Of a stretch of 38,955 nucleotides of DNA, positions 1-38,955 are shown piece after piece. This stretch comes from a virus. The translations under genes and the position numbers were made by a program. The stretch spans positions 1 through 38,955 of IMG/VR virus record IMGVR_UViG_3300035034_000386; one strand, given 5' to 3'. The notes under the pieces are model-generated. The model searched no databases and was not told the DNA's origin. It saw nothing but the letters and a program-made list of their open reading frames with translations. The stretch's first letter is position 1. The number at the start of each line of letters is the position of its first letter.

Positions 1-84
1 GAATGTGAGCATGATTGGCATTGCTTAGACAGTCATAGTGATGATATGATATGTATTAAATGTGATAAAAATGATTGGTATTAA
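1..84 (+). CDS. 3' fragment of the junction-spanning small zinc-ribbon-like gene
   Basis: This open frame has no start because the contig begins inside a gene. It is the last 27 codons plus stop of the gene that is complete at 38748-38912. It contains the cysteines of that protein (C-x5-C and C-x2-C). It is a second copy of the same locus created by the terminal overlap, not a separate gene. Confidence 0.85.
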   Translation, partial: ECEHDWHCLDSHSDDMICIKCDKNDWY

Positions 85-127
85 TATAAAAATAAAAAAT
101 TATGATACACTTAAATTTAGGAATTTA
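1..127. repeat. Terminal direct repeat, left copy (circular-contig overlap)
   Basis: Bases 1-127 are identical to bases 38829-38955. The length of 127 matches a common maximum assembler k-mer, and the repeat joins a single open reading frame cleanly across the junction (the 54-residue gene at 38748-38912). I read this as the overlap of a circular assembly and not as a biological terminal repeat. Confidence 0.95.
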
Positions 128-416
128 CGATGGAGACGTTCAATTAATTAAATTCTTTACTATTAGCGAATTATGCCAATACTTAAAAGAACTTCATAGG
201 TTTGATTGTGTTTGGCTTGCCACAGAAGATGGAGAAAAAGGAGAGATTTTAATAACTGAAAATTTACAAACTTTAGTAAGTTCTGTTAAAAACTCACATT
301 TTAATTTACTATGGAATAGTCCTCAAAACTTCTACGTGCAAGAATATAAAACATACGAAGATGCTTATAAGGTAGCTTTAGATATGAGAGAGCCAAATTC
401 AAAATGTTACAACTAA
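102..416 (+). CDS. Hypothetical protein, 104 aa
   Basis: I do not recognise this protein. It is a soluble, mixed-composition protein with an acidic middle (DGEKGE near residues 43-48) and no membrane segment or signal peptide. The ATG follows the A-rich leader typical of this genome (AAAAAATTATG) and no SD sequence. It sits between the junction-spanning zinc-ribbon gene and the DnaC-like loader gene, 19 nt upstream of the latter, so it probably belongs to the same early replication operon. Its first 26 bases are repeated at the right end of the window (38930-38955) because of the terminal overlap. Confidence 0.7.
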   Translation: MIHLNLGIYDGDVQLIKFFTISELCQYLKELHRFDCVWLATEDGEKGEILITENLQTLVSSVKNSHFNLLWNSPQNFYVQEYKTYEDAYKVALDMREPNSKCYN

Positions 417-435
417 AACAAAAATAACAAAAACT

Positions 436-1347
436 ATGGAAGATAAAAGCATTGGTAATCACAAGTACAACTCTATAATAAACAAATCTAATCTCACAGA
501 TACAGAGAAGCGACAAATCAAAAATTACGAAACAGACAGAGGATTAAGCCCAGAACAAAAGTCAAGGGTTGCTGAGTACTTTCTAAACTTAGACAAGGGC
601 AAACTAAAGATGCCAGATAAAGCAAACGTTAATTTATCCGTATTGTATAAACAGTTCCTGCCATTCTACAAGCAAGTAGAAGGCGAAGAATTTAATCCAA
701 AATTAAACGGTGGAGAGAGCAAACTACTTGTATTTACTTTACTATCCTACTTTTTTAAGCATCCTAAGTTTTACGACTCTCCACTGGTTAACAGTGAAAT
801 AACAAAGCCAGACCTAAAAAAAGGTTTACTAATGATTGGGCCAAGCGGTAACAGCAAAACGACTGTAATGATTGCAATTAAAAAAATGGTGGATAGTGCA
901 TGCGGTAATGATCTAGGCTATACACTAAACGAGAACAACAAGAGAGTGCCACTTAAGTATTACTATCCTAGCTTTTCATTTGAGACAACTCAAAGTGTAG
1001 TGCAAAGAATGGATGATATTAAGAAAGACAAGACAGAAAAAGAAAGCCTATTCTTTAGTCGCTATAAAAAAGGAACACACTACTTAGATGACTTAATGAA
1101 AGAAGGATTCTCAAAAATGTTTGGCCAGACAAATGTAGTCGGAGAAATAATTAGATATGTCTATGATAATAATAGTCGACTAATAGCCTCTATAAACCCC
1201 ATAGGTGACACCTCAGAAACTTTACTAGCATTAGGCGAACATTATGCCATAAAGAAAGAATACAACCACCAAGACGCTTATGTGTACGATAGGTTGTTTC
1301 AAATGTTTAATATAATTGAACTTAAAGGAACATCACTAAGAAAATAA
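436..1347 (+). CDS. DnaC-like helicase-loader ATPase
   Basis: This 303-residue protein is a P-loop ATPase of the DnaC/IstB-like type. The Walker A motif GPSGNSKT lies near residues 135-142. A Walker B-like YLDDL follows near residue 216, then a sensor-like stretch with LIASINPIG. The C-terminal YDRLFQMFNIIELKG near residues 283-297 is characteristic of phage DnaC-type loaders, with an Arg just after YD that could act as an arginine finger. The likely role is to load the host DnaB helicase, because no phage helicase or primase is visible. Its partner would be the DnaD-like initiator at 37724-38458, only about 1.8 kb upstream on the circular map. A terminator-like hairpin follows at 1394-1425. 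The start has the common AAAAACTATG context. Confidence 0.85.
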   Translation: MEDKSIGNHKYNSIINKSNLTDTEKRQIKNYETDRGLSPEQKSRVAEYFLNLDKGKLKMPDKANVNLSVLYKQFLPFYKQVEGEEFNPKLNGGESKLLVFTLLSYFFKHPKFYDSPLVNSEITKPDLKKGLLMIGPSGNSKTTVMIAIKKMVDSACGNDLGYTLNENNKRVPLKYYYPSFSFETTQSVVQRMDDIKKDKTEKESLFFSRYKKGTHYLDDLMKEGFSKMFGQTNVVGEIIRYVYDNNSRLIASINPIGDTSETLLALGEHYAIKKEYNHQDAYVYDRLFQMFNIIELKGTSLRK

Positions 1348-1393
1348 ATAGAACGTTTTTCTGATGTTGGCAAAACGATAGTAAAAAATAAAC

Positions 1394-1425
1394 AAACCTC
1401 GGTTAAACCAATACCAGGTTTTTTT
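1394..1425 (+). terminator. Intrinsic terminator after the helicase-loader gene
   Basis: AAACCT (1394-1399) pairs with AGGTTT (1416-1421), enclosing a smaller GGTT/AACC-type hairpin, and a run of seven T follows (1419-1425). It lies 46 nt after the loader stop codon and before the next promoter region, so it would end the replication transcript. Confidence 0.6.
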
Positions 1426-1498
1426 ATACGTTGTTATTTTTATTTTTTTTTTGAGAGTTGGCAAATTTCTTAGCAAAACACGTTATAATGCTAAAATA

Positions 1499-1555
1499 TA
1501 AGTACAAACTTAAAATAAATACGATTTTTATTATACAACACTAAGTATATACTTA
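1499..1555. promoter_or_regulatory. Two matching inverted repeats (candidate operators) upstream of the 1603 operon
   Basis: TAAGT-N4-ACTTA occurs twice: 1499-1512 (spacer ACAA) and 1542-1555 (spacer ATAT, a perfect 14-bp palindrome). The centres are 43 bp apart, close to four helical turns. The second site overlaps the -7-like box TATATTTG at 1554-1561. I infer two operator sites for a dimeric regulator. The first site also resembles the ACAAACTTAAAA string found before other genes, so it could be coincidental. Confidence 0.4.
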
Positions 1556-1561
1556 TATTTG
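1554..1561 (+). promoter_or_regulatory. -7 box of a Bacteroidetes-type promoter for the 1603-2802 genes
   Basis: TATATTTG matches the Bacteroidetes -7 consensus TAnnTTTG and sits about 40 nt before the ATG at 1603. The position 19 nt upstream reads TTAT and not TTTG, so the -33 box is poor. A promoter with a weak -33 box and an overlapping palindrome is consistent with regulated expression. The rest of the 255-nt gap 1348-1602 holds the terminator, a T-rich tract around 1441-1452 and the inverted repeats, and no gene that I can support. Confidence 0.45.
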
Positions 1562-1602
1562 TAATGTAGAAAGGAAATAACCACTACAATAAATTAAAAA
1601 AT

Positions 1603-1749
1603 ATGAAAACTTACAAAATTTTAAATAACTTAGAGGATATAGTTAAAACGATAAAAGTAAAAAATTTACAAGAAGCAAATGACATTATTTTTAATTTAAA
1701 ATATTATCACGGGCACAGTTCAGTATTCATTTTAGAAGAATTAAAATAA
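1603..1749 (+). CDS. Hypothetical small protein, 48 aa
   Basis: This is a short lysine- and asparagine-rich protein that I do not recognise. Support for its reality is positional: an A-rich leader before the ATG, a promoter-like box upstream, and a stop that overlaps the next start (TAATG at 1747-1751). That overlap suggests translational coupling. It is the first gene of a run of small genes ending in ninG. Confidence 0.55.
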   Translation: MKTYKILNNLEDIVKTIKVKNLQEANDIIFNLKYYHGHSSVFILEELK

Positions 1750-1916
1750 TGAAAAAAGAAATTAAATTTATAACTGAACCTTTTAAACATAAGGTTCAGT
1801 GTTTTTTAAAAGATAACGGTTATGACATTTATTTAAACAATCAATGTATAAAAACCTGTGCAAATAGAACAGATATACAAATGCTTTATAAAATATTAGA
1901 AAATAAAAACTCATAA
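1749..1916 (+). CDS. Hypothetical small protein, 55 aa
   Basis: This small basic protein has three cysteines (near residues 18, 33 and 37), of which CIKTC is a close pair. I do not recognise a family. It starts inside the stop of the previous gene (TAATG) and ends one base before the ATG of the next, so it is almost certainly translated as part of the same operon. Confidence 0.55.
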   Translation: MKKEIKFITEPFKHKVQCFLKDNGYDIYLNNQCIKTCANRTDIQMLYKILENKNS

Positions 1917-1917
1917 A

Positions 1918-2211
1918 ATGATTAAAGTAATAACAGAAAAATTAACGGATGGTAGTTTTATCGCTAAATGTAGTGATAAATATGGTATGGTAGTTTATGG
2001 AGAAAGAGAAATTGAAGTACGTGAGATTATGAAAAATAAAATATCATTTAGAGAACTAAAGGAAAAATTATCTATAAATAATGAAGATTTATCTATGTTT
2101 TTTAACATGAGCTATGGTGCGTATGCAAATAGTAGCGCAAAATATAGATATGAAACCGCATTATTTCGTTTCTATAATCATGTCATGCTTATTGTAAAAA
2201 AAGAAAATTAA
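1918..2211 (+). CDS. Hypothetical protein, possible helix-turn-helix, 97 aa
   Basis: The N-terminal 30 residues look like a short beta-rich segment. Residues 39-90 are predicted by eye to be helical, with a pattern resembling a small DNA-binding domain: ISFRELKEKLSINNEDLSMF followed by a SYGAYANSSAKYRYE segment. The second half resembles the helix-turn-helix of small phage regulators, but I cannot name a family. If it binds DNA, the TAAGT-N4-ACTTA sites upstream of this operon are obvious candidate targets. That link is inference only. Confidence 0.6.
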   Translation: MIKVITEKLTDGSFIAKCSDKYGMVVYGEREIEVREIMKNKISFRELKEKLSINNEDLSMFFNMSYGAYANSSAKYRYETALFRFYNHVMLIVKKEN

Positions 2212-2224
2212 ATAAATAGAAACT

Positions 2225-2641
2225 ATGAAAATAGAACCAATTATATATCAAACAACTAGAGGGCTTTATAGCTTAGAGGATAAATTAAGTATAGCTTCTT
2301 TAATAATATTTAGTTATAAGCTTGGTAATGAAAAATTTAGTCAGCTTCTTTATACTAATAATCATAAAAACTATATTGATAATTTACAATTTGAATATAA
2401 AGAATATGAAATAGACTTTTCAATAAAACTTTATGATAAACAGATAAAAGACTGTTTTATAAAAACCATTGAAAAAGTTAAAGAAAAATATGATTCTAAT
2501 GGATATTTAAAAGCACTTTTTGAAAAAGATGAATTTGCAATAGTTATTGAAGGAATTGTAAATTATAACTTTGACAAGGTGGAATTTAAAAGTATTGCTA
2601 AAAATATTAAAAGCCAATTATCATTAATTTTTGAACCATGA
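2225..2641 (+). CDS. Hypothetical protein, 138 aa
   Basis: This soluble, tyrosine- and lysine-rich protein has no motif I recognise, no membrane segment and no signal peptide. It is preceded by the usual AAACTATG context and its stop overlaps the start of the next gene in an ATGA arrangement (2638-2641). It lies in the operon of small early genes leading to ninG. Confidence 0.65.
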   Translation: MKIEPIIYQTTRGLYSLEDKLSIASLIIFSYKLGNEKFSQLLYTNNHKNYIDNLQFEYKEYEIDFSIKLYDKQIKDCFIKTIEKVKEKYDSNGYLKALFEKDEFAIVIEGIVNYNFDKVEFKSIAKNIKSQLSLIFEP

Positions 2642-2802
2642 AAATAAAACGAGCAATACAAATACTAAAAAACCACAATGAATGGAGAAGGTTTAACAGT
2701 ATTGATTTACCAAAAGAATCCGATCCTAAAATGGCTCATCCTAGAGAATTAGGCATAGCCATTGATACAGTAGTAAGTCATTTTGAAAATAAAAAACCAT
2801 GA
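2638..2802 (+). CDS. Small conserved-type phage protein, 54 aa
   Basis: The pattern AIQILKNHNEWRR followed by a PRELGIAIDTVV segment is like a small uncharacterised family often seen in early regions of phages. Its function is unknown. It overlaps the previous gene by ATGA and the following ninG gene by ATGA (2799-2802). That chain of overlaps is strong evidence that it is translated. Confidence 0.65.
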   Translation: MKIKRAIQILKNHNEWRRFNSIDLPKESDPKMAHPRELGIAIDTVVSHFENKKP

Positions 2803-3494
2803 AAGAAAAGATATGCAAAGGAAACCACAGAGTAGAACACTATGAAGGATGTGGAAAATTAGGCTATCCCTATCGGTATGACCTTTGCCATTCTTGTTTC
2901 ATCAAATGGACCCAGACTACAGAAGCAGGAGGCGAGTACATACGTAAAATAACAATACCACAAGCCAAAAAACAAGTTAAGATAGACGGCAAGAAAAAGA
3001 CTCAACAAGAAAACCTAGACTTACTTACAGCAAATCAATACCGCGCAAAGTACTTGCAATACTATATTAATGAAATTGCTAAGATGATTGACAAAGGACA
3101 GATGTGTATTTGTAATCCTAATGTAACTCCTTCAGATGCTGGTCATTTTCTGTCTGTAAAAAGTAGCGGTCATATAGCCTGCAACCTTCACAACATACAC
3201 TTTCAAAGCAGAAATTCAAATGGATTTAAAGGAGGTGAAGACCTAAAATATTACAGAGGATTGATAAGTAGATACGGCTTAAAGTATGCAGACTATTGCG
3301 AAGCATTGCGACAAAGCAAAGTAAGACAGACTAAATTAGGATATATTGAAGCATTAGACAAAGCAAAAGAGTTTCGCCTAATACTTAAGAAGAAAGATTT
3401 AGTCTATACAGCACAGCACAGAATAGAGTTACGCAACCAAGCCAATGAGTTTATAGGATTGTATGAGATAGAATTTACAAAGTTTAACGTTTGA
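2799..3494 (+). CDS. ninG: NinG-like recombination endonuclease, copy 1
   Basis: This 231-residue protein resembles lambda NinG/Rap, a structure-specific nuclease acting on branched recombination intermediates. The N-terminus has a zinc-ribbon-like cysteine set (C6, C18, C30, C33). The central DAGHFLS at about 113-119 and NLHNIHFQSRNSN at about 129-141 match the conserved His/Asn core of the family, followed by the GGEDLKYYRGLI segment. It is a paralogue of the gene at 3910-4605, with no indels between them (constant offset 1111 bp). The last codons double as the upstream box of the next promoter (TTTAACG at 3483-3489). It works logically with the annealing protein and exonuclease at 35.5-36.9 kb. 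Confidence 0.85.
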   Translation: MKEKICKGNHRVEHYEGCGKLGYPYRYDLCHSCFIKWTQTTEAGGEYIRKITIPQAKKQVKIDGKKKTQQENLDLLTANQYRAKYLQYYINEIAKMIDKGQMCICNPNVTPSDAGHFLSVKSSGHIACNLHNIHFQSRNSNGFKGGEDLKYYRGLISRYGLKYADYCEALRQSKVRQTKLGYIEALDKAKEFRLILKKKDLVYTAQHRIELRNQANEFIGLYEIEFTKFNV

Positions 3495-3528
3495 CTTGTT
3501 TGTTTATCCGTTTGTTGTAACTATATTT
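3363..3528 (+). repeat. Near-identical repeat shared by ninG copy 1 3' end and its promoter
   Basis: This 166-bp stretch matches 4474-4639 with five differences (positions 3446, 3455, 3467, 3468 and 3469), and 3363-3445 and 3470-3528 are fully identical. It covers the last 44 codons of ninG and most of the promoter. Most other parts of the two genes are clearly more diverged, with a second near-identical patch around 2925-2972. The pattern suggests recent recombination or gene conversion. Confidence 0.85.
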
Positions 3529-3529
3529 A
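3483..3529 (+). promoter_or_regulatory. Extended early promoter P1
   Basis: TTTAACG (3483-3489), nine bases, TTTG (3499-3502), nineteen bases, TATATTTA (3522-3529). This fits the Bacteroidetes TTTG / TAnnTTTG layout plus an upstream box shared by seven sites in this genome. The spacer contains TATCCGTTTGTT. The box overlaps the stop codon of ninG copy 1. It drives the gene at 3563; the leader contains GGCAACTAAGCC, which is shared in form with P3. Confidence 0.8.
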
Positions 3530-3562
3530 CACAGGCAACTAAGCCAAACTAAAATTATAACT

Positions 3563-3817
3563 ATGTCAACTTACACTATTGAAAGCAAAATTGAAAAAAT
3601 AAATGTTTATCAAAACCATAAATTTATTGGATTTAGAGACGTTACTTATTACCTTATAAATAACTATTCAAAAAAGTGGAATGATTATTTTTTAGATTTA
3701 AAAATAGCTAAAGAGTGTGCAAAGGTTATGAATGAAAAAAAGAACTACCCTAAAAGTTACGATTCTCATACAGAAAGTAGTACGGGTTTTAACATCATAA
3801 CAAAGCTTAACTATTAA
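3563..3817 (+). CDS. Hypothetical protein, 84 aa
   Basis: No recognisable family. It is tyrosine-, lysine- and asparagine-rich and looks soluble. It is the only gene transcribed from promoter P1 before the hairpin terminator at 3870-3896, so it forms a one-gene unit lying between the two ninG paralogues. The start at 3563 is chosen for its position about 33 nt after the -7 box and its ATAACTATG context. Confidence 0.65.
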   Translation: MSTYTIESKIEKINVYQNHKFIGFRDVTYYLINNYSKKWNDYFLDLKIAKECAKVMNEKKNYPKSYDSHTESSTGFNIITKLNY

Positions 3818-3869
3818 TATAAATAAGGTATAGGCGCAATAACTTCCTTTTTCAATAGAACGCAACAAA

Positions 3870-3896
3870 CCCCCAGTCAAAAGCTGGGGTATTTTT
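3870..3896 (+). terminator. Intrinsic terminator after the 3563 gene
   Basis: CCCCAG (3871-3876) pairs perfectly with CTGGGG (3884-3889) around a 7-nt loop, followed by TATTTTT. It ends the single-gene P1 transcript 13 nt before ninG copy 2. That second ninG must then be read through or have another promoter, which I do not see clearly in 3818-3909. Confidence 0.8.
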
Positions 3897-3909
3897 AAAT
3901 TTAAAAACC

Positions 3910-4605
3910 ATGAAACAAAAGATATGCAAAGGAAACTACAGAGTAGACAAGTACAAAGGATGCGGAGAGCCTAAGCATATCTTTCGTTATGGTTTATGCC
4001 AGAAGTGTTTTAGTAAGTGGGTGCACTCTACAGAAGCAGGCGGCGAGTACATACGCAAAATAACAATACCACAAGCCAAAAAAGAAGTAAGAATAAAAGA
4101 ACAAAAGCAGACTAAGGAAAAGAAGATCGACCTGCTATCAAAAGACGCTTACAGAAAACAATATCTACAGCCAGTAGTTAATGAGATAGTAAGAATAATA
4201 GACAAAGATCAAGACTGCATTGCTAATGTAGATGCGTTTGCAAGTGATGCAGGACATTTTATAAGCTCAGGTTCTAATCGACAAACAGCGTTGAACCTTC
4301 ATAACATACATTTACAATCTAGGAACTCTAACAGCTTCAAAGGTGGCGAAGATTTAAAATACTACAAGGGCCTCATTAGAAAATACGGCCAGAAATACGC
4401 AGACTTTTGTGAGACATTACGACAAAGCAAACAACGCCACGCAAAGATCGACTACATAGAAGCATTCAGCAAGGCAAAAGAGTTTCGCCTAATACTTAAG
4501 AAGAAAGATTTAGTCTATACAGCACAGCACAGAATAGAGTTACGCAACCAAGCCAACGAGTTTATCGGATTGTATGAACAAGAATTTACAAAGTTTAACG
4601 TTTGA
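3910..4605 (+). CDS. ninG: NinG-like recombination endonuclease, copy 2
   Basis: This 231-residue paralogue of the gene at 2799-3494 has the same cysteine spacing (C6, C18, C30, C33), the same DAGHF core and the same NLHNIHLQSRNSN segment. Its central part (residues about 60-130) differs markedly from copy 1, while residues 188-231 are nearly identical. Two full-length NinG homologues in one small phage genome are uncommon. Both keep the putative catalytic core, so both may be active. It begins right after a strong terminator, and promoter P2 overlaps its 3' end. Confidence 0.85.
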   Translation: MKQKICKGNYRVDKYKGCGEPKHIFRYGLCQKCFSKWVHSTEAGGEYIRKITIPQAKKEVRIKEQKQTKEKKIDLLSKDAYRKQYLQPVVNEIVRIIDKDQDCIANVDAFASDAGHFISSGSNRQTALNLHNIHLQSRNSNSFKGGEDLKYYKGLIRKYGQKYADFCETLRQSKQRHAKIDYIEAFSKAKEFRLILKKKDLVYTAQHRIELRNQANEFIGLYEQEFTKFNV

Positions 4606-4639
4606 CTTGTTTGTTTATCCGTTTGTTGTAACTATATTT
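4474..4639 (+). repeat. Near-identical repeat shared by ninG copy 2 3' end and its promoter
   Basis: Partner of 3363-3528, with five differences in 166 bp. It includes the 3' end of ninG copy 2 and nearly all of promoter P2; the identity stops at the last base of the -7 box (A in P1, G in P2). Confidence 0.85.
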
Positions 4640-4640
4640 G
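4594..4640 (+). promoter_or_regulatory. Extended early promoter P2
   Basis: TTTAACG (4594-4600), nine bases, TTTG (4610-4613), nineteen bases, TATATTTG (4633-4640). It overlaps the end of ninG copy 2 and drives the gene at 4665. The leader has TATAACTAAAA, shared with P4, P5 and P6. Confidence 0.8.
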
Positions 4641-4664
4641 CCTATAACTAAAAACATAAATATT

Positions 4665-4877
4665 ATGACAACTAACGTAAACACATCAGGAGCATCAACA
4701 CAAGACTTTAAAACTATCGACCAAATCATTAACCTAGAGACTAAAAGAAAAGTTAGCAAGGTTTTAAACGCTAAAGACTTTGGAATCTTAACCGCTTGTT
4801 TTATTGATGGTGAGTTTGTTTGTGTAAGTGATTATGATATCACAGAAGAAATTAGAAACAAATTAGAGAAGGCATAA
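4665..4877 (+). CDS. Hypothetical protein, 70 aa
   Basis: This small acidic protein (KTIDQIINLETKRKVSKVL and a DYDITEEIRNKLE tail) belongs to no family I can name. The ATG at 4665 is preferred over an upstream in-frame TTG at 4638. That TTG lies inside the -7 box of promoter P2 and could not be on the transcript. It is followed after 5 nt by the structured RNA element at 4883-4975, so it may be a single-gene unit. Confidence 0.65.
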   Translation: MTTNVNTSGASTQDFKTIDQIINLETKRKVSKVLNAKDFGILTACFIDGEFVCVSDYDITEEIRNKLEKA

Positions 4878-4882
4878 ACAGT

Positions 4883-4975
4883 AAAGGCGGAGTGTAAAAG
4901 CGTTTCTTTAGGTTTAGAAATTACTAAAGATTAAAGACGAAGACAATAGTTCAACGACATACACCGCCTTTTTAA
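4883..4975 (+). ncRNA. Structured RNA element, copy A
   Basis: An outer stem AAAGGCGG (4883-4890) pairs perfectly with CCGCCTTT (4964-4971). Inside, CTTTAG (4906-4911) pairs with CTAAAG (4924-4929) around the loop GTTTAGAAATTA, followed by a conserved single-stranded-looking ATTAAAGACGAAGA. Copy B at 7712-7790 has the same loop and flank, while the hairpin changes to CTTTGG/CCAAAG, a paired change that keeps the base pair. The outer stem ends in TTTTT, so copy A may also terminate transcription from P2. The family and function are unknown to me. Confidence 0.7.
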
Positions 4976-4983
4976 TAAAAACA

Positions 4984-5030
4984 TTTAACATCCGTAAGAT
5001 TTGTATATTTGTTTATTATAATTATATTTA
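4984..5030 (+). promoter_or_regulatory. Extended early promoter P3
   Basis: TTTAACA (4984-4990), nine bases, TTTG (5000-5003), nineteen bases, TATATTTA (5023-5030). It drives the gene at 5065 and probably the downstream run to about 7.6 kb. The leader carries GGCAATTAAGCC, the same short hairpin form as in the P1 leader. Confidence 0.8.
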
Positions 5031-5064
5031 CAAAGGCAATTAAGCCAAATTAAAATTAAATATT

Positions 5065-5367
5065 ATGAAAGTAACACTTAAAGAATTTTTTAATTTAGGA
5101 GACGGTAGACTTTCTACTAAAATTGATGACGTGTATAAAATGTTAAACTACATATTTGACGTTGAATTAATGACTCATCAATTACCAAAAGCAATTAAAC
5201 AATTAGAAGATAAAAATCCAGATTGGTTTTCAAATGCGGTTTCTATTATTAACGATATTAAAAAAAGTAATAATACAAATGACTTTAAAGAATTAATGAA
5301 GATAATAGACAATAGTTTTCCAACCTTAAAAATAGAGCTTAAAAAATATGAAAAAAAAGATTTCTAA
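5065..5367 (+). CDS. Conserved-type phage protein of unknown function, 100 aa
   Basis: The segments KEFFNLGDGRLSTKIDDVYKM and ELMTHQLPKAIKQLE resemble an uncharacterised small protein common in Bacteroidetes phages; I cannot attach a function. It is soluble and mostly helical in appearance, with an acidic/lysine-rich C-terminus. It is the first gene after promoter P3, and its 3' end overlaps the start of a frameshifted zinc-ribbon gene at 5348. Confidence 0.7.
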   Translation: MKVTLKEFFNLGDGRLSTKIDDVYKMLNYIFDVELMTHQLPKAIKQLEDKNPDWFSNAVSIINDIKKSNNTNDFKELMKIIDNSFPTLKIELKKYEKKDF

Positions 5368-5471
5368 AGAAAACTACAAAAAAACTAGAACACTGCAAAT
5401 ATTGTGGTGTAGAAGTAAAAGATAAATTAAAATTATGTGAAGCGTGTTGGCGCAAAGGCTATTTTGGATAA
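5348..5471 (+). pseudogene. Small zinc-ribbon gene interrupted by a +1 frameshift
   Basis: The ATG at 5348 opens a frame that stops early, but the frame one base along encodes a clear zinc ribbon: CKYCG, a basic linker, then CEACW, stop at 5469-5471. That second frame has no start codon of its own (TGA at 5349-5351). The two frames join sensibly if one A is skipped in the seven-A run at 5378-5384, giving about 40 residues with C-x2-C and C-x2-C. Explanations are a homopolymer assembly error, a real inactivating mutation, or slippage on the A run. Coding-like cysteine spacing favours a genuine, possibly still expressed gene. Confidence 0.6.
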
Positions 5472-5493
5472 GAATAATTAAAAAACTAAAACC

Positions 5494-5862
5494 ATGAACG
5501 ATAAACTAGAACTAATTAAAAGACTATTACTACAAGGGCAGACGCTAGAAGACATTAGAATACAAGCTAAGACTTCTTGGAGAATGATCTACAAAGTAAT
5601 AGAAGAAAACGGAATGCAAGAGTTCCGACAAGAGGTTACAAGACGTTACAAAAGCAAAAACTCACAGAGACTAAGAACACCTAGCGTAACTCAAAAAAGA
5701 AACACGACTCTAAAACAATTAGACAGAAAACTATTAGGCAATCAAGTCAAGAATCAGAAGAGACTAGATCAGAAAGTCCTAGACTTAGGATATAAGAATT
5801 GCAGCGAATACATCTCACAGCATGGAGCTATGAGCTTTCGAAATAACATATTAGCAAACTAA
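5494..5862 (+). CDS. Putative DNA-binding protein with N-terminal helix-turn-helix, 122 aa
   Basis: Residues about 5-40 (LIKRLLLQGQTLEDIRIQ, then TSWRMIYKVIEENG) have the pattern of a helix-turn-helix of the kind that reads a short DNA site. The rest is strongly basic, rich in Arg, Lys and Gln, with a C-terminal GYKNCSEYISQHG segment. I do not recognise a full-length family. It is a candidate early transcription regulator. It has the genome's usual AAAACCATG start and lies in the P3 operon. Confidence 0.6.
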   Translation: MNDKLELIKRLLLQGQTLEDIRIQAKTSWRMIYKVIEENGMQEFRQEVTRRYKSKNSQRLRTPSVTQKRNTTLKQLDRKLLGNQVKNQKRLDQKVLDLGYKNCSEYISQHGAMSFRNNILAN

Positions 5863-5875
5863 ACAATTAAAAACT

Positions 5876-6256
5876 ATGAAATTAGAATTAAAACACTTAG
5901 CACCTTATTTGCCTTATGGTTTAATGTGCCAACTAACTGACCAATCAAAAATTAAAGTAGCTAAATTATGCGGAGCTTATACAGATAATAGCTATGCTTT
6001 TTTTGATACTGTAGAAAGTGAACACGGCTACAGTAAAATTAAACCAATACTAAGACCTTTAGCTGATTTAACTTTAATAGGTGAAAAAGGAGAACATTTA
6101 TTTTTTCCATCACATCAATTAATTAAACATTTAGAAAATAATCAAGACATATTTAATTGTGATTATAACGAAATTGACTATTTAATTAGGAATCATTTTG
6201 ACGTATTCGGACTAATAGAAAAAGGACTAGCGATTGATATAAATAAACTTAAATAA
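5876..6256 (+). CDS. Conserved-type phage protein of unknown function, 126 aa
   Basis: The N-terminal LKHLAPYLPYGLMCQL and the central KIKPILRPLADLT resemble an uncharacterised protein seen repeatedly in early regions of Bacteroidetes phages and prophages. The fold looks mixed alpha/beta, with no membrane segment. Its stop codon overlaps the start of the DnaA-like gene (TAATG at 6254-6258), suggesting coupled translation and perhaps a shared role. Confidence 0.7.
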   Translation: MKLELKHLAPYLPYGLMCQLTDQSKIKVAKLCGAYTDNSYAFFDTVESEHGYSKIKPILRPLADLTLIGEKGEHLFFPSHQLIKHLENNQDIFNCDYNEIDYLIRNHFDVFGLIEKGLAIDINKLK

Positions 6257-6666
6257 TGGAAGAGATAGAACAACTATTAGCACAGCTAAAGAAAGATGAA
6301 GCGGTTTTACATAAGAAATTTCAAGAAAAAGTATTAAAATTATATGAGAGTAAACAAAATAAATATAAAGACGAAAGCTTTGCATCTTTAAAATATCTTA
6401 TAGAATCCGTTTTTGCAATACCAGAATTATTTATTATAAGTAGAAAAGATTATAATGTAGCTGCCAGAAGCATTTTTGATTATATTATTAATAATGAAGA
6501 CACTTATACTTATTCCAGCATAGCGAGAGAAACAAAAAGAGACAGAACAACCGTAATGCACTCAGTAGAAAACTATGAAATATTTTCAAAAAGTCCTGAG
6601 TATAAGGGAAAGTATGAAACTATCATAAGTCTATACGCTAAGAATAAGAGTAATACAACGAATTAA
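6256..6666 (+). CDS. DnaA domain-IV-like DNA-binding protein, 136 aa
   Basis: The N-terminal third is a charged helical segment. Residues about 66-108 resemble the DNA-binding domain IV of the replication initiator DnaA: ARSIFDYII, then YTYSSIARETKRDRTTVMHS, comparable to the GRDHTTV-H signature of DnaA. The ATPase domain of DnaA is absent. Stand-alone versions of this domain occur in phages and could bind DnaA boxes, either as a regulator or as a competitor of host initiation. The function here is inference; the family resemblance is fairly clear. It is translationally coupled to the upstream gene. Confidence 0.75.
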   Translation: MEEIEQLLAQLKKDEAVLHKKFQEKVLKLYESKQNKYKDESFASLKYLIESVFAIPELFIISRKDYNVAARSIFDYIINNEDTYTYSSIARETKRDRTTVMHSVENYEIFSKSPEYKGKYETIISLYAKNKSNTTN

Positions 6667-6692
6667 TAAAAATAAGATAAATAACACGAATT

Positions 6693-6911
6693 ATGGCACA
6701 CGATAAATATGTAGGTAAATCAAAAATATACAAAGGTGTATATCTATACAGAAGAAACGGAAGACAAGACACTTATTCTGGAGAGATACAAAAAAAGAAA
6801 AAACTAGGATTTGAAACAGAGAGAGAAGCTGCTATCTGGGTAGACATGAGACTAATCGAAGCAGGTAAAGAGCCTGTTAATATTTTAAAACGTAAAAAAT
6901 TACAATCATGA
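6693..6911 (+). CDS. AP2-like small DNA-binding protein, 72 aa
   Basis: Residues about 9-65 follow the AP2/ERF-like fold pattern: YKGVYLYRRNGR, a beta-strand segment YSGEIQKKKKLG, then FETEREAAIWVDMRLIEAG and a final N. In phages this domain is usually fused to an HNH nuclease or an integrase; here it stands alone and is basic. A DNA-binding accessory or regulatory role is likely. Its stop overlaps the next start (ATGA at 6908-6911). Confidence 0.7.
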   Translation: MAHDKYVGKSKIYKGVYLYRRNGRQDTYSGEIQKKKKLGFETEREAAIWVDMRLIEAGKEPVNILKRKKLQS

Positions 6912-7033
6912 CACAAGAAAAAATTGCACAATGGGTAATAGATAACAGATACCCAAAAAGTGTATATAACAATAAGAGCGATCTTGAAATGTACACTACT
7001 ATAATAGAAATGATACAAAAACTAGAATCATGA
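6908..7033 (+). CDS. Hypothetical small protein, 41 aa
   Basis: This short helical protein (MTQEKIAQWVIDNRYPKSVY at its start) has no family I can name. ATGA overlaps with both neighbours (6908-6911 and 7030-7033) make translation likely. It belongs to the P3 early operon. Confidence 0.6.
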   Translation: MTQEKIAQWVIDNRYPKSVYNNKSDLEMYTTIIEMIQKLES

Positions 7034-7173
7034 GATATTTTATAATACACTTTCAACTAAGAAAAAGAGTACTAACAATGAAGCTAAAAAAGATACTCGA
7101 ATACTATAAGGCATATAAAAAGTATTGCAAATTAGTAGACGAATTAATTAAGCAAAAAACAAATCAATCATGA
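7030..7173 (+). CDS. Hypothetical small basic protein, 47 aa
   Basis: A lysine- and tyrosine-rich, probably helical small protein with no recognised family. It is locked into the operon by ATGA overlaps at both ends (7030-7033 and 7170-7173). An internal ATG at residue 18 could be an alternative start. Confidence 0.55.
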   Translation: MRYFIIHFQLRKRVLTMKLKKILEYYKAYKKYCKLVDELIKQKTNQS

Positions 7174-7679
7174 AAAAAAACGAAAAACTAAAAGCAATAG
7201 TAAGAGAGTGGCTAGAGAACAAGATAGGCTTTTCACTATCTGATAAACTAGCAATTAAAATGGTTGCTGAGATTATTGAAACAGAAGATGAAATAAAAGT
7301 AGGTAACAATAATATAAATAAAGAATATATTGGCTCATCTAATGGAGAAAGATGGGGACAATTTGGAGAGCCTAACGGAACATTGCGTGAAGCTCTTGAG
7401 CAAGCTTCGGAATATTTAAAAACTCAAGACAGCACAATACATTATAAAAGCGAAAAGGATAAGCTAGAGGATAAAGAAGAAAGCGACTGGATAAGTGTAA
7501 CCGATAGAATGCCAGAAGAAAGCGAACATAGATTTAGTGAAAATGTTTTAATTTATTATTCACTAGGATTAATATTAATAGGATTTACTCATAGGGGATT
7601 TTGGGAAAGCGATGCGCAAACATTAAAAAATGAAGAAGTAACACATTGGAGACACCTACCAGAACCACCAAAACAATAA
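7170..7679 (+). CDS. DUF551-containing protein, 169 aa
   Basis: The C-terminal part from residue about 106 matches the DUF551 pattern: SDWISVTDRMPEE, a VLIYY strand, and a VTHWRHLPEPPK end. The N-terminal 60 residues are helical and acidic, and residues 45-75 contain a Gly/Asn-rich stretch. DUF551 proteins are frequent in phage early regions; their biochemical role is not established. It is the last gene of the P3 operon before the second structured RNA and the terminase genes. Confidence 0.75.
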   Translation: MKKNEKLKAIVREWLENKIGFSLSDKLAIKMVAEIIETEDEIKVGNNNINKEYIGSSNGERWGQFGEPNGTLREALEQASEYLKTQDSTIHYKSEKDKLEDKEESDWISVTDRMPEESEHRFSENVLIYYSLGLILIGFTHRGFWESDAQTLKNEEVTHWRHLPEPPKQ

Positions 7680-7691
7680 ACTAAAGTTTTG

Positions 7692-7699
7692 TATATTTG
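7692..7699 (+). promoter_or_regulatory. -7 box of a probable promoter for the terminase operon
   Basis: TATATTTG is a perfect -7 box, 12 nt after the end of the DUF551 gene and directly before structured RNA copy B. The upstream TTTAACR and TTTG boxes found at the early promoters are missing, so this may be a promoter of a different temporal class (late). Confidence 0.5.
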
Positions 7700-7711
7700 T
7701 ATTAAATTAAT

Positions 7712-7790
7712 AGGGGTCTAGCACGATACTTTGGGTTTAGAAATTACCAAAGATTAAAGACGAAGATAAGAGTTCATCGACAGGCCCTTT
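7712..7790 (+). ncRNA. Structured RNA element, copy B, in the terminase leader
   Basis: The outer stem AGGGGTCT (7712-7719) pairs with AGGCCCTT (7782-7789), including two G-U pairs. CTTTGG (7729-7734) pairs with CCAAAG (7747-7752) around the same GTTTAGAAATTA loop as copy A. The following ATTAAAGACGAAGA is also identical. The outer stems of the two copies differ in sequence but both pair, which supports a conserved structure. It lies 17 nt upstream of the small terminase gene, so a role in controlling terS or in packaging is possible; neither is shown by sequence alone. Confidence 0.7.
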
Positions 7791-7807
7791 ATTAAAAAAT
7801 AAAAAAA

Positions 7808-8254
7808 ATGGCATCATACACTAAAGAAGACAAAGACAATATACTAAACAACATTTTTGACGCCATAACACAAGGTCAAGCGGTACGTAATGCGATTAAA
7901 AAAGAGAATATATCTTTCTCTACGTTTTACATCTGGTTAGATGACGATGAAGACAAAGCGAAACAATACGCGCGCGCAACCGAGATAAGAGCTGAAGCAA
8001 TGGCTGAAGACATACTAGAAATATGTGACGCCTTTGAAAACGATATAATGCTAGATCAAGACGGCAAAGAGATAACCAATCACAACGTTATTCAGAGAGA
8101 CCGACTAAGAGTAGACACACGCAAGTGGCTAATGTCTAAGATGATGCCTAAGAAGTACAGCGATAGACAACAGATCGACCATACCACAGACGGCAAGAGC
8201 TTAAACACTCCATTAATGAACCTAGACCCACTTAAAATAAAAGAATCAAAATAA
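7808..8254 (+). CDS. terS: Terminase small subunit
   Basis: This 148-residue protein has the Sf6-like small-terminase layout. There is an N-terminal helix-turn-helix (AVRNAIKKENISFSTFYIWL, residues about 28-47), then a helical oligomerisation segment (QYARATEIRAEAMAEDILEI). The conserved C-terminal RLRVDTRKWLMSKMMPKKY at about 113-131 is a hallmark of the family. It recognises packaging sites on phage DNA and hands them to the large subunit, which is encoded 0.6 kb downstream. Structured RNA copy B lies in its leader. Confidence 0.85.
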   Translation: MASYTKEDKDNILNNIFDAITQGQAVRNAIKKENISFSTFYIWLDDDEDKAKQYARATEIRAEAMAEDILEICDAFENDIMLDQDGKEITNHNVIQRDRLRVDTRKWLMSKMMPKKYSDRQQIDHTTDGKSLNTPLMNLDPLKIKESK

Positions 8255-8264
8255 ATAAAACATT

Positions 8265-8378
8265 ATGAAAATAGATAAAATAGTAGATTACATATTAAAA
8301 GGAATGTTAGTTTCGTTATACGCTTTCATTAGCTGGGCGGTTATAACTGTATTATTACATTTAATTGATAAATATTAG
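8265..8378 (+). CDS. Small single-pass membrane protein, 37 aa
   Basis: A short N-terminal amphipathic segment is followed by one hydrophobic stretch (residues about 13-33, LVSLYAFISWAVITVLLHLI). It has no family I can name. It is preceded by AAAACATTATG, a normal start context here. It lies between the two terminase genes with no obvious packaging role. Confidence 0.5.
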   Translation: MKIDKIVDYILKGMLVSLYAFISWAVITVLLHLIDKY

Positions 8379-8435
8379 TCTCCCACGTGTGGAGAGGTAG
8401 CACTAAACCCTTATAAACAGTACAAACCTAAAATT

Positions 8436-8621
8436 ATGAAAGAAACAAGTAATCTGCGTAAATTGTTATTTTCTGGACAAATTGTAAGACTAGACAAAGA
8501 TTTTGCAAATAGTAATGAAGTAACAGTAGTGAGTCAGACACCTAAAAAACTTTACACAACCGTAACAGTTGACGGCAAATATAAATGGGATGTTATGACT
8601 AATAGATTGACAGAATTATAA
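8436..8621 (+). CDS. Hypothetical small protein, 61 aa
   Basis: This is a beta-rich, soluble small protein (SGQIVRLDKDF and TVTVDGKYKWDVM segments) reminiscent of small barrel-like domains, but no family is recognised. It starts with AAAATTATG after a 57-nt gap that includes a short imperfect hairpin near 8380-8394. Confidence 0.55.
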   Translation: MKETSNLRKLLFSGQIVRLDKDFANSNEVTVVSQTPKKLYTTVTVDGKYKWDVMTNRLTEL

Positions 8622-8651
8622 ACATTACAAACTTAAAATAAAATTAAAGCT

Positions 8652-8855
8652 ATGACACCAAATGAAAAAGCAATTAAACTTTACGGAATTTTTAATTTAT
8701 TTACTGAACCAAATAAAGAAGAACATCACCAAGCCAAAAGATGTGCGATAAATCATTTAAAAAGAAAAATATTTCTTTACGACTTATGGCCAGCTAAGAA
8801 AGGTGAATCTATTGATTTCTTAAATTTAGTAATAAAAGAATTGAAATTATTATAA
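8652..8855 (+). CDS. Small conserved-type phage protein, 67 aa
   Basis: The pattern TPNEKAIKLYGIFN, AKRCAINHLK and a final FLNLVIKELKLL is like a frequent small uncharacterised phage family in Bacteroidetes (TPKEKA ... AKQCA type). It is helical, soluble and of unknown function. It ends 9 nt before the terL reading frame. Confidence 0.6.
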   Translation: MTPNEKAIKLYGIFNLFTEPNKEEHHQAKRCAINHLKRKIFLYDLWPAKKGESIDFLNLVIKELKLL

Positions 8856-8864
8856 AAATAGCCT

Positions 8865-10118
8865 TTGATTAACCCAACCACAGCACTTAGAAAGATAGCC
8901 GCTATGACTAAGCGGATTAAAGTTATTCAAGGCGGTCAAGGTGCTGGCAAGACCTTTAGCATACTAATGCTCATCATTAATCATGCAAGCAGTAACGAAG
9001 GTCTTGACATTTACATTGCATCAGCAGAACTTTCTAAGATGCGTATTACAGTCATAAAGGACTTTGTTAAGATCATGCGACTGTTTGGAATATTTGACCG
9101 CAACAGTTGGAAGGGCGGAAAAGAATACGAGTTTAGGAACAAATCAAAGATTACATTTATTGGCCTAGATAAAGAGGACATTGGAAAAGGTTTACGTTCT
9201 GATCTTATATTCTTAAACGAAGCAAACAAGACAACCTTTGAGACTTACAGAGAACTAACCTCACGAGCTAAACAAGTTATCCTAGACTATAACCCTAATA
9301 GTGAATTTTGGGTACATACTGAGATACTAGATAGAGACGATTCAGAATTTATTATTCTTACTTACAAGGACAACGAATATTTAAATCCTACAGAAGTAAA
9401 AGAAATAGAGATTAACCGGTCTAAGGCTTACATTAATTTAGAACTTCCTAACCTAGATATAGTTAACAACGTAAAATCAAAGTACTATCAAAACAAATGG
9501 CAAATCTACGGACTTGGTAAGATCGGTTCTAATCCAAACAGGATCTTCTTTTGGAATAGTTGTACGGTTGAAGCTTATCAAGAATTAACCGCACCTATTT
9601 ACTATGGCGTAGACTGGGGTACTGTAGACCCTCTGGCAATGATAGAAGCCAAATACACTGATGGTAGACTATATCTTAGAGAACTTAATTATAAGTCTGA
9701 GAACCAAATAAGGGAAGGTCTCGACACCGCGATGAATAAGAAACTACAAGACCAAGAAGAGGGCCTAATAAAATGGTTATTCGCACAAAAAGACATCAAC
9801 AAAAACCGACCTATAATTTGCGATAATAACCGAGTAGAGAAGATCAAAGCATTAAGGTCAATGGGTTTTGATTACGCACTAAGAGCAACCAAGACAAAAG
9901 GAAGCATACTAGACGGTATAGACATACTTAACGGCTTAGAAGTGTATTACACCCAAGACTCAAAGAACATCGACAACGAGCAAAAGAACTACAGTAGAGT
10001 CATTGATCGTTACGGTGTAGTATTAGAAGAACCTGAAGACAAAAACAATCACTTGATGGATGCAGTTAGATACATTGTACTTTTCTTAAGGAAAGAGGGA
10101 ATAATTAAAAACATTTAA
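8865..10118 (+). CDS. terL: Terminase large subunit (ATPase and nuclease)
   Basis: This 417-residue protein is the packaging motor. The N-terminal ATPase has Walker A GGQGAGKT at about 27-34 and Walker B LIFLNEA at about 113-119. The C-terminal RNase H-like nuclease carries acidic residues in YGVDWGTVDP (about 248), IICDNNR (about 308) and HLMDAVRY (about 400). No ATG precedes the conserved N-terminus. The frame opens after a TAG at 8859 and TTG at 8865 gives INPTTALRKIAAM before the first ATG (8904); family members normally have this TTALRKI-like segment, so I choose TTG. Its stop overlaps the upstream box of promoter P4. Confidence 0.9.
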   Translation: MINPTTALRKIAAMTKRIKVIQGGQGAGKTFSILMLIINHASSNEGLDIYIASAELSKMRITVIKDFVKIMRLFGIFDRNSWKGGKEYEFRNKSKITFIGLDKEDIGKGLRSDLIFLNEANKTTFETYRELTSRAKQVILDYNPNSEFWVHTEILDRDDSEFIILTYKDNEYLNPTEVKEIEINRSKAYINLELPNLDIVNNVKSKYYQNKWQIYGLGKIGSNPNRIFFWNSCTVEAYQELTAPIYYGVDWGTVDPLAMIEAKYTDGRLYLRELNYKSENQIREGLDTAMNKKLQDQEEGLIKWLFAQKDINKNRPIICDNNRVEKIKALRSMGFDYALRATKTKGSILDGIDILNGLEVYYTQDSKNIDNEQKNYSRVIDRYGVVLEEPEDKNNHLMDAVRYIVLFLRKEGIIKNI

Positions 10119-10160
10119 CATTTACAAAGTTTGTATATCCGTTTATCAGTTATATATTTG
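10114..10160 (+). promoter_or_regulatory. Extended early-type promoter P4
   Basis: TTTAACA (10114-10120), nine bases, TTTG (10130-10133), nineteen bases, TATATTTG (10153-10160). It is an early-type promoter placed inside the structural half of the genome, right at the terL stop, and drives the 45-residue gene at 10183. The leader TATAACTTAAAA matches P2. Confidence 0.8.
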
Positions 10161-10182
10161 CCTATAACTTAAAACAAAAATC

Positions 10183-10320
10183 ATGACTATCCAGAAAGCA
10201 AAAGAATTAACAAGTAAAGAAGTATTTACACTTTTAAAGAAAAAAGGTCACACTAATTGCAGCGCACAGCAAATCGCAGACGCTCATGGTGAAGGTAGAG
10301 ACTTCGCATTTTTATTCTAA
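10183..10320 (+). CDS. Hypothetical small protein, 45 aa
   Basis: A short protein with a helical N-terminus (TIQKAKELTSKEVFTLLKKK) and a C-terminus resembling a helix-turn-helix fragment (SAQQIADAHGEG). No family is recognised. It has its own strong promoter (P4) and is followed at once by promoter variant P7, so it is a single-gene unit. That arrangement suggests an accessory gene of the kind called a moron. Confidence 0.6.
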   Translation: MTIQKAKELTSKEVFTLLKKKGHTNCSAQQIADAHGEGRDFAFLF

Positions 10321-10325
10321 AAACA

Positions 10326-10371
10326 TTTAACATCTATAAGGTTTAACAAATTGTCTGTTTGCTTATCTTTG
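10326..10371 (+). promoter_or_regulatory. Promoter variant P7 upstream of the HNH gene
   Basis: TTTAACA (10326-10332), nine bases, TTTA in place of TTTG (10342-10345), eighteen bases, TATCTTTG (10364-10371). The upstream box and its nine-base spacing match the P1-P6 family; the -7 box fits TAnnTTTG. The altered -33 box and spacing suggest a weaker promoter. Confidence 0.55.
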
Positions 10372-10387
10372 GTAAAACTTAAAAACT

Positions 10388-11002
10388 ATGAATGATTTAA
10401 AAGTAAGCTTGCAAGATAGTTATTCTTTAGAATTAGAAAATCTACACAATGAAGAATGGCTAGACATACCTAATTATGATGGTGTTTATCAATGTTCTAA
10501 CTATGGCCGAATAAAATCTTTAGCAAGAAAAATTGAAAGACAAACTAAGCACGGTTTAGTTATTAGTTATAGAAAAGACAAAATAAGAAAACCTACAAAA
10601 GTAAAGGTACAAGGCACTAATAGTGAAGTGTTTTATATTAAATTAAGTTTAGACAGTATAAAGAAGACCGACACTGTTTCACAATGGGTTGGTGTTACTT
10701 TTATTGGGGAAAAGAAAAAAGGTTATCATTTTCAACATAAAAACAAGAATACTTTAGATAATAGGCTTGAAAACATTGAACAAGTAACAATTAAAAAATC
10801 TAAATCAAACGATTTTAAACACTTTAAAAGAGAAGTGCATAATTTTAAAAGTTTACCAAAGCCAAAGCTTAAAATAGTAAGGGATGATGGTAAAGTGTTT
10901 TCATTTACTGATATAGTAAATACTTATGGAAAGTCTGCTTATTTTAATATCTTAAAAGGATTTAATGTAAGAAATCACAAATGGCAGGTAATTAGATTAT
11001 AA
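10388..11002 (+). CDS. NUMOD4/HNH homing endonuclease-like protein, 204 aa
   Basis: Residues about 20-45 carry a NUMOD4 motif (EEWLDIPNYDGVYQCSNYGR). The HNH core is the GYHFQHKNKNTLDNRLENIE segment near 115-134. It keeps the His and the paired Asn residues, but the residue before the His is Gln (usually Asp or Asn), and the upstream strand reads VSQW where VHRL is typical. The C-terminal YGKSAYFNILKG segment could be a further DNA-binding repeat. Such enzymes are mobile nucleases that often sit beside terminase genes, as here. Activity is uncertain given the changed residues. Confidence 0.8.
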   Translation: MNDLKVSLQDSYSLELENLHNEEWLDIPNYDGVYQCSNYGRIKSLARKIERQTKHGLVISYRKDKIRKPTKVKVQGTNSEVFYIKLSLDSIKKTDTVSQWVGVTFIGEKKKGYHFQHKNKNTLDNRLENIEQVTIKKSKSNDFKHFKREVHNFKSLPKPKLKIVRDDGKVFSFTDIVNTYGKSAYFNILKGFNVRNHKWQVIRL

Positions 11003-11014
11003 TAAATATAACCC

Positions 11015-11185
11015 ATGAAGGAAAGAATAAACTACATACTACAAGAGCTAGGCATATTAGGAATATACTCAGGTGTATTCTTTTTATGCTTATTGCTTGT
11101 AAGCCATAACTTAATACAGAATATAGGCTTATCTTTAATGCTTGGAGTCTTTGCAAAACTCTTGGACTCTATTAACCGTAAATAA
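11015..11185 (+). CDS. Small membrane protein with two hydrophobic segments, 56 aa
   Basis: Hydrophobic stretches at residues about 11-31 (ELGILGIYSGVFFLCLLLVS) and 36-50 (LSLMLGVFAKLL) suggest two membrane passes with charged ends. The size and topology would suit a holin, but the location between terL and the portal gene, away from the endolysin, argues against assigning that role. No family is recognised. Confidence 0.5.
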   Translation: MKERINYILQELGILGIYSGVFFLCLLLVSHNLIQNIGLSLMLGVFAKLLDSINRK

Positions 11186-11193
11186 ATAAAACT

Positions 11194-11394
11194 ATGAAAT
11201 ACTTAAAAATTATATTATTTGTAGAATTCATTACTTTGCTTATTGTTGGATTAATACATCTAGTTTTATTTGTAGCTGGATATGATTTTCCCTTAATAAT
11301 ATATTTAATGATGTCTTTATTTACACTTGGGATTTGTTTGATAAATATATTCTTAATAGCTCCATGCGTTGAATGGTTTATAGATAAATATTAA
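11194..11394 (+). CDS. Small membrane protein with two hydrophobic segments, 66 aa
   Basis: Two long hydrophobic stretches (residues about 4-28 and 33-58) separated by a short GYDF turn indicate a two-pass inner-membrane protein. It follows another small membrane protein after 8 nt, so the two may act together. No family is recognised; holin, superinfection-exclusion or host-membrane functions are all possible. Confidence 0.55.
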   Translation: MKYLKIILFVEFITLLIVGLIHLVLFVAGYDFPLIIYLMMSLFTLGICLINIFLIAPCVEWFIDKY

Positions 11395-11412
11395 CTTTAA
11401 ATAAATAAAACT

Positions 11413-11640
11413 ATGAGGAAAATTACAAACCTAGAAAAGAACCGAGAAGATTATTATTTTAAAGTTTATGCTTATAAAAAAGATACTGATAAGCTTACAG
11501 CGCAATGCGAATTAGCATATCAAAGGGTTGCAGGATCAATTATGAATCCTCATAAAGTTAATTATAAGTTTGGCATTCCAGATGATGATTTTGCTTTAGG
11601 TTTAATGACACTAAGAATAAGAATAACACACTTAAACTAA
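11413..11640 (+). CDS. Hypothetical protein, 75 aa
   Basis: A soluble, tyrosine- and lysine-rich protein without a recognised family. The start has the typical AAAACTATG context. It lies in the insert between terL and the portal gene. Confidence 0.55.
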   Translation: MRKITNLEKNREDYYFKVYAYKKDTDKLTAQCELAYQRVAGSIMNPHKVNYKFGIPDDDFALGLMTLRIRITHLN

Positions 11641-11645
11641 ATAAC

Positions 11646-11831
11646 ATGAAAGAAGACAACCATTCAATAATATTTTTAGAAGCTTTAAAGAAGAACAAAG
11701 CCGCATTTAAAAACCTTCAAAATTGCCTTAAAAAAGTGCCTGACCAATATAAAGAAGCTCAGTTTAAAATACCTAAGACAGAAATGGAGAAGATAGTTAT
11801 TAATAGACTTTGGTCTAACGGTAAAAAATAG
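11646..11831 (+). CDS. Hypothetical small protein, 61 aa
   Basis: A lysine-rich, probably helical small protein (LEALKKNKAAFKNLQNCLKK) with no recognised family. It starts 5 nt after the upstream stop and ends 3 nt before the zinc-ribbon gene, consistent with one transcript. Confidence 0.55.
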   Translation: MKEDNHSIIFLEALKKNKAAFKNLQNCLKKVPDQYKEAQFKIPKTEMEKIVINRLWSNGKK

Positions 11832-11834
11832 CCT

Positions 11835-11975
11835 ATGAAAGTAAACTGCTCATACTGCAATAAATCAACCAAGGTAGAACAAACTACAGGAGAGACACAG
11901 TGCAGAGGATGCCACCAGATAATTGAGTACAAGGATTTAAAAGCGTATAAGATAACGCCTAAAGAATTAAAATAA
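11835..11975 (+). CDS. Small zinc-ribbon protein, 46 aa
   Basis: Two knuckles, CSYC (residues 5-8) and CRGC (23-26), make a classical C-x2-C / C-x2-C zinc ribbon in a 46-residue protein. The layout resembles the phage Mu Com type of small zinc-ribbon regulators, which act on mRNA. Its role here is unknown. It is the last gene before the portal leader, so a regulatory role on the head operon is conceivable but is only inference. Confidence 0.65.
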   Translation: MKVNCSYCNKSTKVEQTTGETQCRGCHQIIEYKDLKAYKITPKELK

Positions 11976-12144
11976 AACCTTCTTATAATAAATAAATTTG
12001 TATCTTGCAAGCATTCTTTAAACAAATTCGGGAGCATGCCTGTAACTATAGTACATTAGTATATTAGAATCATTCTTCGGTAGTCGGTTCACAAGACTAT
12101 ACAATCGTGACACCACAATAGATAGGGTAAGAGGACTTAACTTC

Positions 12145-13326
12145 ATGCCCTATTCCCCTAATACCGCATACAACGACTACCAAGAAGAAGCAGCCAAACT
12201 AAAGGTTATACTTAACAATCCAGCATTTTTGACAATCGTTAAAATGAACTGTGATCTTTTCTCATTGGGTAAAATCTACGTCAAAGATACTAACGGCGAG
12301 ATCATACCAAACCATCCACTTAACGAATTAATATCAGAACCAAATCCATTTCAAACAACCCGTCAACTTAAGTGGGACTACATGTTTTGGTTGATGATGG
12401 GTAACGCTTATCTATTCGCTGAAAGTTTCATATCTACATCTGATAATATACTTTACTTTCTTGACCCTTCTAAAATGCAATTTCCAAAAGAAATGACAGA
12501 GCAAGGGGACAAACTATTTTTGTCTAAAGTAAATGCAGACAATTTTAAAAAGAATTTAGTTAAGTATAAGTACGATAACGGAGACGAAACTTCAATTCCA
12601 TTCAACAAAGTAATACACTACACCGATTTATCTTCAACAACAAAACAATGGTTTAAAGGCTCAAGTGTTATAGATGCTTTATTTAAAGTGCTTTCTAATT
12701 CTGAGTTGGCATTAGACGCGAAAAACACAAACTTATTATTTGCTGGGAAGTACATGGTAGCTGGCAAGGTAGGCGAGAACGATCTTGACAACCCAATGAT
12801 GAGTCAAGGCGAAAAGAAAGACATTGAGCAAAAGACAATGCGAAACACCCCAGTCACAGCCATTAAATCAATGATTGAGATTAAGCGGTTTGTTGAGGAT
12901 ATGGGTAAGCTAAAACTAGATGAAGCATATGTTCAGGATGCGTTTAAAATTGGGCGTATCTATGGAGTGCCTAAAGACGTAATTGAATCAGAGGTCGGAA
13001 GCGGTGCAACTTATGAAAACCAAGAGAAAGCAAGAGGAGCACACGTTGACTACGTGATGAGTCCCAAGGGAGAAGACTTTGTAGACTTGATTATGAAGCG
13101 TTTTAATTTTACAGGCGAAGCTTGCATGGAATGGACTCATTTACCTTTTAATTACTACAGTAGGATGCAGAAAGAAGAAAGCGAAAAGAGAAAGTCTGAA
13201 GCTTTGCTTAATTTGTTACAAGCAGGAGTTGACCCAGAAGATGCAAAGATTCAGTTAGGATATAACTTTACAAAAGAAATTAATTATGAAAGACCAAATC
13301 AAAGCACTCAACAAGGAACTGAGTAA
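12145..13326 (+). CDS. Portal protein (HK97-type)
   Basis: This is the phage portal of the HK97 type, forming the DNA gate at one capsid vertex. The segments CDLFSLGKIYVKD, HPLNELISEPNPFQ and WDYMFWLMMGNAYLF near residues 35-100 are typical, as is IYGVPKDVI near 275. The coordinates use the first ATG. The same frame stays open back to 12052 and encodes a portal-like N-terminus (FFGSRFTRLYNR, then RVRGLNF), so the real start may be an ATT at 12055 or ATA at 12061. It lies upstream of the protease and capsid genes in the normal order. The C-terminus is overlapped by the small frame at 13286. Confidence 0.85.
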   Translation: MPYSPNTAYNDYQEEAAKLKVILNNPAFLTIVKMNCDLFSLGKIYVKDTNGEIIPNHPLNELISEPNPFQTTRQLKWDYMFWLMMGNAYLFAESFISTSDNILYFLDPSKMQFPKEMTEQGDKLFLSKVNADNFKKNLVKYKYDNGDETSIPFNKVIHYTDLSSTTKQWFKGSSVIDALFKVLSNSELALDAKNTNLLFAGKYMVAGKVGENDLDNPMMSQGEKKDIEQKTMRNTPVTAIKSMIEIKRFVEDMGKLKLDEAYVQDAFKIGRIYGVPKDVIESEVGSGATYENQEKARGAHVDYVMSPKGEDFVDLIMKRFNFTGEACMEWTHLPFNYYSRMQKEESEKRKSEALLNLLQAGVDPEDAKIQLGYNFTKEINYERPNQSTQQGTE

Positions 13327-13405
13327 GACAAAGAGCAAAGACAGAATTAAGACTATACTAGAAGAGATTAAAAGCTTAAAGTTAAATAACGAAATTATAA
13401 AGTAA
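13286..13405 (+). CDS. Small lysine-rich protein bridging portal and protease genes, 39 aa
   Basis: This frame starts 41 nt before the portal stop in a different frame and ends in a TAATG overlap with the protease start (13403-13407). The product is a short charged helix (KALNKELSKTKSKDRIKTIL). The tight fit suggests it is translated, at least to couple portal and protease translation. It may also be a minor structural or scaffold-like peptide; no family is recognised. Confidence 0.5.
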   Translation: MKDQIKALNKELSKTKSKDRIKTILEEIKSLKLNNEIIK

Positions 13406-14220
13406 TGCTTTGCAAATTAACAAATAAGGATTTTGCCAATAAAGATGAGAGATTTGCATACATAAAAGCAAATAAAGAAACTATTGTTAAATCGTTAAAA
13501 AGCACGCCTAAGACTAAAGAAAACAAATTCTTAGGCTTTTATAATCAGAACGACCAAACTGTTAAGGCTATACCTAATTACGATGATAAGTTTATTTATC
13601 CTGTAATAAGTAATACGAATTATATCGACATGCACGACGATGTTCATATGAATAATTCAATGAACAAAACGGCAAAGGAGCAAGACAAGAAGGTTTACTA
13701 TGTTACCGATCATCAAATAAGCGTTAATAACATTATTGCAATGCCTGAAGATGTTGAGGTAATGATTATGAAGTTAAACTGGAAAGACTTAAACAAAGAC
13801 TTTGAAGGCAAAACACAAGCATTAGTTTTTAAGATCGCAAAGGATAGCATTATAAATTCATCTTTTGCTAAGATCATTGAAAAAGGTAAAAAGGGAATGC
13901 AGAATTCAATAAGGATGATGTACATAAAAGCCGATATAGGTTTTAATAGTGACGATGAAAGATTTGCAGTTGAAAAGAAATATTACGATGAAGCACTAGA
14001 GAAATCAGTCAACAAAGAAGCATTTAAAAACGTTGACGTGGTTACACTAGTGAGAGAGTTAAAAATACATTTAGAAGGTAGTGCAGTGCCATTTGGTTCT
14101 AATGACGCTACACTAATAAAGACAACGGAAGCCGTTAATGATGACACTTCTACAATCGAGCCGCTAGAAGGCACTCAAGCAAGCATTCACGAAATGCTAA
14201 GTAAAGTTAGTTTAATTTAA
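13405..14220 (+). CDS. Prohead protease-like protein, 271 aa
   Basis: Position between portal and capsid genes and several motifs suggest the head-maturation protease. YYVTDHQ (about 97-103) offers a candidate catalytic His. QNSIRMMYIKADIGF (about 171-185) offers a candidate Ser in the family's NSI-M-YV-like strand. HLEGSAVPFGSNDAT (about 226-240) matches the conserved tail region seen in Bacteroidetes phage proteases. It would cleave capsid N-termini during maturation. The catalytic assignment is by pattern only. Confidence 0.7.
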   Translation: MLCKLTNKDFANKDERFAYIKANKETIVKSLKSTPKTKENKFLGFYNQNDQTVKAIPNYDDKFIYPVISNTNYIDMHDDVHMNNSMNKTAKEQDKKVYYVTDHQISVNNIIAMPEDVEVMIMKLNWKDLNKDFEGKTQALVFKIAKDSIINSSFAKIIEKGKKGMQNSIRMMYIKADIGFNSDDERFAVEKKYYDEALEKSVNKEAFKNVDVVTLVRELKIHLEGSAVPFGSNDATLIKTTEAVNDDTSTIEPLEGTQASIHEMLSKVSLI

Positions 14221-14231
14221 AAACAACAAAA

Positions 14232-15452
14232 ATGACAGTAGAAGAAAAAGAAGTAATCATTAACGACTTGGCAGCCAAAGTAAAGCAGGCTAGCAAGGAT
14301 GAAATGGAATTGCTCAAAACTGAATTAGCAAAGCTCGATGCAACCGCATTAAATTCTTTGCTAGAAAAAGATTTAGCTGAGGCTAAATCAGTAAAAGACC
14401 TTACCGACCTCGTTACCGAGATGAAGGAAGACATTAATAGTTTAAAAGATGCTGCCGACAAAAAGACTGAAAGTAATGAAACAGTAACAGGTGAGATTGT
14501 TAAAAACAAAGACAAGCTTATTGCTATTGTTAAAGGATCAAAAGAAGAAATACAACTAAAAACCACAGTAACACGTGCATCTATTACAGATAATACCGAA
14601 TCTGTAAGACTAGGTGGCATCGGTCAGCTTGGAGTTAAAAAACGTGCTCTGTATGATTTATTTGCAAAATTTCCAGTAGGTGTTGGAAATCATAATGGAA
14701 CTATTACATACATGGATTTTGATGAAGATTCCATTGTGCGTAATGCGGCGGCAGTAGCAGAAGGAGCACAGTTTCCAGAAAGTGAAGCAGTATTTATTGA
14801 AAAAAGTGCTACTTTGAAAAAAATTGGAGACACTTTGCCAGTAACTGAAGAGTTTGGAGAAGATGAAGTTTTAGCTGCTGCTGAGCTTGAAAACTTCTTA
14901 GACGTTAATGTTCGTTCTGTTATTGATAATCAGATAGCAGTTGGTGACGGAGCTTCAAACAGGCTACTAGGTCTTATTTCACAAGTTCCTGCATTTACCG
15001 CGGTTGCTTCAAGTATTCAAGATGCAAACATCAAGGATTTAGTTCGTAAAATGAGAACCGCTATTGTAAAACCTAGAGGCTCTAAGTACACACCTAATTT
15101 TGTTGCAGCTAACTCGGAGGTTATAGATAGTTATATGCTTAAGAAGGACGCTAACAATAACTATATTTTTGACGAAGCAACTGGTAGAATTGCGGGCCTT
15201 GAAATAGTAGAAGACAATAACTTAGCTGATGATACATTAGTAGTTGGTGAAGGTCGTTTTGGTAGAATATATGAGTTAGGAGGAATTACTATTTCTGAGG
15301 GATTAGTAGGGACTCAGTTTAAGGGCGACCTTAAGACAATTAAGGCTAGAGCAAGACTTTTATTTCTTATTAGAGAAGTTGACAAGACTGGTTTCTTAAA
15401 GTCTACTGGTATCGCAGCCAATTTAGTAACTCTTGCATCTGATCCAGATTAA
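14232..15452 (+). CDS. Major capsid protein (HK97 fold)
   Basis: At 406 residues this has the usual two-part HK97 layout. Residues 1-100 form a charged helical delta/scaffold domain (VEEKEVIINDLAAKVKQASK and similar). The mature shell domain follows, with a SVRLGGIGQLGVKK lead-in, IDNQIAVGDGASNRLLGLIS (about 234-253) and ISEGLVGTQFKGD near residue 355. The protease upstream would remove the N-terminal domain. It is the main head building block. Confidence 0.88.
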   Translation: MTVEEKEVIINDLAAKVKQASKDEMELLKTELAKLDATALNSLLEKDLAEAKSVKDLTDLVTEMKEDINSLKDAADKKTESNETVTGEIVKNKDKLIAIVKGSKEEIQLKTTVTRASITDNTESVRLGGIGQLGVKKRALYDLFAKFPVGVGNHNGTITYMDFDEDSIVRNAAAVAEGAQFPESEAVFIEKSATLKKIGDTLPVTEEFGEDEVLAAAELENFLDVNVRSVIDNQIAVGDGASNRLLGLISQVPAFTAVASSIQDANIKDLVRKMRTAIVKPRGSKYTPNFVAANSEVIDSYMLKKDANNNYIFDEATGRIAGLEIVEDNNLADDTLVVGEGRFGRIYELGGITISEGLVGTQFKGDLKTIKARARLLFLIREVDKTGFLKSTGIAANLVTLASDPD

Positions 15453-15454
15453 AG

Positions 15455-15625
15455 ATGGCTAAAGGGGATATTAAAATAGTATTCACAAAAGACTTCGCTG
15501 TTCATAAAAAAGATAGCGAAGTTACTTTAAGTCGTGATTTAGCACATATTTGTTTAGGCAAAAAAGTTGCTATTAGATGGACTGAGATTAGAGAGCCAAA
15601 AGAACCTAAGAAAAAAAGAAAGTAA
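15455..15625 (+). CDS. Small basic protein after the capsid gene, 56 aa
   Basis: A short protein with an N-terminal beta-like segment (GDIKIVFTKDFAVHKKD) and a very basic C-terminus (EPKEPKKKRK). Position directly after the capsid gene and directly before the connector gene suggests a minor head protein, but no family is recognised. It abuts the next ATG without a gap. Confidence 0.6.
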   Translation: MAKGDIKIVFTKDFAVHKKDSEVTLSRDLAHICLGKKVAIRWTEIREPKEPKKKRK

Positions 15626-16222
15626 ATGATAACAGATGTTTCTTATTACGTAGGGAGTCGATTTATTCCTAACATTTATCAGGAGACTGGTACAGGATTA
15701 GCAGCGCAAACGATTAATAATAATGATGCGTTGTTATTGACTATTGCGGAATATGAAATTAATTTCTTATCTGATGCTTTTGGGTTTTACGAATCTAAGA
15801 TAATATTAGACCAATTTGAAACGGATGGAACTGTTAAGTTAAGCTCAGATCAAAAGTACAAAGATTTAATTGATGGCGATGATTCTATAAAATGGAGGGG
15901 TTTACGTTATGAGATTGCAGGAGTCAAGCAGTCAATGGTTGCCGACTTTGTTTATGCGAATTATGTTAGGGAAACAGAAACAAGACTGACGCAGTTAGGA
16001 AACACAGTTGACCAAGCAGAGAAGGCTCAAGTTATATCGAGTACAAATAAGTACGTGCAAGCTTGGCGGCGAATGTATGAACTAAGAGAAGCTAGAGAGT
16101 ATTACCATTTCATGTATTTGTCAATAGATGAAGTAACACTTTACAAGTTTATTTCTGATAATGCTGGTTTTACCACAGAGTACTTTAAGTTTTATGAAAA
16201 TCTAAACAGTCTAGGAATATGA
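15626..16222 (+). CDS. Putative head-tail connector protein, 198 aa
   Basis: It lies where siphophages keep their head-completion/adaptor genes. The helical pattern, including KWRGLRYEIAGVKQSMVAD near 91-110 and an AREYYHFMYL segment near the C-terminus, is like an uncharacterised Bacteroidetes phage neck family. The end overlaps the next gene by four bases (ATGA at 16219-16222). The role is inferred from gene order. Confidence 0.6.
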   Translation: MITDVSYYVGSRFIPNIYQETGTGLAAQTINNNDALLLTIAEYEINFLSDAFGFYESKIILDQFETDGTVKLSSDQKYKDLIDGDDSIKWRGLRYEIAGVKQSMVADFVYANYVRETETRLTQLGNTVDQAEKAQVISSTNKYVQAWRRMYELREAREYYHFMYLSIDEVTLYKFISDNAGFTTEYFKFYENLNSLGI

Positions 16223-16707
16223 TAGAAGCCGAATTAGTACTAGGCACAGGATTAAAACCCTTAATTGATAGTTCTGATGTTGGCCTTTATCATTATGGCA
16301 CTGAATCTGAATTAATCAAGGTGTTTTCTGCAAACGCTGCTAAATATCCTATTGTATGGCTAGTAATGCCGATAGAGGGTGAAAACTTAGAAAGTTTGTA
16401 CAAAAAGCAGTTAACAACTAGATTAAGGCTATTTATGGCAACATCTAGTAAAAAGGAATGGTTCAACGATCAGAGAAACGAAGAAACCTTTAAAAAGGTA
16501 TTAGTTCCGCTATCTGATAAGGTAATTAAGGCAATTAACGATTTTAAGTTCATAGACATTACATCTAGGGAAGTTAAAATTCAAAAGTTGCACAACTATC
16601 ACAGAACCGATCTTGGAAGTAGAGAAAAGCCACAGAAAAGAACCGCTTTAGATTATTGGGATGTAATTATTTTAGAGTTCGATGCAAGAATAAAAAAAGT
16701 ATGTTAA
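16219..16707 (+). CDS. Putative neck/tail-completion protein, 162 aa
   Basis: The YPIVWLVMPIEGENLESLYK segment, the LRLFMATSSKKEWFNDQRNEETF stretch interrupted around residues 70-95, and the C-terminal DYWDVIILEFDARI strand resemble small proteins found between connectors and the tail tube gene. The fold is probably alpha/beta. It likely joins head and tail or caps the tail tube; this is by position and general pattern, not by an identified motif. Confidence 0.6.
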   Translation: MIEAELVLGTGLKPLIDSSDVGLYHYGTESELIKVFSANAAKYPIVWLVMPIEGENLESLYKKQLTTRLRLFMATSSKKEWFNDQRNEETFKKVLVPLSDKVIKAINDFKFIDITSREVKIQKLHNYHRTDLGSREKPQKRTALDYWDVIILEFDARIKKVC

Positions 16708-16723
16708 TTAAATATATAACAAA

Positions 16724-17644
16724 ATGATAAATTTAAACGCCAAATCTTGTGCAACGGACAAGAAAGGCACAGGCCTAGCGGCTTGCATTGTAGAATTAGG
16801 ATTTCCAAGAGGTTTTATTCGTACTGACAGAAGTTGGAGCGAGGTAATTGCTTCAGGAACGCTCAATAAAGAGTATTTTATCAAAGAGGTTCAAAAGATG
16901 AACTTTATACCGTTCATTGGTGCGGCTGATTTCGCTAATAATACAGCAGAAGCCACTACACAGGAATCAGCAAATGGATTGCTTAGAACGGTAAGGAATG
17001 GCAAGCCAATGATGGATTTCACTTATTGGAAGGGTTACCCATTTCATAAGATCGCATCTAGCTATAACAGTTACGGAAGTGGTGACGTTATCCTGGTGTT
17101 TGAGCAAGGAATACTAGTTGTTAAGTCTGTAGACGGGACTAAAGTTTCCGCTTTTAAATTAGGTATGCAAAACGCAGGTACATTTACGTTTAACGACGGT
17201 ACAAACGGTGAGCAAGTAATGGTTGGTATTCAGTTACAAGACGAGAGCGAATTTAATTTACGTGGTGAAATCATTACTAACGAGACTTTAGGCTTTAATG
17301 TAGGTGAAGATTTGCCTGAAATTGTAGACGCTAATGTAGTTCTTGACGATATAAGCACAGGAACTGATGTAAAGGCAACTATAACAGCAGTAACCAATTC
17401 AGCCTTTAATATTAAGGGATTGTTAGCCGCAAACTTTAGAATTATTATCGAAGGTGTGGCCGAAGCTCCAAGTTCCGTAACGTATAATGATGTGACTAAT
17501 AAATATGTATTTGTTACTTCTACTACACTATCTTCTACAGATACGGTACAAGTTGAACTATACGATAGCGTTGAAAGCCTAAATGTAGCAGTATTAGCCG
17601 ATCAACTATTTAGAGGAATCTCATCAGTTGGAACTGTAGCTTAA
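16724..17644 (+). CDS. Major tail (tube) protein with C-terminal Ig-like domain, 306 aa
   Basis: Position between the neck genes and the chaperone/tape-measure genes, and abundant beta structure, indicate the tail tube subunit. The first about 200 residues form the tube domain (GFPRGFIRTDRSW, YWKGYPFHKIASSYNS, VILVFEQGILVVKS). Residues about 205-290 form an added Ig-like domain (DANVVLDDISTGTDVKATIT and VQVELYDS). Such surface domains on tube proteins are common and are thought to bind weakly to host surfaces. A terminator follows at 17666-17692, so this gene may be expressed more than those after it. Confidence 0.75.
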   Translation: MINLNAKSCATDKKGTGLAACIVELGFPRGFIRTDRSWSEVIASGTLNKEYFIKEVQKMNFIPFIGAADFANNTAEATTQESANGLLRTVRNGKPMMDFTYWKGYPFHKIASSYNSYGSGDVILVFEQGILVVKSVDGTKVSAFKLGMQNAGTFTFNDGTNGEQVMVGIQLQDESEFNLRGEIITNETLGFNVGEDLPEIVDANVVLDDISTGTDVKATITAVTNSAFNIKGLLAANFRIIIEGVAEAPSSVTYNDVTNKYVFVTSTTLSSTDTVQVELYDSVESLNVAVLADQLFRGISSVGTVA

Positions 17645-17665
17645 AAATAGAGTATTTATTAATCT

Positions 17666-17692
17666 AGGGCGGTCTAATACGCCGCCTTTTTT
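17666..17692 (+). terminator. Intrinsic terminator after the tail tube gene
   Basis: GGCGG (17668-17672) pairs with CCGCC (17682-17686) around a 9-nt loop, followed by six T. It would reduce read-through from the abundant capsid and tube genes into the tape-measure region. Confidence 0.8.
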
Positions 17693-17703
17693 ATTACAAA
17701 ATT

Positions 17704-17925
17704 ATGCAAGTAGGAAAAGTAAGCTTTTCAGATAAAGGATTTAAATATTTTGAAGAGCTGACAAGAGAAGAACAAAAGATATTTCTTAAGAGTCAAATAC
17801 CGCTACAGCTAAACTTTGACAAAGATTTAATAAACGTAAATTATGCCAAGCGCAAAGGAACTACAAAGAAGACTTTTAGCTATAAAACCGAAAATAGCAC
17901 CAAAGGTAAAAGAAATAATCCTTAA
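17704..17925 (+). CDS. Hypothetical protein, 73 aa
   Basis: The first 46 residues (VGKVSFSDKGFKYFEELTRE and following) look like a normal small protein; the last 27 are very basic and lie over the next gene in another frame (overlap 17843-17925). It starts just after the terminator with an AAAATTATG context. Long out-of-frame overlaps are unusual in this compact genome. Either the C-terminus is a real basic tail or the next gene starts later than 17843. Confidence 0.5.
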   Translation: MQVGKVSFSDKGFKYFEELTREEQKIFLKSQIPLQLNFDKDLINVNYAKRKGTTKKTFSYKTENSTKGKRNNP

Positions 17926-18283
17926 CGATCAACTAATAATTGAATCCAAAATAGATGAATTTCAAAGAGGTTTAAGGCCAGACGGTAATATAATAGGCAC
18001 TTATAGTAGTGCTTTTCCTGAATATGCTGAATTTAAAGAAAAAATAAACCCTTTAGCTAATGGAAATGTAGATTTAATTTTTTCGGGTAGTTTTTCAGGT
18101 AAGTTATTTGTTGTTTCAACTTCTGAAAGTAGTTTTTTATTCAATTCAAGAGATTCAAAGAAAGATAAATTAGTTAGACAATACGGTAAGGATATAATGG
18201 GTCTTAATAAAGAAACTTTTAAAGATTTACAGATAAAAGTATATAAAGACAAATTAGTTAGATTTATAAATAAAAATTTATAA
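17843..18283 (+). CDS. Putative tail component (HK97 gp10-like position), 146 aa
   Basis: A pattern of a central LIFSGSFSGKLFVVSTSESS and a C-terminal RQYGKDIMGLNKETF is typical of a Bacteroidetes phage family located just upstream of tail chaperones, probably a tail-terminator or head-tail joining protein. The preceding gene overlaps it by 83 nt. The ATG at 17843 gives a sensible helical N-terminus (SAKELQRRLLAIKPKIAPKV). Confidence 0.6.
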   Translation: MPSAKELQRRLLAIKPKIAPKVKEIILNDQLIIESKIDEFQRGLRPDGNIIGTYSSAFPEYAEFKEKINPLANGNVDLIFSGSFSGKLFVVSTSESSFLFNSRDSKKDKLVRQYGKDIMGLNKETFKDLQIKVYKDKLVRFINKNL

Positions 18284-18285
18284 AC

Positions 18286-18828
18286 ATGATACTAGAAGAG
18301 CACAAAGCAAAATATTTTTTTAAAGCTCTCGAAAGCGGAGAAACTAAATATTTGCTAGTTGAGGATCATAAAGAAGTATTTGAACAATTATACGATGAGT
18401 TTTTTGAGAAAAGAAACGATCAAAACAGCCTATCGAAGATTAAAGGAGCTGTAAGAATTGAAGGATTAAAACACAAATTAGCCTTTTTAAATTACGCTTA
18501 CACAGTCGTTGATGAAATACCACTAAATGTAAGGCATATTTTAGACGTTGAGAACGCATTAAGCACTACAGGAATACAAATAGACCTATCTAAGCCAAAA
18601 GAAGCGCTAGCATTAATTAAACGCAATATAAACGTGACTGAGAACCTTATAGAAATGTCTAAGGATAATTCAGAGGATAAGAAAGTAGCTTTTGATTTTA
18701 CCTCTACATTAGTAGCGTTTGAAAATATAATGGGTTTTGCAATTAGTGAAGATGTAAGTATCGCAAAGTTTCTGGCATACGAAAAGCAAATGATAAATAA
18801 AATTAACGAGTCAAAGAAGAAAAAGTAA
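18286..18828 (+). CDS. Putative tail assembly chaperone, 180 aa
   Basis: It is directly upstream of the tape-measure gene, abutting it without a gap, which is the standard place for tail assembly chaperones. It is helical and ends with a lysine-rich tail. I see no clear slippery heptamer that would make the usual frameshifted longer form, and no second frame after it. The assignment is by position; the sequence itself gives no diagnostic motif. Confidence 0.5.
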   Translation: MILEEHKAKYFFKALESGETKYLLVEDHKEVFEQLYDEFFEKRNDQNSLSKIKGAVRIEGLKHKLAFLNYAYTVVDEIPLNVRHILDVENALSTTGIQIDLSKPKEALALIKRNINVTENLIEMSKDNSEDKKVAFDFTSTLVAFENIMGFAISEDVSIAKFLAYEKQMINKINESKKKK

Positions 18829-21800
18829 ATGGCTGAATTTATAGAGGTACTTTCACAGAAATCTAAAGAGGATATTGATAAACTCATAAAGCAATTAGGT
18901 CTAGTTGCTGCCGAGGTAAATACTATAAATAAGGCATTTAAAGACGTTAAACTACCAAGCACAGCAAGCAAGCAAATAAACGAAACTAGAAAGGCTACAG
19001 CAGGACTAAACGCAGAGCAAAAGGAAGCTAAGAGATTGTCTCAGGCACTTGAAAGAGAAAGAGCTAAACTAACATTTTCTACAAGCAAACAAGCTGAAGA
19101 GGTTCAAAGGTTAAGGTTTGAGAATGCAGAAACAAACAAAAGAACAAAAGAAGCTGCTATAATCAGCAGCAAACTATCAAGCGAATACCAAAAACAACAA
19201 ATAAAACTAACTCAACTTATAAGAGTCCAACAGGATTTGATGTTAAAACAAGAGTTGGGAAACAAACTAAGCGAGAGAGAAGCAAGGTTGTTAAAGCTAA
19301 CTACAGCAGAAATAAACCGAAAAGATGCAGCACTAAAAAGAACTGATGAAAGCGCAGGAAAGTTTCAAAGAAGCGTAGGTAATTATAGAAATGCTTTAGG
19401 TGGTGCGTTGGGAATGGTTCGTTCTATGACTTCCGCTTTAGGTCTTATGGGCGGTGCGTTTCTCGCTGTATCAATATTTAGAGACTTATTTCAAAGGATT
19501 AGAGACTTTGACAAGTCAATGCAAAACTTAGCGGGTATTTTAGGCGAGACTAGAGCTGAGTTAAGAACCTTAGAAACTGATATTATTAATGTGGCTGGGG
19601 CATCTGTAAAAACTTCTAATGAGGTTGCGGATTTAGCCACTTCACTTATTGCATTAGGTAAAACAAAAGATGAAGTTAGTTTATTATTAGGCCCTGTTAA
19701 TAACTTAGGTATAGCACTACAGACCACAGGAGCAGAAGCGGGGGAATTACTTGTGCAAACTTTAAACGCCTTTAATAAATCAGCTTCAAGCGGTCAGGAG
19801 TTTGCCGACATTATAGCAAAAGTAAGAACATCAACAGCTTTAGACTTCACAAGAATAAAAGATGCTTTAGGCTTTTTAGCTCCAACGGCTAACGTTTTGG
19901 GTTTATCTTTTGAACGAACCGCAGCTATACTTGGTACATTAAACGATAACTCTATAAAAGCAGCAAGAGCAGGACGATTAATGAGTTCATCTTTTGCCAG
20001 ATTAAATGAAAAAGGCTTAACCTTAGATGATGCGTTAACACAAATAAATGGCTCTACTGATAGGCTAGGAACTGCAACAGAATTGTTTGGCGTAGAAAGT
20101 TTTACTTTAGGTATCATTTTAGCCGATAATATAGATAAAACTAATAAATACACAGAAGCATTTGAAAAAGCTGGGGGAGCATTAGATTCTTTAGTAAAAG
20201 AACAATTAAAAGCTTTAGATGCTGAAATAGCAATATTAAATTCTAATTACGAAAGCTTTATTTTAAATCTTGATAACGGTAATGGAATAATATCTAGAAC
20301 CACAAGAGGATTAATAGCCATGGCCTCTTCAGTTATAGAAGTTTTAGACGCTTTAACTTTAACAGAACAGGATGAAAGATTTAAAAGATTTGACGAGATA
20401 CTAGAGGATAGGGAGGAAAGATATAGGGGACTAGGTGACGCAGCAAAAGATTTTGCAAAAATAGAACAACAAATTGCTATACAGGCTAATTTAGACTTAA
20501 TTAGAGACTCTACAAGAATAACAAATGAGCTAAATAAACTAAAAGAAAGTGCAAAGTTTGACTTATTACCACCTATAGGAGCCGAAGCATTGCAAAAAGA
20601 ATTAGACGAAATTAACATGAGCTTTGTAGAAAACAAGGCTATAATAGAAGCGACTACAAATGTATTATTAGGAAATGTAAAGGCTAATGTAGATACAGTT
20701 GCTTCACTTGAGAAATTACTATTTGAACTAAGAGTACAACAAAAAGAGACAGCCACAACTAGCGATGCTTATGCTAAATTTGGAGAAGAAATAAAGGTAG
20801 TTGAAGATAAAATAAAAGCACTAAAAGGGACTTTAGGCGGTGTTAATGCTGTTTTAGAAGGTACTGTAAAGTTTTTTGAAGATATTATAAACAAACTAGA
20901 AGCGCAACAAAGAGAAACCGCAACCACAAGGGGCGAATGGCTTAAGTATCAAGAGCAAATAGACAAGGCTAAGGAAAGTTTAAGACTTTTAACTCGCGAA
21001 CTTCTTGGAATGGAAGACCAAACAACTGTAAACCAAATAGAAACTAGAGGGATTACAGATATAGAATCTGATGATTCTTTTGCAGCTACAAATATAGGCT
21101 TAGAAAAGTTCAACCAATTAACTAAAGAAGGTCAAGAGAAAACCGAAAAGTTGATGGAATTGCTAGATAAGCTAGCAAACAAAGACTTATTATTTGACCA
21201 ACTTGAAGGATTAGGAAACCTTTTAAATATTGATACCAGCGTTCTTGAAAGCAGCTTCGATGTTTTATCCGACAAGAATGCTGAAATGAATGATAAAATT
21301 AAAGCAGGAGCAGAAGCAGGAGCAGCGATATTGTCAGGCATAGGAAGAACACTTGCACAAGACCAGATTATAAGGATTAACAACCAGATAGCCGAAAATG
21401 ATAGGCTATACAATAATCTTATACAACAAGCTGAAGGCGATGCTGTAGCTCAACAATTATTGAGAGAAGATCAGCAAGTAGCAAGGCGGAAGCTAGAAAG
21501 CGAAAGACTAAAAGAAGAACGCAAAGCAGCATTATTTCAGATTGCATTAAGTACGGCTGTAGCAATAGTAAAAGCTTTGCCAAACGTTCCGCTATCCATA
21601 GCAGTTGCGGCCATTGGTGCTGCACAGGCTGCAATAGTAGCAAGCAGACCTATACCAGAATATAAAAAAGGACGTAAAGGAGGTGAAGATGAATACGCTA
21701 TTTTAGGAGACGGTTACAAAGAAGAAGCTATCTTAGGCAAAGACGGAAACTTAAAAGGTATTTCACCAAATAAGCCGACTATGATGCACTTAGACAAGGG

Positions 21801-22050
21801 GGATAGTGTTATTCCTTCTCTTAATCATTCTATTGCTAGGAGCGCAGTTCTTGACTCAATTACAATGAACGCTAATAAAATGAGTCCTGCAAGCGATACG
21901 CAAAACCAAATTAACGCGATGCGTAACGAAAACTCAAGATTAAAGAAAGATATAATAGGTTCGTTAAGAAGTGCTAAATTTGTAAATAGAAACAGCACAA
22001 CTTTTGACATGGGGCATCAATTTAAACTACTAAAATACAAGGGTAAATGA
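18829..22050 (+). CDS. Tape measure protein, 1073 aa
   Basis: The longest tail gene next to the chaperone, with long charged helical regions, is the tail length ruler. Residues about 1-185 are coiled-coil-like. A hydrophobic segment lies at about 188-217 (GMVRSMTSALGLMGGAFLAV). A conserved-looking region follows with TNEVADLATSLIALGKTKDE-like features of the TP901 tape-measure type. Another hydrophobic segment lies at about 900-940 (ALSTAVAIVKALPNVPLSIA). At roughly 0.15 nm per residue it predicts a tail of about 160 nm. Confidence 0.85.
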   Translation: MAEFIEVLSQKSKEDIDKLIKQLGLVAAEVNTINKAFKDVKLPSTASKQINETRKATAGLNAEQKEAKRLSQALERERAKLTFSTSKQAEEVQRLRFENAETNKRTKEAAIISSKLSSEYQKQQIKLTQLIRVQQDLMLKQELGNKLSEREARLLKLTTAEINRKDAALKRTDESAGKFQRSVGNYRNALGGALGMVRSMTSALGLMGGAFLAVSIFRDLFQRIRDFDKSMQNLAGILGETRAELRTLETDIINVAGASVKTSNEVADLATSLIALGKTKDEVSLLLGPVNNLGIALQTTGAEAGELLVQTLNAFNKSASSGQEFADIIAKVRTSTALDFTRIKDALGFLAPTANVLGLSFERTAAILGTLNDNSIKAARAGRLMSSSFARLNEKGLTLDDALTQINGSTDRLGTATELFGVESFTLGIILADNIDKTNKYTEAFEKAGGALDSLVKEQLKALDAEIAILNSNYESFILNLDNGNGIISRTTRGLIAMASSVIEVLDALTLTEQDERFKRFDEILEDREERYRGLGDAAKDFAKIEQQIAIQANLDLIRDSTRITNELNKLKESAKFDLLPPIGAEALQKELDEINMSFVENKAIIEATTNVLLGNVKANVDTVASLEKLLFELRVQQKETATTSDAYAKFGEEIKVVEDKIKALKGTLGGVNAVLEGTVKFFEDIINKLEAQQRETATTRGEWLKYQEQIDKAKESLRLLTRELLGMEDQTTVNQIETRGITDIESDDSFAATNIGLEKFNQLTKEGQEKTEKLMELLDKLANKDLLFDQLEGLGNLLNIDTSVLESSFDVLSDKNAEMNDKIKAGAEAGAAILSGIGRTLAQDQIIRINNQIAENDRLYNNLIQQAEGDAVAQQLLREDQQVARRKLESERLKEERKAALFQIALSTAVAIVKALPNVPLSIAVAAIGAAQAAIVASRPIPEYKKGRKGGEDEYAILGDGYKEEAILGKDGNLKGISPNKPTMMHLDKGDSVIPSLNHSIARSAVLDSITMNANKMSPASDTQNQINAMRNENSRLKKDIIGSLRSAKFVNRNSTTFDMGHQFKLLKYKGK

Positions 22051-24209
22051 ATTATCCAGAGGTAAGATATTATTTAAGTTCTGAGTCTATAGGTCGGGTT
22101 TTACTAAAATTTGAGCCTATAAACTGGAATGAAGATGATAAACAATTAGTTAGAAATACAGATAACTGGGGAGTAGTTACACAGTTATCTAATGATTTAT
22201 TGTTTGTAAAAGACGGTAGAGAATTATTACAAGGAATCTATGAAAGCGAAGGAACGGAAGTAGAAGTTATATTAGAAAGATTTATAATAGAAACTTTAGA
22301 TAAAAGTTATGAGCTAGATTATAGAGGTAATTTAGACATGAAAACCTATGTTTTAGATGATGAAAAAGTAAGCGTACAATTTCTTACAGGAGGTTTGCAA
22401 AGTCTCGTTGAAAGTCAATTCGATGAGTCTTACGAGTTACAAAGATTAACAGATATAAACGGCAATGACATAACGCCTTTAGTTTATAAGGATATTTATT
22501 GGCAAGGGCGAAGAATATTTTTAGAAAGCTTAAGTCAAACAGCAAATCCACCAACTGGTTTTATATTATCTACTTCAGTTCAAAATAATGCACAAATATA
22601 TTCAAGAAATATAAACACTATACAAGTTTTTGAAAGTGTAGGACTAGAACTAAATGATCCTTTTAATGTAGATTTATTTAACTTAACGCCATATGCAGAA
22701 ATATATGAAGCTAATGGAGTAAATAAGCCTAATTCAAGTTCATTTTTTAGGATTAATATTTCTGATGTTAACAGCTCATTTAATTATAAAATAAGTTTTG
22801 CGACTAAACACGGAAACGGTTTTTATAATGAGGTAAGTTCTTCAACTGATTATGCTTTAAAAGTTGCTTTAGTTTTTTATGATAGAATAGATTCAGAGTG
22901 GGAGTTTAACAGGATAGAGGATATTCATATACATTCTGATTTTGAAAATACGGATAGATTTAGTTTTAACGTAGAATCTAGTACAATATTGATTTCAAAT
23001 CAAGCTGTGTCATTATGCCCATATATTAGCAGAATAACAACCCCAACAGTATTTAGTAGCGGTCAAATGAATTTCTTTGATATACAATGCAGTATAAAAT
23101 TAGAACAAAATAGCACATTCCAGCCTACAGAATTTAAAGGGATTAAAATGTTTGATTCCTTTGAACGTATGTTAGAAATATACACAGGACAAAGAAACAG
23201 AATAAAGTCACAGTTTTTTAAGGATGGTCAGTTTAAAGATGTTTTGTTAAGTTCTGGAAAGCAAATAAGAAACATTCCAGAAGCAAAACTAAGCGTTGAG
23301 CTTAAAGACTTATTTGAAACTAATAATTATTTTAACTTAGGATGGTCAATAGAAAAACACGAAAATAAAGAGTTCTATGTTATAGAAGATAAAACATATT
23401 TCTTTGTAGATTTTCCCTTAATTGACTTAGGTGAAGTTTCTAAACTAAAAATAAGCTGTGCTGATGAGTTTTTATTTAAGTCAGGAACATTTGGAAACTC
23501 TAAAGCAGGAGACTACGAAGAGGTGCAAGGATTACAAGAATATAACGCTCTAACAACTTATCAGACACACTTAAAAACAGCAGATAACAAATATGAAGTA
23601 GAAGGAAAGATAAGAGCTGATCTTGTAGGTGCGGAGCTTGCAAGACGGCAAAACTTTATAGTAGCACCTAATACAGATACTCGTTACGACAACGAAAACT
23701 TTTTATTTGATTCTAAGATTTACGAGTCTACAAAGTTTACGCCTAAAGTTTGGCAAGACTCACTAAGCCAGCAACCTATTTGCTACGATCCAGAAAGTGC
23801 GGGCAACTTACTATTAACACCGTTCAGGTCAATGGAGAGACACAGCCGAACGTTTGGAGCAGGGTTAACAAAGTACCCTAATAAGTTTGTAAGATACTCC
23901 AGCGGTACTGGAAAGGTAGAAGTGGCAACAAAATTAGAAGGTGAGCCAATAAGATTTGAAAACAGTAACATAATAAACAGCGAGCTTAAAAAACCAGATT
24001 ACGAAGCAGAATATTATGAGTTTGAGAGTCCGTTAAGCACTACAATTCGTAGAAAGTTAAGAGAGTCAACATTATACAATGAAAGATTGATACCTAATAC
24101 GAATTTTTTAATTAAATTTACAAACAAAAGGCAAGAATATTTTGGTTATATTATCCAAGTTGGTTTTAATGATCCTGGCAACTGGAAACTAATAAAAAAG
24201 AATGTGTAA
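22047..24209 (+). CDS. Distal tail / baseplate-type protein, 720 aa
   Basis: A large, mostly beta-rich protein starting in an ATGA overlap with the tape-measure gene, the usual place for the distal tail protein. I recognise no catalytic motif. Segments such as GNLDMKTYVLDDEKVSVQFL near residue 95 and RHSRTFGAGLTKYPNKFVRY near 600 suggest a structural tail-tip protein. Its neighbours downstream are adhesins, so it probably forms the platform that holds them. Confidence 0.65.
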   Translation: MNYPEVRYYLSSESIGRVLLKFEPINWNEDDKQLVRNTDNWGVVTQLSNDLLFVKDGRELLQGIYESEGTEVEVILERFIIETLDKSYELDYRGNLDMKTYVLDDEKVSVQFLTGGLQSLVESQFDESYELQRLTDINGNDITPLVYKDIYWQGRRIFLESLSQTANPPTGFILSTSVQNNAQIYSRNINTIQVFESVGLELNDPFNVDLFNLTPYAEIYEANGVNKPNSSSFFRINISDVNSSFNYKISFATKHGNGFYNEVSSSTDYALKVALVFYDRIDSEWEFNRIEDIHIHSDFENTDRFSFNVESSTILISNQAVSLCPYISRITTPTVFSSGQMNFFDIQCSIKLEQNSTFQPTEFKGIKMFDSFERMLEIYTGQRNRIKSQFFKDGQFKDVLLSSGKQIRNIPEAKLSVELKDLFETNNYFNLGWSIEKHENKEFYVIEDKTYFFVDFPLIDLGEVSKLKISCADEFLFKSGTFGNSKAGDYEEVQGLQEYNALTTYQTHLKTADNKYEVEGKIRADLVGAELARRQNFIVAPNTDTRYDNENFLFDSKIYESTKFTPKVWQDSLSQQPICYDPESAGNLLLTPFRSMERHSRTFGAGLTKYPNKFVRYSSGTGKVEVATKLEGEPIRFENSNIINSELKKPDYEAEYYEFESPLSTTIRRKLRESTLYNERLIPNTNFLIKFTNKRQEYFGYIIQVGFNDPGNWKLIKKNV

Positions 24210-26507
24210 ATGAGTTATAGTATAACAAAATTTGAATGTGTATCACAGTCTACACCATGCTTTAATATTCTAATTGATATTGAAATTGTCAAGAGTGCTT
24301 CAAGTTCTGCAAGCGATTTAGTTCGGCTTAGAATTGAGAATCAAGACGGTAGCTCTTCACGATCTTACAATTATCCTGCTGACTTTGTTTCCACAAGCGA
24401 AAGCACAGTAAACAATATAACTACATTTACATTACAATTAAGCAAGACCAGAAGCTATGAGACTGCTAACAATGTATTTATATCGAATACGGAAGGGCAA
24501 ACTTTACCTTTTGTAAATAAATTATTACCCGTTCAATGGTTTATAACAGGTCAAACGGCGGTAGAAGGTAATTTTGTGCCAGTTTTTAAGAAGGATAGAA
24601 TAGTTTTAAACAATTTAGATTTATCGTTGTTAGATTTTGAGTACTCATTAGATGATATTACTTATTCATCTAATTTGCCAGTAAATCAAGCCGATGGAGA
24701 CTATACATTATTTGTTAAGGATTACATAGGATGCAAGAAATCTGTTGACTATACTATTTTTAGTTCTATAAATTATACAATAGACTCTTTTGAGGTTAGC
24801 GAATCTTCTACGCCTTGCGATACCGTAATGGTGAACATGGTACTTAAGAGAGCTTTATCTGACTTAGCTCTCGACTCAATAGTTTTAAATGAAATAAGCG
24901 GTTTTTTTGGTCAAGGCTACAGATACCCACAAGACTTTATATCTCCTGAATCATTTGAAAATAATGGATTTGTTTTCTATGAATTAGAATTTGAAAAAAA
25001 CAGGACAAATCTATTAAGCCACAATATTGTTGTGGTTACATCCGATCAAGTTCAAACAATAATAGAACAAAAAGATATTCCTATTAAGTGGATATTAAGC
25101 TCGGTTAATGTAAGTAGTATTCAAGTAGGTACATCTACCGCAAGCGGAAGGCTGATAAAAACCAATTCTCAGGAACTAAGCAATAATGAGAAGACAGAGA
25201 TAGGAATAGAAGCATCTTTGAATGGTTCTGATTTTGGAGCTAATACTATTGCAGGATTAGAAGACGGAAATTATACTTATCATGTTAGGGATGCCTTTGG
25301 GTGTGTTCAAACATTAGATTTCTTGGTAGGTGGTGCAGATGATGAAGACCCACAAATATTTGTTTCATTACTTAATTCTGTAAGGTTTGCAAAAAGAAAC
25401 TTACTTATAAGAAACTACGAAAACGAACTAAGCTATGAAGATCAAACCGATACAAATTATGGGGATTGGTTTAACAAATATCCAGTAGGCCAAGACTTAA
25501 GAATACAGTATCAATCTAGCTACTCAGATAATAAGGCCTTTTTGATAAAAGATGATGATGTTACCGAATTACCAGTAAGTCAACTTACAGATAATAGAAA
25601 TGTAAAGGATATTCGTGACGGTAGAGCCTTTTATAACGGAACTGATCTTTTTGTTTTTTTTCCTGAAGGTTCTAATATTTACAATGAAGCAGGAGATGTT
25701 ATTGGAGTTAATTTTCTTGATGGATCGTTATTAAGTTATAACGAAATCGGAACATTTATAGAAGTTCAGGATATAGGTACATTAAGAATAAAAGGATTTA
25801 GAACCGTTACCGTTGACTCTATAAATTATGAAGCTATGGAGCTTGATTATAGCAGTACTGGAGGAAACTTTAGCTTGATTAAAAAAATAACTACAGTATT
25901 TACAAAACAGAAGTTTGATTTCTTTGAGTTCCAAATAAATGGATTTGCTTTAGGCTGCTATCAACTTGCAATTTGTGATAGCAATAATTTTGACAATCAA
26001 GACCCTTTATCAACTGTTAAGTATTTATCCGAACGTATTTTAATTACTGCTGATTTAGAAAAAAGTCATTACATAGAATGGTTTAATACAGAAAACAATC
26101 AAATAGGGTGGTCTACTGGCATAAAGAGTAGAATCTATTTACCTTTTGTTATGCCGCCTACATTTGAACCAGAAGACGAGAACGAAGTTTATACTACAGA
26201 TAAAAGACAGTTTCTTTTAGAATCAGAATCTTTTGAGAATTATAATTTTCATCTTGACTTAGTGCCTTTGGCAATAGCTAGACAAATACAGCTATTATTA
26301 AGTAGCGATAATGTTTTAATTGATGATATAAATTATGTTAAAAAAGATACGCCAGATATAGAAGCTCAAGAAGGTTCTAACTTATACCTAGTTAGGCCCA
26401 AATTAGCAAAGTCTACTAACTATAATTCAAATAGTAACATAGGCGAAACAATAAATAATAATCCTGCAACAATAGACGGAAGCAAAGGAATACTAAAACT
26501 TAATTAA
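24210..26507 (+). CDS. Tail protein with tandem duplicated SprB-like repeat units, 765 aa
   Basis: Residues about 5-185 and 189-374 are two copies of one unit. Both begin with a FEC/FEV...STPC segment (STPC at 14-17 and 200-203), share a YNYPADF/YRYPQDF motif, and end with a SprB-like repeat: SLDDITYSS ... GDYTLFVKDYIGC and SLNGSDFGA ... GNYTYHVRDAFGC. SprB repeats are known from cell-surface gliding adhesins of Flavobacteriia. The C-terminal half (about 375-765) is unrelated and beta-rich. A role in tail-tip host contact is likely. Confidence 0.7.
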   Translation: MSYSITKFECVSQSTPCFNILIDIEIVKSASSSASDLVRLRIENQDGSSSRSYNYPADFVSTSESTVNNITTFTLQLSKTRSYETANNVFISNTEGQTLPFVNKLLPVQWFITGQTAVEGNFVPVFKKDRIVLNNLDLSLLDFEYSLDDITYSSNLPVNQADGDYTLFVKDYIGCKKSVDYTIFSSINYTIDSFEVSESSTPCDTVMVNMVLKRALSDLALDSIVLNEISGFFGQGYRYPQDFISPESFENNGFVFYELEFEKNRTNLLSHNIVVVTSDQVQTIIEQKDIPIKWILSSVNVSSIQVGTSTASGRLIKTNSQELSNNEKTEIGIEASLNGSDFGANTIAGLEDGNYTYHVRDAFGCVQTLDFLVGGADDEDPQIFVSLLNSVRFAKRNLLIRNYENELSYEDQTDTNYGDWFNKYPVGQDLRIQYQSSYSDNKAFLIKDDDVTELPVSQLTDNRNVKDIRDGRAFYNGTDLFVFFPEGSNIYNEAGDVIGVNFLDGSLLSYNEIGTFIEVQDIGTLRIKGFRTVTVDSINYEAMELDYSSTGGNFSLIKKITTVFTKQKFDFFEFQINGFALGCYQLAICDSNNFDNQDPLSTVKYLSERILITADLEKSHYIEWFNTENNQIGWSTGIKSRIYLPFVMPPTFEPEDENEVYTTDKRQFLLESESFENYNFHLDLVPLAIARQIQLLLSSDNVLIDDINYVKKDTPDIEAQEGSNLYLVRPKLAKSTNYNSNSNIGETINNNPATIDGSKGILKLN

Positions 26508-29500
26508 TGGCAACATTAGAACAAAGATTACAAGCGGTTGAACAAGCTATCGCAAATAGCAAAATAACCCCAAACCTTCCTAGCCTAAATACATTAGTGG
26601 GTGACGAGTTATTACCAGTATGGTCAAATTCCTTACAAAACACCGTTCAATATCCATTAGGTAATTTGGTAGGCGGTGGTGGTGCTAGTGCCATTAATGA
26701 TGTTATCCCAGTATTTAAAATAATTTACGGTATTGATTACGAGAGCGCAACAGCTATTAATTCACAGATTGCAAGTATAATAAATGCTGACACGGCTTTT
26801 GCTAAAACACAAAACCAATTATTAATATTATACACGGTAAGAATAACGGTAGAGGCATCAATATTTAACAAAAACCTAGCAAGAGAATACTATCTTTTTA
26901 CAGGCACAAAAGGTAATTATGGAAGCGGTGCAACTCAAATAAGCTCACAAGACATTGTTTATTTTGTAACCGACAAAGATGATTCAAGAGAAAATGCAAT
27001 ATTTGATCTTGGAGAGATTGGAGACACTTCGCCAATACAAGACGAGGTTAACACTTCAGGTCCATACGATCCGAGCGTAGCTCAATTAATAGTTTTCAAA
27101 GCTCAAAGAAGCGGTATAGAGTTCGATTTCTTGTATGTAGGTCAAACCATAAGCGAGATTGGAAGCAATGAAACACAGACTACATTAGATGACTTTGTTA
27201 ATCTAAATACCGCTACACCTGACGCACCGCCCGAAGGTTCTGTATTAGACACTGAATTAGATATTAATTCAAATAATGCGGTCACAAATTCAGCTATTAC
27301 ACAGGCTATTAATAATATAACTTCTAATGGATCGGCTAGAGGTACTGGTATAAGTAGTTCTTTTACGGTTTCAGCCGCAAATGGTGGTACTGTTTTTACT
27401 TTATCATCACTAAATTTTGAAATTAGTAGTGATGAAGGTTATCTAGCAAATAATCCCTCGCAGAAACTAAATATTACTGTAGAAAATTTAAACGCAAACT
27501 CAACTTTTGTTTATTATAATAAGGATGGGGATTTAGCACAGCAAACAACTTATCCAACTATAGTCGATTTTGTAAGAAAAGCTTTTGTAGCTAGGATAGT
27601 TATAGATGTTAATGTAAACGAAATAGTAGGCTTTGAGTATTTCTACAATCCACTAGGTCAATATTCAAATCTTATAAGAACTGTAATCGATTATGTTAAA
27701 GAAGCAGGCGTTCCCCTTAAAAAAGGTCTTACAGTCACAGGAAAAAACAATAGTTTAGGCTTTGGAATTGGTGCGGGTTCATTGCTAAGATTTGGAGGTA
27801 CTGGAAATTCATTAGAACCTAGCACGCCATCTTTTGCGGATAATCCAAATGTAAGTTTTGTTTTGGCTGACAGAAATTCTGCTGATTCGGGCGGCAATAC
27901 TTTAATTCCTAAGTTCTGGGATAATAACGGTGTTATAACCGCCTTAGGCTCTACAACTGTTTCTGGTGCAAGGGTTTATTTCTTTAATTCAGGCGTTATT
28001 GGCTTGCAGTACGGACAGGGCAACTACGCAAACATGACACTAGCAAAAGCAGGAGTTAAGCTAGAAGAGTATGTAGTTAATCCATTAGCAACAAATGCGA
28101 CCTTCTTGGGTTGGTGGTTAATAGAATCCACAGCTACAAGATCAGCAGGAACGGAAAACGCTCAATTTGTAGAATACACTATAGGAGTTCAAGGGGGTTC
28201 TTCAAGTTCATTGTCAGGTGCTTTTTTAATTGGAAACAACTTTTCCGAAATACTAAACGCTGCTGCTGCTAGATCAAATTTAGGAATACCTAATAATTTT
28301 GTTAATAAAACTGGAAATGTAAATGAAGACATAACAGGTAGCAAAAACTTTAAAAACCGTGCAATTTTTAACGATAATACATGGATTGAAGATACTGGTT
28401 CTGGTGTAACAATTATAAGTCAAAATGCTAATGTTCCTGTAAATATGATTTTTAGACCAAATGGACGAGCAAGTGCCGTCGGTCAAATGGTTTTATACGA
28501 AAGCGGACGTTTGGAAATTGATGGAAAAATACAATCAACTACCTTTGAAGGAGATGGTTCGGAACTTGATAACGTAGATGCTTTAACTTTAAATGGTTCA
28601 TCCGCTTCTGATTTTCAATTAAAAAGTGAAAAAGGGTCTGCAAATGGTTACGCCTCTCTAGTTGGCGGGAAAGTCCCTGTAAATCAATTACCGTCTTATG
28701 TAGATGACGTTTTAGAATTTGCTAGTTTGTCAGGCTTTCCGAATGCAGGTGAAACAGGTAAAATATACATTGCTTTAGACACAAACAAGCAGTATAGATG
28801 GACTGGATCAAATTATTTGCAAATAACAAACGGATTAATCGCAAGCACAAACGACTTACCAGAAGGCTCTAATAATCTTTATTTTACGGTTGCAAGAGTT
28901 TTAGCTACTCTACTAACTAGCTTTACGCCTTTTGGCTCATCTTCCAATTTAGTAGCCACCGATTCAATATTTACAGCACTAAGAAAATTACAATTTAGAG
29001 TCGCTTTAAATGATGCAAAGGTTGTAATTACCAATTTCATTAGCAGAACTGGTAATGTAGATGAAAGCATTAATGGTGAAAAGACGTTTTCAAATAAAAC
29101 ATTAGTGCCAAGTAATAGTGGTGTTAAAGGTTCTGGATTTGGAAGTTCTAACTTCTCTATTTTTTCATTTTATGGGTCAGACGGAACGACACGTCAAGGT
29201 TATATTGGATTTGGAAGCACAAACGATTCTGATTATTTTTTAGTCAACGATGTTTCTGGAAAACGTTTAGTCCTTAAAGAAAACGGTGATTTTGATTATA
29301 ATGGTGACGTTATAGTAGACGGAAATATAAAATCAAGAAATACATTAATAAGAGATAATACTACTGGTGCTACTGTAATAAGTCAAAATGCAGGCTCTGG
29401 TGAAAGTATAATTTTCAGACCTAAAGGAGATGCAAATGCTAGTGGAGAGGTTGAAATTGATGAATTTGGTAATTTAAAGGCTGACAACGTAATAACAAAT

Positions 29501-29800
29501 GTAAAAACAAAAACATCAGCAACAAGTTACTTATTTCAGGATAGCAACAAAACGGTTGCACCATTATTTACATCTGGAAGCTCTGTTAGTGCTGTAGTAA
29601 AGCTAGGAACACCAATAGGTACAAAGTTTGTTTTAAGTCAATTTGGCACGGGTACAGTAACAATAACTGGTGAATCTGGCGTTACTCTTAGATTTCCTTC
29701 TGGTGAATTAGCAGTGCCAGCGAGTAGATATAGTTTTGTAGAATTAGAAGTTGTAGATACAAATGAGGTAGCGGTAATTGGAAGACTAAAACAAGCGTAA
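26507..29800 (+). CDS. Long tail fibre protein, 1097 aa
   Basis: The N-terminus (ATLEQRLQAVEQAIANS, a short coiled coil) is typical of fibre attachment, and the body is rich in Ser, Gly, Asn and Thr. It carries repeated modules: GNVNEDITGSKNF near 600 and GNVDESINGEKTF near 847, each followed by an ISQN...IIFRP-type block. It also has the fibre motifs TFEGDGSELDNV and GETGKIYIALDTNKQYRWTG. There is no recognisable enzymatic domain. It is the best candidate for the main receptor-binding fibre. The gene overlaps its neighbours by one base on each side. Confidence 0.8.
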   Translation: MATLEQRLQAVEQAIANSKITPNLPSLNTLVGDELLPVWSNSLQNTVQYPLGNLVGGGGASAINDVIPVFKIIYGIDYESATAINSQIASIINADTAFAKTQNQLLILYTVRITVEASIFNKNLAREYYLFTGTKGNYGSGATQISSQDIVYFVTDKDDSRENAIFDLGEIGDTSPIQDEVNTSGPYDPSVAQLIVFKAQRSGIEFDFLYVGQTISEIGSNETQTTLDDFVNLNTATPDAPPEGSVLDTELDINSNNAVTNSAITQAINNITSNGSARGTGISSSFTVSAANGGTVFTLSSLNFEISSDEGYLANNPSQKLNITVENLNANSTFVYYNKDGDLAQQTTYPTIVDFVRKAFVARIVIDVNVNEIVGFEYFYNPLGQYSNLIRTVIDYVKEAGVPLKKGLTVTGKNNSLGFGIGAGSLLRFGGTGNSLEPSTPSFADNPNVSFVLADRNSADSGGNTLIPKFWDNNGVITALGSTTVSGARVYFFNSGVIGLQYGQGNYANMTLAKAGVKLEEYVVNPLATNATFLGWWLIESTATRSAGTENAQFVEYTIGVQGGSSSSLSGAFLIGNNFSEILNAAAARSNLGIPNNFVNKTGNVNEDITGSKNFKNRAIFNDNTWIEDTGSGVTIISQNANVPVNMIFRPNGRASAVGQMVLYESGRLEIDGKIQSTTFEGDGSELDNVDALTLNGSSASDFQLKSEKGSANGYASLVGGKVPVNQLPSYVDDVLEFASLSGFPNAGETGKIYIALDTNKQYRWTGSNYLQITNGLIASTNDLPEGSNNLYFTVARVLATLLTSFTPFGSSSNLVATDSIFTALRKLQFRVALNDAKVVITNFISRTGNVDESINGEKTFSNKTLVPSNSGVKGSGFGSSNFSIFSFYGSDGTTRQGYIGFGSTNDSDYFLVNDVSGKRLVLKENGDFDYNGDVIVDGNIKSRNTLIRDNTTGATVISQNAGSGESIIFRPKGDANASGEVEIDEFGNLKADNVITNVKTKTSATSYLFQDSNKTVAPLFTSGSSVSAVVKLGTPIGTKFVLSQFGTGTVTITGESGVTLRFPSGELAVPASRYSFVELEVVDTNEVAVIGRLKQA

Positions 29801-30105
29801 TGAGCATAGGAATAATATCGTCTAGTAGAATTAGAACGTTTTTTGATGTAAACCCTAAACTTTTTAATACAAGCAATACATCAAAAACTTTGCAAGTTCA
29901 AGTTGAGTCTCAAGGTGATTGGACTGCGACAGTAATAATAGGTGGTGATTTCATTGTTGTTGTTAACAATGGTAGCGGGGACACAAATCATGGAATATTT
30001 GTAGACGTCAACAATAATCCTACCTCAAGAAGTGCTACAGTTAGATTTACAGAAACAAGCACGGCGAAGGATGTAGATGTTGTAATAAATCAAGAACAAA
30101 AATAA
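29800..30105 (+). CDS. Stand-alone BACON-domain protein, 101 aa
   Basis: Residues about 28-100 fit the BACON beta-sandwich pattern: a strand with a conserved Trp (VESQGDWTATVI), a Gly/Asn turn, an NPTSRSATVRF segment and a VDVVINQEQ end that matches the typical V-x-I-x-Q ending. BACON domains occur in Bacteroidetes surface proteins and phage tail proteins and are thought to bind carbohydrate or mucin. Here the domain stands alone next to the fibre gene (one-base overlap), suggesting a separate tail-tip or fibre-associated adhesin. Confidence 0.75.
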   Translation: MSIGIISSSRIRTFFDVNPKLFNTSNTSKTLQVQVESQGDWTATVIIGGDFIVVVNNGSGDTNHGIFVDVNNNPTSRSATVRFTETSTAKDVDVVINQEQK

Positions 30106-30130
30106 ATAATAACAATTAAATAAATAAATA

Positions 30131-30382
30131 ATGAGTGTATTAAAATGGTTACTAAACCACCTTTGGAAAAGAGACAAACTGTATCATCTTATTGCAGGAA
30201 CATTAATATACATTGCAGGTGCTTTGTTGTTTTCTCCTGCTATGGGTTTAATTCTTGCTATATTAGCAGGAGGAGCAAAAGAAATATATGATGAGTTTAT
30301 AAAGAAAACAGGTGGCGACCCTTTGGATTATTTAGCAACAATTTTCTTACCTGTAATATTATTTCTAATAAGCACAATTTAA
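30131..30382 (+). CDS. Small membrane protein, holin candidate, 83 aa
   Basis: Hydrophobic segments lie at about 20-36, 38-48 and 67-82, separated by KEIYDEFIKKTGGDPLDYLA. That polar motif, with DKLYHLIAG before the first membrane segment, resembles a small conserved membrane-protein family with the D-K-x-x-H and K-E-x-x-D pattern (YfiM/DUF2279-like). Position between adhesin and lysis genes makes holin a possible role, but the conserved polar motif is not typical of holins. Confidence 0.55.
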   Translation: MSVLKWLLNHLWKRDKLYHLIAGTLIYIAGALLFSPAMGLILAILAGGAKEIYDEFIKKTGGDPLDYLATIFLPVILFLISTI

Positions 30383-30395
30383 ATAAAAAAACACA

Positions 30396-30671
30396 ATGGC
30401 AATTAACAAATTAGAATTTAACTCAGAAAGCAACTTAGCAAGTCTAGGACAGTTTGGAGTAAGACAAAAAGCAACAGGAGAAACTACGACAACAGATGAA
30501 AAGTTCATGGCCGTTTACGCTAATGAAGATAGTGACTTTTCCACAGAAACTTATAGTGGTGGTGATGCTACATTTACCGTAAAACTAAAAGCTGGGGGGT
30601 CTATTGCAGGAGCTTTTAAAAATATTACATCTGTAACTGGCGATATTCTTTGCATAAAATCCGAAGCATAA
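30396..30671 (+). CDS. Putative tail-associated protein, 91 aa
   Basis: The sequence MAINKLEFNSESNL, then GQFGVRQKATGE, EKFMAVYANEDSDFS and TVKLKAGGSIAGAFKNI resembles a small beta-rich protein found near tail-fibre genes of Bacteroidetes phages. Its function is unknown. It overlaps the next gene (TAATG at 30669-30673), so the two are probably co-translated and may interact. Confidence 0.6.
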   Translation: MAINKLEFNSESNLASLGQFGVRQKATGETTTTDEKFMAVYANEDSDFSTETYSGGDATFTVKLKAGGSIAGAFKNITSVTGDILCIKSEA

Positions 30672-31573
30672 TGAGACACGGATTTAATTTTGGGTTTAAT
30701 TATAATAGATTTTTAGGATCTGGCTTTCAAGGAATGTTAGATTTATTTCCTAATGGCTCATTTGCCGCAAGTGTCAGAAAGTTAAGGCAAAATTATACAG
30801 GAGCATCAACAGAAGTCAGAATTCCTAGTAATGCTCAATCAAATATAGGTTTTGCCGATAATGAACTTAACGAACCTGCCTTAGTAACATTTGCGGATGG
30901 CGGGGATGCTTTTACTGTTGTTTTCAAAGATCAAACAGTAAACGGTAGAGACTTTTCAAGATCAACCGCATCTGAACAACCGAAAATAGTTAGTAATGGT
31001 TCTGTTATACTTGCCAATGGAAAGCCGACATTTTTCTATGACGGAACAAATGACCATTTACGTCGGCCTGCTGCGAATTTTTGCACGCCGACCAATAAAT
31101 TACAGGTATCTTTAGTGGCTGAAAACTCTGAATCCAATATTGGAAGCAATCAGTATATCATGGGCCAATACGGCTCAGGTCAAGATGAAAGAAGTTGGGC
31201 TATTTTAATAGGAGCTGATCAAAAAATTCAATTAAATTTTGGAAATCCTGCAAATGGAACATTTGGAGGTGCTTGGATTTCTGATAATTCAATAGATCCA
31301 GAAAATTTACAAACTATAGGATTTACTTTTGATGCGCGAACTGTAGTTATATATGTTAACGGTTCTGTTATGCAAGGAAGTAATATAGGTTCAGGGCCTC
31401 CAAATTCGCTATTTGATTCAAGCGCAGATGTAACAATCGGATGTGTTTTGAGTAATAATGTGGCTGCTGCATTATGGGAAGGGAATATTTCAGAAATTTA
31501 TTTAGCTGATAATTTAACTGATGATATTGTTGATATTCAACAAAATCAAATGGCTTATTTTAACATTTCTTAA
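30671..31573 (+). CDS. LamG-like adhesin with arabinofuranosidase-like N-terminus, 300 aa
   Basis: The start at 30671 (in the TAATG overlap) is preferred over an upstream TTG. Residues about 20-125 carry a pattern seen in phage host-recognition proteins and arabinofuranosidase-like domains: SVRKLRQNYTGASTEVRIPS, NIGFADNELNE, FKDQTVNGRDF and QPKIVSNG. A LamG/concanavalin-like domain follows from GKPTFFYDGTNDHL, with IYVNGSVMQG and NISEIYLADN as typical strands. It probably binds surface glycans; catalysis is not supported by visible residues. It lies in the adhesin cluster after the fibre and BACON genes. Confidence 0.7.
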   Translation: MRHGFNFGFNYNRFLGSGFQGMLDLFPNGSFAASVRKLRQNYTGASTEVRIPSNAQSNIGFADNELNEPALVTFADGGDAFTVVFKDQTVNGRDFSRSTASEQPKIVSNGSVILANGKPTFFYDGTNDHLRRPAANFCTPTNKLQVSLVAENSESNIGSNQYIMGQYGSGQDERSWAILIGADQKIQLNFGNPANGTFGGAWISDNSIDPENLQTIGFTFDARTVVIYVNGSVMQGSNIGSGPPNSLFDSSADVTIGCVLSNNVAAALWEGNISEIYLADNLTDDIVDIQQNQMAYFNIS

Positions 31574-31574
31574 T

Positions 31575-31787
31575 ATGTATTATACAGGAACAAAGAAGGC
31601 TTGTGAAGATTATAATAAGTTAGTGACAATAGGAGAAAATTATCAACTATTAACTAATGAATGGGCTTCTGTAATCAAAAATTATAATGGAAGAGGTTTT
31701 GCAATTCTTAAGCATAACTCTTACGAAATACACATGACTCTTGTAGATAGATTACCAGATAGTTGGTCTAATAATTTGGAATTATGA
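31575..31787 (+). CDS. Hypothetical protein, 70 aa
   Basis: The ATG at 31575 directly follows the adhesin stop codon; starts further upstream would lie inside that gene. It is a small soluble protein (YTGTKKACEDYNKLVTIGEN and KHNSYEIHMTLVDRLPDSW), similar in feel to small accessory proteins after phage fibre genes, but no family is recognised. It overlaps the next gene by ATGA. Confidence 0.6.
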   Translation: MYYTGTKKACEDYNKLVTIGENYQLLTNEWASVIKNYNGRGFAILKHNSYEIHMTLVDRLPDSWSNNLEL

Positions 31788-32071
31788 GCATATTTTCAGA
31801 TAACTTTGGAATTATACTATCATCTACTCTAGGAGCGATCGGTACCTTCTTTGGTTTTTTTCGTGGCAAAAAAGTTAGAGAGTCAAATGCTAACATTGAG
31901 ATTGGCAAGGCTTATGAGCTTATGGCAAAGCAAAATAACTCCTTCATTGAGAGCATGACCGAGAAAATGAACCACCAAACAAAGGAGATACAAGAGTTAA
32001 AAATTGAGGTTACTGCTTTAAGAGAAGAAAATAAGTTACTTTTAGGTCAACTTAAAAAATATAGAAAATGA
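31784..32071 (+). CDS. Membrane-anchored coiled-coil protein, holin/spanin-like, 95 aa
   Basis: An N-terminal hydrophobic segment (about 8-27, FGIILSSTLGAIGTFFGFF) is followed by a basic stretch (RGKKVRES) and a long coiled coil (about 45-93). This topology resembles an inner-membrane spanin or a phage hemolysin-type membrane protein. It overlaps the endolysin gene (ATGA at 32068-32071), so a lysis function, as holin or accessory, is likely; which one cannot be decided from sequence. Confidence 0.6.
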   Translation: MSIFSDNFGIILSSTLGAIGTFFGFFRGKKVRESNANIEIGKAYELMAKQNNSFIESMTEKMNHQTKEIQELKIEVTALREENKLLLGQLKKYRK

Positions 32072-32487
32072 ACAATGACAAAAAACTAACAGAAAACTTT
32101 ATGCTTGGTGAGTTCTTAGAATCAATATTCTTTGACAATGCAGAACAAGAAAGAGTAATTGAAATGTATGAAAACAGCGAAAGCCTAAAGTATAGTTTGC
32201 AGAAACTTGCAAATCAATTACAGATATTACGAAATGAATTAGGCGTACCGGTAAGCATTAACATTGCATTTAGACCGGTATTCTATGAGCTTTCCAAAGG
32301 TCGTGACGGAGGATCACAGCATACACTTTGCAAGGCTGCTGATATTACAGCACAAGGATGTAAGCCTAAGTATGTGACTGCTAAGATTGAACAGCTTATA
32401 AGTAGCGGGGATATGCTACAAGGTGGTCTAAGTGCTTATTCTACATTCACACATTATGACATTAGGAAGACAAGAGCAAGATGGTAA
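32068..32487 (+). CDS. Endolysin, peptidase M15-like, 139 aa
   Basis: The C-terminal half carries the zinc-peptidase signature of the M15 (D-Ala-D-Ala carboxypeptidase/VanY-like) group: INIAFRPVFYE (about 68-78), SQHTLCKAADI (about 89-99, giving His and Asp ligands) and STFTHYDIRKTRARW at the C-terminus (second His). It would cleave peptide cross-links in host peptidoglycan for lysis. No signal peptide is seen, so it needs a holin. It is translationally coupled to the membrane protein upstream. Confidence 0.85.
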   Translation: MNNDKKLTENFMLGEFLESIFFDNAEQERVIEMYENSESLKYSLQKLANQLQILRNELGVPVSINIAFRPVFYELSKGRDGGSQHTLCKAADITAQGCKPKYVTAKIEQLISSGDMLQGGLSAYSTFTHYDIRKTRARW

Positions 32488-32507
32488 AATTAACTAAAAA
32501 ATAAAAC

Positions 32508-33416
32508 ATGAGTTTGAAAACGCAAGAAATACTAGTAACACAGCCAAGCAGAAACGTAACAATACTAAACCTTCCTGCTGGTGTAAAGAAAGTAAAATAC
32601 TTATTAATTAGTGACCTACACTGGGATAATCCAAAATGTGACAGGGTGTTACTTAAAGAACACCTAGATCAAGCCTTAAAAGAAAATGTAAAGGTATTCA
32701 TTAACGGTGATCTGTTTTGTCTTATGCAAGGTAAAGGCGATCCTAGACACTCTAAAGACGAAATATTACCAGAACATACAAACGCAAGGTATCTCGATAG
32801 TATTGTCAAGACAGGTGCTGAATGGTTTGCTCCTTATGCTGAAATTATAGAAATGGTAGGTTATGGAAACCATGAAACATCTGTTATTCGGCATCAAGAA
32901 ACTGATATACTAGAAAGATTTGTTGAGCGTATTAACACTATTGCCAACCCAAAAAGTAAAGTAAACTTAGGCGGATATGGCGGCTGGATTGTAACTAGAT
33001 TTCATCAGAAATTAAGCACAGGAAAAAAAGCAGCATCATACAGACACACAATTAAATACCATCATGGTTATGGTGGAGGTGGTCCAGTAACAAAGGGAAC
33101 AATACAGCATCAAAGAGAAGCTACAAAAATACAAGGTGCTGACGTTGTTTGGATGAGCCATGTACATGAAGATTATGAGTTGACCTACTCTTATGAGTAC
33201 CTAGACAACCTTGGAAACATTAACCACAAAGACATGCTAATGCTTAGAACTCCATCTTATAAAGAAGAGTATCAAGACGGCTTCGGGGGTTTTCATGTAG
33301 AGCGTGGAAGACCTATAAAGCCTTTAGGTGGTAGATGGTTAGAGCTTAGTTTAGAAACAGAATCTAAAACTAGAGCTAGATATATTAGACAATATACCTA
33401 TAAAACAAAGCAATGA
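32508..33416 (+). CDS. Calcineurin-like metallophosphoesterase, 302 aa
   Basis: All core motifs of the family are visible in order: SDLHWD (about 32-37), NGDLF (about 66-70), GNHET (about 122-126), KYHHGYGGG (about 185-193) and SHVHED (about 222-227). These coordinate a two-metal centre. Substrates in this superfamily include phosphoproteins, cyclic nucleotides and DNA ends; none can be chosen here. It is unusual that it sits inside the lysis cassette, between the endolysin and the spanin candidate (overlap ATGA at 33413-33416), so it is expressed late. Confidence 0.85.
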   Translation: MSLKTQEILVTQPSRNVTILNLPAGVKKVKYLLISDLHWDNPKCDRVLLKEHLDQALKENVKVFINGDLFCLMQGKGDPRHSKDEILPEHTNARYLDSIVKTGAEWFAPYAEIIEMVGYGNHETSVIRHQETDILERFVERINTIANPKSKVNLGGYGGWIVTRFHQKLSTGKKAASYRHTIKYHHGYGGGGPVTKGTIQHQREATKIQGADVVWMSHVHEDYELTYSYEYLDNLGNINHKDMLMLRTPSYKEEYQDGFGGFHVERGRPIKPLGGRWLELSLETESKTRARYIRQYTYKTKQ

Positions 33417-33826
33417 GAGTATTATTTATACTTTTCCTTCTTATAGGATGCAAAGCAAAAGAAACTACAGTAGAACGCACTAAAACAAGCGACACGCTAG
33501 TAACTAAGTCCTTTGAGTATGTGAGTAAGCCTATAGAAACAAAATACACCTTTTCGATAGAGTGCGATTCATTAGGTAATGTAAAAGAAATACAAACCTT
33601 TGAATCATCTGGCCTTAATTCTGCAAGCGTAAAACTAGAAAACAATCGGCTAGACCTCAGGCTTATTACAGGACAAAGTGAACGAAAAAGAGATTCTGTA
33701 GTAAGCATTTCAGATAGCAAAATAGATAATTCTAAAAAAACAGTAATCTATCTTACGCCTCTTTGGGTATGGCCAACAATTATTTTATTACTTTTAATCA
33801 TAGGTTTACTTATTAAGTTTAAATAA
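33413..33826 (+). CDS. Candidate unimolecular spanin (lipoprotein with C-terminal membrane anchor), 137 aa
   Basis: The N-terminus is a lipoprotein signal: MRVLFILFLLIGCK, with lipobox LIGC and the lipidated Cys at residue 13. The C-terminus is a single membrane segment (about 115-135, VWPTIILLLLIIGLLI) followed by KFK. A lipid anchor in the outer membrane at one end and an inner-membrane anchor at the other is the definition of a u-spanin, as in phage T1 gp11. The middle (about 20-110) is periplasmic and beta-rich. It would fuse inner and outer membranes at the end of lysis. It is the last gene before the late terminator. Confidence 0.75.
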   Translation: MRVLFILFLLIGCKAKETTVERTKTSDTLVTKSFEYVSKPIETKYTFSIECDSLGNVKEIQTFESSGLNSASVKLENNRLDLRLITGQSERKRDSVVSISDSKIDNSKKTVIYLTPLWVWPTIILLLLIIGLLIKFK

Positions 33827-33832
33827 AGTACT

Positions 33833-33840
33833 ATATTAGC
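33833..33840 (+). promoter_or_regulatory. TATATTAG box before the late terminator
   Basis: TATATTAG, preceded by AGTAC and followed by CA, resembles a -7 box with one change from TAnnTTTG. The same TATATTAGCA string recurs at 37400-37409. If used, it would give a transcript of about 55 nt ending at the terminator at 33871-33901. There is no TTTG box 19 nt upstream. Confidence 0.3.
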
Positions 33841-33870
33841 ATTTCATAGTTTTAGTTTTATTTTAGTTTC

Positions 33871-33901
33871 CCCCTCGCATGCAATGTAAGGGGGTTTTTT
33901 T
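33871..33901 (+). terminator. Strong intrinsic terminator ending the late region
   Basis: CCCCCT (33871-33876) pairs with AGGGGG (33890-33895), followed by six T (33896-33901). It lies 44 nt after the spanin stop and separates the late genes from early promoter P5. Confidence 0.85.
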
Positions 33902-33918
33902 ATGCCTTATTTATAAAG

Positions 33919-33965
33919 TTTAACATTTAATAAGTTTGCATATCTGTTTATTATGACTATATTTG
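33919..33965 (+). promoter_or_regulatory. Extended early promoter P5
   Basis: TTTAACA (33919-33925), nine bases, TTTG (33935-33938), nineteen bases, TATATTTG (33958-33965). It is the first promoter after the late terminator and drives the small genes from 33989 on. Confidence 0.8.
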
Positions 33966-33988
33966 TGTATAATTAAAACTTATAAATT

Positions 33989-34264
33989 ATGAAAACACAA
34001 CAAATTATATTGGGAGATTTTAAATATACAGGGATAAACGAAATAAATGTAGATTTAGTTATTACTAAATGGGGTCACTTATGGGGTATTTATCAATGGG
34101 ATAGTGAATACAGAATAATTAAAAGAAAGAGAAAAGACTCTCATATAACTTTAATAAAACTTGGAATAAGTAAAAAACAAGCATTAGAATTAATTAAAAG
34201 ATTAAACTTAAAACCATACTATGGAGGTTTTAGAAGTGCTACTACTTGGAAAACTAATCACTAA
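33989..34264 (+). CDS. Hypothetical protein, 91 aa
   Basis: A basic protein with a beta-like N-terminus (GDFKYTGINEINVDLVITKW) and a helical C-terminal segment (ISKKQALELIKRLNLKP). No family is recognised. It is the first gene after promoter P5, so it is probably among the earliest expressed. Small first-expressed phage proteins often act on host functions, but nothing in the sequence shows a target. Confidence 0.65.
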   Translation: MKTQQIILGDFKYTGINEINVDLVITKWGHLWGIYQWDSEYRIIKRKRKDSHITLIKLGISKKQALELIKRLNLKPYYGGFRSATTWKTNH

Positions 34265-34275
34265 AAAATAAAACC

Positions 34276-34467
34276 ATGAACTTCATTAAAGAACTACAAA
34301 CCGTATTGCTACTAGGACTAAAAACCAACGTAGACGCAGAATCAATTAACCTAGAAAACAAGCTTAAGGGAGACCCTAAGAGCATAACACTTAAGGAGCT
34401 AAGACAAATCTTCTATCATGCAGGTATTAAGTCGGTACAAATAGGAAATACAACTATAAATATATAA
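34276..34467 (+). CDS. Hypothetical small protein, 63 aa
   Basis: A small protein with a helical N-terminus (NFIKELQTVLLLGLKTNV) and a segment ITLKELRQIFYHAGIKSVQI that could be a helix-turn-helix-like pair. No family is recognised. It is two bases from the next start, in the P5 operon. Confidence 0.6.
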   Translation: MNFIKELQTVLLLGLKTNVDAESINLENKLKGDPKSITLKELRQIFYHAGIKSVQIGNTTINI

Positions 34468-34469
34468 CT

Positions 34470-34718
34470 ATGAAAACTAAAACTAAAGAAGTAGTAATAA
34501 AGAGCATTGACTACAAAACAATATACGGTCAATCGAGCGACAATAATGTGTATTACGTTTACGAAATCGAAACAAATCAAGCACTAGACCTAAATGCAAT
34601 AGATTCTGTAATTACACAAACAACAAATCTTCCTACATCATTTACGGAATTTATGGAGGTAAACAATCTAAGTCAGGAGCAAACATTGGAAATCTTAAAT
34701 AACTACAAAAAACAATAG
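34470..34718 (+). CDS. Hypothetical protein, 82 aa
   Basis: A soluble protein with an N-terminal beta-like half (EVVIKSIDYKTIYGQSSDN) and a helical C-terminal half (FTEFMEVNNLSQEQTLEILN). No family is recognised. It lies in the P5 operon, one base from the next ATG. Confidence 0.6.
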   Translation: MKTKTKEVVIKSIDYKTIYGQSSDNNVYYVYEIETNQALDLNAIDSVITQTTNLPTSFTEFMEVNNLSQEQTLEILNNYKKQ

Positions 34719-34719
34719 C

Positions 34720-34965
34720 ATGGAAGTAATAAGAGAAAAGATCAACGTACAACTTATTTTTGAGACGTACAAAGTAAAAATGAACGACCCCAATATAAAG
34801 TACGGCTGGTTTTGCATACATGTATTAGGCACGTCAGTAACGCTTGTTAACGGCTGGAAAAATTCTACGCATACAATGAGCAGCCACAAGAAGGCAAAGG
34901 TCTTAAGGCTTACTGGATTGTTGCCAGACCAATATGTTAATATAGTTACTCTTAATATCGCTTAA
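34720..34965 (+). CDS. Hypothetical protein, 81 aa
   Basis: A basic protein with aromatic-rich segments (KYGWFCIHVLGTSVTLVNGW) and a SSHKKAKVLRLTGLLPDQY motif. No family is recognised. It is the last gene of the P5 unit; promoter P6 starts 3 nt after its stop. Confidence 0.6.
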   Translation: MEVIREKINVQLIFETYKVKMNDPNIKYGWFCIHVLGTSVTLVNGWKNSTHTMSSHKKAKVLRLTGLLPDQYVNIVTLNIA

Positions 34966-34967
34966 TA

Positions 34968-35014
34968 TTTAACGTTTATAATGTTTGTTTATCCGTTTGT
35001 TACTTGTATATTTA
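34968..35014 (+). promoter_or_regulatory. Extended early promoter P6
   Basis: TTTAACG (34968-34974), nine bases, TTTG (34984-34987), nineteen bases, TATATTTA (35007-35014). It drives the ParB-like gene at 35037 and the recombination genes after it. Confidence 0.8.
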
Positions 35015-35036
35015 CATATAATTAAAATATAAAACT

Positions 35037-35366
35037 ATGACAATCTTAAATTACAATCAAGTAGAAACAATAGAAGCAGACGATTCAATGGCCGACGACT
35101 ATAGTCACCACATAGAAAATGCTCTTAACAGAGGTTTTGACTCAAACTACCCTATTATATTAGATCAAGACGGATGTATTTTAGATGGAAACCACAGATA
35201 TATTGCTTTTCAAAAAGAAGATAGACTAGATGAATTAGTTTTCATAGTAGTTAATTTTAACGACTTTATAGTTGCAAAAGGAAAAGAAATAAAAAACGGA
35301 ACAAATGACGAGTTTCTATATAATGATGATTATTTCTATGACATAATGAAATCAATAGCACAATAA
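35037..35366 (+). CDS. ParB/Srx-like protein, 109 aa
   Basis: Residues about 38-62 (NYPIILDQDGCILDGNHRYI) match the ParB/sulfiredoxin-fold motif with the characteristic ILDGNHR turn. This is a minimal version without the helix-turn-helix or partner-binding parts of true ParB. The motif binds and can hydrolyse nucleotides in several relatives. Its role in the phage is unknown. The C-terminus is acidic and tyrosine-rich. It is the first gene after P6. Confidence 0.7.
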   Translation: MTILNYNQVETIEADDSMADDYSHHIENALNRGFDSNYPIILDQDGCILDGNHRYIAFQKEDRLDELVFIVVNFNDFIVAKGKEIKNGTNDEFLYNDDYFYDIMKSIAQ

Positions 35367-35378
35367 AACCAAATAATC

Positions 35379-35498
35379 ATGGGATGGACAAATCCAGAAG
35401 AAGATCAAGACTTAGAAAAGAGATGCGCATTTTGTGGCGAAGAGTGCGAAAGAACTTACTGCGATAGTAACTGTGCAGAAGCAGATTTAAACGATTAA
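35379..35498 (+). CDS. Small zinc-binding protein, 39 aa
   Basis: An acidic N-terminus (GWTNPEEDQDLEKR) is followed by five closely spaced cysteines in CAFCGEECERTYCDSNC, with C-x2-C first and C-x3-C last. That is a probable single zinc site. Its function is unknown. It lies between the ParB-like and annealing-protein genes with short gaps on either side, so it belongs to the P6 operon. Confidence 0.6.
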   Translation: MGWTNPEEDQDLEKRCAFCGEECERTYCDSNCAEADLND

Positions 35499-35513
35499 TA
35501 AAACCTAGAAACT

Positions 35514-36161
35514 ATGAAAGAAAAACAAAACGACTTAGCTTTAATTGATTCTAAAGATTTAAGCTTAGTAGAGCACAATAGCCTTAACGCTAATCAACTT
35601 AAAACACTACTTAGAAAAACACCTAGTAAATACATTAAAACCAGACCAGCTAAAGGAGGTGGAAAGTGGGAATATGTTACAGGAGGTTATGTAAAGAAAT
35701 GTCTTAACCTAATGTTTGGTTGGGACTGGGATTTTGAAATAATAGATGAAAAAATCCTAATAGACGCTAAAGAAGTTGTGGTAAAAGGAAAGTTAACCTG
35801 TAGATCAAACGGAAAAACCATTGTTAAAATGCAATTTGGTAATAAAGATATTATGTTTCGCAAAGGTACTGATATTCCTTTAAGCGTAGGTAATGACTTA
35901 AAAGCAGCCTCAACCGATGCACTAAAGAAATGTGCTTCAGAAATAGGAATAGCAGCAGACATCTACAACAAGGAAGATTTTAGAGAAATTAAAGTAAACA
36001 CAGAAGATTACACAATAGACAGATTAAAAGAATTATTTTATAATTTAAGTGATGAGGTCATAGCACCTGATGACGCTTTAAACATCGAAAGAATTATAGA
36101 CCAAAAAGATAGCTCATGTTATCAAAAAGCAATCACATTAATTTTAAATTCAAAAAAATGA
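35514..36161 (+). CDS. Rad52-like single-strand annealing protein, 215 aa
   Basis: The core matches the Rad52/Rad22-type phage annealing proteins. WEYVTGGYVKKCLNLMFGWD (about 50-69) corresponds to the start of the fold, followed by the VKGKLTCRS strand. The conserved helix SVGNDLKAASTDALKKCASE lies at about 123-142, followed by IGIAADIY. The protein would coat single-stranded DNA made by the nuclease encoded next (overlap ATGA at 36158-36161) and anneal complementary strands. The C-terminal 60 residues are acidic and may contact SSB or nuclease. Confidence 0.8.
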   Translation: MKEKQNDLALIDSKDLSLVEHNSLNANQLKTLLRKTPSKYIKTRPAKGGGKWEYVTGGYVKKCLNLMFGWDWDFEIIDEKILIDAKEVVVKGKLTCRSNGKTIVKMQFGNKDIMFRKGTDIPLSVGNDLKAASTDALKKCASEIGIAADIYNKEDFREIKVNTEDYTIDRLKELFYNLSDEVIAPDDALNIERIIDQKDSSCYQKAITLILNSKK

Positions 36162-36865
36162 GCAGAGTAGGAAATTTTAGTAGTTCTGGAATATATAAAT
36201 TAATGGGGAAAGGTCGTGGAAATTGGACTTTAGAAAACACAGGACAAGCCTTTGAAACTTATGTAAAAGAAAAGAAGTGGGAAAGAAAGCTCAACAGACC
36301 TCTAAGCAAGTCCGTAACAGCTCGCCCTACATCTTGGGGAACATTAGTAGAGGAACAATGTTTTAACGCCTTAGATTTAAAATATAGCCTTGTTTCAAAA
36401 GATAGGTATAAGCATAAAACTTATTCAGACTATTGGACTGGTATGCCTGATTTAATAACTGATACTATCGTAGGGGATATAAAATGCCCTTGGACTTTAG
36501 AAAGCTTTACTACGCTAATTGAAAGTATGGATTCGGTTGAAGAGCTTAAAAAGAATCATGCAAACTATTATTGGCAGTTAGTATCTAATTCTATTCTTTG
36601 CGAAAGAAACACAGCAGTTTTATTTGTTTACGTACCATATCAAAAAGACTTAGATAAGATAAGAAGATTAAGCGAAACTAGAATTGAAGGTTTACAGAAT
36701 CAATACGCCTTTATTAATTGGGCAAACGATGATGAACTTCCGCACCTTCCAAATGACTGTGAAGTAAACGACATTCAATCAATAGAATTTGAAGTACCAA
36801 AAGAAGACAAAGAATTACTTACTCAAAGAGTAGAATTAGCAATACAAATATTAAACAATAAATAA
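36158..36865 (+). CDS. YqaJ/lambda-exonuclease-like PD-(D/E)XK nuclease, 235 aa
   Basis: The start at 36158 in the ATGA overlap is used; in-frame starts further up lie inside the previous gene. Catalytic landmarks are WGTLVEEQCF (Glu, about residue 66), WTGMPDLITDTIVGDIKCPW (the GxPD and DIK motifs, Asp at about 98 and 108, Lys at 110) and YYWQLVSN (Gln, about 140). This is the 5'-3' exonuclease type that pairs with annealing proteins. The gene pair is the phage's recombination module. Confidence 0.85.
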   Translation: MSRVGNFSSSGIYKLMGKGRGNWTLENTGQAFETYVKEKKWERKLNRPLSKSVTARPTSWGTLVEEQCFNALDLKYSLVSKDRYKHKTYSDYWTGMPDLITDTIVGDIKCPWTLESFTTLIESMDSVEELKKNHANYYWQLVSNSILCERNTAVLFVYVPYQKDLDKIRRLSETRIEGLQNQYAFINWANDDELPHLPNDCEVNDIQSIEFEVPKEDKELLTQRVELAIQILNNK

Positions 36866-36870
36866 ACATT

Positions 36871-37047
36871 ATGAAAAAACTAAATGAAGAAAATCAAAAA
36901 GAATTTAATAATTTAGTAAATCAAATTGGGAAAACATTAATAAGCACTATGAATGCTTTAGGAATACCAAATTATATAAGTGCAACTTACACTTATAACA
37001 ATGAGAAATATACTTTAAATTTCAAAAAAGAATCAGAAAACAAATAA
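36871..37047 (+). CDS. Hypothetical small protein, 58 aa
   Basis: A lysine- and asparagine-rich small protein with a helical N-terminal half and a tyrosine-rich ISATYTYNNEKYTLNF strand-like end. No family is recognised. It lies 5 nt after the nuclease stop and 5 nt before the SSB-like gene, with CATTATG start contexts shared by these neighbours. Confidence 0.6.
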   Translation: MKKLNEENQKEFNNLVNQIGKTLISTMNALGIPNYISATYTYNNEKYTLNFKKESENK

Positions 37048-37052
37048 ACATT

Positions 37053-37385
37053 ATGGCAACAATTAAAGGAAAGTTAAAGATCAAAGGCGAAACAAAAGAG
37101 TTTGGCAACAACGGATTCACAAAGCGTGAGATTGTGATTGAAACAGTAGAGACTTATCCTCAGTCAATCTTAATCGAGTTCATAAAAGATAAGTGCTCGC
37201 TTATAGATGGTCACAATATAGGGGATGAGTTAGAAGTATCTATTAATATACAAGGTAGAGAATGGATAAGCCCACAAGGAGAGACAAAGTATTTCAACAG
37301 CTTACAAGGTTGGAAGATTGCAGGCGTTGCAAAGGCAGAAGAAACTTTTAATATTGATTATGATGATGATGGAGTTCCGTTTTAA
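37053..37385 (+). CDS. DUF3127 single-stranded-DNA-binding-like protein, 110 aa
   Basis: The segments FTKREIVIETVETYPQSILI, KCSLIDGHNIGDELEVSINI and GREWISPQGETKYFNSLQGW fit DUF3127, an OB-fold family common in Bacteroidetes. The C-terminus NIDYDDDGVPF is an SSB-type acidic tip, which in bacterial SSB recruits repair and replication partners. It most likely serves as the phage SSB, working with the annealing protein and nuclease just upstream. Confidence 0.85.
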   Translation: MATIKGKLKIKGETKEFGNNGFTKREIVIETVETYPQSILIEFIKDKCSLIDGHNIGDELEVSINIQGREWISPQGETKYFNSLQGWKIAGVAKAEETFNIDYDDDGVPF

Positions 37386-37399
37386 CCAATTAAAAGTAG

Positions 37400-37507
37400 T
37401 ATATTAGCAGTTCAGTTGCAGCCTATCAAGTTCAGCAACTTAAAAAAATAGTAAAACCGTTTTGGATCTCCTGAGTTGATAGGCAGGGATTCAAAGCGGT
37501 TTTTTTA
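37400..37507 (+). ncRNA. Two-hairpin RNA element with complementary loops and terminator
   Basis: After a TATATTAG box (37400-37407), hairpin 1 is AGTTGC (37414-37419) with GCAACT (37435-37440). Its loop contains CCTATCAA (37422-37429). Hairpin 2 pairs 37453-37468 with 37488-37503 (two G-U pairs) and CCTG (37470-37473) with CAGG (37484-37487), and ends in seven T (37500-37506). Its 10-nt loop contains TTGATAGG (37476-37483), the exact complement of loop 1. A loop-loop interaction or a switch between alternative folds is possible. It lies directly upstream of the 37521 gene, so it could be an attenuator or a small terminated RNA. Confidence 0.65.
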
Positions 37508-37520
37508 TACAATAAATATT

Positions 37521-37724
37521 ATGAGTACAACATTTGGAATTAGAATACCTACAACTGGCGAGGTTATAGAAGTGGCTTATAGAACACATTATATAAGATG
37601 GGAAAATCCATTAGCGCATTTACTACCTGATGAAACAAAGGTAGAGCCATTAGATAATTCACATCAAGGAATTTTTACTATTGGAGATATTAAAAAAGCA
37701 ATAGATATAAATACACTTAAGTAA
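37521..37724 (+). CDS. Hypothetical protein upstream of the replication initiator, 67 aa
   Basis: The ATG at 37521 (context AAATATTATG) is used. An in-frame TTG at 37476 is rejected because it lies in the loop of the terminator hairpin. The product is a small soluble protein (STTFGIRIPTTGEVIEVAYR, then IFTIGDIKKAIDINTLK). No family is recognised. Its stop overlaps the initiator start (TAATG at 37722-37726), so it is co-translated with it and shares whatever control the upstream RNA element exerts. Confidence 0.65.
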   Translation: MSTTFGIRIPTTGEVIEVAYRTHYIRWENPLAHLLPDETKVEPLDNSHQGIFTIGDIKKAIDINTLK

Positions 37725-38458
37725 TGGGAAAGCTAAGAATTAAAACAGAGTTTGCACAGACACCTAATAAGCTTCTTAAGAACAAAGAAGTAAGTCTTAA
37801 GGCAAAAGGACTATACGCATTTATTCAGTCTAAGAGTAACGGTTGGGAGTTTTCAGCACAAAGAATATCAATGGAACTTAAAGAAGGCTTACATTCTATT
37901 AATAGCACCTTACAAGAGCTAGAAGAAAGTAAGTATTTGCAGCGTCACAAATACCAGAACAATAAAGGGCATTGGAAAATAGACTACGAATTGCATATTG
38001 AGCCTTATATGAAAACCCTATGTACGGAAACCCATACACAGGAAAACCCTTCATCGGATAATCCTGTTATAGGAAAACACCCAAACAAAGAAAGAAAGAA
38101 TTTAGAAAGAAAGAATATACTAAATAAAGAGAAAGAAACAATAAAGGGTGTTTTTGATTTTTACAATTTAGAAAAAGGAAAATTACCTGAAGCACTAAAA
38201 TTAAACAAGGCAAGAGGAAAGTTAATAAAATGCAGATTAGAAGAATACGACTTAAAAACTTTAGAGGATGTAATATTAAAAGCTCGAGACAATAAATTTA
38301 TAAATGGAACTAAAACAGATTTTAGAGGCTCAATAGACTGGATATTTAACAAAGCGAATTTCTTAAAAATCCTTGAGGGAAACTACGAGAATGAAAAGAT
38401 TAACTTTGGTAAAGAGAAGCCAGCGTTCAAACTTAAAACTAACAGACCAACACAATAG
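37724..38458 (+). CDS. Phage replication initiator, DnaD-like, 244 aa
   Basis: Residues about 1-90 form a winged-helix-like domain (FAQTPNKLLKNKEVSLKAKG, then GWEFSAQRISMELKEGLHSI) typical of phage replication organisers. A charged linker rich in Lys/Glu/Asn follows (about 110-145). Residues about 146-235 form the conserved phage C-terminal DnaD-like domain (FRGSIDWIFNKANFLKILEG). The protein would open the phage origin and recruit the DnaC-like loader at 436-1347. The last codons (KLKTNRPT) recur in the small gene at 38622. Confidence 0.8.
   Translation: MGKLRIKTEFAQTPNKLLKNKEVSLKAKGLYAFIQSKSNGWEFSAQRISMELKEGLHSINSTLQELEESKYLQRHKYQNNKGHWKIDYELHIEPYMKTLCTETHTQENPSSDNPVIGKHPNKERKNLERKNILNKEKETIKGVFDFYNLEKGKLPEALKLNKARGKLIKCRLEEYDLKTLEDVILKARDNKFINGTKTDFRGSIDWIFNKANFLKILEGNYENEKINFGKEKPAFKLKTNRPTQ
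38428..38451 (+). repeat. 24-bp repeat, copy 1 (end of initiator gene)
   Basis: These 24 bases match 38711-38734 exactly. In both places they are read in the same frame and give KLKTNRPT near a stop codon. Confidence 0.85.
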
Positions 38459-38463
38459 AAATT

Positions 38464-38616
38464 ATGAATAAAACAAAAACTATGGACTATAACAATATTA
38501 TATTAACTCAAGAAGCAACCGATAATTTAAAAGACATGCTTAAATTTAAAGCAGATAATTTAAGTCTTTATACTTTAAAGTTAATAGAAACTTATCAAGA
38601 TAAAATTAAAATATAA
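38464..38616 (+). CDS. Hypothetical small protein, 50 aa
   Basis: A helical small protein (LTQEATDNLKDMLKFKADNL) without a recognised family. Two in-frame ATGs are possible: 38464, used here, and 38482. The second has the more typical AAAAACTATG context of this genome, which would shorten the protein by six residues. Confidence 0.5.
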   Translation: MNKTKTMDYNNIILTQEATDNLKDMLKFKADNLSLYTLKLIETYQDKIKI

Positions 38617-38621
38617 ACAGT

Positions 38622-38738
38622 ATGGCAAGGTTAAAAAATTACATGTACTCAATAAATAAAACTACTATAGGATTTAAATGGTGTTGGATTCTTTACTATA
38701 AAATAAGTTACAAACTTAAAACTAACAGACCAACTTAA
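38622..38738 (+). CDS. Small protein ending in the initiator's C-terminal octapeptide, 38 aa
   Basis: An aromatic-rich, basic peptide (GFKWCWILYYKISYKLKT in its second half) whose last eight residues, KLKTNRPT, equal those near the end of the replication initiator, encoded by an exact 24-bp DNA repeat in the same frame. No family is recognised. It may be a remnant of a partial duplication or a short real gene. The start has a plain ACAGTATG context. Confidence 0.4.
   Translation: MARLKNYMYSINKTTIGFKWCWILYYKISYKLKTNRPT
38711..38734 (+). repeat. 24-bp repeat, copy 2 (end of the 38622 gene)
   Basis: Exact copy of 38428-38451, in the same reading frame relative to its host gene. Confidence 0.85.
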
Positions 38739-38747
38739 AACTAAATT

Positions 38748-38912
38748 ATGATAAGTAAAAAAGAGTATAAAAAAGCAAAAAAAATAGTTAAGGAGTATAA
38801 AAATCAATCATCTATTGTTCAGGATTTGGAATGTGAGCATGATTGGCATTGCTTAGACAGTCATAGTGATGATATGATATGTATTAAATGTGATAAAAAT
38901 GATTGGTATTAA
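38748..38912 (+). CDS. Small zinc-ribbon-like protein spanning the contig junction, 54 aa
   Basis: The N-terminal half is a basic helix (SKKEYKKAKKIVKEYKNQ). The C-terminal half carries CEHDWHC (29-35) and CIKC (45-48) with extra His residues, a likely zinc site. The gene is complete here because the window repeats its first 127 bases at the end; on the circular genome it runs on into the gene at 102. AAATTATG precedes the start. Its function is unknown. Confidence 0.65.
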   Translation: MISKKEYKKAKKIVKEYKNQSSIVQDLECEHDWHCLDSHSDDMICIKCDKNDWY

Positions 38913-38955
38913 TATAAAAATAAAAAATTATGATACACTTAAATTTAGGAATTTA
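38829..38955. repeat. Terminal direct repeat, right copy (circular-contig overlap)
   Basis: Identical to bases 1-127. It contains the end of the junction gene and the first 26 bases (38930-38955) of the gene at 102-416. Confidence 0.95.

Follow-up and report, generated by a model that had tools for sequence, protein, structure and literature searches.

Two copies of one element

Why does a phage carry the same small structured element twice, once at the end of a single-gene unit and once ahead of the gene for the small terminase subunit (terS)? The window, by which we mean the whole stretch of DNA analyzed, is the 38,955-base IMG/VR virus record IMGVR_UViG_3300035034_000386. It represents a tailed phage whose gene set includes NinG, an Sf6-type TerS, TerL, a portal, a tape measure, an endolysin, and replication genes. 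In a portal comparison, the closest cultured relatives infect Olleya, Flavobacterium, and Cellulophaga, and thus the host is probably a flavobacterium. The gene that precedes the first copy (copy A) encodes 71 aa and has no PHROG/Pfam match; upstream of it lie two NinG-like junction endonuclease genes (PHROG/Pfam NinG; 2799-3494 and 3910-4605) with 415 nt between them.

A sequence-only reading had placed the two elements at 4883-4975 and 7712-7790. Both are real, with the better boundaries given in Table 1. The loop GTTTAGAAATTA and the flank ATTAAAGACGAAGA are identical in the two, exactly as that reading described, and the window contains a 32-nt core pattern two times, against zero expected by chance. 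The common plan consists of P1, a 4-nt joint, P2 (4 bp), a single base, and P3 (6 bp) capped by the 12-nt loop, followed on the 3' side by the strand ATTAAAGACGAAGA.AA.AGTTC, P2', ACA, and P1'. The two copies further have a 3' segment, AGTTCA.CGACA, in common, so that the shared part is longer than first noted. Divergence is unevenly distributed: the copies differ at 0/12 loop positions and 2/23 strand positions, and at 7/8 compared positions in P1, which is nonetheless still paired. The outer stems had been described as diverged yet pairing over 8 bp; the pairing holds, while P1 is in fact longer, at 8 + 4 bp in copy A and, interrupted by a one-base bulge, 13 bp in copy B.

Table 1. Positions of the two copies and neighboring features in the window, and of the type 2 RNA in other contigs
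Feature	Position	Strand	Remarks
-7 box TATATTTG of the one-gene unit ending in copy A	4633..4640	+	TANNTTTG scan
71-aa gene, function not assigned	4662..4877	+	copy A starts 6 nt past stop codon
Copy A of RNA	4883..4971	+	89 nt, P1 to P1'
Copy A, P1	4883-4890/4964-4971 plus 4893-4896/4960-4963		
Copy A, P2	4901-4904/4953-4956		
Copy A, P3	4906-4911/4924-4929		
Copy A, loop	4912-4923		
Copy A, conserved strand	4930-4952		
P1 3' arm of copy A and T run CCGCCTTTTTAA	4964..4977	+	intrinsic-terminator shape, RNA domain apical
-7 box TATATTTG of the next transcription unit	5004..5011	+	TANNTTTG scan; downstream of copy A
-7 box TATATTTG before copy B	7692..7699	+	TANNTTTG scan; identical promoter in L003, L004, L006
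Copy B of RNA	7707..7795	+	89 nt, P1 to P1'
Copy B, P1	7707-7719/7782-7795		
Copy B, P2	7724-7727/7776-7779		
Copy B, P3	7729-7734/7747-7752		
Copy B, loop	7735-7746		
Copy B, conserved strand	7753-7775		
terS, Sf6-type terminase small subunit	7808..8254	+	start 12 nt after copy B
Type 2 RNA	L156:2937-3028; L035:10151-10242; L170:1896-2030; L167:4133-4224		also in L168, L171-L177

Evidence for a folded RNA

Within the 10 pairs of P2 and P3, 4 of the 20 bases differ between the copies, and they form exactly two complete compensated pairs: T-A to A-T in P2 (CGTT/AACG in A, CGAT/ATCG in B) and A-T to G-C in P3. The sequence-only reading had missed P2 but gave P3 exactly (CTTTAG/CTAAAG versus CTTTGG/CCAAAG), its two substituted bases amounting to one changed pair. 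When four substitutions are placed at random, all ten pairs stay Watson-Crick with P = 1.0e-3 and remain standard pairs with P = 6e-3. The earlier suggestion of selection on RNA structure is thus supported by the P2/P3 changes (P about 0.001). As in structured noncoding RNAs, helices are kept by compensatory changes, two in P2/P3 with P1 diverged yet paired, across few sequences; effectively two distinct sequence versions are known, and covariation is therefore limited. A coding explanation was rejected, as the reading frame that runs through the core of copy B without a stop meets a TAA in copy A.

Compared with shuffled sequences, single-sequence folding on the plus strand gives z = -3.4 for copy A and z = -2.5 for copy B. 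On the minus strand, the structure of copy B is weaker (z = -1.2), which favors a plus-strand RNA. The alignment fold is moderately better than that of shuffles (z = -2.4, from only 2-3 distinct sequences). Pair probabilities are modest for P2 in copy B (0.3) and for P3 in copy A (0.21) because alternative pairings exist: CTTTR is able to pair with either of two AAAG repeats. This predicted competition in P3 of copy A and P2 of copy B could be a switch or mere noise.

Promoter and terminator context

In the window, TANNTTTG boxes, the Bacteroidetes -7 element, occur at 3.0 per kb in intergenic sequence versus 0.56 per kb in coding sequence. Transcription from the box at 7692 is predicted to start at about 7705-7707, that is, at the first base of copy B. 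Copy A is the terminator of the 71-aa gene unit (AAAGGCGG...CCGCCTTTTT). The sequence-only reading was right for the window on both placements, with copy A following a one-gene unit and ending in a T run, and copy B forming the leader of terS.

These positions bring up a possible cis effect on the next genes, and specifically transcription control, in which copies A and B would be regulated terminators or antitermination leaders that answer to one phage or host factor and switch the packaging operon together with the region after the 71-aa gene. We regard this as possible, if doubtful. Copy B lies between its promoter and the packaging operon, with no further -7 box before terS, copy A is terminator-shaped and stands ahead of the next operon, and the alternative pairing of CTTTR would make a two-state switch feasible. 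However, copy B lacks a strong T run, read-through at copy A would be needless since that operon has its own promoter downstream of copy A, and there is no candidate antiterminator protein among the genes scanned.

The position of copy B in related phages

Comparison of the site of copy B (slot B) across related contigs separates the RNA from terS. In L003, the copy is directly upstream of terS and the gene upstream of the block differs, while in L004/L005 the identical promoter-RNA block is followed by a 73-aa gene, with terS about 400 nt farther on. The block is thus kept with different neighboring genes in L003 and L004. Both of these contigs have GTTTAGACATTA as the loop, and in P1 of L003 one U-G pair has become U-A with pairing kept. 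L006, whose TerS is 92% identical, has the same 29-nt promoter, followed by a different, ORF-free leader of about 150 nt and then by a small GC hairpin and seven Ts, an arrangement that speaks for the cis-control reading. In L035, whose TerL is 97% identical, another small gene occupies the place of terS, and no copy was found within about 8.6 kb upstream of terL.

Association with terS or the terminase is therefore not constant, being broken by L004/L005, L006, and L035, and neither terS regulation nor packaging can be the general job of the RNA. Both roles had been put forward in the sequence-only reading, none of whose specific proposals is supported. A terS-specific leader, or a packaging RNA or pac signal, fits the immediate placement of the RNA before terS in the window and in L003, but the L004 copy precedes another gene, copy A is 2.8 kb away, and no copy is present in relatives whose TerS or TerL is almost the same. 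Moreover, the phi29-type pRNA partners an ATPase of a different class. We consider this alternative very unlikely.

Two leader-like sequences were noted in this region. The L006 leader (L006:88-260) contains a tRNA T-arm-like CAGGTTCGATTCCTG and then AAACCCTTATA, is ORF-free, and is recognized by neither ARAGORN nor Rfam. A 12-nt stretch within it, ATTAAAGATGAA, resembles the conserved strand of our RNA, which we refer to as type 1; the resemblance is suggestive and not significant. Between terS and terL, a recurrent leader-like element (window 8380-8427; L035:8560-8604; also L006, L007, L034, and L036) consists of a hairpin TCTCCAC..GTGGAGA followed by GGTAGCAC.AAACCC.TATAAACAGTAC just before start codons; in L034, it occurs twice in tandem in a diverged form.

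The position of copy A and a second RNA

At the site of copy A (slot A), we compared eleven relatives of the 71-aa gene. Two of these (L156 and L165/L035) have an unrelated RNA with the core AAGGAGAGAGAACTYCCGAATAAAC, which we call type 2, inside the terminator stem; in the remaining nine (L157-L164 and L166), its place is taken by a short, plain GC hairpin. That slot A of relatives holds an unrelated RNA or a plain hairpin weighs against the cis-control reading. The unit itself lies after terL in L035 and L036 and before the DUF7736 gene in the window, and it thus moves like a moron. In L035 (9952-10141), the 71-aa gene has an apparent deletion relative to L036, and the type 2 RNA is intact.

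The type 2 core is present in 12 viral contigs, where it either stands alone or lies on the 3' side of the 71-aa gene, of a gene for a 99-aa protein, or of a DNA methylase gene; unrelated phages thus have it as well, behind other genes. When eight copies were aligned with manual curation, the alignment folded de novo into P1, P2, P2b, and P3 around a 3-way junction, with compensated changes in nearly all pairs of P1, P2, and P3. The RNAalifold energy is -27.5 versus -3.7 +/- 2.5 for column shuffles (z = -9.7). No Rfam family corresponds to it, and type 2 is a well-supported new RNA family with strong covariation. Kinship between types 1 and 2 was considered and rejected, as their topologies differ and they have no sequence in common; we treat them as unrelated. 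Separately, a conserved intergenic motif, TATAGGCGCA.TAACTTC...TCAATAGAACGC, lies before a terminator in the window (3828-3864) and adjoins or is near type 2 in other contigs (L003:9149, L167:4260, L168:2946, and L175:9386).

Since close relatives either have or lack a copy at one and the same site and the 71-aa unit shifts between locations, one could suppose a small mobile or recombination-borne DNA cassette that folds by chance and is without function for the phage. The compensated changes and the invariant loop and strand argue instead for constraint at the RNA level, and we recognized neither a target-site duplication nor multi-copy spread in genomes. A cassette of this kind is unlikely.

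Distribution

We searched with covariance model R1 in about 1 Mb of TerL/TerS relatives, in 395 + 396 Bacteroidota genomes, and in one cultured relative. Further copies were found only in two IMG/VR contigs, L003 and L004, both in the copy-B form. A covariance search had been proposed alongside the sequence-only reading; it has thus yielded two more copies with stems kept, and no new covarying lineage. In the 791 sampled genomes, which are two draws of Bacteroidota (first by class, then by order) that are not fully disjoint, the only matches were in open frames or simple sequence; the last of these searches had no positive control. The hits in L119, L120/L170, L124, and L076 lie in open frames and were rejected, as were one in L123, which is AAAGACC low-complexity sequence, and the repeated hits in G001, which belong to an unrelated 83-bp tandem repeat of AAAGAC-type sequence. 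Exact and relaxed core patterns found nothing beyond L003 and L004 in IMG/VR viral contigs and GTDB genomes; other matches were coding-like or lacked the remainder of the element.

The window has no match in Rfam 15 at the gathering threshold. At E up to 5, either copy gave only the chance-level hits MIR397, ncr1015, and KCNQ1OT1_1, all on the other strand, in agreement with the earlier impression that no known family is represented. BLAST against phages and plasmids returned nothing relevant, and start regions of the phage itself gave antisense matches no better than those of shuffled queries. We conclude that type 1 is a new RNA family, not described before.

Phage RNAs that stand alone, are structured, have a promoter, and can be exchanged match the general picture of RNA anti-CRISPRs (PMC10651486), and type 1 shares with these Racrs that it is a small structured RNA unit encoded by a phage. 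It might accordingly be a decoy or mimic against host defense, such as a CRISPR-repeat mimic. However, at E up to 5 neither copy matches any CRISPR repeat family in Rfam, a Cas context is lacking, and no related repeat array was found, the sole array-like set of hits being the tandem repeat noted above. We find a decoy role highly improbable.

A proposed portable RNA module

Our leading explanation, offered with some reserve, is that both copies are one portable structured phage RNA that exerts its effect on a shared partner by way of the conserved loop and strand. Such a module fits better than a gene-specific leader because the loop and strand are fixed, P1 is free to vary as long as it pairs, and the neighboring genes change. 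The module would comprise about 89 nt, with a P1 of free sequence, a 4-bp P2, a 6-bp P3 whose 12-nt loop is fixed, and a 23-nt strand that is likewise fixed, and its sites would be the borders of transcription units. Copy B would be the first stretch transcribed from its own promoter, and copy A would form part of the terminator hairpin of a moron-like unit with a single gene. The loop and strand most likely bind a partner, either a protein or another RNA, that is common to both loci, with P1 serving as a clamp and, in copy A, also as the terminator. We infer that the element is transcribed, that it binds its partner, and that it works as a small RNA and not by way of the neighboring gene. The partner may meet either a free small RNA, as copy B and the equivalent stretch of L006 have the look of a promoter plus an RNA, or a nascent leader or terminator, as in control of the lambda or HK022 kind.

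Several known systems invite comparison. HK022 put, lambda nut, and the qut-tR' leader are small structured RNA elements, two per genome, located after promoters or around terminators, and HK022 put and lambda pR'-tR' (Q) are models of antitermination control. The window phage likewise has two small structured elements near a promoter or terminator, and copy B has a put-like placement, downstream of a promoter and upstream of the operon that it would control, while copy A is itself terminator-shaped. Type 1 nevertheless has no sequence or Rfam similarity to these elements, and it differs from them in that one copy belongs to a single-gene terminator and that an unrelated RNA takes its place in relatives. 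The skipping-rope RNA (RF02924) is listed among phage ncRNAs (PMC8501573). Type 1 does not match it at all, and the hairpin likeness of type 2 is sub-threshold (21.4 bits versus a gathering threshold of 36.7), with the skipping-rope outer stem missing at the aligned position. Finally, the copy-A unit resembles phage morons in being a promoter, a single gene, and a terminator placed differently in related phages; unlike in morons, its terminator bears a conserved structured RNA domain, the kind of which differs between phages.

Small RNAs of phages that infect Bacteroidota appear to be little studied, and we found no paper on them in the literature searched. The exchange of RNAs within the same slot rests on a handful of contigs, from which we tentatively conjecture, with more doubt than for the module itself, that flavobacterial phages might have fixed slots, namely the terminator of the one-gene unit and the promoter ahead of the packaging operon, in which unrelated structured small RNAs are swapped like protein morons, forming an accessory RNA arsenal. 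If unrelated structured RNAs do share slots in related phages, they would constitute a layer of accessory RNAs that is comparable to protein morons and directly testable.
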